NCBI RefSeq assembly: GCF_008086175.1
Contig: NZ_VSKM01000005.1
Location: 62,001 to 126,000 of the forward strand
Origin: Bizionia saleffrena
GTDB lineage: Bacteria; Bacteroidota; Bacteroidia; Flavobacteriales; Flavobacteriaceae
Reading direction: 5' to 3'
DNA length: 64,000 nucleotides
The position numbers were made by a program, and so were the translations under genes. How positions within the stretch are numbered: the stretch's first letter is position 1; each line of letters starts with the position of its first letter. The notes below the pieces were generated by a model. It did not search any database. It saw only the letters and a program-made list of their open reading frames with translations, and was not told the DNA's origin. Shown here one piece after another: positions 1 through 64,000 of this stretch.

Positions 1-391
1 TAACAAAAACAGCTAAAGTTTGTTCAGGAAACTTTCGTTTAATACGCAAACCCCCAGACACATCAATATCGAAAAGAACGTGCTTTCCTAACGCCCAAAG
101 CCTGTCGACTTCCGTCTTTAAAGTCCCATAAAAATTATCGCGATACACTTCTTCCCATTCTAAGAATTCATCGCCTTTAATTTTGTTTTTAAATTCTTTA
201 GCTGATAAAAAGTAGTAGTCTTCTAGGTCTATCTCTTCGCCGCGCTTTTCTCGAGAAGTTGCCGAAATTGAAAACGCCAAATTAAGCGCTTCGTTTTTTA
301 ATAAATGTCTTACAATGGTTGTTTTTCCTGAGCCGGAAGGTGCAGAAAACACGATAAGTTTACCTTGTTTTTTAGTGGATACTGTGGTCAC
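1..391 (-). CDS. gmk: Guanylate kinase, C-terminus beyond window edge
   Basis: Phosphorylates GMP to GDP with ATP in the cytosol. The visible 130 residues start M-TTVSTKKQGKLIVFSAPSG and contain the P-loop SAPSGSGKTT (residues 16-25), then ISATSREKRGEE and the YYFLS and EWEEVY segments of the GMP-binding lobe. The family is about 190 residues long, so roughly the last third lies off the left edge. The start is read as GTG at 391: no in-frame ATG exists between it and the upstream in-frame stop, and the distance to the P-loop is normal. It lies 26 bases downstream of yicC on the same strand, the common yicC-gmk arrangement, so it is probably co-transcribed. Confidence 0.93.
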   Translation of the reverse strand, partial: MTTVSTKKQGKLIVFSAPSGSGKTTIVRHLLKNEALNLAFSISATSREKRGEEIDLEDYYFLSAKEFKNKIKGDEFLEWEEVYRDNFYGTLKTEVDRLWALGKHVLFDIDVSGGLRIKRKFPEQTLAVFV

Positions 392-417
392 AAATATATA
401 TTTTGGTTACGCGCTAA

Positions 418-1275
418 TTACAGTACGTTTAGTAATTGTTCTTTAATTTTTTCTAACTCGTCTTTCATTTGTACGACCAGTTGTTGCATTGGTGCATAGT
501 TGCTTTTAGAGCCTATGGTATTGATTTCTCTTCCCATTTCTTGAGAGATAAAACCTAATTTCTTTCCGTTAGAATCTTCAGAATGTAAAGCGTCTAAAAA
601 GTAATCTAAGTGATTTTTTAAGCGTACTTTCTCTTCGGTGATATCAAATTTTTCAATGTAATAGACGAGTTCTTGCTCAAAACGGTTTTCGTCGTATTTT
701 TCCTTAAGTTCTTCAACCCCCTTTTTTAAACGGTCTTTAACGCCATCAATACGCTCCGGGTCCATTGCGATTATTTGTTCTAGTAAATCACTTATTATAG
801 CAACGCGATTTTTAAAATCGGTTTCCAGTACTTTACCTTCGTCTAATCTGTAGGTTTTAATGCTTTCAATGGCATTTTTAATTTCAGTTTCTATGATTTG
901 CCATTCGTTTTCGTCAATTTCTTCACGCTCTGTATTTAAAGCATCAGGAAAACGCACCGCCATTTTTAACAGTTCTACTTCATCACCATCTACAACCGCC
1001 CTTAATTGCTCGATATATTGTTTAACAACGGGAGTGTTAATCTTTGCCGATGTATCTTCAGCAGTCGTTTCAACATAAATTGAGAAATCGACTTTACCGC
1101 GATCTAGTTCTTTTGCAATTAATTTGCGAAGCGGTAATTCTTTTTCTCTATAAATAGAAGGCATTCTGGCGTTTAAATCCAGGTTTTTACTATTTAACGA
1201 TTTTAGTTCTATCGATATCTTTTTTGTTGGTAACTGTACTACAGATTTACCATAACCTGTCATTGAATGTATCAT
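418..1275 (-). CDS. yicC: YicC/YloC family endoribonuclease
   Basis: 285 residues with the family's conserved ends: MIHSMTGYGKS at the N-terminus and an ISQEMGREINTIGSKS segment followed by a QLVVQMKDELEKIKEQ helix at the C-terminus. YicC proteins are stress-associated cytosolic endoribonucleases; substrate choice here is unknown. The start at 1275 rather than 1263 follows the usual M-I-x-S-M-T-G-Y-G beginning. It is the first gene of the yicC-gmk unit and has a good minus-strand -7 box (TACCTTTG) at 1298-1305, divergent from the thioesterase promoter. Confidence 0.93.
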   Translation of the reverse strand: MIHSMTGYGKSVVQLPTKKISIELKSLNSKNLDLNARMPSIYREKELPLRKLIAKELDRGKVDFSIYVETTAEDTSAKINTPVVKQYIEQLRAVVDGDEVELLKMAVRFPDALNTEREEIDENEWQIIETEIKNAIESIKTYRLDEGKVLETDFKNRVAIISDLLEQIIAMDPERIDGVKDRLKKGVEELKEKYDENRFEQELVYYIEKFDITEEKVRLKNHLDYFLDALHSEDSNGKKLGFISQEMGREINTIGSKSNYAPMQQLVVQMKDELEKIKEQLLNVL

Positions 1276-1297
1276 AAGCTTTCTATATAAAGTTGTG

Positions 1298-1305
1298 CAA
1301 AGGTA
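1298..1305 (-). promoter_or_regulatory. Predicted -7 promoter box of yicC-gmk
   Basis: TACCTTTG on the minus strand matches the Bacteroidetes TAnnTTTG -7 consensus and lies 22 bases before the yicC start. A clear -33 element is not visible. Confidence 0.6.
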
Positions 1306-1364
1306 ATGAAAAGCGTGTGTTTAGAAAACCTTTTAATTTTTTATGCGTGCACAACAATATTATG

Positions 1365-1372
1365 TAATTTTG
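1365..1372 (+). promoter_or_regulatory. Predicted -7 promoter box of the thioesterase gene
   Basis: TAATTTTG matches TAnnTTTG and ends 19 bases before the ATG at 1392. Together with the box at 1298-1305 it forms a divergent promoter pair in a 116-base gap. Confidence 0.55.
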
Positions 1373-1391
1373 AAGTAAAACAATTAAGAAT

Positions 1392-1871
1392 ATGTACACA
1401 AAACAATTTGAAATACGTTGGAGTGATGTCGATGCTAACAGGCATTTAGCGAATTCTGCTTTTACTAATTTTATGAGTCATACGCGTATGGCCTTTTTAA
1501 TAGAGCAAGGTTTTACTATGAAAGAATTGGCACTGCACAACATTGGCCCGGTAGTCTTTTACGAGCATATGTCTTATTTTAAGGAAGTGTTTATGGGGCA
1601 ACCCATTACTGTAAGTTTAGAGGTTTCTGGGTTGAGTGAAGAGGGTTCGTTTTTTAAATTCGATCATAATTTCTATAATCATAAAGGTGAAAATCTAGCA
1701 TTTTGCGAAATGTTTGGCGCTTGGATAGATTTAAAAGAACGCAAAATAACAGCGCTTCCAAAAGAGTTATTAGATATCGCTGATGAATTCCCGAAAACGG
1801 AAGACTATAAGGTCTTAACAAAAGAAGACGCACGAGCGAAAGGCCGAAAACCAGTAAATTTAAATCTGTAA
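1392..1871 (+). CDS. Acyl-CoA thioesterase, hotdog fold (4HBT/YbgC-like)
   Basis: 159 residues with the hotdog thioesterase signature near the N-terminus, RWSDVDANRHLANSAF (about 9-24), whose acidic residue and following H-x-x-N match the YbgC/FadM catalytic loop, then a long central helix (TNFMSHTRMAFL) and the beta-sheet strands ending GAWIDLKERK. Family members hydrolyse acyl-CoA thioesters in the cytosol; the acyl chain preferred here cannot be read from the sequence. It is a single-gene unit, converging with the EamA gene with only one base between the stops (1871/1873). Confidence 0.85.
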   Translation: MYTKQFEIRWSDVDANRHLANSAFTNFMSHTRMAFLIEQGFTMKELALHNIGPVVFYEHMSYFKEVFMGQPITVSLEVSGLSEEGSFFKFDHNFYNHKGENLAFCEMFGAWIDLKERKITALPKELLDIADEFPKTEDYKVLTKEDARAKGRKPVNLNL

Positions 1872-1872
1872 T

Positions 1873-2775
1873 TTAAAGCTGTACCTCGGGTGCTTTTGGC
1901 TTTTTAGTCACTAAATACACCCCTGTAAATATTAATGCGGAAGCGATAAGTTTTACACTACTTAAACTGTCGCTTCCCATTATAATGGCAAATATTCCTG
2001 CAATTACCGGCTGGATATAAATAAAAATACTTACTGTAGATGCTTTTAAATGGCGCAATGCTAAAGGATTTAAAGTATACGTGCCAAACGTAGCGCCAAC
2101 AATAACAAACGCAATTGAGAAGTAAATATAAGGTGTAAAAGAGGTGTAATCTATAGCGATAAAATCGTTAATGCCAAATGGCGTAACTAAGAATAAGCCG
2201 AATAAAAACACCCATTTTATAAACGTAAACGGATGGTATTTATCAGTTAGTTTTTTTAGAATTATAATATAAATACTATAGGAAATGGCGTTAATTAATA
2301 CTAATAAATTTCCTAAAGGCACATTATCTCCAACGCGTGAAGATTTGCCGTAAAGCGTTAAAACAATCGCGCCAGAAAATGCCAAAACAACACCTACAAC
2401 TTTAAGTGTTGTAAACCGTTCTTTCAAATAAAAGGTAGAAAGAATAAGCACTATAATAGGAACTATTGTTGTTATTACTGCCGCGTGAATAGGTGAGGTA
2501 TATTCTAGCCCTTTAAAAAACATAAGCATATTGGTTGCGACTCCAAAAATAGCAGCGAAAAACAGCGTAATAAAATCTTTTGGTGCTATTTTTTCTTGGG
2601 GTCCCATACCGCTAAATACCCAAAATAATAACGTCGCACCTGCTACTCTAAAAATTATAAAAGCAAACGGTGTGACAAAACCGCCTGCAATAACATCTTT
2701 AGCCAGCGTAAAGTTTAAACCATAGAGTAACTGTACTACAAAAGCAGCAATTAGTGCCCAGATTCTAAACTTCAT
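1873..2775 (-). CDS. EamA/DMT family permease
   Basis: 300 residues, about ten hydrophobic helices arranged as two EamA repeats (about 10-145 and 155-290). Each half has typical features: F-x-R-x-x-x-A-x-L in the first and NPLALRHLKASTVSIFIYIQPV in the second. The family exports or exchanges small metabolites across the inner membrane; the substrate is unknown. Its start overlaps the end of the upstream ArsC-like gene by 11 bases, so the two are translationally coupled. Confidence 0.88.
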   Translation of the reverse strand: MKFRIWALIAAFVVQLLYGLNFTLAKDVIAGGFVTPFAFIIFRVAGATLLFWVFSGMGPQEKIAPKDFITLFFAAIFGVATNMLMFFKGLEYTSPIHAAVITTIVPIIVLILSTFYLKERFTTLKVVGVVLAFSGAIVLTLYGKSSRVGDNVPLGNLLVLINAISYSIYIIILKKLTDKYHPFTFIKWVFLFGLFLVTPFGINDFIAIDYTSFTPYIYFSIAFVIVGATFGTYTLNPLALRHLKASTVSIFIYIQPVIAGIFAIIMGSDSLSSVKLIASALIFTGVYLVTKKPKAPEVQL

Positions 2776-3121
2776 TTAAGACGTGTTTAACAGCTTCAAC
2801 GTTTTTCTTAGAATTCCCTATGTAAATGGCCTTATTAATAATAAAGACAGGACGACTTAGAAATGTGTAATGTTCTAAAATATAGTGTTTATAATCTTTT
2901 TCGGTAAGTGATTTATTTTTTAAATCCATCGTTTTATATAACGTTGCGCGCTTGCTAAATAAAGCTTCGTAGCTTTCAGATAGCGCCCTCATTTCTTCTA
3001 ATTGTTGTGGCGTAATAGGATCGCTTTTAATATCCTGTAAAACAACATTTGAAGGCAGATCTAATTCTTTTAAAATTCTAGAACAGGTGCTACACGTTTT
3101 TAAATAGTATACTTTAGTCAT
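2765..3121 (-). CDS. ArsC/Spx-like thioredoxin-fold protein
   Basis: 118 residues from the ATG at 3121 (VYYLKTCSTCSRIL). A longer reading from 3145 would add eight residues before this conserved beginning and is less likely. The CSTC pair (Cys10, Cys13) occupies the redox position of the arsenate reductase/Spx fold, and RPVFIINKAIYIGN near the C-terminus contains the conserved R-P of the family. No arsenic genes are nearby, so a general thiol-redox role is as likely as arsenate reduction. It is coupled to the EamA permease gene. Confidence 0.8.
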   Translation of the reverse strand: MTKVYYLKTCSTCSRILKELDLPSNVVLQDIKSDPITPQQLEEMRALSESYEALFSKRATLYKTMDLKNKSLTEKDYKHYILEHYTFLSRPVFIINKAIYIGNSKKNVEAVKHVLNEV

Positions 3122-3195
3122 TTTACAAGAGTTTTGTGATTGCAAAATAAATTTAATTTCGCAAAAAAAGGTTACTTTTATCTAAAATTATATTT

Positions 3196-3651
3196 ATGAA
3201 TTTCGCCTTCGAAACCACCTTGAAAAATAGGATCTTATTAAAAAGCTTTTTAGAACACTATAGCTTAGAACAGTTAAATAAAGTACCTGAAGGTTTTAGT
3301 AACACTATTATATGGAATGTGGCACATACCATCGTTACCCAACAATTACTTGTTTATAATTTATCTGGGATACCAATGAATGTCTCTGATAAAATGGTAG
3401 CAAACTATAGAAAAGGAACAAAAGCTGAGCATTTTGTTTCCCAAATAGAAGTAGATGAGGTTAAAGGGTTGCTGTTTTCAACGGTAGAAAAAATGGAAGA
3501 AGATTACAATAACAACTTATTTAAAAATTACACAGAATATACGGTAACTACTGGTAATATTTTACGTAATGTGGAGCACGCTATTGCGTTTAATAATTTT
3601 CACGAAGGCATTCACTTGGGGTATATTCTAGCGCTTAAAAAATCACTCTAA
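3196..3651 (+). CDS. DinB family protein
   Basis: 151 residues forming a DinB-type four-helix bundle. The metal-site histidines are present: His44 in NVAHTIVTQQ and His136/His140 in the C-terminal FHEGIHLGY segment. DinB proteins in Bacteroidetes are mostly uncharacterised; some members elsewhere act as thiol-dependent transferases. It is a single gene that converges with the lipoprotein gene with a 4-base overlap of stops (3648-3651). Confidence 0.85.
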   Translation: MNFAFETTLKNRILLKSFLEHYSLEQLNKVPEGFSNTIIWNVAHTIVTQQLLVYNLSGIPMNVSDKMVANYRKGTKAEHFVSQIEVDEVKGLLFSTVEKMEEDYNNNLFKNYTEYTVTTGNILRNVEHAIAFNNFHEGIHLGYILALKKSL

Positions 3652-4391
3652 AATTTTAAATATTTATTTGCAATCGTATAAGAAATTGTGAATTCTAGAG
3701 GGTCGTTAGACAAGCTGCTAGAACGGTCGTAAAATATAATAACACCGTCTTCACTAAAACCCAGATTTTCGGGAAATGAAAACGGCGCGTCGTTTGGCTC
3801 TAGGTTGCTAGCTTCGTAGCCCGTTTCTAATTCTTTGTCGTAGTGTTTTTTAACAAGGGTTGTAAAAGCTTCGACATCGGTAATTAAATCTTTTGTTTGT
3901 AACTCTTCTCCTGTCGTGGCATCAAAGTTGAAGAATTTTATATTAAAAATCCCTTGTGCGCCGCCAGTATTAATACTCGAGTTCATTACAATACAAATTA
4001 TAGATTCGTTTTGGAATGAAATTTCTCCATCTACTAATGCCTCCCACGACGGTAAATCGGTTAAAAGTGTTTTCCCTATTTCAGTTTTAAAAGTGCTGTA
4101 AGACGCATTAAACGCGGTAATGTTGTCTTCGATTGTTGGTTGCATTGTGTTTGCAGAATCTACGGTTAACGCCATATTAGTGTAGTTTTCTAAGGTTCTG
4201 TTAATCGCTTGTGCTGCTTCTGTATTGCCTTCGGCTTTAGGGATATTAACTTCCACAACCGTTTCATTGTCTGTAAGAATGGAAGTGGTAGAAAACGTAA
4301 GTGTTGTTTCTTTTTTACAACTAAAAACGGTGACTGAAATAACAAGGATTAAAATAGTTTTTAACGCCTTTATGGAGAAACTGTTAAACAT
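3648..4391 (-). CDS. Lipoprotein with DUF4163/DUF3298 (RsiV/PdaC-like) domain
   Basis: 247 residues: an N-terminal hydrophobic segment with lipobox VFSC (lipidated Cys25), then a periplasm-facing domain with the pattern of DUF4163 (about 45-120, containing V-x-V-N-I-P and AINRTL) and DUF3298 (about 150-245, with GAQGIFNIKFFNFDATTGE and a SEDGVIIFYDRSS segment). The same pair of domains occurs in the anti-sigma factor RsiV and in peptidoglycan deacetylase N-termini, where it can bind lysozyme or cell-wall material. No sigma factor is adjacent, so an envelope-associated role is inferred only from the fold. Confidence 0.78.
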   Translation of the reverse strand: MFNSFSIKALKTILILVISVTVFSCKKETTLTFSTTSILTDNETVVEVNIPKAEGNTEAAQAINRTLENYTNMALTVDSANTMQPTIEDNITAFNASYSTFKTEIGKTLLTDLPSWEALVDGEISFQNESIICIVMNSSINTGGAQGIFNIKFFNFDATTGEELQTKDLITDVEAFTTLVKKHYDKELETGYEASNLEPNDAPFSFPENLGFSEDGVIIFYDRSSSLSNDPLEFTISYTIANKYLKF

Positions 4392-4787
4392 AGTTTAAAG
4401 TGATGCTTGGATTTGAATAGAGCTAATTAAGCGTTATTTTAGTTCTAATCAAAAAATATTTGGATGAAATTTAATATAAAAATAATTCGCGTTAAACTAT
4501 TCAGTAACCCGGGGTAGACGACGGGAATGCTACTAAAATATTAAAGTAAGATCCTTGAAAACAACTGCGTTGGACGATACAGTGCAGGACTATTCATAAA
4601 GCGGTCATTGAACGCGTTATATGGTATAAAAGTTCTTAACTAGTAGTTAACAAGTAGCAGATGTGTAAAACACAGTGTGACTTTTATATGTTGTTTGACA
4701 GCTATTTAAAACAAGCTTTGGGTTGCATGCTAGCGTATAAAGAGCGGTAACTCTTAGTTCTCTTTTTTTAGGTCAAATTTGCAACGA
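4392..4787. other. 396-base gap without a recognisable gene
   Basis: No credible ORF or RNA gene is seen. The stretch is less AT-biased than neighbouring gaps (for example CCCGGGG near 4509) and has a perfect short palindrome, TTAACTAGTAGTTAA, at 4636-4650. It may hold a decayed gene or a degenerate repeat, but I could not identify a source. Confidence 0.5.
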
Positions 4788-5597
4788 TTACTCTAAGTAA
4801 TAGATATAGCCGAAGTTAAGCCATACCATCCAATCATTATATTTATTATCTGGTAAGCCGTGATTTAATCCGTCTATCCAGTCATTAAAATAGTATTGCC
4901 CGCGTAAATCTAGCATTAAGTCCGACATTACATTCAACTTGTATCGCACACCCACACTACTAACTACAGACCACGTTGTTCCTGGGCTTGCATCGATAGG
5001 ATCTGGTAAATAAGGAGAGGACCAGGGTGTGTAGAAATTATTAAGATTTTTAATATTTCCAGGATCTCCTTCGCCTAAGTACGCGGTGCTTACTTTAGGA
5101 TTGAACGCTACAAAATGTGCGCCAGCGCTAATAAATGGTGCCCATCGACTTGAGAAATTTTGAAAATCTCTAATACTAAAGGGATAAAATTCAATTTGCA
5201 TCCCAACATCAAGATTATTAGCTTCTCCCGTATGATCTCTTAACCGTTGAGCTTCATCGCTAGTTCTAGAAGGGTCGACATACTTGCCAAAGTGTTCTAG
5301 CTTTGTTTTGTTGTATGATATTTCTGTTCTTAGTTTAAAGTGATCGTAAATAAAGTTATCTATTGAGTACGAATAACGATTAGATCTATAGGCCAGATCT
5401 AAAAAATGTACGATACCTATTCCTACTCCAGTATTTCCTGCATTGGTAGTTAAATTAGTTCGTAATCCATAGTCAGATTTAAATGCAACAGGACCTGCAA
5501 TAATTCCTATTTCGTGAGAAAAGCCCAATTGAGAAAAAGCAGACTTAGAAATAAAAAATATAAAAAACAGTAAGGATAATTGTTTTGCTGTTAGCAT
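4788..5597 (-). CDS. Outer-membrane beta-barrel-like protein (THC0290_0291-type)
   Basis: 269 residues from the ATG at 5597, which places a signal peptide (LTAKQLSLLFFIFFISKSAFSQ) at the N-terminus; the longer reading to 5624 would put RGSKIVLIM in front of it. The mature part alternates aromatic and polar residues (YYFNDWIDGL, YNDWMVWLNFGYIYYLE), as in an outer-membrane beta-barrel ending in an aromatic-rich strand. It resembles a flavobacterial family I recall as THC0290_0291, of unknown function. It is divergent from gdhA, separated by about 225 bases. Confidence 0.68.
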   Translation of the reverse strand: MLTAKQLSLLFFIFFISKSAFSQLGFSHEIGIIAGPVAFKSDYGLRTNLTTNAGNTGVGIGIVHFLDLAYRSNRYSYSIDNFIYDHFKLRTEISYNKTKLEHFGKYVDPSRTSDEAQRLRDHTGEANNLDVGMQIEFYPFSIRDFQNFSSRWAPFISAGAHFVAFNPKVSTAYLGEGDPGNIKNLNNFYTPWSSPYLPDPIDASPGTTWSVVSSVGVRYKLNVMSDLMLDLRGQYYFNDWIDGLNHGLPDNKYNDWMVWLNFGYIYYLE

Positions 5598-5823
5598 AAT
5601 TAGGACAATTTTAGAGCCTCTCATTCAACAAATATATCAAATCGCGATTAACTATCAAGCAATATATAAAAAATACAGAAAACTTCGTAAAGGTATAATT
5701 TTTTATAATAAAAATCATAAATTGCTATGTAGCGAAATGTATCACAAAAAAGTTAATTTTTTATCTATAACGGTCGTGTTGCTAGTAATCTTTAATAATA
5801 ATGATTTTATCTCTTAGAATGTA

Positions 5824-7167
5824 ATGCAAACCAAAATTGAAGCTTTTTTTAATTCAGTAAAAGAAAAAAACAGCAATGAAAAGGAATTTCTTCAAGCCGT
5901 TTACGAAGTAGCAGAAATTATTATTCCTTTTATAGAAGCCCATCCGAAGTATCAAAACAAAATGCTTTTAGAACGTATAGTCGAACCAGAACGAGCTATT
6001 ATTTTCAGAGTGCCTTGGCTAGACGATTCTGGAAAGGTTCAAGTAAATCGTGGGTTTAGAGTAGAGTTTAATTCTGCAATTGGGCCTTACAAAGGCGGCT
6101 TAAGATTTCATCCTTCGGTTAATCTTAGTATTTTAAAGTTTTTAGGATTTGAACAAGTGTTTAAAAATAGCTTAACGACATTGCCTTTGGGTGGTGGTAA
6201 AGGGGGTAGCGATTTTAATCCTAAAGGGAAAAGCGATAATGAAGTGATGCGTTTTTGCCAGTCGTTTATGGGAGAGTTATTTAGGCATATTGGTGCAGAT
6301 ACCGATGTTCCTGCGGGAGATATTGGCGTTGGTAGTCGCGAAATAGGCTATTTATTTGGTTATTATAAAAAAATAAAAAATGAATTTACGGGTGTTTTAA
6401 CTGGTAAAGACTTGTCTTATGGAGGTTCTTTAATTCGCCCTGAGGCTACGGGCTACGGTTGTGTGTATTTTATACAGAGTATGTTAAAGACCAAAAACGA
6501 TTCCATAAAAAATAAAAAAGTGGTTATTTCTGGATCTGGAAACGTGGCACAATATGCTTGCCAAAAAATAACAGAGTTAGGTGGTAAGGTTGTCGCGATG
6601 TCCGATTCTACTGGATATATTTATGATGAGAAGGGAATAGATGCTGAAAAGCTTCAGGTTATTATGACGATTAAAAATGAAAATAGAGGACGCATTCAAG
6701 AGTATCTGGATACTTATAAAAATGCACAGTTTTTTGAAGGCCAACGTCCTTGGGGGGTTGCGTGTGATATTGCTATTCCGTGTGCAACTCAAAATGAATT
6801 AAATAAAGGAGAAGCAGAAGAATTAGTAAAAAATAAGGTGCTGGTTGTTGCCGAAGGTGCAAATATGCCAACAACACCTAAGGCAATTGAAATTTTGCAA
6901 CAAGCAAATGTGTTATTTGCTCCGGGGAAAGCCGCGAATGCAGGAGGTGTGGCAACCTCAGGGTTAGAGATGAGCCAAAACGCATTACGATATAGCTGGA
7001 AAAAGGAAAAGGTCGATGAAAAATTACGAGAAATAATGTACCATATTCACGCCTCCTGCGAAGCTTATGGAAAGAACGATGCCGGGGAAATTGATTATGT
7101 AAAAGGAGCAAACATTGCTGGATTTGTAAAAGTTGCCGATGCGATGCTTGCTCAAGGTGTCGTTTAA
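5824..7167 (+). CDS. gdhA: NADP-type glutamate dehydrogenase
   Basis: 447 residues, the length of hexameric NADP-dependent GDH. It interconverts 2-oxoglutarate plus ammonia and glutamate. Substrate and catalytic residues are visible: Lys90 in GPYKGGLRFHP, Lys126 in PLGGGKGGSDF and Asp166 in PAGDIGVGSREIGY. The nucleotide-binding domain begins near VVISGSGNVAQYA. The conserved FAPGKAANAGGVATSGLEMSQNA loop is intact. It is a single-gene unit closed by a terminator at 7191-7222. Confidence 0.97.
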   Translation: MQTKIEAFFNSVKEKNSNEKEFLQAVYEVAEIIIPFIEAHPKYQNKMLLERIVEPERAIIFRVPWLDDSGKVQVNRGFRVEFNSAIGPYKGGLRFHPSVNLSILKFLGFEQVFKNSLTTLPLGGGKGGSDFNPKGKSDNEVMRFCQSFMGELFRHIGADTDVPAGDIGVGSREIGYLFGYYKKIKNEFTGVLTGKDLSYGGSLIRPEATGYGCVYFIQSMLKTKNDSIKNKKVVISGSGNVAQYACQKITELGGKVVAMSDSTGYIYDEKGIDAEKLQVIMTIKNENRGRIQEYLDTYKNAQFFEGQRPWGVACDIAIPCATQNELNKGEAEELVKNKVLVVAEGANMPTTPKAIEILQQANVLFAPGKAANAGGVATSGLEMSQNALRYSWKKEKVDEKLREIMYHIHASCEAYGKNDAGEIDYVKGANIAGFVKVADAMLAQGVV

Positions 7168-7190
7168 GCAAAACCTACATCGCGTAATAA

Positions 7191-7222
7191 AAAGCTCCTA
7201 CTTAGGGGCTTTATTGTTTTTT
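7191..7222 (+). terminator. Rho-independent terminator of gdhA
   Basis: AAAGCTCCT (7191-7199) pairs with AGGGGCTTT (7204-7212) over 9 bp with one G-U and a 4-base loop, followed by a T-rich tail. It lies 23 bases after the gdhA stop. Confidence 0.75.
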
Positions 7223-7227
7223 GTATA

Positions 7228-7235
7228 TACTTTTG
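7228..7235 (+). promoter_or_regulatory. Predicted -7 promoter box of porZ
   Basis: TACTTTTG matches TAnnTTTG, directly after the gdhA terminator and 40 bases before the porZ ATG. Confidence 0.55.
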
Positions 7236-7275
7236 TAATAATTAACGTTATAAAGAAATATCGAAAATTAAACAA

Positions 7276-9627
7276 ATGAAAATAAAAGCTTTATTTATAC
7301 TATTACTTTTAATTCCCGTGCTAAACTATGCTCAAGATTTTACAAATTCGTGGCAAGGGTATTTTAGTTATTTAGATATAAAAGATATTTCTCAAGGCAC
7401 AAATCGAGTGTTTGGTGCGGCAGAGAATGCCGTTTTTATTTACAATGTACAAACGCGAGAAATGGAGAAGCTATCTACCATAAACGGTTTGTCTGGGGAG
7501 CCTATTTCTACTATACAATATGATGAAGCAAGTGGCGTGTTATTAATAGGCTTCGATACTGGATTAATGCAAGTATATAGTGAATCGACTAAGAAAATTA
7601 CAACTGTTGTAGATATCTTAAATAAACCTTCCATTCCTCCGGTAGATAAAAAAATAAATCATTTTATGGTGTCTAACGGTTTTGCGTATATCGCTACAGA
7701 TTATGGTATTTCGTTATACGATATTCAAAATTTAGAATTTGGAGACACTTATTTTATAGGTTCTGGCGGAGGGCAGTTAAAAGTAAATCAAACTACTATT
7801 AACAATGGTTTTATTTACGCAGCGACAACTACAGGAATGCGAAAGGCAGATGCTTCGAGTCCTAACCTTGTGAATTTTCAAGAGTGGCAACTTATTAACG
7901 CTTTCAACTGGGTGGGTGTAGAAGCTATAAATAATACGGTGTATGCTTTGCGAAATGTAAATAAATTGTACGAACTGGTAACTACTAATTTTGTAGAGCG
8001 TGCGTCTTATAATACCGCATCTGTTCAAATTAAATCAGAAGAAAACCGATTGCAAGTTACAACTTTAAAGCAATTTTTTGTTTACGATGAAAATTTAACA
8101 TTACTAGCTTCTTCGGGAGTTATAAGCGAATTTAATACAGATTTCACTTCAGGAACCAGTGTAAACGATGCTGTTTATATCGGCACTAAAGGTGATTTTA
8201 ATAGTGGGCGTATTGGTTTCGGTATTTTAAAAGCACCTTTTGAAGCGCCTTTAGAGTATGAAGAAATCCATCCAGACAGCCCTATCTCTAATACCGCATT
8301 TGCTATTGCGGCAGCAGATAAAAACCTGTGGGTAACGTATGGAGATTATTCGGTAACCTTTAACCCTTATCCCTTAAGGCAAAGAGGTTTTAGTCATTTA
8401 AAACAAGAGTCTTGGGTGAATGTGCCGTTCGACAGTGTTTTGGGAGCAGTAAATTTGAACACGATAAATGTTAATCCTTTAAATTATAATCAGGTCTTTA
8501 TCAACTCTTTTTTGCATGGTTTATTAGAGGTTAATAACGACATCCCCGCGGTGCTGTATGGTGTTAATAATAGTAGTTTTCAATCGTCTAGTTCTGCGGG
8601 AATCGATATAAGAAATAGTGCTTCTGTAATCGATAATGACGGTGTTTTATGGTGCACAAATGCGAAAACAGCTAGTCCACTAAAATCTTTTAATATTAGT
8701 ACGGGGGTTTGGGATAGTTATAATTTTAGTGCTATTCTTCCAACTGCAAACTCCGAGTTTGGTTATAGTTCTTTGGCTGTTGATGACAACGGCGTAAAAT
8801 GGTTGGGAGGCTATAAAAAAGGAATTATTGGTTTTGATAATACAGGACCGGAAACCTTATTAAAAAGTATTTCATCTGACGATTATAATATGCCAATAGC
8901 AGCGGTGTACAGTGTGGCTGTAGATAAAAGTAATACAGTATGGATTGGTACAGGTAAAGGGCTGCGCGTAATTTATAGTGGGGCAGAGTTTTTTAGTAAT
9001 CCCAGCTTTAATGTGTCTTCAATTATTGTTCTAGATAATGGCACGCCAAGTGAATTACTATACCAGCAATTTATTACGAGTATCAATGTCGATGGCTCTA
9101 ATAATAAATGGATAGCTACTTTAGGAACCGGTGTTTATTATTTTTCATCAGACGGTCAAAAAACGATTTATCATTTTACAATGGATAATTCTCCGCTACC
9201 TTCAAATAACGTTGTCGATGTGGCTCTAGATGAGGTTAACGGAATTGTGTATATGGCCACCGATAAAGGCGTGGTTTCATTTAGAAGCGACACGTCGAAA
9301 ACCCAAGAAAGCTTAGAAGATGCTTACGTGTATCCAAATCCGGTGCGACCATCGTTTAACCTTAATCAAGAAAAAGTAAAAATAAAAGGGCTGACAGAGA
9401 ATGTAAATATAAAAATCACAGATATCGAAGGTAATTTGGTAACAGAAGCCGAATCGCAAACCAATACAAAATTTAAAGGGTATAATTTAGAGGTCGATGG
9501 CGGAACAGCCTTATGGAATGGTAAAAATTTAGCAGGTAGAACGGTGGCGTCTGGGGTGTATTTAATATTATTATCCGATTTAGATAGCTTCGAAACTAAA
9601 GTGCTAAAAGTAATGGTGGTACGTTAA
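7276..9627 (+). CDS. porZ: PorZ-type type IX secretion protein (beta-propellers plus sorting domain)
   Basis: 783 residues. A signal peptide (MKIKALFILLLLIPVLNYAQ) is followed by two beta-propeller-like regions of repeated short blades (for example VWIGTGKGLRVI, GIVYMATDKGVVSF) and, from about residue 690, a T9SS type A sorting domain beginning VYPNPVRPSFN and ending VYLILLSDLDSFETKVLKVMVVR. Length and architecture match P. gingivalis PorZ (about 776 residues), a surface component of the T9SS attachment complex that delivers anionic LPS; what it delivers in flavobacteria is less clear. The position directly before recO is the usual one in flavobacteria, from memory. The stop overlaps the recO start by one base (TAATG). 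Confidence 0.85.
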   Translation: MKIKALFILLLLIPVLNYAQDFTNSWQGYFSYLDIKDISQGTNRVFGAAENAVFIYNVQTREMEKLSTINGLSGEPISTIQYDEASGVLLIGFDTGLMQVYSESTKKITTVVDILNKPSIPPVDKKINHFMVSNGFAYIATDYGISLYDIQNLEFGDTYFIGSGGGQLKVNQTTINNGFIYAATTTGMRKADASSPNLVNFQEWQLINAFNWVGVEAINNTVYALRNVNKLYELVTTNFVERASYNTASVQIKSEENRLQVTTLKQFFVYDENLTLLASSGVISEFNTDFTSGTSVNDAVYIGTKGDFNSGRIGFGILKAPFEAPLEYEEIHPDSPISNTAFAIAAADKNLWVTYGDYSVTFNPYPLRQRGFSHLKQESWVNVPFDSVLGAVNLNTINVNPLNYNQVFINSFLHGLLEVNNDIPAVLYGVNNSSFQSSSSAGIDIRNSASVIDNDGVLWCTNAKTASPLKSFNISTGVWDSYNFSAILPTANSEFGYSSLAVDDNGVKWLGGYKKGIIGFDNTGPETLLKSISSDDYNMPIAAVYSVAVDKSNTVWIGTGKGLRVIYSGAEFFSNPSFNVSSIIVLDNGTPSELLYQQFITSINVDGSNNKWIATLGTGVYYFSSDGQKTIYHFTMDNSPLPSNNVVDVALDEVNGIVYMATDKGVVSFRSDTSKTQESLEDAYVYPNPVRPSFNLNQEKVKIKGLTENVNIKITDIEGNLVTEAESQTNTKFKGYNLEVDGGTALWNGKNLAGRTVASGVYLILLSDLDSFETKVLKVMVVR

Positions 9628-10346
9628 TGTTTACGGAGACAAAAGCCATAGTGCTTTCTAAAATCAAGTATAGAGACAGCGATTTAATTGTAAAATGCTA
9701 CACCCAAAATGACGGAATTGTTAGCTATCTTTTGCGTGGTGTATTTAAATCTAGAAAAGCATATTCTAAAGTAGCTTATTTTCAAGAGTTGTCGCAACTT
9801 CATTTGGTAACCGATTATAAAGAGAAAAGAGGATTGCAATACATTAAAGAAGTAAAAATTAGTTACCTCTATGCGACCTTACACACCAACGTTTTAAAAA
9901 GTGCTGTTGTTATATTTTTAGCTGAAGTACTTTCTAGTGCGCTACAAGAAGAGGAACAAAACGACACGCTTTTTAATTATTTGGAAGCCACATTGCAGTG
10001 GTTAGATACCAACGAAACGTACGCGAATTTTCATCTGCTTTTTCTTTTAAATCTTTCGAAACATCTCGGTTTTTATCCCGATAAAACAGAAATTGATGCG
10101 CCTTACTTTAACTTAAACGATGGCGAATTTCAATTTGAGAAAGAAAGTAGGTATGCTATTTCATCAGAAAATTTAGTCTTATTAAAACAGCTGTTGGGCA
10201 CAAATTTTGATACTTTAGAAGCAGTGAAAATAAATGGGACTCAAAGGCAAGCCTTTTTAGGGATTATGTTGTTGTATTTTGAGTTGCATTTAGGAGCCTT
10301 TAAAAAACCAAAATCTCTACAAGTCTTTAATGAAGTATTTAACTAA
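9627..10346 (+). CDS. recO: DNA repair protein RecO
   Basis: 239 residues. RecO anneals ssDNA and loads RecA with RecR in the RecF pathway. The OB-fold N-terminus is clear (ETKAIVLSKIKYRDSDLIVKC through LRGVFKSRK), followed by a helical domain; LSKHLGFYPD is a family hallmark. The zinc-finger cysteines of some RecO proteins are absent, as is usual in Bacteroidetes. It overlaps porZ by one base and the TonB receptor by 17 bases, so the three genes form one transcript. Confidence 0.92.
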   Translation: MFTETKAIVLSKIKYRDSDLIVKCYTQNDGIVSYLLRGVFKSRKAYSKVAYFQELSQLHLVTDYKEKRGLQYIKEVKISYLYATLHTNVLKSAVVIFLAEVLSSALQEEEQNDTLFNYLEATLQWLDTNETYANFHLLFLLNLSKHLGFYPDKTEIDAPYFNLNDGEFQFEKESRYAISSENLVLLKQLLGTNFDTLEAVKINGTQRQAFLGIMLLYFELHLGAFKKPKSLQVFNEVFN

Positions 10347-12762
10347 TTGTGCGAATAAAGTAATTTTTAGTGTTCTGTTTTTTGCGTTATTTTCTTTTGC
10401 ATCGAGGGCTCAAACGATTCAAATAGTAGAAGAAGAGTTAAGCGCACCTATTGTTGGCGTTGCTGTGTTTAATAAAGACAAAACGGTAAGCGAGATTAGC
10501 GATTTTAATGGAGAAGTAAATTTGAAGCGCTTTCCATTCGATGAAAAAATATATTTTAAACATTTAGCGTTTCAGCTTAAAAAAATAAAGAAATCAGCAA
10601 TTAAAAACTCGAGAATCGTTCTTAAAGCAAACAATGAAGCATTAGGCGAAATTGTTATTTCTGCTTCACGATTTAAACAAAACAGAAAAGATATTCCTAA
10701 TAAAATCATCAGTTTTAATGCGAAATCTATAGCCTTTAGCAACCCGCAAACTAGTGCCGATGCTTTAGAGAATACAGGGCAGGTCTTTATTCAGAAAAGT
10801 CAGTTAGGTGGAGGAAGTCCTTTAATTAGAGGTTTTTCGACTAATAGATTGTTGATTACTGTAGATGGTGTGCGTATGAATAATGCTATTTTTAGAGGCG
10901 GAAACCTTCAAAATGTAATTGCTATCGATCCCTTTTCGATACAAAAAACAGAGGTGACTTTAGGAGCCGGTTCTATTATTTATGGTAGCGATGCTATTGG
11001 TGGCGTAATGAGTTTTTACACACAGAAACCTCAGCTTTCTTATTCAGATGTTTTGTACACAAAAGCTCAAGCAGTGGTAAGGTATGCTAGTGCTAATCAA
11101 GAAAAAACAGCCCATTTTGATGTGAATTTCGGCTTAGAAAAATGGGCGTTTTTATCGCATGTAACGTATACCTATTTCGACGATTTGCGAATGGGTAAAA
11201 ATGGCCCGGACGACTATTTACGACCAAATTACGTCGTAACTACTGCGGGCGTCGATGTAATGGTGAAAAATGATAAACCAAAACTCCAAAAGCACACGGG
11301 TTACGACCAGATTAATGCGATGCAGAAAGTGCGTTTTGAACCTAAAGAAAATTTAAGTTTCGATCTTGGTTTGTATTACACTACAACTTCTAATACACCA
11401 CGATACGATCGATTAATTCGCTATGATGACGCTGTTTTAAAATCAGCAGAATGGTATTACGGTCCGCAACGCTGGTTTATGACCAATGTAAATGTAACTA
11501 AATTAAGTAGTAGTTCTAATTTATACGATAAGATTCAGGCAACGGTAGCCTTTCAGAATTTTCAAGAAAGTAGAATAGATAGAAATTTTCAGTCCCTCTC
11601 ACGATCTATAAAAGAAGAGTCTGTCGCGGCAGTGTCTTTTAATTTAGATTTAGAGAAAAAGTTAAGTGATAACACAATCTTTCATTACGGTGCAGAGTAC
11701 GTTTATAACCATGTGTCGTCTATAGCCAAGAAAGAGAATCGTATTACTGGCGTCACAGAAAATATAGTATCCAGATATCCTAATGGTTCACGATGGCAAT
11801 CGGCTGCTTTATATTCCAGTATAAAATATAAGCCGAATCAAAAATTTGTTTTTCAAATGGGTTTGCGTTACAATTATATAACCTCTTTTGCCGATTTCGA
11901 AGAAAATAATGTTTATTTAGATTTACCATTTACAACGTCTAAAAATACAGCAGATGCCTTAACAGGGTCAGCGGGAATAAGTTGGTTGCCTAATAATATT
12001 ATTCATTGGCGATTTAATTTGTCAACGGCCTTTAGAGCGCCAAATATTGATGATATAGGTAAGGTTTTTGACTCGGAACCAGGCGCAGTGGTAGTGCCCA
12101 ATACTAACTTAAAACCGGAATACGCGTACGGGGGAGAGTTGGGTGTGACTTTAAATTTTAATAATACAGTAGTGTTGGACGCGGCCACCTATTACACTTA
12201 TTTAGATAATGCATTGGTGCGAAAAGATGGCGATTTAAACGGAGAAACGGCGATTATGTATAATGGCGAGTTGAGTACGGTGCAATCGCTTCAAAATGCC
12301 TCTGAGGCACGTGTGTATGGTTTCGAGCTGGGAACAGAAATAAAGTTTACCGAAGAATTTAAGCTTACTTCGCAATATTCGGTTATTGGTGGCTCAGAAA
12401 CTACAAATACTATTGAAGTTCCGGTACGACACGTGGCACCACATTTTGGAAATACGCATTTCATTTGGCAAAATAACAAATTAAGTGCGGACGCTTATTT
12501 AAAATACAATAGCGAATTATCTTTTTATAAGTTAGCACCATCCGAAACAAAAAAAGCGTATCTCTACGCTGTAGACGCTAATGGGCAACCTTATTCGCCA
12601 GCGTGGAGTACTTTAAATTTTAGAATCCAGTACCAATTTAATAACGCTGTAGTGCTTACATCTAGTTTAGAAAACATAACTGATAGACGTTATAAAACCT
12701 ACTCTTCTGGTATTGCTGCTCCAGGTAGAAATCTTATTGTGTCTTTAAAATATACGTTGTAG
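10330..12762 (+). CDS. TonB-dependent outer-membrane receptor
   Basis: 810 residues: signal peptide ending SFASRAQ, a short carboxypeptidase-regulatory-like domain (about 30-105), a plug (about 110-225, with SPLIRGFSTNRLLITVDGVRM and IYGSDAIGGVMSFYT), then a beta-barrel with FRAPNIDDIGKVF and NLKPEYAYGGELG, and a terminal strand RNLIVSLKYTL. The plug and the FRAPN-(N)LKPE spacing resemble the heme/siderophore receptor group, so iron or heme uptake is plausible but not shown. It starts inside recO, 17 bases before its end. Confidence 0.9.
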   Translation: MKYLTNCANKVIFSVLFFALFSFASRAQTIQIVEEELSAPIVGVAVFNKDKTVSEISDFNGEVNLKRFPFDEKIYFKHLAFQLKKIKKSAIKNSRIVLKANNEALGEIVISASRFKQNRKDIPNKIISFNAKSIAFSNPQTSADALENTGQVFIQKSQLGGGSPLIRGFSTNRLLITVDGVRMNNAIFRGGNLQNVIAIDPFSIQKTEVTLGAGSIIYGSDAIGGVMSFYTQKPQLSYSDVLYTKAQAVVRYASANQEKTAHFDVNFGLEKWAFLSHVTYTYFDDLRMGKNGPDDYLRPNYVVTTAGVDVMVKNDKPKLQKHTGYDQINAMQKVRFEPKENLSFDLGLYYTTTSNTPRYDRLIRYDDAVLKSAEWYYGPQRWFMTNVNVTKLSSSSNLYDKIQATVAFQNFQESRIDRNFQSLSRSIKEESVAAVSFNLDLEKKLSDNTIFHYGAEYVYNHVSSIAKKENRITGVTENIVSRYPNGSRWQSAALYSSIKYKPNQKFVFQMGLRYNYITSFADFEENNVYLDLPFTTSKNTADALTGSAGISWLPNNIIHWRFNLSTAFRAPNIDDIGKVFDSEPGAVVVPNTNLKPEYAYGGELGVTLNFNNTVVLDAATYYTYLDNALVRKDGDLNGETAIMYNGELSTVQSLQNASEARVYGFELGTEIKFTEEFKLTSQYSVIGGSETTNTIEVPVRHVAPHFGNTHFIWQNNKLSADAYLKYNSELSFYKLAPSETKKAYLYAVDANGQPYSPAWSTLNFRIQYQFNNAVVLTSSLENITDRRYKTYSSGIAAPGRNLIVSLKYTL

Positions 12763-12795
12763 AAAAACATCTTAAAAGCCATTGAATTTAAATTA

Positions 12796-15700
12796 TTATT
12801 TCTTTAGTGCTTTTTTTGTAATTATTTGTCCGTTTCGTAGTGTTACTTTGGCAATATACGCAGCACTGTTTACTTGAGATAAATGATATGTTTCAGAATT
12901 ATTGACACCTTTTAAGTCATATAAAAGGCGGCCGTAGACATCGTAGATTTTAACGCTATCGATGTTGTGGTTATTAGCAACCTTAAATGTGGTCTCGTTA
13001 TTTCTATCTTCAAAGATGATTAGGAAGTTTTCAGAAACAATAAACGATTCTGTGGCTAGGCTAGGTTGCGTAAAAACAACTTCAAATCTAGTATTGAACT
13101 GTCCTTTCTCAGAGTTAAAGGTATAGCTTTCTGTTGTTAAGTCGTGAAAAATATTAAGTTCATTATCTCTTAGATAAATAGCATTGGCTGTTAAAAAGGC
13201 GCCTTCAAAATGATCGATTCCAATAGTGTAAGATGTTAACGAATCAATAGCGGTTGTAAAACCTAGTGAAATAACTTCATTCAAATTTAAAGCATTGGTC
13301 TGCTTACCTTGAATAGCTAGAGGTTTATTGCTGTTTTCGGCAAAAGAGACCAGCATCGCAGAACTACCGTTAAAATAGCGTGGAGCATCGTAAATAGCAC
13401 CATCATCGCCATTGGTAGCATTATCGATATACGCTATCGCCGTCTGGCTAAATATAGTAGTATTACTAAGATTTAACCACAGTCTGTTAGCTTGGTTTGT
13501 TGAATGTGCTCTATAGAATTGTTCGTTATTTTCGGGTACTCGCATACTGTTTCTAAATATAACATTTCCATTATTTGAGGCCGCATCATCGTCATACAAC
13601 ACAAAAAAGGCTTGCCCAGACGGAATATAATCATTAGGTATGTATTGGACAGAACTGGGGTGGAGTTCTCCTGCAATATGGGCTCCAGAGCCATTGTAAA
13701 TGGCGTAGTCCATAGTGTCAAAATTTAAAACTTGATTTCCGTTGTTTGTACTCGATGGCGGTGCGTTTTGCGACCAATAATAGATAGCACCTTCTAACAC
13801 GCCGTTAGGGCCTAATCCATATTGGTTTTCAGCAAAAAATAAATTAATATCGATAGCCGAGGGATAAGGGTTTCCAATAAGGTTCCAGTTATTATCTTCT
13901 GTTATCGTATCATTTCTGTTTACGGGAATACCGATGGTTCCTGTGTTTAAGGTGTTTCCTTTAAACGTTTTTAAAATTCCATTGGTGCCACCACTTGGGC
14001 CAGTTAAATCTATAGGACTTAAAGTTGCCGCATAACCTTTTCCAGGAATCATAAAGCCTGATGCGTATTCCCAATCGTTTCCATCGTCGTCTACATCGTC
14101 TTGTCCTAGAGTGCTTGTGTCGTTATTGTTTAGAGTTTCTGCATAAACGTCTGCAAATGCGCTACCATTAAATTTGAATTTACGAGATGGTGAAGTGTCT
14201 GGTAAAAAAGTTTCTAAAGTTTCTTCTGGAACAGGTGAGCTCCAATAGGTGTACTCATACCAATAGTTTACCGGCGCCGTTCGTTTATGTACCATAACCG
14301 GAGAGGCGCTGCTGGTATTATTTATAAAAGGTGCCGAGTTGTTTTCTTGTACAAAACTTCCTTTGTTATGAATTACTAAACTCCCTTTATTAATGACCAC
14401 ATTATTAATTTTTACAGAGGTATTATCCTGAATGGTTAAACTTACACCACTACTAATGGTTAATCGGCACGCTGAAAAGCTTGGTTGGCCTGCAATTCCA
14501 GTAGTGTAATTTGCATTTAAAATGGCGCTAGTATTACTGTCTGGAGTAATAGACCAATTTAAACCGTCCCAAATAGTGATTCCCGAACACTGACAATCGT
14601 TAAAATAATATCCCAAATTGGTAGTATTATTTGAAGGGGAAGAGGTCCAATCTGAAGGAGAATAAGTTGTTGTTGGTGTCTGTATATTTGTATTTCGGGC
14701 TAAATCTACGTTTTGCCCAAACATATTATTTACACCTAAATCTCCAACGGTATCTATATTAATTCCAGCACTATTTTGAAGTGTAATTACATCATTACCG
14801 TCAAAGTTCATTACTGAGCTTCCTGTACAGTAATCTGGTGTTCCGCTGCCGCAAAGTATAGAGTTGTTTCTAGCGATTAAATAGGTGGTGTAGGGGGCTA
14901 TGTTTCCGTTTAGTGTTCTTATAAGCGGCGGCGTGTTGGTTAGTCCATTTTTAAAACGAGCGAGTTGATAATTAGTCAGGTCTATACTTGTATTTGTAGG
15001 GTTGTAAAGTTCTAAATATTGTTCGTTAGGTGTTCCAGTTGCTGCTTCGTGATATTCTGAAATAAATAATTCCGTACAATCTCCTGACGGTATATACGGG
15101 AATACTTCTCCCGAAACACCAACGGTTTTAGTTGGAGCACCAGTACTTGAAATATTTATAATCTCATTGTGTGTTCCAACAACAGCAGAAAAATTTAACT
15201 GGGTATAGATTGTGCTTGTAAAAACTTCTCCAGCAGTCGGTATTAAAGTTATGCTAGGTTGATAGGGGCCATTAAATGTGTCTGAAATTAGGAAATTTGC
15301 AGGAGCATTAAGAGTGATATCGTTAGTAAGTGCAGAGCCTTGAACGGTAAAGGTTTCATAAGTTAAAGGCACATTACCTTCCACATTTGTTAATCCCGTA
15401 ACGCTATTAGAATTTGGATTTATGATGATTGTTGGAGACGTTGGGGCTATACCTTCTATAATAATAGTGTCTAGTCGTATGCGCTCATCATTAGCATTAG
15501 TTGAAATACTGACGCGTAATTCTAGAGTAGAACCATTTAAAAATGTGTTATGTGATACTGCGGTGTCTACAAAATCATTTTGGATAGAACCATTATTTCC
15601 TGCTAGCGTCCATAAGCCGCCATCTAAACTAAATTCGGTAATAAAAGTGTCGTTATTTTCAAGATTATCTTCTGTAGGAGAGCTCTCACTTGCATCTATT

Positions 15701-16014
15701 GAAAATTGAATATTTGTAAAGTTGCTAATATCAATTATGGGCGAAAACCAAATGGCCGTGCCGTCTAAATCTCTTCCTTCTATAAATTCTGTGTCGTCAT
15801 TAACTTTAAACCAGTCGCTTGTCTCGTTTAAGCTTATTGCGCTAACATCTATAGACCATGTTACGCCAGAGAGGTCTATTTCGGTTAACCCCGTGGCGGC
15901 GTTGTAAGTAGCTCCTTTATTTAGCTGGTTTGTAAAATTTTCAGTGTAGATAGTGGTTTGACTAATACCTAAACAGCTAAAAAGAAGAGTGATAAAAAGT
16001 AATTTGATTTTCAT
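12796..16014 (-). CDS. T9SS-secreted protein with lamin-tail domain
   Basis: 1072 residues: signal peptide (MKIKLLFITLLFSCLGISQ), a beta-sandwich region, a lamin-tail domain from about residue 313 (DCTELFISEYHEAATG, EQYLELYNPTNTSIDLTNYQLARF, then NGNIAPYTTYLIA), a region of several hundred residues common in flavobacterial surface proteins (NNWNLIGNPYPSAIDI, YWSQNAPPSS), and a type A sorting domain at the end (SVKIYDVYGRLLYDLKG to KVTLRNGQIITKKALKK). It is therefore expected to be exported by the T9SS and anchored or released at the surface. A calcium- or DNA-binding role is sometimes proposed for such proteins, but nothing here proves it. It converges with the TonB receptor gene. Confidence 0.85.
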   Translation of the reverse strand: MKIKLLFITLLFSCLGISQTTIYTENFTNQLNKGATYNAATGLTEIDLSGVTWSIDVSAISLNETSDWFKVNDDTEFIEGRDLDGTAIWFSPIIDISNFTNIQFSIDASESSPTEDNLENNDTFITEFSLDGGLWTLAGNNGSIQNDFVDTAVSHNTFLNGSTLELRVSISTNANDERIRLDTIIIEGIAPTSPTIIINPNSNSVTGLTNVEGNVPLTYETFTVQGSALTNDITLNAPANFLISDTFNGPYQPSITLIPTAGEVFTSTIYTQLNFSAVVGTHNEIINISSTGAPTKTVGVSGEVFPYIPSGDCTELFISEYHEAATGTPNEQYLELYNPTNTSIDLTNYQLARFKNGLTNTPPLIRTLNGNIAPYTTYLIARNNSILCGSGTPDYCTGSSVMNFDGNDVITLQNSAGINIDTVGDLGVNNMFGQNVDLARNTNIQTPTTTYSPSDWTSSPSNNTTNLGYYFNDCQCSGITIWDGLNWSITPDSNTSAILNANYTTGIAGQPSFSACRLTISSGVSLTIQDNTSVKINNVVINKGSLVIHNKGSFVQENNSAPFINNTSSASPVMVHKRTAPVNYWYEYTYWSSPVPEETLETFLPDTSPSRKFKFNGSAFADVYAETLNNNDTSTLGQDDVDDDGNDWEYASGFMIPGKGYAATLSPIDLTGPSGGTNGILKTFKGNTLNTGTIGIPVNRNDTITEDNNWNLIGNPYPSAIDINLFFAENQYGLGPNGVLEGAIYYWSQNAPPSSTNNGNQVLNFDTMDYAIYNGSGAHIAGELHPSSVQYIPNDYIPSGQAFFVLYDDDAASNNGNVIFRNSMRVPENNEQFYRAHSTNQANRLWLNLSNTTIFSQTAIAYIDNATNGDDGAIYDAPRYFNGSSAMLVSFAENSNKPLAIQGKQTNALNLNEVISLGFTTAIDSLTSYTIGIDHFEGAFLTANAIYLRDNELNIFHDLTTESYTFNSEKGQFNTRFEVVFTQPSLATESFIVSENFLIIFEDRNNETTFKVANNHNIDSVKIYDVYGRLLYDLKGVNNSETYHLSQVNSAAYIAKVTLRNGQIITKKALKK

Positions 16015-16047
16015 AATCGTGCTGTTTATTGTTGTACATTATTTGTT

Positions 16048-16055
16048 TATTTTTG
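16048..16055 (+). promoter_or_regulatory. Predicted -7 promoter box of recX
   Basis: TATTTTTG matches TAnnTTTG and ends only four bases before the recX ATG at 16060, which would put transcription start at or next to the start codon. Confidence 0.5.
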
Positions 16056-16059
16056 ATCT

Positions 16060-16536
16060 ATGTTTCAAAACGTTAAAGCATTTACAGTAGATGAAGCTAA
16101 AAAAAAGCTTGAGTATTACTGTGCCTATCAAGAACGGTGTCACCAAGAGGTGCGACAAAAGTTAAAAAGTATGAATATGATACCTGAAGCATCAGATGTC
16201 ATTATCGTTCATCTTTTGGAGCATAACTTTCTCAACGAAGAACGTTTTGCCAAAACATTTGTACGTGGTAAGTTCAATATTAAAAAATGGGGCAAGCATC
16301 GCTTAACTCGTGAACTTAAGAGAAAGGATATTTCTAAATATAATGTAAATCAAGCACTTATGGAAATTGAAAATGATGAGTACATCGAAGTTTTCAACTA
16401 TTTAGCCGAAAAAAAAGCGCTTTTATTAAAAGAGGAGGACATTTATAAAAAAAAGAAGAAGTTAATTGATTATTTATTATATCGCGGTTGGGAATCTTAT
16501 TTGGTGTATGATAAAGTTAACGAGTTGATAAAATAA
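16060..16536 (+). CDS. recX: Regulatory protein RecX
   Basis: 158 residues built of three-helix RecX repeats: LEYYCAYQERCHQEVRQKL, then LLEHNFLNEERFAKTFVRGKFNIKKWGKHRLTRELKRK, then YLLYRGWESYLVYDKVNEL. RecX binds RecA filaments and limits their activity in the cytosol. recA is not in the window. It is a single gene with its own promoter, and shares a two-way terminator with the minus-strand gene that follows. Confidence 0.92.
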   Translation: MFQNVKAFTVDEAKKKLEYYCAYQERCHQEVRQKLKSMNMIPEASDVIIVHLLEHNFLNEERFAKTFVRGKFNIKKWGKHRLTRELKRKDISKYNVNQALMEIENDEYIEVFNYLAEKKALLLKEEDIYKKKKKLIDYLLYRGWESYLVYDKVNELIK

Positions 16537-16543
16537 AACATAA

Positions 16544-16580
16544 AAAAAAGTCTTTCAGGATTATCTTGAAAGACTTTTTT
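16544..16580. terminator. Bidirectional terminator between recX and the barrel protein gene
   Basis: A perfect 14-bp inverted repeat (16544-16557 with 16567-16580) around a 9-base loop, with an A-run on the left arm and a T-run on the right, so it can end transcripts from either side. Core of each arm: GTCTTTCA and TGAAAGAC. Confidence 0.9.
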
Positions 16581-16606
16581 GTAAAATGTATGTTGCGTGT
16601 TTATTT

Positions 16607-17098
16607 CTATAAGTTGAAAATAGCGCCTACATTTACTGTAAATTGGTTATGGATTTTCTCTGAGGGTGTTAGCCAATCTGAGTTGTATTTTGCTAAAGCG
16701 GTTCCAAATTCTGAATAAATTCCGAAGCCATTAGTAAAAAAGTAACGCATACCCAAATGTCCGCCAAAATTCTTTAAACTCACACTTACTCCAGGGTAAA
16801 TATCGAAGTTTTCGCTTATGTTTACTACATTTCCTAAATTCGCATTAAACCGGGCTTTTAAATCGAAACGATCGGCAAATGCCTTTTCTACGCCGTTATT
16901 TACGTTTATAGCATAGGTAGAATTTACACCAATAGAGAAGTTTTCTCCCAATCCGTAATCGTAACCAACATTAAGACCCGAAGCATTGTCTTGAATATTT
17001 GCACCTATAAAAAATTTCTGATCACCTTTACCAGAAAACGATTGGCTATTTGCTAAAAAGGCAGATAATAGCACGGCTACTAATAGTAATTTTTTCAT
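16607..17098 (-). CDS. Small outer-membrane beta-barrel-like protein (DUF6646-type)
   Basis: 163 residues with a signal peptide (MKKLLLVAVLLSAFLANSQS) and a mature part of alternating short strands (GLNVGYDYGLGENFSIGVNSTYA, HLGMRYFFTNGFGIYSEFG) that ends FTVNVGAIFNL, typical of an eight-stranded barrel. I recall a flavobacterial DUF6646 family with this pattern; function unknown. Seven bases separate it from the upstream cupin gene, so they are probably co-transcribed. Confidence 0.7.
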   Translation of the reverse strand: MKKLLLVAVLLSAFLANSQSFSGKGDQKFFIGANIQDNASGLNVGYDYGLGENFSIGVNSTYAINVNNGVEKAFADRFDLKARFNANLGNVVNISENFDIYPGVSVSLKNFGGHLGMRYFFTNGFGIYSEFGTALAKYNSDWLTPSEKIHNQFTVNVGAIFNL

Positions 17099-17105
17099 AT
17101 CTAAA

Positions 17106-17963
17106 TTATGTATTTTTTGTTTTAGTTACTGCTTTTTCGTTTTTCCAGTCTATCCATTCCTGACCTTTTAAACGTCTCATAATATTATCAAAATTACGCA
17201 TTACAATTATATTATATATCGCTTTTCCTAAATTTTTAGGGCGTCTAGCAATAGCTCGTAAACTCATTGAAAAACCAGGGGTAATATAACGCATATAGTG
17301 CCAATAGCCTTCTGGCATATATAGCACTTCTCCGTGATTTAATTCGCAATACCACCCTCTTGCTTTTTTTAAATCGGGCCATTTTTCGAAATCTGGATCC
17401 GAAAAGTTAATATCCTCTCTAGTAATTAAAGAATGCGGAACTTTATATAAATACTTGTTCTGCGCTTGGTCGAATAGAATAATTTCTTTTTTACCTTCAA
17501 AATGAAAATGAAATATGTTAGCCAAATCAATATCGTAATGCATAAATGTATACGCGTCTTTCCCTCCAAAAAAAAGCATTGGTAAGCCCTTCATTAATCG
17601 CAAACCAAAGTCTGGATACGAAAAATCTTTTTGGAGTATTGGCACCTCTTTTAAGACATTCCATAAAAAGATTCTAAATTTTGTAGGCTCTCGATTCAAT
17701 AAATCGATATAATCGTTCATTTTCATTGTAGCGTGTGGCTCGTTAAAACCATCTTTATAGTCTACAGGTCTATCATCGTAAAGTGGCACCGTTTTTTCGC
17801 CGGCCACTTTTTTAATATATGCTAAATTCCATTTAGAATAGGCTGGCCAATCCTCTATAAAACGCTCAATAACTACAGGTTTCTGAGGCTTAAAATATTG
17901 ACGTATAAAGTCTTCTTTCGAAATGGTTTTTACACGGGGTATATTGCTAAGGTTCAGTTTCAA
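17106..17963 (-). CDS. Cupin-like JmjC-fold protein (Cupin_8)
   Basis: 285 residues. The N-terminus has the Cupin_8 pattern (ISKEDFIRQYFKPQKPVVIERFIEDWPA), and the Fe(II) facial triad is intact: His142 and Asp144 in FMHYDID and His222 in PEGYWHYMRYI. Relatives are 2-oxoglutarate-dependent hydroxylases acting on proteins (FIH-like); the substrate here is unknown. It is upstream of the small barrel gene and 71 bases downstream of bioB. Confidence 0.85.
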   Translation of the reverse strand: MKLNLSNIPRVKTISKEDFIRQYFKPQKPVVIERFIEDWPAYSKWNLAYIKKVAGEKTVPLYDDRPVDYKDGFNEPHATMKMNDYIDLLNREPTKFRIFLWNVLKEVPILQKDFSYPDFGLRLMKGLPMLFFGGKDAYTFMHYDIDLANIFHFHFEGKKEIILFDQAQNKYLYKVPHSLITREDINFSDPDFEKWPDLKKARGWYCELNHGEVLYMPEGYWHYMRYITPGFSMSLRAIARRPKNLGKAIYNIIVMRNFDNIMRRLKGQEWIDWKNEKAVTKTKNT

Positions 17964-18034
17964 ATGGTTTAAGATTTTAGCTTACAAAGTTAAGAAAACG
18001 TTAGTAAACTAGAAATCTTATAATAATATTTTAA

Positions 18035-19129
18035 CTATTGTGATAATTTTCTGTTTTGTTTGGCTAATTCATTTCGTTCAATTTTGTGCTCAGGGCGTGT
18101 CCATTTTGGTTTTTCTCCTAAAGCTTCAATTTTAGAATCTGCTGCTTCAACTGTTTGTGGTTGCCCCTTTTTTGTAAAGGGCTTTTGGGGATTTAATCCT
18201 AAGGTTTCAAACATTTTCAGGTCTTCACTGACCTCTGGGTTGGGTGTGGTTAGTAATTTATCTCCTGCAAAAATAGAGTTTGCACCGGCAAAAAAGCATA
18301 GCGCTTGCCCTTCGCGCGTCATTTGTGTTCGTCCGGCACTTAAACGCACTTGTGTTTCTGGCATTACAATTCTAGTCGTTGCGACCATTCTAATCATATC
18401 CCAAATCTCAATAGGCTGTTGGTCTTCTAGTGGTGTGCCTTCAACAGCAACCAAAGCATTAATTGGTGTCGATTCTGGTTGCGGATTTAAAGTGGATAAA
18501 GCAACGAGCATTCCTGCCCGGTCTTCTACTTTTTCGCCCATACCAATAATACCACCAGAACATACGGTAACATTAGTTTTACGTACGTTATCTATGGTTT
18601 TTAAGCGGTCTTCGAAACCGCGAGTAGAAATAACTTTTTTATAATAGTCTTCAGACGAATCTAAGTTGTGGTTGTAGGCATATAAACCTGCTTCGGCTAA
18701 ACGCTTTGCTTGGTTTTCTGTCACCATTCCTAAGGTGCAACATACTTCCATATCTAGTTTGTTAATGGTACGAACCATTTCTAAAACTTGATCAAATTCT
18801 TCACCATCTTTAACATTTCTCCAGGCAGCCCCCATACAAACACGAGAGCTTCCTCCAGATTTTGCCCGTAAAGCTTGTGCTTTCACGTGTTGTACCGTCA
18901 TTAAGTCATTACCTTCCACATTGGTGTGGTAACGTGCCGCTTGCGGGCAATACCCGCAATCTTCAGAGCAGCCTCCGGTTTTAATAGATAATAATGTGCT
19001 TACTTGTACGGTATTCGGGTCGTGATGTAAACGGTGAATGGTGGCCGCTTCGTAAAGCAACTCCATCATAGGTTTCTTATAAATGTTTAGAATCTCTTGT
19101 GTTGTCCAATTGTGTTTTATCTCGCTCAT
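18035..19129 (-). CDS. bioB: Biotin synthase
   Basis: 364 residues. Radical-SAM enzyme that inserts sulfur into dethiobiotin. The [4Fe-4S] triad is Cys54, Cys58 and Cys61 (GGCSEDCGYCPQ), the [2Fe-2S] cluster ligands lie in CMGAAWRN and CCTLGM, and the conserved YNHNLDSS and TPINALVAVEGTPL segments follow. Other biotin genes are not in the window. The 185 bases upstream contain no TAnnTTTG box on this strand but do hold a long-range inverted repeat, so transcription may run in from the TonB receptor upstream. Confidence 0.97.
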   Translation of the reverse strand: MSEIKHNWTTQEILNIYKKPMMELLYEAATIHRLHHDPNTVQVSTLLSIKTGGCSEDCGYCPQAARYHTNVEGNDLMTVQHVKAQALRAKSGGSSRVCMGAAWRNVKDGEEFDQVLEMVRTINKLDMEVCCTLGMVTENQAKRLAEAGLYAYNHNLDSSEDYYKKVISTRGFEDRLKTIDNVRKTNVTVCSGGIIGMGEKVEDRAGMLVALSTLNPQPESTPINALVAVEGTPLEDQQPIEIWDMIRMVATTRIVMPETQVRLSAGRTQMTREGQALCFFAGANSIFAGDKLLTTPNPEVSEDLKMFETLGLNPQKPFTKKGQPQTVEAADSKIEALGEKPKWTRPEHKIERNELAKQNRKLSQ

Positions 19130-19174
19130 AGGAGTTGAAGTATGCTGAGTTTTTGTTATAAGAGAAGTTTTTGT

Positions 19175-19288
19175 ATTTTAAAAGCCCTCTTTTGCGATAG
19201 TTTTTACAGGAAGAATGTTTTCAATATTCAGGTTCAATAGCGTTGGTTTTTAAAGTCTACAGTTTCTAAAACGTTGGGGCTTTAAAAT
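19175..19288 (-). promoter_or_regulatory. Candidate structured leader upstream of bioB
   Basis: On the bioB mRNA strand, ATTTTAAAGCCC (19288-19277) can pair with GGGCTTTTAAAAT (19187-19175) as a 12-bp helix with a one-base bulge, enclosing 89 bases with smaller internal hairpins. No known riboswitch class fits. The complement is visible in the sequence; a regulatory role is inference. Confidence 0.35.
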
Positions 19289-19314
19289 TGGTGCTTCAAT
19301 TAAGAATTTATTTC

Positions 19315-21129
19315 TTATTTAAATTTATATTTTAGACCAAAGAGTAGGTTTCCTTTTGGCATAGGCACCAAGTTAGTTTCGGTATAGTCCGTATTAAAAA
19401 TGTTATTGGCAAGTATAGAAAATTCCATAGTTTTTAGTTTGTAATTTACACTAGCATCTACCACAGTATAGCTTTCCCCAGAAGTTCTTTCGGCATATTT
19501 ATAAATAATATTTTGAGAAAGGTTTTTTAGAAACTGCGTTTGTAAACCTGCTGTTGCGTGGTGTTTTAAGGAATTGATAGAATATTTAGAAAAGTTGCTT
19601 ACTTCTTTTAAATTATCTTTTAAAAAGGTGTAACCCCCTTTAATATTTTGGTTGAAACCTCCAAGTGTAAAACCATAAGTAGTATTAAATTCAACGCCTT
19701 TTGTGTTTAAATCCCTAATATTGGTGGCTACCCATAAATCGGTTTCGTTTTCCTTAACATAGTCTATTAATTTTTTAGAATCTCTATTAAAAAGAGCAAG
19801 TGAAGCGTTGAATCTTCCGGTGTTGAATTTTAACCCTAATTCTTCAGCAATAGCTTCTTCTGGATCTAAATCTTCGTTCCCTAATGTGGTAGGATCACTA
19901 TAATATAAATCGGTGTAAGTTGGAATTCTATAGGTATAACCAATGTTTCCGTAGATTTTTAAATCGTCATTTAATTTATAACCTAAATCTAAACCTGGGA
20001 AGGCGTGGAATTTAAAATCAGAAAAATAGTTGACGGCAACCCCAGGAGTAATATCTAATTTATTATTTAATAGCTTGAATCGGTGTTCTAAAAACAGCGT
20101 TGTTGTAAACCGGTTTCTATCTCCTAAATTATTACTTGATAAATACACTTTTGCGACATCCACACCAAAACCGGTAACCCCCATTTTAGAGGTATACGAA
20201 GCATTTACGGCAGCACCTACGTTATTAGTTTGATGTAGGTTTCTATATATGGAAGGATTTTCTCTTACAAAAACGTAGGTGTCTTGATTTCTTCTCCAAT
20301 ATAGTTTTGGTTTTAGAGTTAGTTTTTCGGTTCTTATTTCAGTCGAAACCCCTACTAAACTCGCTTGGGTTTCTTGGTATTGATTAATAGCAGAGGGGCT
20401 TGAATAGAATCCGTTGGCACCAAATTTCCTTTCTTGAAATGAAGCGATCACGTCAATAGGTGTATTTTTTGTGTTAAAGGAACTTTTAATAAAATAATTC
20501 TGATTGTCATATTCTGTGTTATATCTGTAACCTTCGGAAGTGTTTCTAGAAACCTGCACAATATGTGAGGAGTTTTCATACTGACTAGCCACTAAAACAG
20601 AGCCGTGAAGCTGACCATAAGAACCCGCTTGAGCGTTTATCGACACTTGATCTCCTGTATTCTTTATGGTGACAATATTTACGGCTCCTGTAAAAGCGTT
20701 TTGTCCAAAAACTCTAGCGGCAGGGCCTTTAATGATTTCTATGCGCTCAATAAGTTCTATGGGTAAAGCCATATTTAAAGTGTGATGTCCTGTTTGTGCA
20801 TCATCTACTTTTATACCGTCTATTAATAACAACGTTTGGTCGAAACCACCACCACGAATGTATAAATCTGCTTGCATACCGCTAGCGCCTCTTCGTCTTA
20901 CATCTACTCCTGCAAATTGTTGTAATAAATCGGCAACATTGTTTGTTGCACTTTTTTTTATATCGTCTTTAGTAATTACTGTAATGGTTCTAGAGTTTTC
21001 TGAAAACGGTAAATCAATTCGTGTAGAGGTAATAATTACCGAGTCTAAAACGTGTTCAAGTTCTAAATTCTGTGCTTGTGTTGCCATAGACAAGAGGACA
21101 AGCAAAATAAATAAAGGGGTAAATTTCAT
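19315..21129 (-). CDS. BtuB-like TonB-dependent receptor
   Basis: 604 residues, the size of the compact BtuB/cobalamin-receptor group and without the carboxypeptidase-like domain. Signal peptide ends LLSMATQAQ; the plug (about 35-155) has the TonB-box-like DSVIITSTRI, VADLLQQFAGVDVRRRG, YIRGGGFDQTLLLIDGIKV and IKGPAARVFGQNAFTGAVNIVT; the barrel has YRIPTYTDLYY and ends NLLFGLKYKFK. No cobalamin riboswitch is visible. It lies directly upstream of bioB on the same strand and divergent from a MocR-type regulator, so its cargo may be a cofactor or precursor; this is inference. Confidence 0.88.
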   Translation of the reverse strand: MKFTPLFILLVLLSMATQAQNLELEHVLDSVIITSTRIDLPFSENSRTITVITKDDIKKSATNNVADLLQQFAGVDVRRRGASGMQADLYIRGGGFDQTLLLIDGIKVDDAQTGHHTLNMALPIELIERIEIIKGPAARVFGQNAFTGAVNIVTIKNTGDQVSINAQAGSYGQLHGSVLVASQYENSSHIVQVSRNTSEGYRYNTEYDNQNYFIKSSFNTKNTPIDVIASFQERKFGANGFYSSPSAINQYQETQASLVGVSTEIRTEKLTLKPKLYWRRNQDTYVFVRENPSIYRNLHQTNNVGAAVNASYTSKMGVTGFGVDVAKVYLSSNNLGDRNRFTTTLFLEHRFKLLNNKLDITPGVAVNYFSDFKFHAFPGLDLGYKLNDDLKIYGNIGYTYRIPTYTDLYYSDPTTLGNEDLDPEEAIAEELGLKFNTGRFNASLALFNRDSKKLIDYVKENETDLWVATNIRDLNTKGVEFNTTYGFTLGGFNQNIKGGYTFLKDNLKEVSNFSKYSINSLKHHATAGLQTQFLKNLSQNIIYKYAERTSGESYTVVDASVNYKLKTMEFSILANNIFNTDYTETNLVPMPKGNLLFGLKYKFK

Positions 21130-21159
21130 AATTAAAAGTATTCTTGTTTTTTTGAGCTA

Positions 21160-21167
21160 CAAAATTA
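21160..21167 (-). promoter_or_regulatory. Predicted -7 promoter box of the BtuB-like receptor
   Basis: TAATTTTG on the minus strand matches TAnnTTTG, 30 bases before the receptor ATG. The dyad at 21178-21195 sits where the -33 contact would be. Confidence 0.55.
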
Positions 21168-21177
21168 GTAACTTTCC

Positions 21178-21195
21178 GGATCACTAAAGTAGTCC
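21178..21195. promoter_or_regulatory. Operator-like dyad between receptor and MocR-type gene
   Basis: GGATCACTAAAGTAGTCC is an imperfect 18-base palindrome (12 of 18 positions symmetric, including GGA...TCC and CT..AG). It lies just upstream of the receptor -7 box and 12 bases before the regulator's ATG, a natural site for the regulator to control both genes. Confidence 0.35.
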
Positions 21196-21207
21196 AGTTC
21201 TAAAACA

Positions 21208-22707
21208 ATGAATAGTCCGGTTAATGATATGCTGAAAGCACTAATATATTTTGAAAAGTCGCCAAGCACTTCAATTTATATTCAAATAGCCCAACAAATT
21301 ATCAATGCCATACAGCGTGGTTATTTACCCGAAGGTACAGTGTTACCAGGGACGAGAAAATTTAGTGCTCTACTTTCTATAAATAGAAACACAGCAGTTG
21401 CGGTCTATGAAGAACTTGCATCGCAAGGCTGGGTAGATGTTATAGCCAACAAAGGGACTTTTGTTTTAAAACCAGAAAAGAAAACAGCAGCTATAAAAGG
21501 GGCGTCGCAAGGTTTAGATAAACTAAATGCGTACCCAAAAACAGCAGGATTTCCGTTTGAGCCCTCTATTAATTTGGCGTCTACTGAAGAATTTTCAGTA
21601 TGTAAATATGTGATTAACGATGGCCAGCCCGATTTAAGACTCCATCCTACACATCAATTTTCACGATGGTACAGTGCGTCGATGAAACGCGCCTCATTAA
21701 TTTCTAAATGGAATCAGAGACAAGAGCAATCGTATACCACTTTTAGTACAGCGTTATGTAATTATTTAAATGCTACGCGCGGTTTTCATATAAAGCCGTA
21801 TAATATTGTAAGTACTCGAAGTACAGAGATGAGTTTATACATCGTGTCGCAGCTTCTCATACAAAAGAATGATGTTGTACTTGTTGGTCATTTAAGTCAT
21901 TACAAATCTAATATGATTTTTCAACAAGCGGGAGCCAATATCATAACCATTCCAGTGGATACGCAGGGTATTGATGTTGATTTTATTGAACAGAACTTTA
22001 CAAAACAGAGTATACGTTGTGTGTATGTATGTGCTCACAGGCAATATCCTACAACTGTCACACTTTCAGCCGAAAGGCGATTAAAATTATTGAAACTAGC
22101 GAAATCCTACGGTTTTGCCATAATAGAAGATGATTTCGATTACGACTTTCAGTTTGATGGTTCTGCTATGGTACCAATGGCGAGTGCCGACGGTCAGGGT
22201 GTTGTTATTTATCTAGGCAGGTTGGGACAGTCTTTTTTTCCTAGTTTTCAAATAGGGTTTGTAGTGGCGCCAGAAAACATTATTAAGGAAGCCAAAAACT
22301 ATTTACAAATACTGGATAAACAAGGCGATTTAATTCAGAAGCAAATACTTAAAGAGCTTATTTCTGAAGGTGAAATACATCGATTAATTAAAAAAAACAG
22401 TACGGTGTATAAGCAAAGACGCGATCTTTTGTGTGCCTGTTTACAGAGGCATTTTAACGCACACGCAACTTGGCAAGTGCCTGTAGGAGGTTTAGCTGTT
22501 TGGTTGTGTTTTGAACCTACAATATCACTTATTAAATTGGCAGAAACAACAAAAAAAAACAACTTGTTTTTACCTAAAACGATACTGTACCAAAATAGAG
22601 ATATTTGTGCAATACGACTGGGGTTTGGTCATTTAAACATAGATGAGATGGAAACCGTTATTAAAATTTTAAAGACCTCCTTTGATGAGGTCTTACAACA
22701 GATTTAA
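21208..22707 (+). CDS. MocR/PdxR-type GntR regulator lacking the PLP lysine
   Basis: 499 residues: a GntR winged-helix domain (about 15-90; IYIQIAQQIINAIQRGYLPEGT, RNTAVAVYEELASQGWV) joined to a fold-type I aminotransferase domain (about 125-495). In most MocR proteins the domain binds PLP as a Schiff base to Lys in a G-S-F-S-K-T motif followed by R-I-G. Here that segment reads GRLGQSFFPSFQIGF, so the lysine is Gln341 and the phosphate-contacting arginine is Gln348; the usual EDDYD is EDDFD (Phe310). The protein probably does not bind PLP covalently. It is divergent from the BtuB-like receptor. Confidence 0.88.
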   Translation: MNSPVNDMLKALIYFEKSPSTSIYIQIAQQIINAIQRGYLPEGTVLPGTRKFSALLSINRNTAVAVYEELASQGWVDVIANKGTFVLKPEKKTAAIKGASQGLDKLNAYPKTAGFPFEPSINLASTEEFSVCKYVINDGQPDLRLHPTHQFSRWYSASMKRASLISKWNQRQEQSYTTFSTALCNYLNATRGFHIKPYNIVSTRSTEMSLYIVSQLLIQKNDVVLVGHLSHYKSNMIFQQAGANIITIPVDTQGIDVDFIEQNFTKQSIRCVYVCAHRQYPTTVTLSAERRLKLLKLAKSYGFAIIEDDFDYDFQFDGSAMVPMASADGQGVVIYLGRLGQSFFPSFQIGFVVAPENIIKEAKNYLQILDKQGDLIQKQILKELISEGEIHRLIKKNSTVYKQRRDLLCACLQRHFNAHATWQVPVGGLAVWLCFEPTISLIKLAETTKKNNLFLPKTILYQNRDICAIRLGFGHLNIDEMETVIKILKTSFDEVLQQI

Positions 22708-22716
22708 AATAGGTGT

Positions 22717-23130
22717 TCATTTTAAATCGAATTCTGTGTTACAATCTTCACACCTATATTTATGTTTGGTGTAAAATGGAAGGGCTCCAAATAAAAATCC
22801 AAAAATGAAATAGAAAAAGGATTTGGCGTCTTTAATAGTCGAAAATAATTCAATATGCCCCCCTTTACAATTGGGACATACAATAGTGTCGCCCTCGTCG
22901 TCTATAGAATATTTACATATCGTTTCTAAAATATGTTGCGCCTCGAGTGCTTGCGTGGCGTACACTTTAAGTTTAACACCACCAATAGCGTTACTTACTA
23001 GAGGGTCGGTGTCGATAGTTAAACTGTCACTTAAAAATACTTGAATGCCTTCATATTCCAGTCTACCCTTAATAATTTGGGCTTCCGAGGAGTATTGAAA
23101 ACGTGCTATAGTTTTAAAAAGATCACTCAT
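22717..23130 (-). CDS. DUF2007 protein with membrane segment and zinc ribbon
   Basis: 137 residues from the ATG at 23130. The longer reading to 23184 overlaps the predicted promoter at 23182-23189 and begins with non-conserved residues. The N-terminal half is a DUF2007 (putative signal-transducing) domain (KTIARFQYSSEAQIIKGRLEYEGIQVFLSD). The C-terminal half holds a CPNC...CEDC zinc ribbon interrupted by one hydrophobic helix (FFYFIFGFLFGALPFY). Function is unknown. It converges with the regulator gene. Confidence 0.8.
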   Translation of the reverse strand: MSDLFKTIARFQYSSEAQIIKGRLEYEGIQVFLSDSLTIDTDPLVSNAIGGVKLKVYATQALEAQHILETICKYSIDDEGDTIVCPNCKGGHIELFSTIKDAKSFFYFIFGFLFGALPFYTKHKYRCEDCNTEFDLK

Positions 23131-23181
23131 AATAGATTGTATTTTAGTCTTGTAACACGCTGATTTAGAAAGGTTACTTTG

Positions 23182-23189
23182 CAAAGGTA
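23182..23189 (-). promoter_or_regulatory. Predicted -7 promoter box of the DUF2007 gene
   Basis: TACCTTTG on the minus strand, 51 bases before the ATG at 23130. It supports that start over the one at 23184. Confidence 0.55.
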
Positions 23190-23507
23190 GCTAAGAAGGC
23201 TATAACTTATTGGTTTTCTGCTTCCTAATTGTAAGTGTGCCAACAAAAATCCAGACGTTCATCGGCTTTTGGAATGGTTGGTAACAAAAGTAAGTTAAAT
23301 ACTAACTCCGTTTTCTTTTCGGTATTTTGTAGCGGCTTTAACGTGTTTGTTTCCTGAAATAACACAGCGATGAAGTGGCGAATCGTTTTTTATAAATAAT
23401 TGCTGACAACGGTGTGCTTTTATAATACTTAGATTTTGTTTAAAAAATTATTGTTTTTCAATAATTTTTGTATATTTGTTATCGTTAAACAATACTATTA
23501 ATTCTTT
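23190..23507. other. 318-base gap, no gene recognised
   Basis: No ORF or RNA gene is supported. Most of the stretch is more mixed in composition (for example GACGTTCATCGGC near 23257), and then becomes very AT-rich just before the DUF2975 genes, where their promoter must lie. Confidence 0.45.
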
Positions 23508-23989
23508 ATGAAAAAAATAAAAACACTTCATTGGTTTATTATTTTTTTAATAATCGTTTATATATTTCATTTTATTACAAATATATATCTGATATTTTTT
23601 ACTCCTGATTTTATGGATTTTTTAGAAGAAGTTTATGAATATTTTATTTTAGGGTATTACACACAGTTTGTTTTCTTGCCTATTTCGTTAATAGTATTTT
23701 TAGCTTTGATCTTCTTAAAAAAAGGGTTGCGCTTAACTATAAAAAATGGTTTTTTAATGAAAATAATTTAACGACATTCAAAGTAGCAGGTCTGTTATTT
23801 TTATTGACGGGTGGGTTAAGTTTTCTACGGGACATTATTCTACTCATTCATTCTAAGGGTACAATTCATTTGGTGAGTGCTATATGCTCCGACATTTTAA
23901 TGTTATTGATTGGTTTTGGGCTTCTTATTATGGTCGATTTTATCGCAAATGGAAATACAATTAAACATGAAAACCAACTAACTATATAA
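23508..23989 (+). pseudogene. DUF2975 membrane protein gene, frameshifted
   Basis: Two overlapping reading frames join into one DUF2975 protein if one base is restored near the A6 run at 23741-23746: FLKKGLRLTIK continues as KWFFNENNLTTFKVAGLLFL and on to HENQLTI. The repaired product has 160 residues, close to the 168-residue neighbour, to which it aligns (FRKTLRYFQQVKPFDEF, then KKIGNMLVVSGVLS) with the same ENQLTI end. It has four hydrophobic helices. As sequenced it would stop after 87 residues. Sequencing error in the homopolymer or a programmed -1 shift are alternatives to a true mutation. Confidence 0.75.
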
Positions 23990-23991
23990 TT

Positions 23992-24498
23992 ATGAGAAAG
24001 CTTGTTATTTTAAAATCTTTAGTAGATTTCATCTGGTATGTGACGTGTTTGCCGTTAATTCCATTAACACTATTTTTTAGTGTGTATATGTTTTTCGATC
24101 CGGATATTCTTAAAATTTTTAATGTATTAGAAGAGGGCGTTATAATTACACCGTGGTATTTAAAGGTGGTAACACTTTTAATTGTGGTATTGCTTTCTGT
24201 TTTTGTGTATAGTTTTTACTTATTTAGAAAGACCTTACGTTACTTTCAACAAGTAAAGCCCTTCGATGAATTTGTGATTACTAGTTATAAAAAGATTGGT
24301 AATATGTTAGTTGTTTCGGGGGTTCTGAGTGCTATACTGTCGTTTTTATTTCATTTGTTGGTTAAGAGTCAGCTCCAATTACAATTTGGATTCACTTCGA
24401 ATTTATTTATTATTTGCTTGGGCTTATTCTTTTTAGTTTTGAGTGAGCTATTTAAAATCGCAAAAGTAGCAAAGGAGGAAAACCAACTAACAATTTAA
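23992..24498 (+). CDS. DUF2975 family membrane protein
   Basis: 168 residues with four hydrophobic segments (about 10-32, 55-75, 100-120 and 132-155) and the central DUF2975 motif LFRKTLRYFQQVKPFDEFVITSYKKIG. It ends KEENQLTI, as does the preceding copy, and both stops are followed by the same TTATG junction. DUF2975 genes are usually paired with a small XRE regulator, as here, and are suspected to act as membrane partners of that regulator; the function is not established. Two bases separate it from the regulator gene. Confidence 0.85.
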   Translation: MRKLVILKSLVDFIWYVTCLPLIPLTLFFSVYMFFDPDILKIFNVLEEGVIITPWYLKVVTLLIVVLLSVFVYSFYLFRKTLRYFQQVKPFDEFVITSYKKIGNMLVVSGVLSAILSFLFHLLVKSQLQLQFGFTSNLFIICLGLFFLVLSELFKIAKVAKEENQLTI

Positions 24499-24500
24499 TT

Positions 24501-24707
24501 ATGTCCATACTCGTAAACTTAAACCTAATGTTGGAAAAACGTAATATGAAGAGCTATGAGTTAGCCGAACGTATTGGGATTACAACGGCAAACCTTTCTA
24601 TTTTAAAAACAGGTAAAGCGAAAGCCATTCGGTTTTCAACGCTTGAAGCAATCTGTCAATCTTTAGATTGTCAGCCCGGTGATATTTTAGAATTTGAGGC
24701 CGATTAA
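24501..24707 (+). CDS. Small XRE/Cro-type regulator (YozG-like)
   Basis: 68 residues that are essentially one helix-turn-helix: MLEKRNMKSYELAERIGITTANLSILKTGKAKAIRFSTLEAICQSLDCQPGDILEF. The recognition helix is ITTANLSILKTGKA. This compact YozG/YdaS-like type typically follows DUF2975 genes. It is translationally linked to them (two-base gap) and is upstream of umuD, whose promoter region carries dyads it could bind; that last point is inference. Confidence 0.9.
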   Translation: MSILVNLNLMLEKRNMKSYELAERIGITTANLSILKTGKAKAIRFSTLEAICQSLDCQPGDILEFEAD

Positions 24708-24758
24708 TGTCCGTTTAGAACCTTTTATATCTGCTTACAAACCTGTGCACTTTTGGCG

Positions 24759-24766
24759 TATATTTG
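24759..24766 (+). promoter_or_regulatory. Predicted -7 promoter box of umuD
   Basis: TATATTTG matches TAnnTTTG and lies 88 bases before the umuD ATG, leaving a leader that contains nested dyads at 24771-24803. Confidence 0.6.
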
Positions 24767-24770
24767 TATG

Positions 24771-24803
24771 CCATTTACTCTATTATATGTAAATGGAGTA
24801 AAT
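24771..24803. promoter_or_regulatory. Nested operator-like dyads in the umuD leader
   Basis: Two perfect 8-bp dyads share sequence: CCATTTAC (24771-24778) with GTAAATGG (24789-24796), and ATTTACTC (24773-24780) with GAGTAAAT (24796-24803). They begin four bases after the -7 box, over the expected transcription start, which is a position for repression. Confidence 0.5.
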
Positions 24804-24854
24804 TTAAAGAGGCGAGAGATCCGCATTTATTATTAAACCTTAACACTTGTTTTT

Positions 24855-25295
24855 ATGATTGTACACAAATCACAATACCTTACTTTTTATGCTCCAGAAC
24901 ATATTGATGGTCACGGTGCTCATTTTGTAGAGACTGGTATTTCCGCGGGTTTCCCGTCGGTGGCAGATGAGTTTGTTGAGAATAGATTATCTCTAGACGA
25001 TACGCTTGTTAAAAACAAAGAAACCACTTTCTATGCAAAGGTTAGTGGCCAATCTATGGTTGGTGCTGGATTAGACGATAACGATTTGTTGGTTATAGAC
25101 CGTAGTTTACAGCCCGAAAACAATAAAATTGCGGTATGTTTTCTCGATGGAGAGTTTACGGTAAAGCGTTTGCGTGTAGATAGAGGAGAGGTGTGGTTAC
25201 AACCAGAAAATCCTAACTATCCCATTATTAAAATTACAGACGATAACGATTTTGTGATTTGGGGAATAGTGACTAATGTAATAAAAAAGGTGTAA
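24855..25295 (+). CDS. umuD: UmuD-like S24 peptidase, without an adjacent umuC
   Basis: 146 residues aligning end to end with UmuD: cleavage site Ala31-Gly32 in SAGFPSVADEFVENRL, nucleophile Ser67 in KVSGQSMVGAG and base Lys104 in EFTVKRLRV. UmuD is self-cleaved on RecA filaments and then works with the UmuC polymerase in translesion synthesis. No umuC follows: the gene ends at a strong terminator 31 bases on. The ATG at 24855 gives the usual-length N-terminal arm. Confidence 0.9.
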   Translation: MIVHKSQYLTFYAPEHIDGHGAHFVETGISAGFPSVADEFVENRLSLDDTLVKNKETTFYAKVSGQSMVGAGLDDNDLLVIDRSLQPENNKIAVCFLDGEFTVKRLRVDRGEVWLQPENPNYPIIKITDDNDFVIWGIVTNVIKKV

Positions 25296-25326
25296 TCACA
25301 AAGTGCACTAGTAATGATAAGAAAAA

Positions 25327-25381
25327 TATAAAGTATAAAAAAACGCGAAGCTTTTAACTTCGCGTTTTTTTATACTTTATA
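25327..25381. terminator. Long perfect bidirectional terminator between umuD and atpC
   Basis: A perfect 24-bp inverted repeat (25327-25350 with 25358-25381) around a 7-base loop. The loop-proximal core is ACGCGAAG / CTTCGCGT, flanked by A7/T7 runs, so it works in both directions. It ends 10 bases before the atpC stop on the opposite strand. Confidence 0.92.
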
Positions 25382-25391
25382 GTGACTATTA

Positions 25392-25685
25392 TTATTCTAC
25401 TAAAACAATAATCTTGTTGTCTTTCATTTCTAGTGTTCCCGACTGTATAGCTACGGTAAGCACTTTTTTATCGTCGTTATGAGGAATAACAGTAGCGTGC
25501 AACTCATCAAATACCAAATGACTTTGAGAGTGCGTACTAATCTTAATTGTTCCTTGAGCTAACAGCGATACGATAGGAACGTGATTATTCAACATCTGAA
25601 ATTCGCCATCGATACCTGGTACAGTTACAGAATCTACTTCGCTGCTAAATAATGTTGCTTCTGGTGATACAATTTCTAAATACAT
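25392..25685 (-). CDS. atpC: F1 ATP synthase epsilon subunit, short form
   Basis: 97 residues covering the N-terminal beta-sandwich (YLEIVSPEATLFSSEVDSVTVPGIDGEFQMLNNHVPIVSLL) and no C-terminal helical hairpin, which adds about 40 residues in E. coli epsilon and inhibits ATP hydrolysis. It sits in the central stalk of F1 at the inner membrane. It follows atpD after a 132-base gap that ends in two abutting hairpins immediately before its ATG. The other ATP synthase genes are not in the window, consistent with the split operon of Bacteroidetes. Confidence 0.93.
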   Translation of the reverse strand: MYLEIVSPEATLFSSEVDSVTVPGIDGEFQMLNNHVPIVSLLAQGTIKISTHSQSHLVFDELHATVIPHNDDKKVLTVAIQSGTLEMKDNKIIVLVE

Positions 25686-25723
25686 AGTAAAACTTGTTTT
25701 ACTACTCCCTAAAAATAGGGAGT
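25686..25723 (-). promoter_or_regulatory. Two abutting hairpins directly before the atpC start
   Basis: On the mRNA strand ACTCCCTA-TTTT-TAGGGAGT (25723-25704, perfect 8-bp stem) is followed without a gap by AGTAAAACAAGTTTTACT (25703-25686, perfect 8-bp arms, or 7 bp with a 4-base loop), and the next base is the A of the atpC ATG. The ribosome-binding region is thus inside a stem. Confidence 0.55.
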
Positions 25724-25817
25724 CTTATTATTTTAATTGAGTATTGAGCAATTAGTAGTTATTAAATAATAAGAAAATAATTATTCTCATTACGTGGTAC
25801 TAATTTCTCACTACTAT

Positions 25818-27329
<1,512 letters not shown>

Positions 27330-27362
27330 TTATCTATTTAATATTATGCTGTTTAATTAACA

Positions 27363-27381
27363 GAAAACACGACTTGTTTTC
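27363..27381. promoter_or_regulatory. Inverted repeat at the expected atpD transcription start
   Basis: GAAAACA (27363-27369) and TGTTTTC (27375-27381) form a perfect 7-bp dyad with a 5-base spacer, just downstream of the -7 box at 27387-27394 and at the beginning of the atpD mRNA. It could be a 5' stabilising hairpin or an operator. Confidence 0.3.
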
Positions 27382-27386
27382 GCGTG

Positions 27387-27394
27387 CAAAGATA
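27387..27394 (-). promoter_or_regulatory. Predicted -7 promoter box of atpD-atpC
   Basis: TATCTTTG on the minus strand matches TAnnTTTG, 60 bases upstream of the atpD ATG. Confidence 0.6.
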
Positions 27395-27445
27395 GTTGTT
27401 TTAATTTAAAATTAAAGTGGTTTCTAAACCTTTTTTGAAAGCTAA

Positions 27446-27482
27446 AAAAGCCTTTAACAGTTTTGTACTATTAAAGGCTTTT
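27446..27482 (-). terminator. Terminator of the TonB receptor-SGNH operon
   Basis: AAAAGCCTTTAA (27446-27457) pairs perfectly with TTAAAGGCTTTT (27471-27482) over 12 bp around a 13-base loop. On the minus strand it lies 24 bases after the SGNH gene stop and is followed by a U-run. Confidence 0.82.
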
Positions 27483-27506
27483 AGAATACTGCTAATTTGG
27501 TTTAAA

Positions 27507-28988
27507 TTATTGTAATCCAGCAGAATAGTTTGTATTGTAATTGGCAATGTTTACTAAATTTCCAGACGCTTCAAAGTTAGAATTGTACTGCGCATCTATA
27601 CTTTTTAGAAATTCGTTAGCTATTAAGGCATAGCCCCTAGACGTTGGGTGAACACCATCTAAAGAGAATGCTCCACCGGTTACTAAGTCTGACGTTAAAA
27701 TATAATCTCCAGAAGAAATTCCAGTGAGTGCTAATTGATTTAATATACGGTTAGTATCTACAAAAGCTAAATTAGAACCAGTGGCTGATGCTTGAATAGT
27801 CGCATTAAAACTTGCAGTAGCTACAGCAATCTCAGCTTGTTCTGAAGGGATTAAAACCCACTTGTCTGCTAACGGAATAGCAACGCCATTAACTGTTAAA
27901 GGATTTCCTTCAACTGCTTCTGTGCCAATAAAGGAAGACGCTGGTAAAACAAATAAATCGCCAGCAGTAGCTTGTCTATAGTTAGGTATTCCTAAACCAG
28001 ATAAATCGGTTAAACTTTCATCTTCAATAACTACTGCGTTATTTAGAGAGGCTGCAAAAACAATTGTTCTCGCGGCTCTTTCGTCAGCAGTAATTAGCGC
28101 AAAAGACTCTGCCTGTAATAAGCCTCCATTGTAAGTTGCATAAGCATTATTAACGGCGTTAGCCGTAGCTAAATCTAAAGGAATTGGATTGTAAGGTACC
28201 GTTGTAAAATGAGGGATAGAGGTTACATCTGGAATATTAGCAATAACGCCTTTTGTTTCTCCTGTTGTTAATGTACCAATTAATGTGGTATATGCAAAAT
28301 CGAAAGTTACCTGATCGGTAATGGGGTTTGATCCATCTCCGCCAGACAAAGCGTACCCTAAAACATCGTTATTTCCAATCCATAATGAAAAGAAAGAAGG
28401 ATTTTGTGCCATAGCATCGCTAATTACAGAGGTAGATGGCGAGCTTGCCATTCTTACAAAATAAGGATTAGCTGTTGGTGGTGATGCAAATAAACCTGAC
28501 AAATCACCATAATTAGGAGCTAACAAATGAAAGCTCTTTGCGCCAGGGACACCCATATTATTAAAAGGGCCTGCAGGATTGTTTAAAATAATATCTGTAG
28601 TTGTAGTCGCACCAGGGTTCAAATCTGTTATTGGTACTGGACCTGATCCGTCAAAAACTAATCTTGGACCGAAATTGGGTAGCGGATTTCCTCCGGCCAA
28701 TAAGCCACCAACGTTATCATTCATTAATGGCTGTGTAAAATCACCGCCACCAACTAATACAAACTGATTAGCTAAAATACGAGGTGTAGAATTCTGTTGG
28801 GCTATTTTATATAGCGCACCATCTGAGAAACCTGCAGTAAGAGAGTTTCCTAAAGAAACGAAGTTTGAAAAATCGGCGCTTCCGGCCGTTAATGCCGGTA
28901 ACGGTTCTGAAAAAGAAGAGTCGTCATCACTCTCACAAGCTGCAAAGCTAATTAAGCCTGCTAGTAACCATATATATTTAGTTTTCAT
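27507..28988 (-). CDS. SGNH/GDSL-family hydrolase lipoprotein
   Basis: 493 residues from the ATG at 28988 (MKTKYIWLLAGLISFAACES; lipidated Cys18). SGNH blocks are present: block I FVSLGNSLTAGF with nucleophile Ser49 (GNS in place of GDS), block III SLWIGNNDVLG and block V DGVHPTSRGYALIANEFL. Such enzymes are esterases or lipases. The lipobox followed by ESDDD predicts membrane anchoring, possibly surface exposure. It is 12 bases downstream of a TonB receptor, the position where SusD-like partners usually stand. Confidence 0.87.
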   Translation of the reverse strand: MKTKYIWLLAGLISFAACESDDDSSFSEPLPALTAGSADFSNFVSLGNSLTAGFSDGALYKIAQQNSTPRILANQFVLVGGGDFTQPLMNDNVGGLLAGGNPLPNFGPRLVFDGSGPVPITDLNPGATTTTDIILNNPAGPFNNMGVPGAKSFHLLAPNYGDLSGLFASPPTANPYFVRMASSPSTSVISDAMAQNPSFFSLWIGNNDVLGYALSGGDGSNPITDQVTFDFAYTTLIGTLTTGETKGVIANIPDVTSIPHFTTVPYNPIPLDLATANAVNNAYATYNGGLLQAESFALITADERAARTIVFAASLNNAVVIEDESLTDLSGLGIPNYRQATAGDLFVLPASSFIGTEAVEGNPLTVNGVAIPLADKWVLIPSEQAEIAVATASFNATIQASATGSNLAFVDTNRILNQLALTGISSGDYILTSDLVTGGAFSLDGVHPTSRGYALIANEFLKSIDAQYNSNFEASGNLVNIANYNTNYSAGLQ

Positions 28989-29000
28989 AATCATTTTCTA

Positions 29001-31802
29001 TTATAAGTTATTAATTGTCCAAGACACGTAATACTGAGAACCTATAAAACCTGTTCCGAAAGCCGTGTAGTATTCGTCTCCTAATAAATTGGTTGCACCG
29101 GCTTTAAAAGTAGATTTTAAGCTAGGAACTCTGTAGTTGATCTGTGCATCTACGACATGGTATGCAGGAATTTCTCCATCACCAAAAGTGGCTTGCCATA
29201 AATAGTTATCACTCCATCTCCAAGCGACGTTAAAACCGAAGTTTTCGAACACGTTTGTATGCCCAAAAGACGCTTTTACTTTATGTTCTGGAGTATTGAA
29301 GCTGGTTTCGAAATCTGGAAAGGCGTTTTCATCGAAATCTAATTTTGAATAGGTGTAACTTCCCGATAAATCAAAATCTCCTAAAACTTTAGTCGATAAT
29401 CCTAGAGATGCTCCGTAAGAGTTAACATCTGCTTTAGAGTTTGTGTAGGTCTGGTAGGCCTTAAAATCTGAGTTTCTTAACGCTTTAAAGGCTAAAGGAT
29501 CTAAATCTACAGTACCATCTCCGTTTGCATCTACATTACCATATAATGGTGCAACTACGTTTTCACCCGAAATAAAATTCTTGTATTTATTATAATACAC
29601 ACTGAAGTCTACAACAACTCTGTTTAATTTCCCTCTGTATCCTATTTCGATAGACGTTACTTGTTCTGGTTTTACGATGCTTGAATTTCCTACTTTTAAA
29701 TCGTTAGGATTTTCTGACAAAGCAAATGCTTGAACAGACGCCGCAGAGTATGAGTTTTCGTAGGCAACACGTCCTGTTTGATCAATGCTTGATGGTTGTC
29801 CGGCACCACCATTGGCAACCGTCATTTGGCCATCTACACTTACGGGGTACGATCTTGTGTAACGGTCTAAGTTATCTGGTGCCGATCCTACAAGAACTGC
29901 TCTACCAACATCTAAACCAATAAATAAATCTTGGGTTGTTGGGTTTCTAAATCCTGTTTGTACCGACGCTCTAATATTGTGATCTCTATTAACAGTTAAA
30001 CCAGCAGAAAGTCGTGGAGAGAAAAAACCATCAAAAAATTCTGATTTATCATAACGTACAGAACCAGTTAGTTTTAGATCCATAGTTTCATTTAACTCTA
30101 TGTCTTTCTGAATTTGAGTGTATATACCCGCTTCAGAATAATCTATAGCGCCATCATTATCAGTATAAATGGTTCCGAATGAATTTAGACTGTAACGTCT
30201 ATATGAACCACCTACTTGAATTTCGGCAAAATCAATGATGTGACTAAAGTTATAATTACCATCTGCATGGTAGTATTTAGATTGATCTTGAAATCGTGAT
30301 CCCGTTGCTAAATCGGAGTCTGTAATACTTTTGTTAAATGCATTTTTAAATTCTGAAGACCCCGGTAAATAACGACCTGTGTCGGCAACGGCTCTAGCTG
30401 CAGCGTGCTTTTGCTGCTCTGTTAACCCTTGAGGGTTTCCACCTAAGTTAATACCGGCGAATGTTGCGATATATTCCTGAAACCAGTTCTTGTCACTTTT
30501 CCAAGCACGATTAATATTAATACCCGTAAACACCATATCGTAAGAATCTCCTGCTTTATCTGAAACGACGTAACCTCTAACGGTGAAATTATCATTTTTA
30601 ATTTCAATTTTGTGTTGTTGCTGCGAGAATCCATCGAGGTTATATCGGTTAGTTCCTTGGTAAATGGTAGAACCAGTACCATACTTGCCTACATAAGAGA
30701 GTTCTAGACTATTGTCGGTAATAGGTCTAAAATAAAGACCCCAATCTGCTTTTATGCTCTGAGCGTTGTAATCTGTTAAAGTGTTTTCGTTATATCCTGT
30801 TCTTGAGACTTCAACATCGGGAATAATTCCTAAGCCTGAGGCCGAACGAATGTTTGTGGATACTTCATCACCATAGACGTTAATTCCATCATAATTATAA
30901 GCGGCTCTCGTTCTTCCTGGGGAAAATTTATCGACTTCACTAGTAGCAGCCCAGTCTGTACCCTTTAAGTAACCAAAGTTTACTTTTACTGCAAATTTAT
31001 CTGTAAATTTATGTGCCATTCTCATACCTACGTCGGTATATTCATTATCGCCAGCAGCTTCTTGGGAAGTGATTCCTTTTTTTACAAACCCACTAATTCC
31101 TTGGTAGTCGAAAGGATTTTTACTTCTCATAAATAAGATACCGTTAAAAGCATTCGCACCATAAAGAGCAGACGATGCGCCGGGAAGGAGTTCTACACTT
31201 AAAACATCAGTTTCTATCATACCTACAAGATTTCCAATAGGGAAGTTAAGAGCAGGAGAAGAGTTGTCCATTCCATCTACTAATTGCATAAAACGAGAGT
31301 TGGCAAAGGTTGCAAAACCACGAGTGTTAATAGATTTAAATGTTAAACTATTAGTATTAACATCGACACCTTTAAGGTTTTCTAATCCGTCATAGAAATC
31401 GGCCGAAGCGGTATTTTTAATTTCTTTTAATCCAAATCTTTCAACGGTGACAGGCGATTCGAAAATACGCTCGGGAGTTCGCGATGCAGAGATTACGACT
31501 TCATCTAAAATGCTTCCTTCATTTAAAACAAAGTTTAGTTTTTGATTATTGGAAGTAGCTTCAAGGGTTTCAGTGGAGAAACCAACGCTACTAATTTGAA
31601 CAGTGAATGGGGGATCTTGACTAACTTTAAGAACAAAGTTACCGTCAAAATCACTGACTGTTCCCACGGAGGTGCCAACGACGATAACATTCGCTCCTGG
31701 TATTGGTTGACTGTTATTGTCTGTTACAATTCCAGTAATTGTTACTTGCGAATAGGCGACTCCACAGATAAGCAGCAAAAGAAGTGATAGAAGTGTTTTC
31801 AT
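29001..31802 (-). CDS. TonB-dependent receptor with carboxypeptidase-like domain
   Basis: 933 residues: signal peptide (MKTLLSLLLLLICGVAYS), CarboxypepD_reg-like domain (about 20-105; TITGIVTDNNSQPIPGANVIVVG), plug (about 110-235; INTRGFATFANSRFMQLVDGM, LLPGASSALYGANAFNGIL) and a long barrel ending YYVSWTINNL. It lacks the SusC signature context (no SusD follows). The partner gene downstream is an SGNH hydrolase lipoprotein, suggesting uptake of an ester- or lipid-containing compound; this is inference. A 16-base palindrome lies 71 bases before its start. Confidence 0.9.
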   Translation of the reverse strand: MKTLLSLLLLLICGVAYSQVTITGIVTDNNSQPIPGANVIVVGTSVGTVSDFDGNFVLKVSQDPPFTVQISSVGFSTETLEATSNNQKLNFVLNEGSILDEVVISASRTPERIFESPVTVERFGLKEIKNTASADFYDGLENLKGVDVNTNSLTFKSINTRGFATFANSRFMQLVDGMDNSSPALNFPIGNLVGMIETDVLSVELLPGASSALYGANAFNGILFMRSKNPFDYQGISGFVKKGITSQEAAGDNEYTDVGMRMAHKFTDKFAVKVNFGYLKGTDWAATSEVDKFSPGRTRAAYNYDGINVYGDEVSTNIRSASGLGIIPDVEVSRTGYNENTLTDYNAQSIKADWGLYFRPITDNSLELSYVGKYGTGSTIYQGTNRYNLDGFSQQQHKIEIKNDNFTVRGYVVSDKAGDSYDMVFTGININRAWKSDKNWFQEYIATFAGINLGGNPQGLTEQQKHAAARAVADTGRYLPGSSEFKNAFNKSITDSDLATGSRFQDQSKYYHADGNYNFSHIIDFAEIQVGGSYRRYSLNSFGTIYTDNDGAIDYSEAGIYTQIQKDIELNETMDLKLTGSVRYDKSEFFDGFFSPRLSAGLTVNRDHNIRASVQTGFRNPTTQDLFIGLDVGRAVLVGSAPDNLDRYTRSYPVSVDGQMTVANGGAGQPSSIDQTGRVAYENSYSAASVQAFALSENPNDLKVGNSSIVKPEQVTSIEIGYRGKLNRVVVDFSVYYNKYKNFISGENVVAPLYGNVDANGDGTVDLDPLAFKALRNSDFKAYQTYTNSKADVNSYGASLGLSTKVLGDFDLSGSYTYSKLDFDENAFPDFETSFNTPEHKVKASFGHTNVFENFGFNVAWRWSDNYLWQATFGDGEIPAYHVVDAQINYRVPSLKSTFKAGATNLLGDEYYTAFGTGFIGSQYYVSWTINNL

Positions 31803-31872
31803 GTTATATATTGAGTTAATTTGTTAGAACAATATACGTTTTTTAACACTATCTTAATAAAAAGTTAATAAA

Positions 31873-31888
31873 ATTATGCATGCATAAT
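31873..31888. promoter_or_regulatory. Perfect 16-base palindrome upstream of the TonB receptor
   Basis: ATTATGCATGCATAAT is fully self-complementary. It lies 71 bases upstream of the receptor ATG, between it and the glmS terminator, a suitable place for a dimeric activator or repressor. Confidence 0.4.
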
Positions 31889-31901
31889 ACTTGCGAACAA
31901 A

Positions 31902-31948
31902 AAAAACCTATAATCAACAATCTGATAGACAGTTAATTATAGGTTTTT
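31902..31948 (-). terminator. Terminator of the glmS operon
   Basis: AAAAACCTATAAT (31902-31914) and ATTATAGGTTTTT (31936-31948) form a perfect 13-bp stem with a 21-base loop, 25 bases after the glmS stop on the minus strand, with a U-run on the exit side. Confidence 0.8.
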
Positions 31949-31973
31949 AAAAAAATTACAAATCTTGATATAT

Positions 31974-33821
31974 TTATTCCACGGTAACGGATTTCGCTAA
32001 ATTTCTAGGTTGGTCTACATTGCGATTTAATAAAACGGCAATGTGATAGGATAGAAGTTGTAACGGAATTGTCGTTAACAAAGGTGATAATGATTCGAGA
32101 GTTTCTGGAACCTCAATAACGTGGTCGGCGAGACCTTTAACGGCTTCGTCGCCTTCGGTTACAATACCAATAATTTTTCCTTTTCTAGCTTTTATTTCTT
32201 CAATATTACTAACAACTTTTTCGTAATGTCCCTTCTTCGTCGCTATAACGAAAACGGGCATATGCTCGTCGATTAAAGCAATAGGTCCATGTTTCATTTC
32301 GGCTGCGGGATACCCTTCAGCGTGAATGTAAGAAATCTCTTTAAGTTTTAAGGCGCCTTCTAAGGCTACAGGAAAGTTATATCCTCTGCCTAAATATAAA
32401 CAGTTTTTAGCGTCTTTATAAATTTCAGCTATTTTTTTAATGTGTTCATCTTGTTTAAGAGCTTTCTTTACTTTGCCAGGAATTAACTCTAATTCTTGTA
32501 AATGATGATGAAACGACGATTTTGAAATGCTTCCTTTTTCTTTAGCTAATTTTAAAGCGATAAGCATTAAAACGGTGATTTGCGTTGTAAATGCTTTTGT
32601 AGACGCTACACCAATTTCTGGTCCAGCGTGCGTATAAGCACCAGCGTGCGTTTCTCTTGCGATTGTAGAACCCACCACGTTGCAGACACCAAAAACAAAT
32701 GCTCCTTTAGATTTTGCCAGTTTAATTGCGGCTAAAGTATCGGCTGTTTCTCCAGATTGCGAGATGGCAATTACGACATCGTTCTCCGTGATAACTGGGT
32801 TTCTGTATCTAAATTCTGAAGCATATTCTACTTCAACAGGAATTCGTACTAAGTCTTCAAAAATATACTCGGCAACTAAACCTGCGTGCCAAGAAGTACC
32901 GCAAGCAATAATAACAATTCTATTGGCATTCAGAAATTTTTCAATATTATCGTCTATACCAGCCATTCTTATCAGCCCTTCCTTTGCGTTAAGACGGCCG
33001 CGATACGTGTCTTTTATAGCATCCGGTTGCTCATGGATTTCTTTAAGCATAAAATGCTCATAGCCACCTTTTACGATTTGCTCAAGATTCATTTGTAATT
33101 CTTGAACGTAAGGAGCAACTAAAGAATCGGTTTTAATTTTTCTTATTTTGACACCTTTTTTAAGGCGTACAATAGCCATTTGCTCATCTTCTAAATAAAT
33201 AGCTTTTTTAGTATATTCTAAAAATGGAGTGGCATCACTAGCAATAAAAAACTCATTGTCACCAACACCAATAGCCAATGGACTACCTAGTTTAGCAACA
33301 ACTATTTCGTTGGGTTTCTTTTTATCGAAAACAGCAATAGCGTAAGCGCCAACTACTTGGTTTAGCGCGATTTGTACGGCTTTACCAAGTTTTACTTTCT
33401 CGTTTATCTGTACGTCTTCAATTAGATTAATTAAGACTTCAGTATCTGTATCTGATTTAAAAGTATACCCTCTAGAAATTAACTCTTTCTTTAAAGAGGC
33501 ATAATTCTCAATAATACCGTTATGGATAATAACTAAATCACCAGAATTAGAGTAATGCGGATGCGAATTAACATCGTTAGGAACACCGTGAGTTGCCCAT
33601 CTCGTATGGCCAATTCCAACAGTTCCAGACGTGTTTATTTCGTCTTTAACCTTTTCTTCTAGGTCAGAAACTTTTCCTTTGGTTTTGCAAAGTTCTATGT
33701 TTTCGCCGTTATACAATGCAATTCCTGCACTGTCATAACCTCTATATTCTAATCGTTTTAGTCCTTCAAGAACGATAGGGTAGGCTTCGCGATGACCTAT
33801 ATATCCAACTATTCCACACAT
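31974..33821 (-). CDS. glmS: Glutamine--fructose-6-phosphate aminotransferase
   Basis: 615 residues, the normal GlmS length. It makes glucosamine-6-phosphate for peptidoglycan and LPS. The class II glutamine amidotransferase domain starts at Cys2 (MCGIVGYIGHREA) with GHTRWATHG and SDTDTEVLINL; two SIS sugar-isomerase domains follow (IACGTSWHAGLVAEY, ISQSGETADTLAAI, LYLGRGYNFPVALEGALKLKE); it ends RNLAKSVTVE. It is the last gene of the starch-synthase-like/DUF4270/glmS unit, 12 bases after DUF4270. Confidence 0.97.
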   Translation of the reverse strand: MCGIVGYIGHREAYPIVLEGLKRLEYRGYDSAGIALYNGENIELCKTKGKVSDLEEKVKDEINTSGTVGIGHTRWATHGVPNDVNSHPHYSNSGDLVIIHNGIIENYASLKKELISRGYTFKSDTDTEVLINLIEDVQINEKVKLGKAVQIALNQVVGAYAIAVFDKKKPNEIVVAKLGSPLAIGVGDNEFFIASDATPFLEYTKKAIYLEDEQMAIVRLKKGVKIRKIKTDSLVAPYVQELQMNLEQIVKGGYEHFMLKEIHEQPDAIKDTYRGRLNAKEGLIRMAGIDDNIEKFLNANRIVIIACGTSWHAGLVAEYIFEDLVRIPVEVEYASEFRYRNPVITENDVVIAISQSGETADTLAAIKLAKSKGAFVFGVCNVVGSTIARETHAGAYTHAGPEIGVASTKAFTTQITVLMLIALKLAKEKGSISKSSFHHHLQELELIPGKVKKALKQDEHIKKIAEIYKDAKNCLYLGRGYNFPVALEGALKLKEISYIHAEGYPAAEMKHGPIALIDEHMPVFVIATKKGHYEKVVSNIEEIKARKGKIIGIVTEGDEAVKGLADHVIEVPETLESLSPLLTTIPLQLLSYHIAVLLNRNVDQPRNLAKSVTVE

Positions 33822-33833
33822 AATACCGTTGTT

Positions 33834-35504
33834 TTAATTATTTGATTGGGTGTAATAAATTTCAAATTCTGCACGTTGCCCTTCAGGAATAGTAGATTTA
33901 CTTCCGTGAAGCACCGTTCCTTTAGGAGATAGTATTGATGTTGATGGTATTTCTGTTAATACAGTTTCATCATCTTCATCGATAACGCTTCCTTGAATTT
34001 TAGACGTCTTAATATTGTTAATATTTGAGGCAATGTAGAGCCCTAATTTAACATTAGTAGAATCCTTTAATAAAATGTTATTAACGTAATCTGTTATTCT
34101 AAACCTGTACTTAATACCTCTACCGTTACTGTCTCTCTTTAAAATTTGAGAGAAGTTTGTCTTAGAATTAATAGGCGATGTTGTGCTTATTGATCCATCT
34201 AAAGAATAATCGATTATAGGTGTATTGGTTTTTAAATTATATAACGTCACCCGGTCTGGCTCGTCACCCGCTACGCCATCACTGTCGTCTTGGTTGACAT
34301 AAAAGGTTAAATTAACTTCATTAATTAACCATTTGCCTTTTTTGCTTTTAAAATACTCGAAACCAGGCGTTAAATCGCCTTCTTCGTTCTCGGTTAATCC
34401 GTTAAATAAATCAACAACAACCATTGCGCCATCACCTCCTTTAAGGTACAAGTTATCACCACCAACGGTTGGGTCTCCATTTAAATTGATAGTGTTATCT
34501 TCTGTTTTTAACAGGTTAACACGATTCCCTTTTAGGTTAAAAACTAATTGGGTTAAATTTGTAGTGTCCTCGCTTTCTTCAGCTATTTCTTCATCATTAG
34601 TATAATCTACAATAAGTGTTGCTTGATCAAAATTTAATTGTGCTAAGCTACCATTTACGGCAGTAGACTCTGGATCGACTTTAATAACTAAACCTCTAAA
34701 ATGATTCGTAAAGTTATTTGCGTTGCTAAACTCTGGTTGTCCTTCAATAGCTAAAATGGCATCATTCCAAAAGGTGCTATTGGCACCTGTTGCATTATGA
34801 AGTTCTGCTCTAAAAGAAGGCGCAAAGCGCCCAACAACTTCAGTTTCGTTGGTTTCTTCATCTATTTCAGTTATTCTAGTCTCTTCAGCCGATGGAGCGT
34901 AAGCACCGTCTTCGAATAATAACGCGCCTTCTTGACTATAAAATAAATCTTCTTGATTAGAATAATAAGCTTGTGGCTCATCAAAATCTGTAGACGGATC
35001 TAAGTCTCTCAGTAAATAATTATTTTTATAAACAGCGACTTTAAAGGTTACGTTAGTATCACCAACAACAGAATTTAACTGGTAAGTGCTGTTGCCATCT
35101 GCTCCAGTTTCTAAAACTGTAGAAAAGTAAGGAATGTTTAATACCACCGATTCTATAACAGGATTAGTTCCAAAATCAGGATTGAATTGATTTGGAACTA
35201 TTTGCGCAACCATAGAGGCTGTAGTTTTACCAAATTCAGCTAAGTTAGGATCTGAATACACCCCTAAAAAACCACTAGACAATCCGTTGGTTTGCACGCC
35301 AATTAAATCATCAGGTGTAGTCGAGAACGCGGTTGCCGTCTTCGTGTACGTAATTAAAGGGAACTTTTTGCTTAAACCATCAAAGTTTTGAATGCCTTCT
35401 AAACCACTCTCTATATTGGTGAAATCTCTATCGCAAGATACAGATATCACTAAGATAAGGCCTAAGAAGGCTATAGATTTTAAGCTTGATTTTGTTTTTT
35501 TCAT
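33834..35504 (-). CDS. DUF4270 family lipoprotein
   Basis: 556 residues with a lipoprotein signal (lipidated Cys24 in VISVSCDRDF) and the DUF4270 beginning (FPLITYTKTATAFSTTPDDLIGVQ, then LLGVYSDP-like FLGVYSDPNLAEFGKTTASMVAQIV). The rest is beta-rich. Function is unknown; the conserved place between the starch-synthase-like gene and glmS suggests an envelope role linked to sugar metabolism, but that is inference. Confidence 0.85.
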   Translation of the reverse strand: MKKTKSSLKSIAFLGLILVISVSCDRDFTNIESGLEGIQNFDGLSKKFPLITYTKTATAFSTTPDDLIGVQTNGLSSGFLGVYSDPNLAEFGKTTASMVAQIVPNQFNPDFGTNPVIESVVLNIPYFSTVLETGADGNSTYQLNSVVGDTNVTFKVAVYKNNYLLRDLDPSTDFDEPQAYYSNQEDLFYSQEGALLFEDGAYAPSAEETRITEIDEETNETEVVGRFAPSFRAELHNATGANSTFWNDAILAIEGQPEFSNANNFTNHFRGLVIKVDPESTAVNGSLAQLNFDQATLIVDYTNDEEIAEESEDTTNLTQLVFNLKGNRVNLLKTEDNTINLNGDPTVGGDNLYLKGGDGAMVVVDLFNGLTENEEGDLTPGFEYFKSKKGKWLINEVNLTFYVNQDDSDGVAGDEPDRVTLYNLKTNTPIIDYSLDGSISTTSPINSKTNFSQILKRDSNGRGIKYRFRITDYVNNILLKDSTNVKLGLYIASNINNIKTSKIQGSVIDEDDETVLTEIPSTSILSPKGTVLHGSKSTIPEGQRAEFEIYYTQSNN

Positions 35505-35522
35505 AATGTAATTTAGGTCGAA

Positions 35523-36332
35523 TTAATCTAAAACACTAGTATTATAGAACTCAGTATAAGCTTCTGCAAACTCATCTTTTTCTTTAAAGTCTAATACAGG
35601 TTTTTTCGAATCTTTTAAATAGTCTTTTAACTCATCAGGTATAGTTTCCGAGCCAATTATTAAAGCATCAGAATTGTCTATAGCCACTTTCATTAAGTTG
35701 TTATACGTTGGTTTTTCAAGAACTTTAATAGCGTCGTCGGCGATATTATCAAATTTAATCTTGTTAATCATATCTACATTTAACGTCTCTTCGAAACTTT
35801 GATTGTATACCGAGGTCACAATTTTACTTTCATTAAATAAAGGTTCATCTTTGTAAAATTGTTTTAAATACAAAGGAAGTAGCGACGCTAACCAACCGTG
35901 AATGTGAATAATATCGGGAGACCAGTTTAATTTCTTGACAGTTTCGATAACGCCTTTTGCAAAAAATATAGCGCGCTCATCGTTGTCGCTAAATAGCTTT
36001 CCGTCTTCGTCTGTTAGCGTTGCTTTTCTTTTAAAATACTCGTCATTATCTATAAAATAAACTTGAATACGTTCTTTTGGAATAGAGGCTACTTTTATAA
36101 TAAGTGGCATATCAAGATCGTTAATTACTAAGTTTATTCCGGATAAACGGATAACTTCGTGAAGTTGGTGCCTTCTCTCGTTAATGTTACCATAGCGCGG
36201 CATAAATATTCGTATCTGTCCCCCTTGCTGGTTTACCATTCTTGGCGTTTCAAACGACATTGAAGAAATCTCTGTTTCAGGTAAATAAGGTACCACTTCA
36301 GACGATACATATAATATTCTCTTATCTTTCAT
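35523..36332 (-). CDS. Starch-synthase-like (GT5 N-terminal) half protein
   Basis: 269 residues from the ATG at 36332 (MKDKRILYVSSEVVPYLPETEISS). A reading from 36386 would overlap the promoter box at 36376-36383 and is rejected. The fold pattern is the N-terminal Rossmann half of glycogen/starch synthase (FETPRMVNQQGGQIRIFMPRYGNINERRHQLHE, IDNDEYFKRKATLTD, DIIHIHGWLASLLPLYLK). The C-terminal nucleotide-sugar domain is missing (normal enzymes are about 480 residues) and the K-T-G-G loop is replaced, so it is unlikely to transfer glucose on its own. Confidence 0.82.
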   Translation of the reverse strand: MKDKRILYVSSEVVPYLPETEISSMSFETPRMVNQQGGQIRIFMPRYGNINERRHQLHEVIRLSGINLVINDLDMPLIIKVASIPKERIQVYFIDNDEYFKRKATLTDEDGKLFSDNDERAIFFAKGVIETVKKLNWSPDIIHIHGWLASLLPLYLKQFYKDEPLFNESKIVTSVYNQSFEETLNVDMINKIKFDNIADDAIKVLEKPTYNNLMKVAIDNSDALIIGSETIPDELKDYLKDSKKPVLDFKEKDEFAEAYTEFYNTSVLD

Positions 36333-36375
36333 AATAATTGTATGGGTTTTTGAGGAATTCAAAATAAAAAACACG

Positions 36376-36383
36376 CAAAAGTA
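36376..36383 (-). promoter_or_regulatory. Predicted -7 promoter box of the starch-synthase-like/DUF4270/glmS unit
   Basis: TACTTTTG on the minus strand matches TAnnTTTG, 43 bases before the ATG at 36332. It decides the start of that gene and is divergent from the panC box. Confidence 0.55.
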
Positions 36384-36414
36384 CAAAAATTTATGCAGAG
36401 TGCCACTAATATAT

Positions 36415-36422
36415 TAAGTTTG
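36415..36422 (+). promoter_or_regulatory. Predicted -7 promoter box of panC
   Basis: TAAGTTTG matches TAnnTTTG, 23 bases before the panC ATG. Confidence 0.6.
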
Positions 36423-36445
36423 CACCCGTTAATTTTATATTAAAA

Positions 36446-37294
36446 ATGACTGTTTACAACAATAAAGTACAAATACAGAAACATATTAAGAAACTTAAGT
36501 CTGAAGGATTTACGTTTGGATTTGTGCCCACAATGGGTGCTTTACACGAGGGGCATTTGGCCTTGGTTAACGAGGCGCTATTACACAACGATTTCGCAGT
36601 GGTTAGCATATTTGTAAATCCTACACAATTTGATAACGCTTCAGATTTAAAAAAATACCCTAGAACTTTAGAGCGCGATATTGAATTATTGCAAACCCAA
36701 TCTGAAGATATTATCGTTTACGCGCCTAGTGTAGATGATATTTATGAAGGCCAAACCACAGCTGAAAGATTCAATTTTGATGGTTTAGAGCACGAAATGG
36801 AAGGGCGGTTTCGCGACGGCCATTTTGACGGTGTAGGCACTATTGTAAAGCGATTGTTCGAAATTGTAACACCAAATAGGGCGTATTTTGGCGAGAAAGA
36901 TTATCAGCAATTAGCTATTATTAAGAAATTGGTCGAAAAGCATAAATTACCAGTAACTATTGTGGGGTGCGCTATTTATCGGGATGCCTTTGGTTTAGCA
37001 ATGAGTTCTAGAAATGAACGGCTAAAACCAAACTATAAAAAACAAGCCCCATTTATTTATAAAACGCTGCAGGCTGCCAAAGCGCAGTTTGGCATAAAAA
37101 ATGCTAAAGAAATAGTAGAATGGGTTGAAAACGAGTTCGCTAATCATAAATTATTAAAACTAGAATACTTTATCATAGCCGACGTTAAAACGTTAAAACC
37201 TATTACAACTCAACAAAAAAATACTAACTATCGTGCTTTTATTGCCGCTTATGCGGACGACATAAGATTAATAGACAATTTAGCACTTAATTAA
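36446..37294 (+). CDS. panC: Pantothenate synthetase
   Basis: 282 residues. It joins pantoate and beta-alanine with ATP. Hallmarks in order: [16 protein letters not shown] (ATP-binding HxGH), [56 protein letters not shown] and [11 protein letters not shown]. It is the first gene of the pan unit, 13 bases before panD, which supplies its beta-alanine. Confidence 0.97.
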
Positions 37295-37295
37295 T

Positions 37296-37303
37296 TATCT
37301 TTG
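37296..37303 (+). promoter_or_regulatory. Possible internal -7 box before panD
   Basis: TATCTTTG matches TAnnTTTG and ends four bases before the panD ATG, the same spacing as at recX. It overlaps the panC stop region. Confidence 0.4.
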
Positions 37304-37307
37304 CACT

Positions 37308-37658
37308 ATGCAAATACAAGTAGTCAAATCTAAAATTCACAGAGTAAAAGTTACAGGCGCCGATCTTAACTATATTGGTAGCATCACTATTGATGAAGAT
37401 TTAATGGAAGCCGCTAATATTATACAAGGTGAGAAAGTTCAAATTGTAAATAATAATAACGGCGCCCGTTTAGAAACCTACGCCATTCCTGGACCAAGAA
37501 ATTCTGGGGAAATCACTTTAAATGGTGCCGCAGCGCGTTTAGTTTCGCCAGGCGATGTGCTAATTTTAATCACTTATGCTTTTATGGATATTGAAGCCGC
37601 TAAAGTGTTTAAACCATCGTTGGTATTTCCAAACGAAAACACCAATTTATTGAACTAA
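37308..37658 (+). CDS. panD: Aspartate 1-decarboxylase proenzyme
   Basis: 116 residues. It makes beta-alanine from aspartate using a pyruvoyl group formed by self-cleavage between Gly24 and Ser25 ([12 protein letters not shown]). The [13 protein letters not shown] and [19 protein letters not shown] segments are intact. It is downstream of panC and four bases before the membrane protein gene. Confidence 0.96.
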
Positions 37659-37662
37659 ATAC

Positions 37663-38616
37663 GTGAATAAAAGCCTATTAAAAATACTAAAAATCCTACT
37701 CCCAATTCTTTTGGGCGTTTTTTTAATAGGGTATTCCTTGTCAAAATTATCTTTTCAAGACCTATTGGGGTATTTTAAAACGGCCGATTATACCTACATT
37801 GTATTAGGTTTGTTTTTAGGACTACTAAGTCATATTTCTCGTGCCTATCGTTGGTTGTTTATGCTTGAACCAATGGGCTATAACGTCAAGTTAGCAAATA
37901 GTATAATGGCCGTTTTTGCGACGTATTTAATAAATTATACCATTCCTAGAGCGGGTGAAGTCGCCAGAGCAAGTATCTTAACTAATTACGAAAATGTGCC
38001 TTTCGATAAGGGTTTCGGGTCTATTGTAGCCGAACGTGTAGCCGATTTAATTGTGTTATTACTTATTATTGCTGTAACACTTTTTATGCAATTCGATTTT
38101 ATCTATTCCTTTTTTATAGAGAAATTTAATCCTTCAAAATTAATTTTAGGAGCTTCAGTAGTAGTCCTTCTTGTATTACTATTCTTTTTTATAATTAAGC
38201 GAAGCAAAGCGGGTATTGGGTTAAAAATCAGGCAATTTGTAAACGGTCTAATGGAAGGCGCGCTTAGCATTTTTAAGATGAAGAAAAAATGGGCGTTTAT
38301 CTTTCATACCCTCTTTATATGGGTGATGTATTTGTCAATGTTTTACGTGACAAGTTTGTCGGTGTCTGGTTTAAGTGCCGTACCTATTGGGGCCATTTTA
38401 GTCGGTTTTATTTTAGCGACGTTTAGTATTGCAGCGACAAATGGAGGTATTGGTTCGTATCCTGAAGCGGTAGTCATTGCTTTTGTTCTGTTTGGTTTAT
38501 CAGAAGATCCGAGTCGCGCTTTTGGCTGGATTATGTGGACTTCCCAGACCATAATGATTATTATTTTAGGAGGGGCATCGCTATTGTATTTACCTATCTA
38601 CAACCGAAAGAAATAA
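37663..38616 (+). CDS. Flippase-like membrane protein (lysyl-PG synthase TM-domain type)
   Basis: 317 residues with about eight hydrophobic helices and the UPF0104/LPG-synthase transmembrane pattern (HISRAYRWLFMLEPMGY, YTIPRAGEVARASIL, FGSIVAERVADLIVLL, ATNGGIGSYPEA). The soluble aminoacyl-transfer domain is absent, so lipid translocation or glycolipid-related transport is more likely than lysyl-PG synthesis. The start is GTG at 37663: it lies four bases after the panD stop, and no earlier in-frame ATG fits the hydrophobic start KSLLKILKILLPILLG. Confidence 0.87.
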   Translation: MNKSLLKILKILLPILLGVFLIGYSLSKLSFQDLLGYFKTADYTYIVLGLFLGLLSHISRAYRWLFMLEPMGYNVKLANSIMAVFATYLINYTIPRAGEVARASILTNYENVPFDKGFGSIVAERVADLIVLLLIIAVTLFMQFDFIYSFFIEKFNPSKLILGASVVVLLVLLFFFIIKRSKAGIGLKIRQFVNGLMEGALSIFKMKKKWAFIFHTLFIWVMYLSMFYVTSLSVSGLSAVPIGAILVGFILATFSIAATNGGIGSYPEAVVIAFVLFGLSEDPSRAFGWIMWTSQTIMIIILGGASLLYLPIYNRKK

Positions 38617-38653
38617 TTTGTACCTTGCATTCATAATTAAACATTAACTAAAA

Positions 38654-39799
38654 ATGCGAAGACTCATTCTCCTTTTTATAGTTGTATTTTCTTTTCAGCA
38701 AATAACAGCTCAAATAAGTTATAAAAACTTCGAATCTCAGATTTTGGGCGAATCAAGACAGCTTAAAATACAATTGCCAAGGGGCTACGATAAAAGCGAT
38801 AAAAGTTATCCTATAGTGGTTGTTTTCGACGGTGATTATCTGTTCGAAATGGTCGCGGGAAATGTCGACTACTATGCCTATTGGGAAGATATTCCAGAAT
38901 GTATTGTTATAGGAGTTAATCAATTAGGTAAACGTGAAGACGACACCGCTTTTTCTGAATTAAATTCTTTACCCATAGATAATGGGGATGCCTTTTTTAG
39001 ATTTGTAGGCGAAGAATTGGTGCCTTACCTTAATAATACGTATAGAACAGAGGCTTTTAAAGTGGCTATTGGTCATGATAAGACGGCCAACTTTATCAAT
39101 TACTTTTTACTAAAGGAAGCCCCGTTATTTCGAGCATACATTGCCTTAAGTCCGGATTTAGCTCCAGATATGACGACCTTTGTAAGCGAACGTTTAGCGA
39201 CAGTAGAATCTAAAATATTTTACTATCTGGCAACCGCTTCCAACGATGTAAAAAGTTTAAAAGAAAAAACGGAAGGGTTGCAAACGGCGTTAAATGGTAT
39301 CGATAACAAAAACGTGTTAAAAGCTTTCGATAACTTTGAAGGACCAACACATTATTCGTTACCAGCGTATGCTATTCCGAAGGCTTTAGAAAGCATCTTT
39401 TTCGTGTTTCAGCCAATTTCTAAAGACGAATATAAAAACACATTGTTAAAGTTTGAGGGATCACCAGTTGAATATTTAACTGAAAAGTATGAAACCATCG
39501 AAGATTTATTCGGAATAAAAAAACAAATCTCTATTAATGATTTTAGAGCAGTGGCAGCGACCATCAATAAGACTGAAAAATTCGACTATTTCGAAGCGTT
39601 AGGGAAATTAGCCAGAAAACAATACCCCGATACACTTTTAGGAAACTACTATTTAGGGCGCTATTATGAAGAAACGGGTAATCCTAAAAAAGCAATGAAA
39701 ACTTATCAATCGGCTTATATACTTCAAGAAATTGGGGGCATAACTAAAGACCACGTGTTAGAGCTTGCAGAGCAGTTAAAAATAGATTTTGGATTTTAA
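38654..39799 (+). CDS. Esterase-like alpha/beta-hydrolase with altered nucleophile
   Basis: 381 residues: signal peptide (MRRLILLFIVVFSFQQITAQ), an esterase-D/Fes-like alpha/beta-hydrolase domain (LKIQLPRGYDKSDKSYPIVVVFDGDYLF, VIGVNQLGKREDD) and a C-terminal TPR-like tail (NYYLGRYYEETGNPKKAMKTYQSAY). Where relatives have the nucleophile elbow G-H-S, this protein reads AIGHDKTANF, with Asp142 in place of serine; the likely catalytic histidine remains (GPTHYSLPA, His233). It is probably exported and either uses a different mechanism or has become a binding protein. It lies 37 bases after the flippase-like gene. Confidence 0.8.
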   Translation: MRRLILLFIVVFSFQQITAQISYKNFESQILGESRQLKIQLPRGYDKSDKSYPIVVVFDGDYLFEMVAGNVDYYAYWEDIPECIVIGVNQLGKREDDTAFSELNSLPIDNGDAFFRFVGEELVPYLNNTYRTEAFKVAIGHDKTANFINYFLLKEAPLFRAYIALSPDLAPDMTTFVSERLATVESKIFYYLATASNDVKSLKEKTEGLQTALNGIDNKNVLKAFDNFEGPTHYSLPAYAIPKALESIFFVFQPISKDEYKNTLLKFEGSPVEYLTEKYETIEDLFGIKKQISINDFRAVAATINKTEKFDYFEALGKLARKQYPDTLLGNYYLGRYYEETGNPKKAMKTYQSAYILQEIGGITKDHVLELAEQLKIDFGF

Positions 39800-39832
39800 C
39801 ACAAATAATTATCGGTAAGAGGATAAAAATAT

Positions 39833-41191
39833 ATGGCAAAAGTAAAAACAACTTTTTTTTGTCAGAGTTGCGGTACACAATACTCTAAATGGCAAGGGCA
39901 ATGCTCAGCGTGTAAAGAATGGAACACGGTAGTAGAAGAGGTGCTTCAAGTGCCAGAAAAAAGTGAATGGAAAATAGCAACCAAGACAACAAAACGCGCT
40001 TCGAAACCTTTAAGAATTAAAGATATTGATGCATCTCAAGAAGCGCGATTAGATAGTCGCGATGGTGAGTTTAACCGTGTAATGGGTGGCGGAATTGTGC
40101 CGGGATCTTTAACGCTTTTGGGGGGTGAACCCGGAATAGGTAAAAGCACGCTATTGTTGCAGATTTCGTTAAAATTACCATATAAAACCTTATATGTTTC
40201 AGGTGAAGAAAGTCAGAAACAAATTAAAATGCGTGCCGATCGTATTAACCCAAATAACGAAAGTTGTTACATTTTAACCGAAACTAAAACGCAGAATATC
40301 TTTAAACAGATTGAGGCTTTAGAACCCGATATCGTAATTATAGATTCTATACAAACCTTACATAGCGATTATATAGAGTCGTCTAGCGGAAGTATTTCCC
40401 AAATAAAAGAATGTACGACCGAGCTAATTAAGTTTGCTAAAGAAACAGCAACGCCGGTTATTTTAATTGGTCATATTACTAAAGACGGAAATATCGCTGG
40501 CCCAAAAATATTGGAACATATGGTAGATACTGTGCTTCAGTTTGAAGGCGATCGCAATCACGTTTTTAGAATTTTAAGAGCGCATAAAAACCGCTTCGGT
40601 TCGACCAACGAATTGGGAATTTACGAAATGCAAGGTTCGGGTTTACGAGAGGTCTCTAACCCAAGCGAGATCTTAATTTCCAAAAAGGACGAAGAACTTT
40701 CTGGTAATGCAGTGGCTGCAACACTTGAAGGAATGCGCCCTTTAATGATTGAAGTACAAGCTTTGGTAAGCACCGCGGTGTATGGTACGCCACAACGTAG
40801 TGCAACCGGTTTTAATGCGAAGCGTTTAAACATGTTATTGGCCGTGTTAGAGAAGCGTGCAGGTTTCCGGTTAGGGGCAAAAGATGTTTTTTTAAATATT
40901 ACAGGAGGTATTACTGTAGACGATCCTGCTATAGATTTGGCAGTAGTCGCCGCCATTTTATCTTCTAATGAAGACGATGCTTTACAAAGCGATTATTGTT
41001 TTGCAGGCGAAGTTGGTTTGTCGGGTGAGATTAGGCCAGTTCAGCGTGTGGAACAACGCATCTTAGAAGCCGAAAAATTAGGCTTCTCAAGTATTTTTGT
41101 CTCAAAATACAATAAGATTTCACTAAAAAACACGGATATAAAAATACAATTAATTTCTAAGGTTGAAGATTTAGTAGATTTGCTGTCTTAA
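39833..41191 (+). CDS. radA: DNA repair protein RadA
   Basis: 452 residues with all RadA parts: zinc finger CQSC...CSAC (Cys10, 13, 24, 27), Walker A GGEPGIGKST (97-106), the KNRFG motif (252-256) needed for branch migration, and a C-terminal Lon-like domain (GGITVDDPAIDLAVVAAILSS, CFAGEVGLSGEIRPVQRVEQRI). It helps process recombination intermediates. It is the last gene of the plus-strand run from panC; a weak hairpin (AGTGTT/AACACT, 41195-41209) follows. Confidence 0.96.
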   Translation: MAKVKTTFFCQSCGTQYSKWQGQCSACKEWNTVVEEVLQVPEKSEWKIATKTTKRASKPLRIKDIDASQEARLDSRDGEFNRVMGGGIVPGSLTLLGGEPGIGKSTLLLQISLKLPYKTLYVSGEESQKQIKMRADRINPNNESCYILTETKTQNIFKQIEALEPDIVIIDSIQTLHSDYIESSSGSISQIKECTTELIKFAKETATPVILIGHITKDGNIAGPKILEHMVDTVLQFEGDRNHVFRILRAHKNRFGSTNELGIYEMQGSGLREVSNPSEILISKKDEELSGNAVAATLEGMRPLMIEVQALVSTAVYGTPQRSATGFNAKRLNMLLAVLEKRAGFRLGAKDVFLNITGGITVDDPAIDLAVVAAILSSNEDDALQSDYCFAGEVGLSGEIRPVQRVEQRILEAEKLGFSSIFVSKYNKISLKNTDIKIQLISKVEDLVDLLS

Positions 41192-41241
41192 TTCAGTGTT
41201 AAAAACACTATTTTAACTTGAGATTTCCTATCAAACACGAG

Positions 41242-42174
41242 TTATTTATTGCTTTCTTTATTGTCAGGTTCAGGTTTAGAAATACGAATTGGAAAGTCTT
41301 TTTCAGCACCATAAATTTTGACCTCTTGTATATCGGCAGGCATATAAAAACCAGCATTTTCAAGAGCTTCTTTTACATTTCTAACAACAGATCCTTTTGT
41401 AATTAAAGCCATTTTTCTAAAGTCTTTCGTGTCTACCCAGAAGTAAACTTTTAAATTCACTGTGCTTGTCGCTAATTCGTCTTCAATAACAAAGTTTTGA
41501 TGGTCGATATCGGCAATAACATTGGGCTCTTTTTCTAAGGTTTCTAAAATAACGTGCTTTGCTTCGTTAATATTGTTTTCGTAAGCAATACCCACAATAA
41601 AATCCCAACGAAAAAAACCGTCTTCGGTATAGTTGGTTACAGGTTTAGTTAAAACATCACTATTGGGGATATAGACATCTTTGCCATCAAAGGTTTTTAA
41701 TTTGGTATATCTAAACTCTAACGCTTTAACTTTTCCAAAATTTTCACCAATTTCAACCGTATCATCAACATCGTACGGTCTGCTAAAAGCTAAAATTATT
41801 CCAGCGATAAAATTCTGTCCAATATCCTTAAAAGCAAATCCTAGTACAACAGCACTGGCTCCTGCGGCCGTAAATATTCCGGTTGCAATAGCGCCCAATC
41901 CTGCAGCTTTTAAGGCGAGAATAATAGCAATCATTATTAAGGTGTATTTTAAGGCCTTGCTTAAAAACTGACTCATTAAAGGGTCTTTAGTTCTAGAAGC
42001 AATCCGTTTTCTGGCAAATTGACCAAGCCAAGTGGCTATTAAAGTGCCAAAGATTACAATTAAAAGCCCCAATCCTATACCGGGAAGCTGCGCCATAAGT
42101 TGGTCGTAAAAAGACAGAAAAGAGTCGGTAACTGTTTGATGGGATTCCTGATTAACATCCATAAGTAGGTTCAT
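41242..42174 (-). CDS. MscS-family small mechanosensitive channel
   Basis: 310 residues: three N-terminal helices (about 20-50, 68-90 and 98-118), the glycine/alanine-rich pore-lining helix (TGIFTAAGASAVVLGFAFKDIGQNFIAGIILAFSRPYDVDDTVEIG) and the beta-domain with YIPNSDVLTKPVTNY. It ends in a soluble domain and an acidic tail. It releases solutes across the inner membrane on hypo-osmotic shock. It is a single-gene unit, converging with radA. Confidence 0.92.
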   Translation of the reverse strand: MNLLMDVNQESHQTVTDSFLSFYDQLMAQLPGIGLGLLIVIFGTLIATWLGQFARKRIASRTKDPLMSQFLSKALKYTLIMIAIILALKAAGLGAIATGIFTAAGASAVVLGFAFKDIGQNFIAGIILAFSRPYDVDDTVEIGENFGKVKALEFRYTKLKTFDGKDVYIPNSDVLTKPVTNYTEDGFFRWDFIVGIAYENNINEAKHVILETLEKEPNVIADIDHQNFVIEDELATSTVNLKVYFWVDTKDFRKMALITKGSVVRNVKEALENAGFYMPADIQEVKIYGAEKDFPIRISKPEPDNKESNK

Positions 42175-42414
42175 AAGTAATTTTATTATGTGAGTAAATG
42201 CGATTTAATATACTAAATAAGTAAACAATCCGAAACACTTTTTTCAATGTCTTTAAAATGGGATGCTTTAATTATTAATAGGAATACCGAATTAACGGTT
42301 CTCCAAAGTTATTTTAAGACTAATTAGTTAACGTGTAGAATCCTTAAGTTTATCTTAATACCAATAAAAAATAATTAAAAAGGTGTTATTTTTAGAGCAA
42401 ATGAAAAAACAATT

Positions 42415-42876
42415 ATGAAATTGAAAGCTCTCTTATTGCCGGTTATGTCACTGTTTATCGTTGCTTGTGGACCAAAACTAAATAGCGATGCGTTTATAAA
42501 AAGTACCGACGCCTACGCTCTAAAGATAAATAAGAATACAGATCTAAAACAGACCTTGACTAGAGGGGCGCTAACTGACGCGTCGGGTTTTAAAGATATT
42601 GGCACCTTTACCTATCAAGAAAAATTCAGTCAGGATGAGCATGCGTTATTTCAGATTAAAAACAGTGAAAAAACAGATCAAACGCTAATAGAAAACTACT
42701 ATTTTAAAGCCGATAACTTGGTTTTAATTACATCTACATCGCCTTCTGGTAATATCAAAAAGCTATATATTAAAAACGGAAAGGTGATTTCAAGAGTCAA
42801 TATTGGCAAAATTCAAGAAAAAATACTAATCAATAAAGCTAAATTGTTTAAAAAGCAATTTAAATCGGCGCATTAG
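42415..42876 (+). CDS. Small lipoprotein of unknown function
   Basis: 153 residues with a lipoprotein signal (MKLKALLLPVMSLFIVACGP; lipidated Cys18). The mature part is lysine-rich and ends LFKKQFKSAH; no family is recognised. A five-codon ORF (MKKQL, 42401-42418) ends across its start codon as ATGA. It lies between mscS and ileS on its own. Confidence 0.75.
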   Translation: MKLKALLLPVMSLFIVACGPKLNSDAFIKSTDAYALKINKNTDLKQTLTRGALTDASGFKDIGTFTYQEKFSQDEHALFQIKNSEKTDQTLIENYYFKADNLVLITSTSPSGNIKKLYIKNGKVISRVNIGKIQEKILINKAKLFKKQFKSAH

Positions 42877-42911
42877 AGATCTTAAAATTATTTAGGTAAT
42901 AGGCTGTTTTT

Positions 42912-42927
42912 AAGTGTGAACACACTT
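42912..42927. repeat. Perfect short inverted repeat upstream of ileS
   Basis: AAGTGTG and CACACTT flank two bases. It follows the lipoprotein gene and is 21 bases upstream of the ileS -7 region (TAATTTCG, 42948-42955); it could end the first transcript or be an operator. Confidence 0.35.
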
Positions 42928-42980
42928 CTTATTTTCTTAAAATTCCCTAATTTCGCAATTCGAATAAGAAATTAGACAAA

Positions 42981-45900
42981 ATGAGCACAGGATTCCCTGA
43001 ATATAAAGGACTTAACTTACCAAATGTAGCAGAAGAAATTCTAACATACTGGAAGGAAAACAATATTTTTGAAAAGAGTATTACTGCTCGCGAAGGTAAC
43101 ACCCCTTATGTGTTTTTTGAAGGCCCTCCATCTGCAAATGGATTGCCAGGCGTACACCATGTTTTAGCACGTGCTATAAAAGATATTTTTCCGCGTTATA
43201 AAACGATGAAAGGGTTTCAAGTAAAGCGTAAAGCCGGTTGGGATACTCACGGTTTACCGATAGAGCTTGGTGTAGAAAAAGAACTAGGAATAACCAAAGA
43301 AGATATTGGTAAAACCATTTCTGTGGAAGATTATAATGCGACTTGCCGTAAAGCGGTAATGCGTTATACTGATGTTTGGAATGACCTGACCCAAAAAATG
43401 GGGTATTGGGTAGATATGGATAATCCATACGTTACTTACGATCCAAAATATATGGAAACCGTTTGGTGGTTGCTTAAAGAAATTTACAATAAAAACTTAA
43501 TTTATAAAGGATACACAATACAGCCGTACTCGCCAAAAGCGGGAACAGGTTTAAGTTCTCACGAGTTAAATCAGCCAGGAACGTATCAAGATGTTACAGA
43601 TACTACAGTTGTGGCTCAGTTTAAAGCGATAGAAAGCACATTGCCAGACTTTTTACAAAATGAAGGAGATATTTTCTTTTTAGCCTGGACAACGACACCG
43701 TGGACATTGCCAAGTAATACTGCCTTAACGGTAGGGTTAAAAATAGATTACGTTTTAGTAGAAACGTATAACCAATACACATTTAAACCAATGAATGTGA
43801 TTTTGGCGAAACCATTGGTTAACAGTCAATTTGATGGTAAATTTAAGCGTGTAGAAACAAAAGCGGAATTGTTAGACTACAAGGAGGGCGATAAGAAAAT
43901 TCCTTATTTTGTGGTTAAAGATTTTATAGGAAAAGATCTTGTTGGTATCAAGTACGAACAATTATTGCCGTATGCCTTGCCATACGACAACCCAGAAAAT
44001 GCATTTAGAGTAATCTCCGGAGATTTCGTTACTATTGAAGACGGAACAGGAATTGTACATACAGCCCCTACTTTTGGAGCAGACGATGCCTTAGTTTCAA
44101 AACAAGCAATTCCAGAAATTCCACCATTGCTTGTAAAAGATGAAAATGGCAATTTAGTGCCTTTAGTAAATTTGCAGGGAAAATTTAGACCAGAAATGGC
44201 AGAATATGCAGGTAAATATGTTAAAAACGAATACTATGAAGAGGGCGAAGCCCCAGAACGTTCGGTAGATGTTGAGCTTGCAATTCAATTGAAAGAAGAA
44301 AATAAAGCGTTTAAAGTCGAAAAATACAAGCACAGCTATCCAAACTGTTGGAGAACCGATAAACCCATTTTATACTACCCCTTAGATTCGTGGTTCATAA
44401 AAGTAACCGATGTTAAAGACCGTATGCACGAGCTTAATAAAACCATTAATTGGAAGCCTAAATCAACAGGTGAAGGCCGTTTTGGTAATTGGTTAGCTAA
44501 TGCAAACGATTGGAATTTATCGCGTTCAAGATACTGGGGAGTTCCCTTACCAATTTGGAGGACCGAAGATGGTAAAGAAGAAACCTTTATTGGTTCGGTT
44601 GAAGAGTTAAAAGCCGAAATGACCAAAGCGGTTAACGCTGGCGTTTTAGAAAAAGATATTTTTGAAGATTTTCAGGTGGGTGATAACACCGAAGAAAACT
44701 ATGCGAAATTAGACTTGCATAAAAATATTGTGGATCAAATTACATTAGTTTCGCCATCAGGAAAACCTATGCGTCGCGAAAATGATCTAATAGATGTCTG
44801 GTTCGATTCAGGTTCTATGCCTTACGCACAATGGCATTACCCGTTCGAGAACAAAGATAAAATTGATGAAAACAAATCATTTCCAGCCGATTTTATAGCG
44901 GAAGGTGTAGACCAAACTCGCGGTTGGTTTTACACGTTGCACGCAATAGCAACAATGGTTTTCGATTCTGTAGCTTACAAAAACGTGGTGTCTAACGGAT
45001 TAGTATTAGATAAAAACGGACAAAAAATGTCGAAACGTTTAGGTAACGCCACAGATCCTTTCGAAACGTTAAACACCTATGGTGCGGATGCAACGCGTTG
45101 GTATATGATTGGAAATGCAAACCCGTGGGATAATTTAAAGTTCGATGTAGATGGTATAGAGGAGGTGAAACGAAAGTTTTTCGGAACGTTATACAATACC
45201 TATTCGTTTTTTCAATTGTATACAAACATTGATAAGTTTGCCTACGCCGAAGCCGATGTGTCATTAGAAGAAAGACCAGAAATTGATCGCTGGATTCTTT
45301 CAGAGTTACATACGCTTATTAAAAAAGTAGATACTTTTTATGCCGAGTACGAACCTACAAAAGCAGCACGAGCAATATCTAATTTCACTCAAGATTATGT
45401 TAGTAACTGGTATGTGCGTTTAAGTAGAAGACGATTTTGGAAAGGCGATTATCAGAAAGATAAGATATCGGCTTACCAAACGTTGTATACCTGTATGTTA
45501 ACCATTGCGAAATTAGGTGCGCCTATCGCTCCGTTTTTTATGGATAGATTGTACTTAGACTTAACAAATACGACACATTCAGAAGGGTTTGAAAGTGTAC
45601 ATTTGGCACATTTTCCTGAAAGCGATTCAAGTTTTATAGATAAAGCTTTAGAGCGAAAAATGGAAGCAGCACAAACCATATCCTCCTTAGTGTTATCACT
45701 GCGAGCGAAAGAAAAAATAAAAGTACGCCAGCCGCTGCAAAAGATTATGATTCCTATTGTTAACGAACAGCAAAGAGAAGAAATTTTAGGGGTTGCGGAT
45801 TTAATAAAATACGAGGTTAATGTTAAGGAAGTTGTGCTTTTAGACGATGCTTCAGATATTTTAGTTAAGCAGGTGAAACCTAATTTTAAAACTTTAGGAC

Positions 45901-46385
45901 CCCGTTTTGGTAAAGATATGAAGCTGATTGCTAGTGAGATACTTAAAATGACGGCCGAAGATATTAAAAATATTGAGCAAAAAGGACAACATGATGTAAA
46001 TTGTAACGGAAAAATTATTACTTTAGAGGTCAGTGATGTAGAGATTACCTCACAAGATATAGAAGGTTGGCTAGTCGCAAATGAAGGCGTTTATACAGTA
46101 GCTTTAGACGTTACAATATCTAGCGAATTACGTAAAGAAGGCGTTGCAAGAGAGCTCGTAAACCGCATTCAGAATTTAAGAAAAGACTCTGGTTTTGAAG
46201 TTACAGATAGAATTAATGTTAAGTTATTAAAAAACGATCAAGTAAACGAAGCGGTTAAAACCAACGAAGCTTATATCAAAGCAGAAACATTAACCAATGA
46301 GCTTGAAATTATGGACGAATTAAATAGTGGTATAGATATTGAATTCGATACAGTACAGACCAAGCTATTTATTCAAAAAATTTAA
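42981..46385 (+). CDS. ileS: Isoleucyl-tRNA synthetase, eukaryote-like long form
   Basis: 1134 residues. Charges tRNA-Ile in the cytosol. The HIGH-like segment is SANGLPGVHHVLARAIKD (PGVHH, 56-60), KMSKR is at 682-686, and the GWDTHGLPIELGVEKELGI and WYTLHAIA-like segments identify the enzyme. The P-G-x-H-H form and the long C-terminal extension are typical of the type 2 (eukaryote-like) group, which as a class is less sensitive to mupirocin. The editing domain lies in the middle (FLAWTTTPWTLPSNTALTVG). It is followed after five bases by the DksA-like gene. Confidence 0.97.
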   Translation: MSTGFPEYKGLNLPNVAEEILTYWKENNIFEKSITAREGNTPYVFFEGPPSANGLPGVHHVLARAIKDIFPRYKTMKGFQVKRKAGWDTHGLPIELGVEKELGITKEDIGKTISVEDYNATCRKAVMRYTDVWNDLTQKMGYWVDMDNPYVTYDPKYMETVWWLLKEIYNKNLIYKGYTIQPYSPKAGTGLSSHELNQPGTYQDVTDTTVVAQFKAIESTLPDFLQNEGDIFFLAWTTTPWTLPSNTALTVGLKIDYVLVETYNQYTFKPMNVILAKPLVNSQFDGKFKRVETKAELLDYKEGDKKIPYFVVKDFIGKDLVGIKYEQLLPYALPYDNPENAFRVISGDFVTIEDGTGIVHTAPTFGADDALVSKQAIPEIPPLLVKDENGNLVPLVNLQGKFRPEMAEYAGKYVKNEYYEEGEAPERSVDVELAIQLKEENKAFKVEKYKHSYPNCWRTDKPILYYPLDSWFIKVTDVKDRMHELNKTINWKPKSTGEGRFGNWLANANDWNLSRSRYWGVPLPIWRTEDGKEETFIGSVEELKAEMTKAVNAGVLEKDIFEDFQVGDNTEENYAKLDLHKNIVDQITLVSPSGKPMRRENDLIDVWFDSGSMPYAQWHYPFENKDKIDENKSFPADFIAEGVDQTRGWFYTLHAIATMVFDSVAYKNVVSNGLVLDKNGQKMSKRLGNATDPFETLNTYGADATRWYMIGNANPWDNLKFDVDGIEEVKRKFFGTLYNTYSFFQLYTNIDKFAYAEADVSLEERPEIDRWILSELHTLIKKVDTFYAEYEPTKAARAISNFTQDYVSNWYVRLSRRRFWKGDYQKDKISAYQTLYTCMLTIAKLGAPIAPFFMDRLYLDLTNTTHSEGFESVHLAHFPESDSSFIDKALERKMEAAQTISSLVLSLRAKEKIKVRQPLQKIMIPIVNEQQREEILGVADLIKYEVNVKEVVLLDDASDILVKQVKPNFKTLGPRFGKDMKLIASEILKMTAEDIKNIEQKGQHDVNCNGKIITLEVSDVEITSQDIEGWLVANEGVYTVALDVTISSELRKEGVARELVNRIQNLRKDSGFEVTDRINVKLLKNDQVNEAVKTNEAYIKAETLTNELEIMDELNSGIDIEFDTVQTKLFIQKI

Positions 46386-46390
46386 GAATT

Positions 46391-46774
46391 ATGATAACAC
46401 AAAATACATCAAGATATTCAGATAAAGATTTAGCAGAATTTAAACTATTAATCTTAGATAAAATCCAGAAAGCGAAACGCGATTTAGATCTTATTAAAAG
46501 TGCTTACATTAACGATCAAGACAATGGTACCGACGACACGTCGCCAACCTTTAAATCGTTCGATGAGGGTAGTGCCGTAAACAGTAAAGAATCTAATTCG
46601 CAATTAGCGATTAGACAGGAAAAGTTTATTCGCGATCTTAAAAATGCGTTAATTAGAATTGAAAATAAAACTTACGGTATTTGCCGTGTAACGGGAAAAC
46701 TAATTAATAAAAACCGATTGGAGTTAGTGCCACATGCAACGCTTAGTATAGAAGCTAAAAATATGCAGAAGTAA
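46391..46774 (+). CDS. DksA/TraR-like regulator without zinc-finger cysteines
   Basis: 127 residues: a coiled-coil of about 70 residues (LAEFKLLILDKIQKAKRDLDLIKSAY, then DLKNALIRIENKTYGI) and a short globular tail, CRVTGKLINKNRLELVPHATLSIEAKN. In DksA that tail carries four zinc-binding cysteines; here only the first is present. The acidic coil tip is less clear than in E. coli DksA. The likely role is binding in the RNA polymerase secondary channel. It lies in the ileS unit and is followed by a terminator-like hairpin. Confidence 0.87.
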   Translation: MITQNTSRYSDKDLAEFKLLILDKIQKAKRDLDLIKSAYINDQDNGTDDTSPTFKSFDEGSAVNSKESNSQLAIRQEKFIRDLKNALIRIENKTYGICRVTGKLINKNRLELVPHATLSIEAKNMQK

Positions 46775-46803
46775 AACACACCATCATTTTTAAATTTATT
46801 TAT

Positions 46804-46839
46804 CACAAAACGCTTCAACTTTTATTGAGGCGTTTTGTG
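46804..46839 (+). terminator. Hairpin after the DksA-like gene
   Basis: CACAAAACGC (46804-46813) pairs with GCGTTTTGTG (46830-46839); the stem continues to 15 bp with one G-U around a 6-base loop. The T-tail is weak, so termination may be partial. Confidence 0.65.
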
Positions 46840-46878
46840 TTTCATTATCTTTTTAAAACGTAAATTTCTCATTTAGCA

Positions 46879-47502
46879 ATGAAGCCCGTAATTATCTTAT
46901 TATTTCTTTTTATCAGTCTTCAACTTTCAGCTCAAAAGAAAGTGGAAGAAACTTTTAGTGCGACAGCAATAAACAATGTAGTAATTAATGGGAATTATAT
47001 TTTTAAAATTGATTTACAAACGCGACGATCAAATTCCATTCATTTAATTACAAAAATTGAAGGGGAGTATACGCCAGAAATAACTGTAGCGCATGAAATT
47101 AAAGATAGCACCTTATATATAGGAAGTGTTTTTAGACCCTCTTTTGCCTTACACAACGACAAGTTAAGCGCTCACAAAGTGGTGTCTATAGAAATTGTAT
47201 TAGAAATTCCTGAGGGCTTAAAAGTGTATTTAAAAAGCGATATTGGTTCAGCAAAGATTAAAGGGAAATATGCCTTTATTACTGCCGAATTATCTCAAGG
47301 CAATTGCTTTTTAAATAATTTTATAGGAAGTGGACTTATTAATACTATTAACGGAAATGTAACTATTGAAACTAATTACGCCCAAGTAAAAGCGCATACA
47401 AAATACGGAACGCTAACGAAAGAGTCTTTAATCTATGGAGATAATACGATCGAAATCAATAGTATTAATGGCGATATTAATCTAAAAAAAATCGAAAAAT
47501 AA
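46879..47502 (+). CDS. DUF2807 (GIN-domain) exported protein
   Basis: 207 residues with a signal peptide (MKPVIILLFLFISLQLSAQ) and a right-handed beta-helix-like repeat: VVINGNYIFKIDL, LKVYLKSDIGSAKIKGKYAFITAELSQGN, then TINGNVTIETNYAQVKAHTKYG and INSINGDINLKK. This is the pattern of DUF2807, the putative head domain of autotransporter adhesins. Function is unknown. It stands between the ileS-DksA pair and lspA and overlaps the lspA promoter. Confidence 0.82.
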   Translation: MKPVIILLFLFISLQLSAQKKVEETFSATAINNVVINGNYIFKIDLQTRRSNSIHLITKIEGEYTPEITVAHEIKDSTLYIGSVFRPSFALHNDKLSAHKVVSIEIVLEIPEGLKVYLKSDIGSAKIKGKYAFITAELSQGNCFLNNFIGSGLINTINGNVTIETNYAQVKAHTKYGTLTKESLIYGDNTIEINSINGDINLKKIEK

Positions 47503-47505
47503 CGC

Positions 47506-47513
47506 TATTTTTG
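47506..47513 (+). promoter_or_regulatory. Predicted -7 promoter box of lspA
   Basis: TATTTTTG matches TAnnTTTG and lies just after the DUF2807 stop, 15 bases before the lspA ATG at 47529. It makes the alternative TTG start at 47511 unlikely. Confidence 0.5.
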
Positions 47514-47528
47514 CCTCAAATACCTGTT

Positions 47529-48158
47529 ATGACTCTTAAAAAAGCCTCTTTTCTTATAATTATCATCTTGATTATCGATCAAATAAGTAAGGTTTATATA
47601 AAAACCCATTTTCAGCTGGGAGAAAGTGTTGCTGTTTTCGATAAATTCAGAATTTATTTTATAGAGAATGATGGTATGGCGTGGGGCACAAAATTAAGCG
47701 ATATTTTTCCCTTTATAAGTGATCGCGTTGCGAAATTAAGCTTAACCTTATTTAGAATAGCAGCCATTTTTGGTATTGGCTATTGGTTGATTTCAACACT
47801 TAAAAAAGAAGGCTCTCGTGTACTTATTATAGCGTTAGCTTTTATTTTCTCGGGGGCATTAGGTAATATTATAGACTCGGTATTCTACGGTGTGTTTTTT
47901 GATAATAGCTATGCGCAAGTGGCTACTTTTTTACCGCAAGCAGGCGGCTACGATAGCTTATTTCACGGTAAGGTAGTAGATATGCTGTATTTCCCACTGT
48001 GGAAAGGCTATTTACCGGAATGGATTCCTGGCTATGGCGGAGAATTCTTTACTTTTTTCGAACCGGTTTTTAACATCGCCGATGTCGCTATTAGTATTGG
48101 TTTTGTGCTTTTAATCTTCTTCAATAAGCAAGCATTTCCTAAGCCAGAGACGGTGTAA
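47529..48158 (+). CDS. lspA: Lipoprotein signal peptidase (signal peptidase II)
   Basis: 209 residues from the ATG at 47529. Aspartyl protease of the inner membrane that removes lipoprotein signal peptides. Four hydrophobic helices; conserved IIDQISKVYI near the N-terminus, GALGNIIDSVFYG, the catalytic Asp151 in GKVVDMLYFPLW and Asp185 in FEPVFNIADVAISIGFVLL. The roughly 20-residue insertion between the two catalytic segments is common in Bacteroidetes, as far as I recall. The window's many lipoproteins are its substrates. Confidence 0.95.
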   Translation: MTLKKASFLIIIILIIDQISKVYIKTHFQLGESVAVFDKFRIYFIENDGMAWGTKLSDIFPFISDRVAKLSLTLFRIAAIFGIGYWLISTLKKEGSRVLIIALAFIFSGALGNIIDSVFYGVFFDNSYAQVATFLPQAGGYDSLFHGKVVDMLYFPLWKGYLPEWIPGYGGEFFTFFEPVFNIADVAISIGFVLLIFFNKQAFPKPETV

Positions 48159-48220
48159 GAAACACTTTAAAAATGTATGTCATAAAACATTTAGTGTAGG
48201 CTAATGCCTTTAAAATAGTA

Positions 48221-48784
48221 TTAAAAGCGGTACGTTTTGTTTGGCGTTACACAAAAGTCTAAAGGAATATCTCCAGAATACACCTCTTTAATTTCGGGCT
48301 CAGCATCAAAAAACGAAAGGCCTATTTTTAAGGTGTCGGGTGTGCAATCCGCTAAAAAAGCATCATAAAAACCTTTGCCATATCCAACCCGGTTACCTTT
48401 CTCGTCGAAGGCTAATAGTGGTATAAACACCACATCTATACTATTTGCGGGTATTGGAATGCCACCAATAGGCTCAGGGATATTATGGGCATTTAACGTA
48501 ATTGTAATACTATCCGTTAACAAAACATTTTCTAAGGTAATCGTATCAAAATTACTTCTAGAAATTACAATATTCTTATCTTTTCCAGCTAAAATATTTA
48601 AAATATAATCGGTGTTTATTTCCTTTTGTGTTTCAATCGAAAGAAAAATATGATAGAAGTCCTTTTCCCAAATTGAAAGTGATAACAGATTATTTGCTAT
48701 CGCTAAGCTGAATTCTTCTTTTAGGTCTTCGGATAAATTTTTGCGAAGTTCTTTATATTTTTTTCTTAATTCGGCTTTTACCAT
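48221..48784 (-). CDS. 5-formyltetrahydrofolate cyclo-ligase
   Basis: 187 residues. It converts 5-formyl-THF to 5,10-methenyl-THF with ATP. Visible hallmarks: KAELRKKYKELRKNL at the N-terminus, the conserved PEPIGGIPIPANSIDVVFIPLLAFDEKGNRVGYGKGFYDAFL block with the ATP-binding GYGKGFYD, and a C-terminal IPLDFCVTPNK-like strand. It is the last gene of the RimB-RimK-M14 run, seven bases after the M14 gene; the metabolic link to it is not obvious. Confidence 0.94.
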   Translation of the reverse strand: MVKAELRKKYKELRKNLSEDLKEEFSLAIANNLLSLSIWEKDFYHIFLSIETQKEINTDYILNILAGKDKNIVISRSNFDTITLENVLLTDSITITLNAHNIPEPIGGIPIPANSIDVVFIPLLAFDEKGNRVGYGKGFYDAFLADCTPDTLKIGLSFFDAEPEIKEVYSGDIPLDFCVTPNKTYRF

Positions 48785-48791
48785 AACCCTC

Positions 48792-49763
48792 TTATTTATC
48801 GTGTTCTATCGAAATATGAAACAATGCATCCCCTTGATAAATTAAAGGCGCATCATTTATATTGATAATATATCCTGCATTTGGCGCTTTTACAAAATGA
48901 TTAAATTTACCGTAGGGATCTGTGATATGGCCCAAAACCTCTCCTTTTTCTACTAGCTTTTCAATATGTGTTGTAGACTTAAACATCCCAGAAAACGTAG
49001 CGCGAATCCATTTACTTTCTTTAACGTATAACGGTTCTTTTTTAGGTTTAGAGACTTTAAAATTACTTCTAAGCATTCCGAAATGATGCAAAACACGTTT
49101 TGCGCCATTGACACCGGTGTTCGTAACATTCGCGTCTATATGTAACGATTTCCCTCCTTCGTATAACAAAATAGGTTTGCCCATTTGGTTACACGTGTTT
49201 CTAAACGAGCGACTTATGTTTTTTGTATACACTATAAAAGGAGCACCAAATACCTTGGCCATAGCGTCGTAATCGGGGTTTCCTTTAGCAATGCGAATTT
49301 GAGGGGCATTAAAACGTAAAGCCCCACCGGTGTGAAAATCTAAAACAAAATCGATGTGGGGTAAAATCTCAGTAATCAATTGGTTGGCCACACGACTTGC
49401 TAGCGATCCCGATTTTACACCTGGAAACACGCGGTTTAAATCGCGACCATCGGGAAACGAACGATTCATATTAATAAAGCCGAAAATATTAATAACTGGA
49501 ATACAAATTATAGTTCCTTTTTTGGGTTTGTTAATACCTTTAGCGATAAGCTGTCGTACTATTTCTACACCATTAACCTCGTCACCATGTATACCTGCAG
49601 TAAATAAAATTGTGGGCCCTGGTTTTTTAGAGCGTTCTATAATTACAGGAACATCTACAGGCGTTTGCGTGTGCAGCTTAGCAATGTTAAACGCGGCTTC
49701 TCTGCTTTCACCGGGGTAAATAGATTCCCCAAGAATATTTAAAACGGTACCGCTTTCCTTCAT
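48792..49763 (-). CDS. M14 succinylglutamate desuccinylase/aspartoacylase family protein
   Basis: 323 residues with the zinc-deacylase core: His59 and Glu62 in AGIHGDEVNGVEIVRQL, His144 in LDFHTGG and Arg/Glu positions in the LNRVFPGVKSG and LLYEGGKSLH segments; a C-terminal beta-barrel follows (KGEVLGHITDPYGKF). It hydrolyses an amide, releasing an acyl or amino-acid group. It starts one base after rimK, so it is translated with it; a role in removing or trimming the glutamate added by RimK is inference from this arrangement. Confidence 0.88.
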   Translation of the reverse strand: MKESGTVLNILGESIYPGESREAAFNIAKLHTQTPVDVPVIIERSKKPGPTILFTAGIHGDEVNGVEIVRQLIAKGINKPKKGTIICIPVINIFGFINMNRSFPDGRDLNRVFPGVKSGSLASRVANQLITEILPHIDFVLDFHTGGALRFNAPQIRIAKGNPDYDAMAKVFGAPFIVYTKNISRSFRNTCNQMGKPILLYEGGKSLHIDANVTNTGVNGAKRVLHHFGMLRSNFKVSKPKKEPLYVKESKWIRATFSGMFKSTTHIEKLVEKGEVLGHITDPYGKFNHFVKAPNAGYIININDAPLIYQGDALFHISIEHDK

Positions 49764-50642
49764 TTATTGTATATGATTTTGTTCAATATAGCTAATAATA
49801 TTTAGAGCGATGTTTTTTTCTGTTGCGGCTTCAATACCTTCTAAGCCAGGGGTAGAATTCACTTCTAATAACAGTGGTCCACGAGCAGATTGTAACATAT
49901 CGACACCACAAACAGGTAGTTTTAAGGCTTTCGATGCTCTCATAGCCACGGCAATCTCAGCATCATTTAAATTTATAATATTTGCCGATCCACCACGGTG
50001 TAAATTAGATCTAAATTCCCCTTCTTTTCCTTGGCGTTTCATAGCGCCTACAACTTGCCCGTCTACGACTAAAGCTCTTAAATCGGCACCTTTTGCTTCT
50101 TTTATAAACTCTTGTACAATTACGCGGGCTTGTAAGCCATTAAATGCTTCTAGAACAGATTCGGCAGCATTTTTTGTTTCAGCTAAAACCACACCTAAAC
50201 CCTGCGTTCCTTCTAATAGCTTTATAATTAAAGGCGTTCCCCCAACATGCGCGACAACTTCTTCAACATCTCTAGAGTAGTTTGTAAACACTGTTTTGGG
50301 CATTCCGATTCCTGCTTTACTTAAAATTTGAAGACTTTTTAATTTGTCTCTAGATTTTAAAATAGCCTCTGAAGATGCCGTTGTAAACACATTCATCATT
50401 TCAAATTGGCGCACTACAGCGCAACCGTAAAACGTTACCGAAGCTCCAATTCTAGGGATAACAGCATCTACATAATCAAGATATCTGTCTTTATAATAAA
50501 TACGTGGTCTTTCTTTTTCGATAATGATATCGCAACGCAACGGGTCAATAACCTCTAGCTTATGTCCTCTTTTTTCGCCTTCTTCAATTAATCGTCTTGT
50601 AGAGTATAAATGGGCGTTTCTTGATAATATTACTATATTCAT
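49764..50642 (-). CDS. rimK: RimK-type ATP-grasp glutamate ligase
   Basis: 292 residues. ATP-grasp enzyme that in E. coli adds glutamates to the C-terminus of ribosomal protein S6; RimK relatives can also make poly-glutamate. It has the N-terminal domain ([22 protein letters not shown]), the [12 protein letters not shown]-like [20 protein letters not shown], the ATP-binding [14 protein letters not shown] and the metal-binding [14 protein letters not shown] motif. It overlaps the protease gene by four bases (ATGA) upstream and abuts the M14 gene downstream. Confidence 0.93.
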
Positions 50643-51064
50643 TCTAGTGATTTTTTATAGGATAGGTTTTCTTTATCTACATCTATCATAAATTTGCGAC
50701 TTAAAAATTGTCTTCCAATTAAAACAGGAAACTTCATCTCTGCTCTTGTGCTTAGTGTAAAATTTATTTTATACGTTTTTCCAAAGAGTATAATTTCCGA
50801 CTTAATTTTATACCTATTCTCTACTTGTCCATTACTACTCTTTACATTTGTAAAAGAATAAGTATCGAAAACAACCTCTTTACCATTAAAATTCGGGTGT
50901 CCTTTGCTATAAAAAGTGCATTTTAATTGCTTGTTTTCTTCTTTTATTTTTGAGCAATGTATAGCTGAAGTATAAGCGCCAGAATCCACTTTAACGTTTA
51001 TACTATATAAATTAAGTTTCGGAAAGTCGACTTTGTCAACGCGACCAATGATTTTTTTTTTCAT
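50639..51064 (-). CDS. Retropepsin-like protease (RimB type, PF05618)
   Basis: 141 residues with the retroviral-aspartic-protease motif [12 protein letters not shown] (Asp27-Ser28-Gly29, then His36) and the C-terminal [17 protein letters not shown]. This matches the putative zinc/aspartic protease family PF05618 (RimB in Pseudomonas), which acts with RimK. It is the first gene of a run with rimK (4-base overlap), the M14 deacylase and the folate cyclo-ligase. The start at 51064 follows the I-G-R-V-D beginning. Confidence 0.88.
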
Positions 51065-51194
51065 CTTGATAAGATAATAAAGTGGTGCAATGTAATAAAA
51101 TAGTTAATGCAGAAAAATGTTATTTTGTAAAAGATTAACGTTTAATGGGATTTACTATACTTTAAAAAAACAGATAAATAATTACCTTTACACA

Positions 51195-52994
51195 ATGAGT
51201 GAAACCCCTTTAGATCTGCAGATAAAAACCTTACCCAACTCGCCCGGAGTATATCAATACCTGGACGCCGAGGGCACTATTATTTATGTTGGAAAGGCTA
51301 AAAATCTTAAAAAAAGAGTAAGTTCTTACTTTAATAAAACCCACGATAATGGTAAAACTCGTGTGCTAGTTAAAAATATAGAGAGTATAAAACATATTGT
51401 TGTTGAAACTGAAACCGATGCGCTTTTACTTGAAAACAACTTAATAAAGAAGTACAAGCCACGGTATAATGTCTTGTTAAAAGACGACAAATCGTATCCG
51501 TGGATTTGTATTAAAAATGAACGCTTTCCTAGAATTTTTCCTACCCGTCGTATTATAAAAGATGGGAGCCAGTATTTTGGGCCATATACGAGTATGAAAA
51601 CGGTATCGGTACTTTTGGATTTAATAAAAGGATTATACCAATTAAGAACGTGTACTTACGATTTGGCTCAAGAGAAAATTGAAGCAGATAAATATAAAGT
51701 GTGTTTAGAATACCACATAGGAAATTGCAAAGGCCCTTGTGAAGGTTTAGAAACCGAAGCGCATTACCACGAAAATATAGTGGCGATAAAAGAAATCTTA
51801 AAAGGGAATTTTAAAGATTCTATAGATGTGTTTAGAGAGCAAATGAGCATTTTTGCCGAGAATATGCAGTTTGAAGAAGCACAGAAGATTAAAGAAAAAA
51901 TTGAAGTTTTAGAAAATTATCAAGCAAAATCTACAATTATTAATCCGCGAATTAGTAACGTTGATGTATTCTCCATTGTAAGCGACGACAGCTATGGTTA
52001 TATTAATTTTCTTCAGATATCTTATGGTTCTATTACGAGGTCACATACCTTAGAAATTAAAAAGAAATTAGACGAGGCGGACAAAGAACTTTTAGAACTC
52101 GCAATAATTGAAATTAGACAGCGATTCAACTCTAATTCTAGAGAAATATATGTACCTTTTAAGGTGCATCTTGGCGATGAGCTGAAAGTAACGATTCCGC
52201 AATTGGGAGATAAAAAGCATATTCTAGATTTATCTATTCGAAATGCTAAATATTACCGAATGGAACGCTTTAAACAAGTAAGAATTACAGATCCAGATCG
52301 CCATGTAAAACGTATAATGGCACAGATGAAAACGGATTTGCGTTTAAGTGTAGAGCCACGGCATATAGAATGTTTCGACAATTCGAACATTCAAGGAACA
52401 AATCCGGTAGCGGCTTGTGTAGTTTTTAAAAACGGAAAGCCAAGTAAAAAGGATTATAGAAATTTTAATATTAAAACGGTTGTAGGTGCGGACGATTTTG
52501 CTTCTATGGAAGAAGTCGTCTACAGAAGATATAAACGATTGTTAGACGAGAACCAACCGTTACCACAACTAATTATAATTGATGGTGGAAAAGGCCAATT
52601 ATCATCGGCCTTAAAAAGCTTAGACGATTTAGAATTGAGAGGAAAAATAGCCATTATTGGTATTGCAAAACGCTTAGAGGAGCTGTTTTATCCGGGAGAC
52701 TCCATACCATTGTATTTAGATAAAAAAAGTGAAACCCTTAAAATAATACAACAATTAAGAAACGAAGCGCACCGTTTCGGAATTGAGCACCACAGGAATA
52801 AACGTAGCAAAGCCGCGTTAAATACAGAAATGGAAACAATTCCAGGTATTGGTGAAAAAACAATCGTAGATTTGTTAAAAGCGTTCAAATCGGCGAAACG
52901 CGTTGCCTATGCAAAGCTAGACGAGTTAGAGGCTGTGATTGGTGTTTCTAGGGCCGAAAAAATTTATAATTACTACCATAAAAATGAAGACTAA
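51195..52994 (+). CDS. uvrC: Excinuclease ABC subunit C
   Basis: 599 residues from the ATG at 51195 (MSETPLDLQIKTLPNSPGVYQYLD); a reading from 51117 adds 26 unconserved residues. UvrC makes both incisions in nucleotide excision repair: GIY-YIG endonuclease at the N-terminus (SPGVYQYLDAEGTIIYVGKAKNLKKRVSSYF), the UvrB-interacting UVR region (MQFEEAQKIKEKIEVLENYQAKS), the RNase H-like domain (IECFDNSNIQGTNPVAACVVF) and C-terminal helix-hairpin-helix repeats (IPGIGEKTIVDLLKAF). TACCTTTA at 51183-51190, four bases from the ATG, may be its -7 box. The patatin gene follows after three bases. Confidence 0.96.
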   Translation: MSETPLDLQIKTLPNSPGVYQYLDAEGTIIYVGKAKNLKKRVSSYFNKTHDNGKTRVLVKNIESIKHIVVETETDALLLENNLIKKYKPRYNVLLKDDKSYPWICIKNERFPRIFPTRRIIKDGSQYFGPYTSMKTVSVLLDLIKGLYQLRTCTYDLAQEKIEADKYKVCLEYHIGNCKGPCEGLETEAHYHENIVAIKEILKGNFKDSIDVFREQMSIFAENMQFEEAQKIKEKIEVLENYQAKSTIINPRISNVDVFSIVSDDSYGYINFLQISYGSITRSHTLEIKKKLDEADKELLELAIIEIRQRFNSNSREIYVPFKVHLGDELKVTIPQLGDKKHILDLSIRNAKYYRMERFKQVRITDPDRHVKRIMAQMKTDLRLSVEPRHIECFDNSNIQGTNPVAACVVFKNGKPSKKDYRNFNIKTVVGADDFASMEEVVYRRYKRLLDENQPLPQLIIIDGGKGQLSSALKSLDDLELRGKIAIIGIAKRLEELFYPGDSIPLYLDKKSETLKIIQQLRNEAHRFGIEHHRNKRSKAALNTEMETIPGIGEKTIVDLLKAFKSAKRVAYAKLDELEAVIGVSRAEKIYNYYHKNED

Positions 52995-52997
52995 TAG

Positions 52998-55238
52998 ATG
53001 AAGTACCTAATTATTTTAACGCTATTATTAGTCGTTTTAAGTGGTAATATTTATGCCCAAAATGACGGAAATAAAGAACCGAAAGTGGGTCTGGTTTTAA
53101 GTGGTGGAGGTGCAAAAGGATTGGCTCATATTGGTGCCTTGAAAGTAATAGATAGTCTCGGTATTCGTGTCGATTATGTTGCGGGTACAAGTATGGGTGC
53201 TATTGTAGGGTCGCTATACGCTTCAGGATACTCCGGAAAACAATTAGATTCTATATTTAAAAGAGTAGATTTTAGTAAAATTATTAACGATAATATTCCG
53301 CGAGAAGCAAAAACGTTCTACGAGCGCGAAAACTACGAAAAATATGCGGTGACCTTACCTTTCGACAATTTTTCTCTAAAATTACCATCGGCATTATCTC
53401 GTGGACAAAACACGTTCAATTTATTATCACGGTTAACGTTGCACGTTTCCAATACGGACGATTTTAGTAAACTTCCTATTCCTTTTTTCTGTATTGCAAC
53501 AAATATAGAGAATGGGCAGCCCGTGATATTAGATAAGGGCAATTTGGCATTGGCAGTAAAAGCAAGTGGTGCCTTTCCATCGTTGTTTCAACCCGTACTC
53601 ATTAATGACGAATTGTTAATAGATGGAGGTGTGGTTAATAATTATCCTATAGACGAACTTCGAGCTAAAGGAATGGATGTTATAATAGGTGTCGATGTGC
53701 AAGATGGATTGGCGAAGCGAACAGATTTGTCTTCAGCTGCTGCGATATTATTTCAGATAAATAACTTTCGTACCATTAATGATATGAAAGAGAAGTCTAA
53801 AAAAACAGATATTTATATCAAACCAGATATTACAAAATTTACGGTGGTGTCTTTCGATTTAGGTGAGAAAATTATTGAAAACGGAGAAGCTGCGGCTGTT
53901 TTAAAAATTCCAGAATTAAAAGTCCTTGCCGGACAACAAATTAAAGAACCCTTAGAAATTACAGAACATAAAGTGCCCGACAGCCTTCAAATTAATGATA
54001 TTTATTTTGAAGGATTACATAATTATACAATGTCTTACGTATTAGGTAAATTTAAGTTTAAACCCTCTGAGAAAATCACTTACGACGCTTTTGTAAGTGG
54101 AACAAACAATTTGGTAGGAACAAATAACTTCGATAGTTTTAATTATAAATTGAAACCTTCGAAAAAAAAGGGTGTAGACGGTTACGATTTGTACACAGAA
54201 TTGAAGGAGACGAAAAAAACAGCTTCTCTAAAATTAGGACTACATTACGACGGGCTATATAAAAGTGCTCTTTTAGTAAATATTACGAACAAGCAGTTGT
54301 TATTTAAAAGTGATGTTTTGTCCTTCGATTTTATCGTGGGGGATAATGTGCGGTATAATTTTGATTATTATATCGATAAAGGACATTATTGGAGTATTGG
54401 AGTAAGCTCTGAATACAGTGAATTCCAGGCAAACGTATCGGCATCAGGATTATTAACGCCCGAAGAATTGACGCTTTCAGGAGTCAATAAACTAAATACG
54501 CAATTAAGCGATTTAAGCAATCGTTTCTTTGTGCAAACGCAATATAAAAACGATTTTAAAATTACTTTAGGCGCGCAACATCAACGTTTAAAAATAAGTA
54601 CAGAAACCGTAATTGCCGAGTCTAATAAAGAAACTTATTTCGATAAAAGTGATTATGTAAGTTTATATGGCAATATTACATACGATTCTTTCGATGATAA
54701 GTACTATCCTTCAAAAGGATTTTATCTTAATGGCGATTTTAATATTTACTTATATTCGTCAGACTATAATAAGGATTTCTCAGAATTTTCAGTGTTAAGC
54801 GGTAAGTTGGGCTACGCACAGAGTTTTAGCGATAAGTTTAGCGCTTCAATTATAAACGAAGCGGGTTTAAGTATTAATTCTAACCAAAGTTCATCTTTCG
54901 ACTATATTCTTGGCGGTTACGCTAAAAACTTTGTAAATAATCTTAAATCCTTTTATGGTTACGACTTTTTATCTATTCGTGGAAATAGTTATATTAAAGC
55001 CACCATTCAAGCCGATTACGAAGTGTTTAAAAAAAACCACATTTTATTAGCAGCAAACTATGCTAATATTGAAAATGATTTATTCGATACTGTAGGTTGG
55101 TTTGCGTGGCCAACTTACTCTGGTTATGCTTTAGGTTATGGGGTGGAAACCTTTTTAGGCCCCATCGAAGCACGTTATACGTGGTCTCCAGACACTCAAG
55201 AAAGTTACTGGTTTTTTAATTTGGGTTTCTGGTTTTAG
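52998..55238 (+). CDS. Patatin phospholipase fused to an outer-membrane beta-barrel
   Basis: 746 residues: signal peptide (to about 20), a patatin domain with oxyanion GGGAKGLAHIGAL (37-49), nucleophile Ser65 in AGTSMGAIVG and Asp209 in LLIDGGVVNNYP, then a POTRA-like segment (about 330-400, KVPDSLQINDIYFEGLHNYTMSYVLGK) and a 16-strand-type BamA/Omp85 barrel from about 430 to the end (SYWFFNLGFWF). This is the PlpD/type Vd-like layout: a lipolytic domain either displayed or exported by its own barrel. It is coupled to uvrC by position only (three bases). Confidence 0.9.
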   Translation: MKYLIILTLLLVVLSGNIYAQNDGNKEPKVGLVLSGGGAKGLAHIGALKVIDSLGIRVDYVAGTSMGAIVGSLYASGYSGKQLDSIFKRVDFSKIINDNIPREAKTFYERENYEKYAVTLPFDNFSLKLPSALSRGQNTFNLLSRLTLHVSNTDDFSKLPIPFFCIATNIENGQPVILDKGNLALAVKASGAFPSLFQPVLINDELLIDGGVVNNYPIDELRAKGMDVIIGVDVQDGLAKRTDLSSAAAILFQINNFRTINDMKEKSKKTDIYIKPDITKFTVVSFDLGEKIIENGEAAAVLKIPELKVLAGQQIKEPLEITEHKVPDSLQINDIYFEGLHNYTMSYVLGKFKFKPSEKITYDAFVSGTNNLVGTNNFDSFNYKLKPSKKKGVDGYDLYTELKETKKTASLKLGLHYDGLYKSALLVNITNKQLLFKSDVLSFDFIVGDNVRYNFDYYIDKGHYWSIGVSSEYSEFQANVSASGLLTPEELTLSGVNKLNTQLSDLSNRFFVQTQYKNDFKITLGAQHQRLKISTETVIAESNKETYFDKSDYVSLYGNITYDSFDDKYYPSKGFYLNGDFNIYLYSSDYNKDFSEFSVLSGKLGYAQSFSDKFSASIINEAGLSINSNQSSSFDYILGGYAKNFVNNLKSFYGYDFLSIRGNSYIKATIQADYEVFKKNHILLAANYANIENDLFDTVGWFAWPTYSGYALGYGVETFLGPIEARYTWSPDTQESYWFFNLGFWF

Positions 55239-55513
55239 TGTTTCTTGCTAAAAAACGGAAGTGACTTCTTTTTTAAATGTGTTATACGTCTCAGGTGAGT
55301 TAAAAACAGCCTCAAAATCAGTGGTTTTAAATATTCGCGTTACGAGTTATTCAATTACATTTTATAAACTCCAAAAAATTAACGATATTTGTTGGTAATG
55401 AAACACTTTTGGCAAGACTTATTATCGCATTTAAAATTCCTTATAAAGAGGAACCCAGAATGATGCTATATAATTAACAATCAAATTATTGTTTAATTAT
55501 TAAAAAAATTATT
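55239..55513. other. 275-base gap before hmgA
   Basis: No gene is seen. It contains an AT-rich stretch immediately before hmgA, where ATTAACAAT (near 55472) and ATTGTTTAAT (near 55489) form an imperfect dyad that could be an operator for the aromatic-catabolism genes. Confidence 0.35.
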
Positions 55514-56671
55514 ATGCCTTTTTACCATAAATTAGGAAAGATTCCACCAAAGCGCCACACGCAATTTAGAAAACCTGATGGCAGCTTGTATGCCGAACAA
55601 CTATTTGGTACTATTGGTTTCGATGGGATGTCTACAAATTCGTATCACGAACACAGACCAACCCAAGTTAAAGAAATTAGAAAGCAATATAGTGTTGCAC
55701 CTAAAATAGCGAAAGAAAACCATATACAATCCTATCGTTTAAGAGGGTTTCAAGTAACACCAGAAAACGATTATTTAGAAAGTCGTAAAACGGTATTAAC
55801 CAACAGCGATTGTAGTATTATTTTAGCGGCTCCTAAACAGTTGCAAACCGACTATTTTTATAAAAACTCAGACGCAGACGAGCTTATTTTTATTCACAAG
55901 GGTACCGGTAAATTACGCACGCATTTAGGTAATTTGGACTTTAAATACGGCGACTATTTATTAGTGCCAAGAGGTGTTATCTATAAAATAGACTTCGATA
56001 CTGAAGATAACCGCTTGTTTATTGTCGAATCTCGACGCCCTATCTACACACCAAAACGGTACCGTAATTATTTCGGACAATTATTAGAACATTCTCCGTT
56101 TTGCGAGCGCGATCTGCGTCAGCCGCAAGAGTTAGAAACACACAACGAAACAGGAGACTTTATTATAAAAGTTAAAAAGCAAGACGATATCTTCGAAATG
56201 GTTTACGCAACGCATCCTTTCGATGTTGTGGGCTACGACGGGTATAACTATCCGTACGCCTTTTCAATTCACGATTTCGAACCCATAACAGGGCGTATTC
56301 ACCAACCGCCACCAGTGCATCAAACTTTCGAAACCGATGCCTTCGTGGTCTGCAGTTTCGTGCCACGACTGTACGATTACCACCCCGACAGTATTCCTGC
56401 GCCGTACAACCACAGTAATATAGACAGCGATGAGGTCTTGTATTATGTCGATGGTGATTTTATGAGCCGAAATGATATCGCAGCCGGACACATCTCATTA
56501 CACCCTGCCGGAATTCCTCACGGTCCACACCCCGGAGCAACCGAGCGCAGTATTGGGAAAGTAAAAACCGATGAACTCGCCGTTATGGTAGACACCTTTA
56601 AACCCTTAAAAGTAACCGAAGAAGCACTTAAAATTGCAGACGAAGAGTACTTTAAATCGTGGTTAGAGTAA
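55514..56671 (+). CDS. hmgA: Homogentisate 1,2-dioxygenase
   Basis: 385 residues. Opens the homogentisate ring in tyrosine breakdown using Fe(II). Family segments are clear: HEHRPTQVKEIRK, FIHKGTGKLRTHLGNLDFKYGDYLLVPRG, then PPPVHQTFETDAFVVCSFVPRLYDYHP, NIDSDEVLYYVDGDF and the iron-site LHPAGIPHGPHPG. It is the first gene of a tyrosine/tryptophan breakdown cluster. Confidence 0.95.
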   Translation: MPFYHKLGKIPPKRHTQFRKPDGSLYAEQLFGTIGFDGMSTNSYHEHRPTQVKEIRKQYSVAPKIAKENHIQSYRLRGFQVTPENDYLESRKTVLTNSDCSIILAAPKQLQTDYFYKNSDADELIFIHKGTGKLRTHLGNLDFKYGDYLLVPRGVIYKIDFDTEDNRLFIVESRRPIYTPKRYRNYFGQLLEHSPFCERDLRQPQELETHNETGDFIIKVKKQDDIFEMVYATHPFDVVGYDGYNYPYAFSIHDFEPITGRIHQPPPVHQTFETDAFVVCSFVPRLYDYHPDSIPAPYNHSNIDSDEVLYYVDGDFMSRNDIAAGHISLHPAGIPHGPHPGATERSIGKVKTDELAVMVDTFKPLKVTEEALKIADEEYFKSWLE

Positions 56672-56858
56672 TTTAAAGAAGGAGCTATTTCCTGCTTTCC
56701 GCTACATCTTTTTTAAAGAAAAATTAAAAAAGGATACCGCATCAATCAGGGCTAAAAACAAAACAATAACACAATTTTAAGTGAATTATTTAATTAGAAG
56801 TCAAACGCCATTTTAAACGGGGCTTTCCAATTAATGCACTATTATAAAAATATATATT
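56672..56858. repeat. Imperfect hairpin element between hmgA and hppD
   Basis: The 187-base gap contains a symmetrical element around 56677-56752: TTTTTTAA (56709-56716) pairs with TTAAAAAA (56724-56731), extended by ATC/GAT with one bulge, and the outer parts GGAGCTATTTCC and ATCAGGGCT are partly complementary. I recall similar elements scattered in flavobacterial genomes, but cannot check that here. Only one copy was noticed in this window. Confidence 0.35.
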
Positions 56859-58022
56859 ATGAGTAAAAAAGACATACAATCAGTAGAGTACGGATTAGAA
56901 AAAATATTTGAAGGCGCACAAGATTTTTTGCCACTATTAGGTACCGATTACATAGAGTTTTATGTGGGTAATGCTAAACAAGCCGCACACTTTTATAAAA
57001 CAGCATTCGGTTTTCAATCTTACGCCTACAAAGGGTTAGAAACAGGGTCTAGAGATTCTGTGAGCTACGTGTTAAAGCAAGATAAAATCCGTTTAGTATT
57101 AACAACGCCATTAAACAGTAAATCGCCAATAAACGACCATATTGTAAAACATGGTGATGGTGTAAAAGTTATTGCTTTGTGGGTGGACGATGCTAGAAAA
57201 GCGTACGAAGAAACTACAAAACGTGGTGCGAAATCGTATTTGGAGCCAATCGCAGAAAAAGATGAGTTTGGAGAAGTGGTAAAAGCTGGTATTTACACGT
57301 ATGGCGAAACCGTACATATGTTTGTAGAGCGCAAAAACTACAGCGGTACATTTATGCCAGGATTCGTAGAGTGGAAATCAGATTACAATCCTGAGCCAAC
57401 CGGTTTAAAATTTATAGACCATATGGTAGGAAACGTAGGATGGAATGAAATGAATACGTGGGTAAAATGGTATGAAGATGTTATGGGTTTTGTGAACTTT
57501 TTATCGTTCGATGACAAGCAAATACACACCGAATATTCAGCATTAATGAGTAAGGTGATGAGTAATGGTAACGGACGTATAAAATTTCCAATTAACGAGC
57601 CTGCCGAAGGTAAAAAACGCTCTCAAATTGAGGAGTATTTAGACTTTTATGAAGGGTCTGGTGTACAGCACATTGCTGTAGCAACAGACGATATTATAAC
57701 AACAGTTGCCAAACTAAAATCTCGTGGAATAGAATTTCTGTCTACACCACCAGAAGAATATTATAATGCCGTTCCAGGACGATTAGAGGAGTACAGTCAT
57801 GAGCTTAGAGAAGATATCGAAGCGCTTAAGAAATTAGGGATTATGATTGATGCTGACGAAGAAGGTTACTTACTTCAAATCTTTACAAAACCATTAGAAG
57901 ATAGACCAACATTGTTTTTTGAGGTGATTCAGAGAATGGGAGCCAAAGGTTTTGGAGCAGGAAATTTTAAAGCGTTGTTCGAATCTATAGAAAGAGAACA
58001 AGCATTAAGAGGAACACTTTAA
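56859..58022 (+). CDS. hppD: 4-hydroxyphenylpyruvate dioxygenase
   Basis: 387 residues. Converts 4-hydroxyphenylpyruvate to homogentisate, the substrate of the upstream hmgA product. Two VOC-fold halves; the Fe(II) ligands are His188 (FIDHMVGNVGWNEM), His271 (GSGVQHIAVATDDI) and Glu355 (TLFFEVIQRMG). The C-terminal GAKGFGAGNFKALFESIEREQALRG gating helix is intact. It is followed by a good terminator. Confidence 0.97.
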   Translation: MSKKDIQSVEYGLEKIFEGAQDFLPLLGTDYIEFYVGNAKQAAHFYKTAFGFQSYAYKGLETGSRDSVSYVLKQDKIRLVLTTPLNSKSPINDHIVKHGDGVKVIALWVDDARKAYEETTKRGAKSYLEPIAEKDEFGEVVKAGIYTYGETVHMFVERKNYSGTFMPGFVEWKSDYNPEPTGLKFIDHMVGNVGWNEMNTWVKWYEDVMGFVNFLSFDDKQIHTEYSALMSKVMSNGNGRIKFPINEPAEGKKRSQIEEYLDFYEGSGVQHIAVATDDIITTVAKLKSRGIEFLSTPPEEYYNAVPGRLEEYSHELREDIEALKKLGIMIDADEEGYLLQIFTKPLEDRPTLFFEVIQRMGAKGFGAGNFKALFESIEREQALRGTL

Positions 58023-58046
58023 CAAAATTTTATTACAAATAAATTG

Positions 58047-58081
58047 AAAAATGCTACCGCTTATGTCGGTGGCATTTTTTT
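58047..58081 (+). terminator. Rho-independent terminator of hppD
   Basis: AAAAATGCTACCG (58047-58059) pairs with CGGTGGCATTTTT (58067-58079), 13 bp with one G-U and a 7-base loop, followed by T's, 24 bases after the hppD stop. Confidence 0.85.
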
Positions 58082-58087
58082 GTTTTA

Positions 58088-58095
58088 TATTTTTG
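58088..58095 (+). promoter_or_regulatory. Predicted -7 promoter box of the DUF3108 gene
   Basis: TATTTTTG matches TAnnTTTG, right after the hppD terminator and 63 bases before the DUF3108 ATG. Confidence 0.5.
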
Positions 58096-58158
58096 GAATA
58101 GTAATTGTATTCTATATTACAATAGCTTTAAAGCCGTTATAATAAAATACCTCACAAT

Positions 58159-58938
58159 ATGAAAAAAATAGTAGTACTAATCGTTGCCTTCTTTATAGTT
58201 CATGTAGCCACTTCTCAAGAAAGCGCTTTTGGAGAAGGAGAGTGGTTTAGATTCAAAATGAGTTATAGCGGCTTTCTCAAAGCTGGAAATGCTACCTTAG
58301 CGGTAAACGAAACCTCGCTTAACGGAAACGAAGTCTATCACGTTGTAGGAAAAGGATGGACTACTGGAATGATAAAATGGTTTTTTAAAGTAAAAGATAG
58401 GTACGAAAGTTATTTTGATAGACATACAATGTTGCCCTATAAATTTGTTAGAGATATCAACGAGGGTGGACATAAAAAAAATCTAGAAATCAATTTTAAT
58501 CAAACAAAAAACGAAGCTCTAGTCCATAACAAAAAGCATAATACAAAAAAGTCAATAACCACCAAACCCAATATTCAAGATATGGTGTCTACTTTTTATT
58601 ATTTGCGTAATAAACTAGATATTTCTACACTTAGAATTGGCGATGAGGTTACACTAGATATGTTCTTTGATGAAGAAAACTATGGTTTTAAATTGAAGTA
58701 TTTAGGCGAAGAAAGTATAGATACCGATTTTGGTACTGTCGCGTCATTAAAATTTAGACCGTATGTTATGGCAGGTCGTGTTTTTAAAGAAGAAGAAAGT
58801 TTAACTCTATGGGTTTCAAAAGACAAAAATAAAGTACCTTTACGCATCAAAGCAGATTTGGCTGTAGGTTCGTTAAGAGCAGATTTAGACGCTTTTAAAG
58901 GCCTTAAGCATCCATTCAAAATTATAGTAAACAACTAA
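58159..58938 (+). CDS. DUF3108 exported protein
   Basis: 259 residues with a signal peptide (MKKIVVLIVAFFIVHVATSQ). The mature part matches DUF3108: GEWFRFKMSYSGFLKAGNATLAV, WFFKVKDRYESYFDRHTMLPYKFVRDINEGG, TFYYLRNKLD and ESLTLWVSKDKNKVPLRIKADLAVGSLRADL. Such proteins are predicted periplasmic lipocalin/LolB-like beta-barrels with unknown cargo. The stop overlaps the kynA start by one base (TAATG), so the two are coupled, although no metabolic link is known. Confidence 0.87.
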   Translation: MKKIVVLIVAFFIVHVATSQESAFGEGEWFRFKMSYSGFLKAGNATLAVNETSLNGNEVYHVVGKGWTTGMIKWFFKVKDRYESYFDRHTMLPYKFVRDINEGGHKKNLEINFNQTKNEALVHNKKHNTKKSITTKPNIQDMVSTFYYLRNKLDISTLRIGDEVTLDMFFDEENYGFKLKYLGEESIDTDFGTVASLKFRPYVMAGRVFKEEESLTLWVSKDKNKVPLRIKADLAVGSLRADLDAFKGLKHPFKIIVNN

Positions 58939-59861
58939 TGAATACCAAAAAAGATATAACCGACCAACTTAGAGATAAATACGAAGCTATAAATCAAGAT
59001 GTAGACGTTCATTTGGATGGCTTGTTGCACTCGAAACCTATAAATTATTGGGAGTATATTCAAACCGATGCTTTACTAAGTCTTCAAAATCAACGCACAA
59101 CGTTACCAGACGAGATGGTGTTTTTAATGTATCACCAAGTCAACGAATTGTTATTTAAAATGATCCTTTGGGAAATTGAGCAAGTCGCAAAGAAAGAAAA
59201 TATTGACGCGGCGTTTTTCGAAGATAAATTAATGCGTGTTAGTCGTTATTTCGATATGTTAACCTCTTCATTTAACGTTATGCGTGAAGGAATGGATGTC
59301 GCACAATACAATAAATTCCGACATACTTTAACACCAGCAAGTGGTTTTCAAAGTGCGCAATACAGAAAGATAGAATTTGCTTCTACCGAGCTAATTAACT
59401 TAATAGACAAAAGGTTTAGAGCTACTATAGACCGCAACACCCCTTTCGAGCACGCTTTCGAGCACTTGTATTGGCAAGCAGCAGGAAAAGATTATAAAAC
59501 TGGAAAAAAAACCTATACATTAACAGTTTTCGAAGAGAAATACAAAGATGAATTTATTAGATTTGTCAAATTCTATAACACGCATAATTTATGGAGCACT
59601 TTTAAAGGGTTGCCTAAAGCGGTTAGAGAAAATGAAGACCTAATAAAAGCAATGCGTCACTTAGATTACACGGTCAATATTACGTGGGTTATGGCGCATT
59701 ACAATACAGCAAACCACTATTTAAAAATTGGTGGAAAAGCAGTAGAGGCAACAGGAGGAAGTGAATGGGTAAAGTATATGCACCCAAAATATCAAAAAAG
59801 AATATTTTTTCCAGACTTATGGAGCGAACAAGAGCAAGCAGATTGGGGCAAAGATGTATAA
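58938..59861 (+). CDS. kynA: Tryptophan 2,3-dioxygenase family protein
   Basis: 307 residues. Heme enzyme that opens the indole ring of tryptophan to N-formylkynurenine. Recognisable parts: INYWEYIQTDALLSLQ, MVFLMYHQVNELLFKMILWEIEQ (substrate-side His), SGFQSAQYRKIEF and the C-terminal ANHYLKIGGKAVEATGGSEWVKYM, equivalent to the conserved G-T-G-G-S loop. Other kynurenine-pathway genes are not in the window. The 3' end overlaps the next gene by about 43 bases. Confidence 0.92.
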   Translation: MNTKKDITDQLRDKYEAINQDVDVHLDGLLHSKPINYWEYIQTDALLSLQNQRTTLPDEMVFLMYHQVNELLFKMILWEIEQVAKKENIDAAFFEDKLMRVSRYFDMLTSSFNVMREGMDVAQYNKFRHTLTPASGFQSAQYRKIEFASTELINLIDKRFRATIDRNTPFEHAFEHLYWQAAGKDYKTGKKTYTLTVFEEKYKDEFIRFVKFYNTHNLWSTFKGLPKAVRENEDLIKAMRHLDYTVNITWVMAHYNTANHYLKIGGKAVEATGGSEWVKYMHPKYQKRIFFPDLWSEQEQADWGKDV

Positions 59862-61150
59862 TTATAGTTATACTTTTTATAACGTTATATAGTTGTAAGA
59901 AAGAAGAGCAACAGATAGACACTTTAGAGACCGTATTAATTGAAGAGCCAGAAGACCTTTTTGAATTTGGCTTTAATCTTAATGACTACGTCGTTAAAAG
60001 AGATACGGTAAAAAAAGGAGACAGTTTTGGTGAAATACTAGAACGTAACCAGTTAGGGTATTCTACGATTTTTAAAATTGCAGAACGCGCTAGAGACACC
60101 TTCGATATTAGGAAACTTCAGGTGGGAAAACCGTACACCATTCTATGTTCTAACGACTCTTTACAACAACCAAAATGTTTTATTTACCAGCCAAATAAAA
60201 CAGATTATGTCGTTATAAATTTTCAAGATTCAATTCACGCTTATACCAGTTCGAAACCTATAAAATATGTAGAAAGAGAAATTTCTGGAATTATTACTTC
60301 AAATATTTCAGAAGCCTTAAGTCAGCAAGGAAAAAGTATCGCTTTGGCCTATAAAATGGCCGATGTTTACGCTTGGACCATCGATTTTACTAGACTTCAA
60401 AAAAACGACAAGTTTAAAGTTATTTATACCGAAAGATATATTGACGATTCAATTTATGCGGGTATTCAAACTATAAAAGCTGCGTATTTTGAGCATAACA
60501 AACGTCCGCTTTATGCTTTCCAATTTGAAACCGATAGCCTTAAAGGTATTAAAGATTATTTTAACGATGAAGCTAAAAATTTGCGTCGCGCCTTTTTAAA
60601 ATCACCGGTTAAATTTCAACGTATTTCGTCGCGGTATAATTTAAACAGACGCATTGCTTTATATGGTAACAGAGTACGCCCTCACAAAGGCACCGATTTC
60701 GCCGCCGGCACCGGAACACCCATTATGGCAACGGCAAATGGTACGGTAATCGCATCAGAGAAACGGGGCGGTAACGGTAATTATGTAAAAATTAAACACA
60801 ATGCGACCTACTCTACGCAATACCTTCATATGAGTAAACGAAAGTCTAAAGTGGGAGACTTCGTGGGGCAAGGTGATGTTATTGGTTGGGTTGGTATGAC
60901 CGGAAATACCTCAGGGCCACACGTGTGCTACCGTTTCTGGAAAAACGGAAAGCAAGTGGACCCCTTTAAACAAGATTTACCAGACGCTGAGCCTATTTCA
61001 GATAAATTAAAAATCAAATATTTAGAGTTTATAAAACCTATAAAGCAACAATTGGATGCTGTCGAATACCAACTTTTTGAAGAATCGGAAGTGATTGAAA
61101 ATGCACTAACCGAAACTTTAAATAGCGATAACGTTGCCGATATAGACTAA
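59819..61150 (+). CDS. M23-type peptidoglycan hydrolase lipoprotein
   Basis: 443 residues from the ATG at 59819, which gives a lipoprotein signal (MERTRASRLGQRCIIIVIL, then FITLYSC, lipidated Cys at about 26). This start lies inside kynA; an earlier start at 59765 would only extend the overlap. The N-terminal half has a LysM/OapA-like segment (KKGDSFGEILERNQLGYSTIFKIAERA). The C-terminal half is an M23 endopeptidase with NRVRPHKGTDFAAGTGTPIMAT and SGPHVCYRFWKNGKQVDP, where the usual H-x-H reads H-V-C. It cleaves peptidoglycan cross-links or is a regulatory relative. pgi follows after six bases. Confidence 0.85.
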   Translation: MERTRASRLGQRCIIIVILFITLYSCKKEEQQIDTLETVLIEEPEDLFEFGFNLNDYVVKRDTVKKGDSFGEILERNQLGYSTIFKIAERARDTFDIRKLQVGKPYTILCSNDSLQQPKCFIYQPNKTDYVVINFQDSIHAYTSSKPIKYVEREISGIITSNISEALSQQGKSIALAYKMADVYAWTIDFTRLQKNDKFKVIYTERYIDDSIYAGIQTIKAAYFEHNKRPLYAFQFETDSLKGIKDYFNDEAKNLRRAFLKSPVKFQRISSRYNLNRRIALYGNRVRPHKGTDFAAGTGTPIMATANGTVIASEKRGGNGNYVKIKHNATYSTQYLHMSKRKSKVGDFVGQGDVIGWVGMTGNTSGPHVCYRFWKNGKQVDPFKQDLPDAEPISDKLKIKYLEFIKPIKQQLDAVEYQLFEESEVIENALTETLNSDNVADID

Positions 61151-61156
61151 GAAACA

Positions 61157-62800
61157 ATGAATATATCTTCAATAAACCCTACGCAAACTAAATCTTGGAA
61201 AGCTCTAGAGCAGCACTTTAATGCTATTAAAGAGGTTGAAATGAGTGCCTTATTTTCAAAAGATTTAGATCGTGCACAGAGATTTACCATTAAGTGGGAA
61301 GATTTTTATGTCGATTATTCTAAAAACAGAATAACAGAAGAAACGATGCAACTCCTTTTAAATTTAGCTGATGAGTTAAAGTTAAAAGAAGCAATTTCTT
61401 CTTACTTTTCTGGGGAGCCTATAAATCATACAGAAAAGAGAGCTGTTTTACATACCGCTTTAAGAGCAAATGCTACCGATACGGTGTGTGTAAAAGGCAA
61501 AAATGTAATTCCTGAGATTAATGAGGTTAAGGAAAAAATTAAAAATTTTACGCATTGCATCGTTAGCGGAAACCAAAAGGGATTCTCCGGAAAAGCGTTT
61601 ACAGATATTGTAAATATTGGTGTTGGCGGGAGTGATCTGGGACCCGCGATGGTGGTAGATTCTCTTCGTTTTTATAAGAATCATCTTAAAACTCATTTTA
61701 TAAGTAATATAGATGGTGATCATATTAGTGAAACCTTAGCGCAATTAAACCCAGAAACAACGCTATTTATAATTGTTTCTAAAACCTTTACAACGCAAGA
61801 GACGTTAGCAAATGCTAATACCGTAAAGGAGTGGTTTTTAAAAGCAGGCACGCAAAAAGATATAGAAAAACACTTTGTAGCGGTGTCTTCAAATATAAAA
61901 AAAGTAACAACTTTTGGCATCCACGAAGACAATATTTTTGCGATTTGGAACTGGGTTGGTGGTCGTTTTTCATTATGGAGTGCTGTAGGCTTAACCATTA
62001 GCTTGTCTTTAGGATTTTCAAATTTTGAAAGTCTATTAAAAGGCGCTAATAAAATGGACACCCATTTTAAAACTGAAGATTTTAAAACAAATATTCCTGT
62101 TGTTCTGGCCTTGTTAAGTGTTTGGTATAATAATTTTTTTAAGTCGGAAACCGAAGCGGTTATCGCCTATTCTCAATACCTTAATAAACTAACCAGTTAT
62201 TTGCAGCAAGGTATAATGGAAAGTAATGGTAAAAGTGTCGATAGAAATGGGTTGCCGGTAGACTACCAGACGGGAACCATTGTATGGGGAGAACCAGGCA
62301 CGAATTCGCAACATGCTTTCTTTCAATTAATACATCAAGGTACAAAGTTAATACCTGTTGATTTTATTGGTTTTGCTGAAAGTTTATTCGGTAACCAATC
62401 GCATCATGACAAATTAATCTCTAATTATGTTGCCCAAACGGAAGCTTTATTGCACGGAAAAAAGAGAGAAGATGTTATTAATGACTTGATCTCTAAGAAG
62501 GTAACGCAAGACACGATAGATCGCATATTACCATTTAAAGTGTTTGAAGGCAATAAGCCTACAAATTCAATCTTTATTAATAAACTAACACCAGAAAGTT
62601 TAGGAGAGTTGCTAGCAATGTATGAGCATAAAATATTTGTTCAAGGCATTATTTGGAATATTTATAGCTACGATCAATACGGTGTAGAGCTCGGTAAACA
62701 ATTAGCTAATACTATCTTATCTGAGATTAATGAGGAGAAAACTAGCGTTCACGACGCTTCTACACGTAACCTTTTAGCCCATTACAAGTCTTTAAAATAG
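61157..62800 (+). CDS. pgi: Glucose-6-phosphate isomerase
   Basis: 547 residues, the long enzyme form. It interconverts glucose-6-phosphate and fructose-6-phosphate. Signatures: NIGVGGSDLGPAMVVDSLRFY, FIIVSKTFTTQETLANA, the WNWVGGRFSLWSAVGL segment and the active-site VWGEPGTNSQHAFFQLIHQGT (Glu and His). It ends at a normal C-terminus and is followed by a 172-base gap with the promoter of a TonB receptor. Confidence 0.97.
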   Translation: MNISSINPTQTKSWKALEQHFNAIKEVEMSALFSKDLDRAQRFTIKWEDFYVDYSKNRITEETMQLLLNLADELKLKEAISSYFSGEPINHTEKRAVLHTALRANATDTVCVKGKNVIPEINEVKEKIKNFTHCIVSGNQKGFSGKAFTDIVNIGVGGSDLGPAMVVDSLRFYKNHLKTHFISNIDGDHISETLAQLNPETTLFIIVSKTFTTQETLANANTVKEWFLKAGTQKDIEKHFVAVSSNIKKVTTFGIHEDNIFAIWNWVGGRFSLWSAVGLTISLSLGFSNFESLLKGANKMDTHFKTEDFKTNIPVVLALLSVWYNNFFKSETEAVIAYSQYLNKLTSYLQQGIMESNGKSVDRNGLPVDYQTGTIVWGEPGTNSQHAFFQLIHQGTKLIPVDFIGFAESLFGNQSHHDKLISNYVAQTEALLHGKKREDVINDLISKKVTQDTIDRILPFKVFEGNKPTNSIFINKLTPESLGELLAMYEHKIFVQGIIWNIYSYDQYGVELGKQLANTILSEINEEKTSVHDASTRNLLAHYKSLK

Positions 62801-62926
62801 GGTATTGTTAAAAACTTTGTTGATATTTTTACTTAGTAATCATTTGAAATGTAAGTTGTTATGTTACTTTAGCAATAATAATTAAATGTTAACCTTAAGT
62901 TAATGGTAAATATTTAAGATTATCTG

Positions 62927-62934
62927 TATTTTTG
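62927..62934 (+). promoter_or_regulatory. Predicted -7 promoter box of the last TonB receptor
   Basis: TATTTTTG matches TAnnTTTG, 38 bases before the ATG at 62973. An inverted repeat TTAAC/GTTAA lies about 27 bases upstream of it. Confidence 0.6.
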
Positions 62935-62972
62935 CACAAAATATTAAAAATATCAATAGTTAATTTAACAAG

Positions 62973-64000
62973 ATGAAGAACTCAATCAAATTTTTGTTTT
63001 TTGCAGTAACGCTAATGTTGTCTGCTAACACAATGGCTCAGAGCATAGTAACAGGTACTGTGCTGGATCCAGAATCGAACGAGCCTTTACCGGCAGTAAA
63101 CGTTATTGAAGTAGGTACAACCAATGGTGTTTCTACAGATTTTGACGGTAATTTTAGCCTAAAAACTTCTTCGGAAGCGGGTAAAATCGTTATCTCTTAT
63201 GTAGGTTACGAGAAGAAGTCGTTATCTTTTAAAGGAAATACTTCTCTGGGTACAATTAAATTATTGTCTGACAACACTTTAGAAGAGGTTGTAATTACAG
63301 GTTCTGGTATTATCGATTTAGCAGAAGATAGAAATACGCCAGTGGCTGTATCTACTATTAAAGCAGCAGAAATTCAGGAGAAAGCCGGGAACTGGGATTT
63401 ACCAGAGATTTTAAAATCTACGCCTTCTGTACAGAACATTAAAGGTGGTGGATTTGGTGAAGGATCAATGTATTTACGTGGTTTTGACCAAACCAATACA
63501 GCATTTTTATTAAACGGACAGCCAATTAATGGTATGGAAGACGGTAAAATGTACTGGTCTAACTGGTCTGGTGTATTAGATGTAGCAAACGCAGTACAAG
63601 TACAACGTGGTTTAGGATCTTCTAAATTAGCAATTTCTTCTGTAGGTGGTACGGTAAATATCGTAACGAAGTCAATAGATAGAAGAGAAGGTGGTTTTGT
63701 GCAGCAAATGGTTGGAAACGACGATTATACAAAAACAACAGCCTACTATTCTACCGGTGTAAACGAAAAAGGATGGTCTTTTGCAAGTTTATTAGGTCAC
63801 TGGCAAGGTGATGGTTATGTAGATTATACAGGAGGCCAGGGCCAAACTTACTTTTTCTCTGTAGGTTACCAACCTAACGACGACCATACGTTGAACGTAT
63901 TGTTAACAGGTGCTCCACAATGGCACGCTGCGGCAGGTAGAGGTTCTATAGGAACATTTTTAGAAAACGGAAGACGCTATAACGATTGGAACGAAACAGG
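62973..64000 (+). CDS. TonB-dependent receptor, C-terminus beyond window edge
   Basis: 342 codons are visible. Signal peptide (MKNSIKFLFFAVTLMLSANTMAQ), a CarboxypepD_reg-like domain (SIVTGTVLDPESNEPLPAVN, DFDGNFSLKT, ISYVGYEKKS; about 24-100), and a plug (about 105-235) with NTPVAVSTIKAAEIQEKAG, the NTAFLLNGQPINGMEDGKMYW loop and LGSSKLAISSVGGTVNIVTKS. The barrel begins near 240 and runs off the right edge. This is a large SusC-sized receptor; whether a SusD follows cannot be seen. Confidence 0.93.
   Translation, partial: MKNSIKFLFFAVTLMLSANTMAQSIVTGTVLDPESNEPLPAVNVIEVGTTNGVSTDFDGNFSLKTSSEAGKIVISYVGYEKKSLSFKGNTSLGTIKLLSDNTLEEVVITGSGIIDLAEDRNTPVAVSTIKAAEIQEKAGNWDLPEILKSTPSVQNIKGGGFGEGSMYLRGFDQTNTAFLLNGQPINGMEDGKMYWSNWSGVLDVANAVQVQRGLGSSKLAISSVGGTVNIVTKSIDRREGGFVQQMVGNDDYTKTTAYYSTGVNEKGWSFASLLGHWQGDGYVDYTGGQGQTYFFSVGYQPNDDHTLNVLLTGAPQWHAAAGRGSIGTFLENGRRYNDWNET

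Follow-up and report, generated by a model that had tools for sequence, protein, structure and literature searches.

We found that the MocR-type regulator encoded in the window, the whole 64-kb stretch of Bizionia saleffrena DNA analysed here, belongs to a clade of 31 proteins that carry glutamine in place of the pyridoxal phosphate (PLP)-binding lysine and that lie beside a TonB-dependent receptor gene instead of a biotin operon. Our main reading, to which we give a probability of roughly 60%, is that a BioL-type repressor moved from the control of biotin synthesis to that of biotin salvage and gave up covalent PLP. The pattern suggests that the regulator of this clade (the Gln clade) may now sense vitamin supply in a different way. 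MocRs are described as PLP-dependent, and here a natural, conserved clade is without the lysine; in the open-access literature searched, we found no report of such a natural clade or of a TonB-linked BioL.

The window regulator has a complete MocR architecture with glutamine at the PLP lysine position

The regulator gene (21208..22707, + strand, ATG start) encodes 499 amino acids. An earlier note on this DNA had described its GntR-aminotransferase architecture as complete, and this was borne out. The N-terminal GntR winged-helix DNA-binding domain (residues 24-86, 21277..21465, + strand) scored 37.0 bits in Pfam against a cut-off of 27, and the Aminotran_1_2 domain (residues 150-436, 21655..22515, + strand) scored 44.3 bits against 19.7, with the C-terminal aminotransferase-like fold running past the Pfam match to about residue 498. 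The GntR domain includes R50, which was invariant across 52 aligned MocRs. The predicted fold was intact: the AlphaFold2 model (mean pLDDT 86.7, pTM 0.74) had GabR and PdxR (4n0b, 7zpa) as its top Foldseek matches, and VIA-align gave Z values of 36-40 against aminotransferases and GabR. Against the PdxR model NF052282 the regulator reached 279.8 bits, under the curated cut-off of 320, and one lysine-bearing BioL likewise stayed below it (318.3 bits).

The earlier note had also read glutamines at the Schiff-base lysine and at the arginine that follows it, and both readings held. EDDFD begins at residue 307 and GRLGQSFFPSFQIG at residue 337, which gives Phe310, Gln341 and Gln348, and when HMMER aligned the protein with Bacillus clausii PdxR (7pq9), Q341 fell opposite the Lys in GAFSKSL and Q348 opposite the Arg in PSVRI. 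Gln341 (codon CAG, 22228..22230, + strand) occupies the Schiff-base position, Lys340 of BioL, and this column was Gln in 31/31 clade members and Lys in 84 BioL-type loci that had been picked for having Lys. Gln348 (codon CAA, 22249..22251, + strand), at the position of the phosphate-binding Arg, was Gln in 28 and His in 3 of the 31. A different conserved lysine at the Schiff-base position, which would have spoken against the note, was absent from the 31-member alignment, where the closest conserved basic residue is 338, three upstream (Arg in the window). The change from EDDYD to EDDFD, counted there as a third cofactor-contact substitution of a possible clade, is present at Phe310 (22135..22137, + strand) but is ordinary variation, with Tyr in 20 and Phe in 11 of the 31; the lysine and arginine changes mark the clade, and the Tyr-to-Phe change does not. 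Schiff-base lysine conservation across all MocR clusters is described in PMC6677901.

Other pocket positions also set the Gln clade apart from BioL. Residue 338 (Arg338, codon AGG, 22219..22221, + strand) was basic throughout the clade (K in 24 and R in 7 of 31), a position at which lysine-bearing BioLs carry S, A or T (70, 13 and 1 of 84), and residue 278 (Arg278, 22039..22041, + strand) was R in 31/31 clade members against H in 80/84 of those BioLs. Arg470 (22615..22617, + strand), presumably the carboxylate-binding Arg of the fold as in GabR, was kept in 31/31 clade members and 84/84 lysine-bearing BioLs. We assumed the pocket roles of 338, 348 and 470 by analogy with aspartate aminotransferase and GabR. 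D308 was retained in 30/31 and Y280 in 31/31 clade members, and residue 232 was Tyr or Phe in 31/31; the roles assigned to these three and to residue 278 follow the description in PMC6677901, and by that description D308 would touch the PLP ring nitrogen. With K/R338 and R278 gained and D308, Y280 and R470 retained, the cavity looks re-tooled, not emptied or eroded, so a different ligand, or one held non-covalently, seems more likely than none at all.

Three close pairs within the Gln clade gave dN of 0.08-0.095 against dS of 1.1-1.8 (near saturation), substitution rates which indicate that the regulator sequence is under purifying selection. Since two changes are fixed in the clade, the predicted fold is intact and selection is purifying, covalent PLP is very unlikely; the chemistry and the engineered Lys302His form of EnuR, which holds no PLP as described in PMC8739950, point the same way. 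The suggestion of the earlier note, that the protein senses a different ligand or none rather than PLP, was thus upheld as regards covalent PLP, but "none" seems the less likely half of it. That the gene is a decaying relic with neutral substitutions can be given hardly any weight: one distant TonB-linked relative (G022; L046/L075) does have a visibly altered cofactor region, but the clade comprises 31 full-length ORFs with Gln341 in 31/31 and the operator described below in 30/31, and dN is about 0.09 against dS above 1.1.

PLP (or PMP) might instead still be bound non-covalently, with the new basic residues 338 and 278 as phosphate contacts and the ring held by D308 and aromatic residue 232, so that the protein would sense PLP or a PLP adduct. 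The retention of D308 in 30/31 leaves room for this, and Y280, Tyr/Phe232 and K/R338 with R278, each in 31/31, fit it as well. We nevertheless consider it unlikely, since both main anchors were lost together, EnuR Lys302His holds no PLP, and the genomic context is one of biotin, not of B6.

The Gln clade is nested within BioL

A family-level search covered 199 genomes, 65 of which had a match at E<=1e-10, and the 27 genomes (including Bizionia saleffrena) at >=63% identity all had Gln at the Lys position. Four members added from an order-level search brought the Gln clade to 31; that search matched 68 genomes, of which 20 regions in 20 genomes were examined together with G000, G032, G159, G164 and G044. 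BioL homologues were scanned as the best 80 of 533, including named Elizabethkingia and Chryseobacterium loci. In the regulator tree (70 rows, from an alignment retaining the Lys and Arg columns), the Gln clade formed 31 rows with support of 100/100, inside a BioL clade of 65 rows (100/100) that also contains the named Elizabethkingia, Chryseobacterium and Sphingobacterium members.

The sister of the Gln clade was a pair of Lys/Arg-retaining, TonB-linked homologues from Sphingobacterium lumbrici (L213) and S. alkalisoli (L215), at 5995-7482 (union 100/99), which survive as a transitional form between BioL beside the bio operon and the Gln clade. A homologue on a long branch (L075, from G022) was placed between the Gln clade and this pair, and the position of Elizabethkingia beside the Gln clade (84/93) is not firm. 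Within the Gln clade, G122 branched first. The whole tree requires a minimum of 7 changes of the letter at the lysine position, 5 of the state intact or lost, and 8 of the linkage.

Three named relatives, from Elizabethkingia occulta (L178), Elizabethkingia sp. YR214 (L184) and Chryseobacterium indologenes (L176), have their lysine at residue 340, as BioL does, and are encoded divergently from bioE-F-D-B-A; they are 46-47% identical to the window protein, which has no lysine there. Judged through the Elizabethkingia, Chryseobacterium and Sphingobacterium homologues rather than the E. meningoseptica protein itself, the window regulator descends, by its sequence, from BioL. A PdxR-like role in B6 regulation was considered and rejected: lysine-bearing MocRs beside a candidate "pdxO" formed a separate group of 32-34% identity without the operator. 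This "pdxO" is a 218-246-aa gene whose name we borrowed from the description of PdxW in PMC5320631, a paper in the main text of which the word biotin is absent. In a Chitinophaga MAG (L186, 2634-9027), three MocR genes occur within 7 kb, the middle one being a BioL beside bioE and bioB.

The regulator gene adjoins a conserved three-site operator-like region

The 78-bp gap between the receptor and regulator genes is strongly conserved. Conservation here, not comparison with published EMSA probes, defined three predicted operator sites: site 1, an inverted half site CCGGA (21176..21180); site 2, a direct half site AGTCCAG (21191..21197); and site 3, AGTCCGG (21214..21220), within regulator codons 3-5 and 23 bp from site 2. 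The 23-bp spacing of sites 2 and 3 was kept in 29/30 genomes with both sites, despite a shifting predicted start codon. Codons 3-5 read AGTCCGGTT in 29/31 clade members, where codon frequencies (0.243, 0.242 and 0.36 in the remainder of these genes) would lead one to expect about 0.02.

At the promoter of the regulator itself, the three sites with a site 2-site 3 spacing of 23/24 bp were found in 30/31 Gln-clade members, 70/84 lysine-bearing BioLs and 8/13 other BioL-type proteins that had lost the lysine or arginine, positive counts that are partly fitted because the initial pattern (24/31, 67/84 and 4/13) was rebuilt on this spacing after its misses had been inspected. The complete operator occurred in 0/13 outgroup MocRs, one of which had site 3 alone. 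Since BioL and the Gln clade share the three-site layout, DNA specificity and autoregulation appear common to both.

Receptor orthologues from 20 genomes (L239-L258, drawn from 75 genomes with a receptor match) were without the regulator in the stretch examined and without the operator, with half sites in 0/20 of their 260-bp upstream regions; as a positive control, the same half-site pattern found 31/31 clade loci. As in the window, recX or a cupin gene is close by at 16 of these 20 receptor-only loci; four of the 20 come from genomes of 1.4-1.9 Mb.

Across the Bizionia saleffrena genome, CCGGAN{9,11}AGTCC had 3 matches, 2 of them inside ORFs and the sole intergenic one between regulator and receptor, and the reversed control pattern had 2; a wider regulon was rejected on these counts. 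A looser three-site pattern occurred once in the window. A separate operator for bioB was likewise rejected, as no half site lay in the 220 bp upstream of it in the window, and so was a conserved TAnnTTTG motif on the receptor strand, which we take to be the -7 element of Bacteroidetes promoters and which was present in only 4/31.

Genome G451 splits these genes: bioB accompanies a lysine-bearing BioL on one contig, and bioE-F-D-A occupy another. Before bioE, hence on a contig other than that of bioL, the looser pattern detected the three-site layout with 23-bp spacing, a site which the stricter patterns missed. At the level of sequence, this predicted site is an independent confirmation of the operator. 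The looser pattern also gave two presumably chance matches in L178; it revealed no operator in the bio operon of either G122 or G155, where the stricter patterns had given one loose match, inside bioA of G155.

The regulator adjoins a putative biotin or desthiobiotin receptor gene

The divergent gene (19315..21129, - strand) encodes a BtuB-like TonB-dependent receptor which we propose to take up biotin or desthiobiotin. It is followed on the same strand by bioB, identified by profile as biotin synthase (18035..19129, - strand). In 31/31 clade members, a TonB gene was the nearest, divergent neighbour of the regulator, and in 8 of the first 27 clade genomes, the window included, bioB came directly after the receptor. 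bioB was present in 9/27 clade genomes searched (E<=1e-60) and in a 28th, G484; because it was missing from 18/27, it is not an obligatory target.

That the regulator governs import of a different vitamin, such as cobalamin, by way of the BtuB-like receptor is quite improbable. Among NCBIfam models, TonB-B12 (TIGR01779) does fit the receptor best, but at 167.7 bits it stays far under the cut-off of 599.7; moreover, both the regulator and its operator belong to the BioL type, the receptor gene precedes bioB in the 8/27 genomes just mentioned, and BioL-type regulators adjoin similar receptors (42-52% identity) in other lineages.

Biotin synthesis genes bear on the signal. BioL of Elizabethkingia meningoseptica is described in PMC12915131 as a MocR repressor of bioEFD and bioBA, and the introduction of that paper states that it senses 8-amino-7-oxononanoate (AON, or KAPA). 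bioF (E<=1e-60) and bioA (E<=1e-50) were present in 2/31 clade genomes (G155 and G122) and were not found, at these thresholds, in the Bizionia saleffrena genome or in 29/31 clade genomes overall. The aminoketone reported as the BioL signal is thus probably not made in those 29, and AON sensing by the clade is unlikely. The control of de novo synthesis that characterizes BioL was not seen in Bizionia saleffrena either: bioF and bioA were not found, and the only intergenic operator match is that between regulator and receptor.

Since it encodes a biotin ligase, Bizionia saleffrena can be presumed to need biotin, which, with bioF and bioA not found, probably comes from outside or from desthiobiotin through BioB. 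This ligase, BirA, is 243 aa long and starts with the ligase domain, without a DNA-binding domain. BioY was found in 0/32 genomes, the control search being positive in 9/14. PMC9561691 describes experiments showing that other marine bacteria can escape auxotrophy by using desthiobiotin via BioB; there the route of desthiobiotin uptake is termed unknown, and the vast majority of Flavobacteriia are said to carry the last four biotin genes, a majority against which the Gln clade (as Flavobacteriaceae) is atypical. In this genome, where searches for bioF and bioA were negative at the thresholds given above, window positions 18035-21129, with bioB beside a TonB receptor gene, are likely a desthiobiotin-salvage locus.

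Retention of the lysine and arginine largely follows gene linkage

Among 128 BioL-clade loci, regulators linked to bio genes (bioE, bioF or bioB among the three nearest upstream features) kept both Lys and Arg in 80/81 cases, and TonB-linked ones in 3/42; the other 5/128 had other or cut-off neighbours. This table is to be read as a pattern, not as a significance test, because the loci are non-independent (mostly one clade or one genus), at least two genomes were counted twice (L140/L165 and L154/L175), so that 80/81 stands for 78/79 genomes at most, and the 84 intact BioLs were chosen for having Lys and Arg. Lys and Arg were intact in the TonB-linked loci L213, L215 and L220, and a Chryseobacterium MAG (L195) had Lys replaced by Arg beside a complete bio operon. 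Other TonB-linked lineages showed Lys-to-Arg or Arg-to-Ser/Gly changes. Arg at the lysine position was seen in several lineages (L141, L142, L147, L148, L149, L153, L221, L231 and L195); of these nine BioL-type loci, five are TonB-linked and one is bio-linked.

A strict form of the explanation, in which loss of AON synthesis caused loss of the lysine, was rejected, as G122 has bioF, bioA, bioD and bioB yet carries Gln341. Because G122 is the first branch of the clade and combines these genes with the Gln form, loss of the lysine may predate that of the pathway, and the new target may be of greater weight than the missing pathway.

A proposed mechanism for biotin salvage control

We propose that a dimer of the regulator would bind the three-half-site operator between its own gene and the divergent receptor gene, and would repress the receptor, with bioB next in the window, as well as itself; this DNA binding and repression are suggested by BioL and by the position of the operator. 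AON, the BioL signal, could react with PLP via its amine. In the Gln clade, the genes for AON are not found or lie outside the presumed regulon, and neither the PLP lysine nor the phosphate arginine remains. The cavity, with two new basic residues and the distal Arg470 kept, would now bind a non-amine ligand reporting biotin status without a Schiff base, candidates being biotin, desthiobiotin or biotinyl-AMP. Biotin and desthiobiotin, unlike the amine AON, have no primary amine, so nothing would be gained from PLP. The specific version of this, in which the former PLP cavity became a direct, cofactor-free sensor of one of these three compounds and 338, 278 and Arg470 bind its acidic ends, is more tentative, and we put it at somewhat below even odds.

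BioL K340A is derepressed about 4-fold, compared with about 40- and 13-fold for the deletion (PMC12915131), so some repression survives without the lysine. The regulator might therefore repress constitutively, with no ligand, and merely hold both the receptor and itself at a low basal level; EnuR Lys302His is a constitutive repressor in the account of PMC8739950. However, the entire aminotransferase fold is under apparent purifying selection and the clade has its own invariant residues, and we regard constitutive repression as improbable. Salvage control through a ligand bound without a Schiff base remains our preferred reading.

The window regulator shares with BioL of Elizabethkingia and Chryseobacterium the architecture, R50, the three-site operator at its own promoter, a genome whose BirA is without a DNA-binding domain and, for the Elizabethkingia and C. 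indologenes homologues, 46-47% identity; it differs in the window by Gln for Lys340 and for the following Arg and, across the clade, by adjoining a TonB receptor gene (with bioB in some genomes) and not bioE-F-D-B-A, with bioF and bioA not found in 29/31. PdxR of Bacillus clausii and GabR of Bacillus subtilis have the same MocR fold and ranked among the best matches by sequence (7pq9) and structure (4n0b, 7zpa), but they have the PLP lysine and other regulons. BirA is a bifunctional biotin ligase and repressor. The proposed role would resemble that of BirA in coupling biotin status to biotin genes, but the folds are unrelated, and BirA of Bizionia saleffrena is a ligase only.

Lysine mutants of three MocRs (BioL K340A, EnuR K302H and MpaR K314A) are described as disturbed in function. 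According to PMC12915131, Lys340 is needed for full BioL repression, K340A also leads to biotin auxotrophy, and R50 is needed too. EnuR Lys302His, described in PMC8739950 as a constitutive repressor, is likewise a MocR without the PLP lysine that still represses; unlike this laboratory mutant, in which induction is lost, the Gln form occurs in nature throughout a clade, together with new basic residues.

If the cofactor site has indeed become the ligand site, this would be the first natural MocR clade working without PLP, within the literature searched, and a biotin-responsive repressor distinct from BirA. The question opened is how a cofactor-dependent sensor turns cofactor-free when the sensed metabolite leaves its regulon. 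It can be approached by direct experiment through the lysine-bearing sister group (L213, L215), whose operator is similar and which likewise adjoins a TonB receptor gene. The analysis also points to genes that may form a regulon for biotin or desthiobiotin salvage, and to an outer-membrane receptor that may serve it.

Other genes near these loci

Further genes recurred near these loci. A DUF2007-like gene (weak match, under the cut-off) is often near the regulator, as at 22717-23184 in the window and 15908-16288 in L065, and in G155 a relative of it lies between bioF and bioD. A beta-ketoacyl-synthase-like gene, which may serve pimelate synthesis, adjoins bioA in four genomes (L065 12859-14013, L259 6884-8041, L260 and L261). 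The window also contains a 146-aa ORF (24855-25295) that looks, to our eye, like UmuD. In L050, L055 and L057, a UmuC-like ORF of 418-419 aa adjoins the UmuD-like ORF, and it is absent from that place in the window and in L048.
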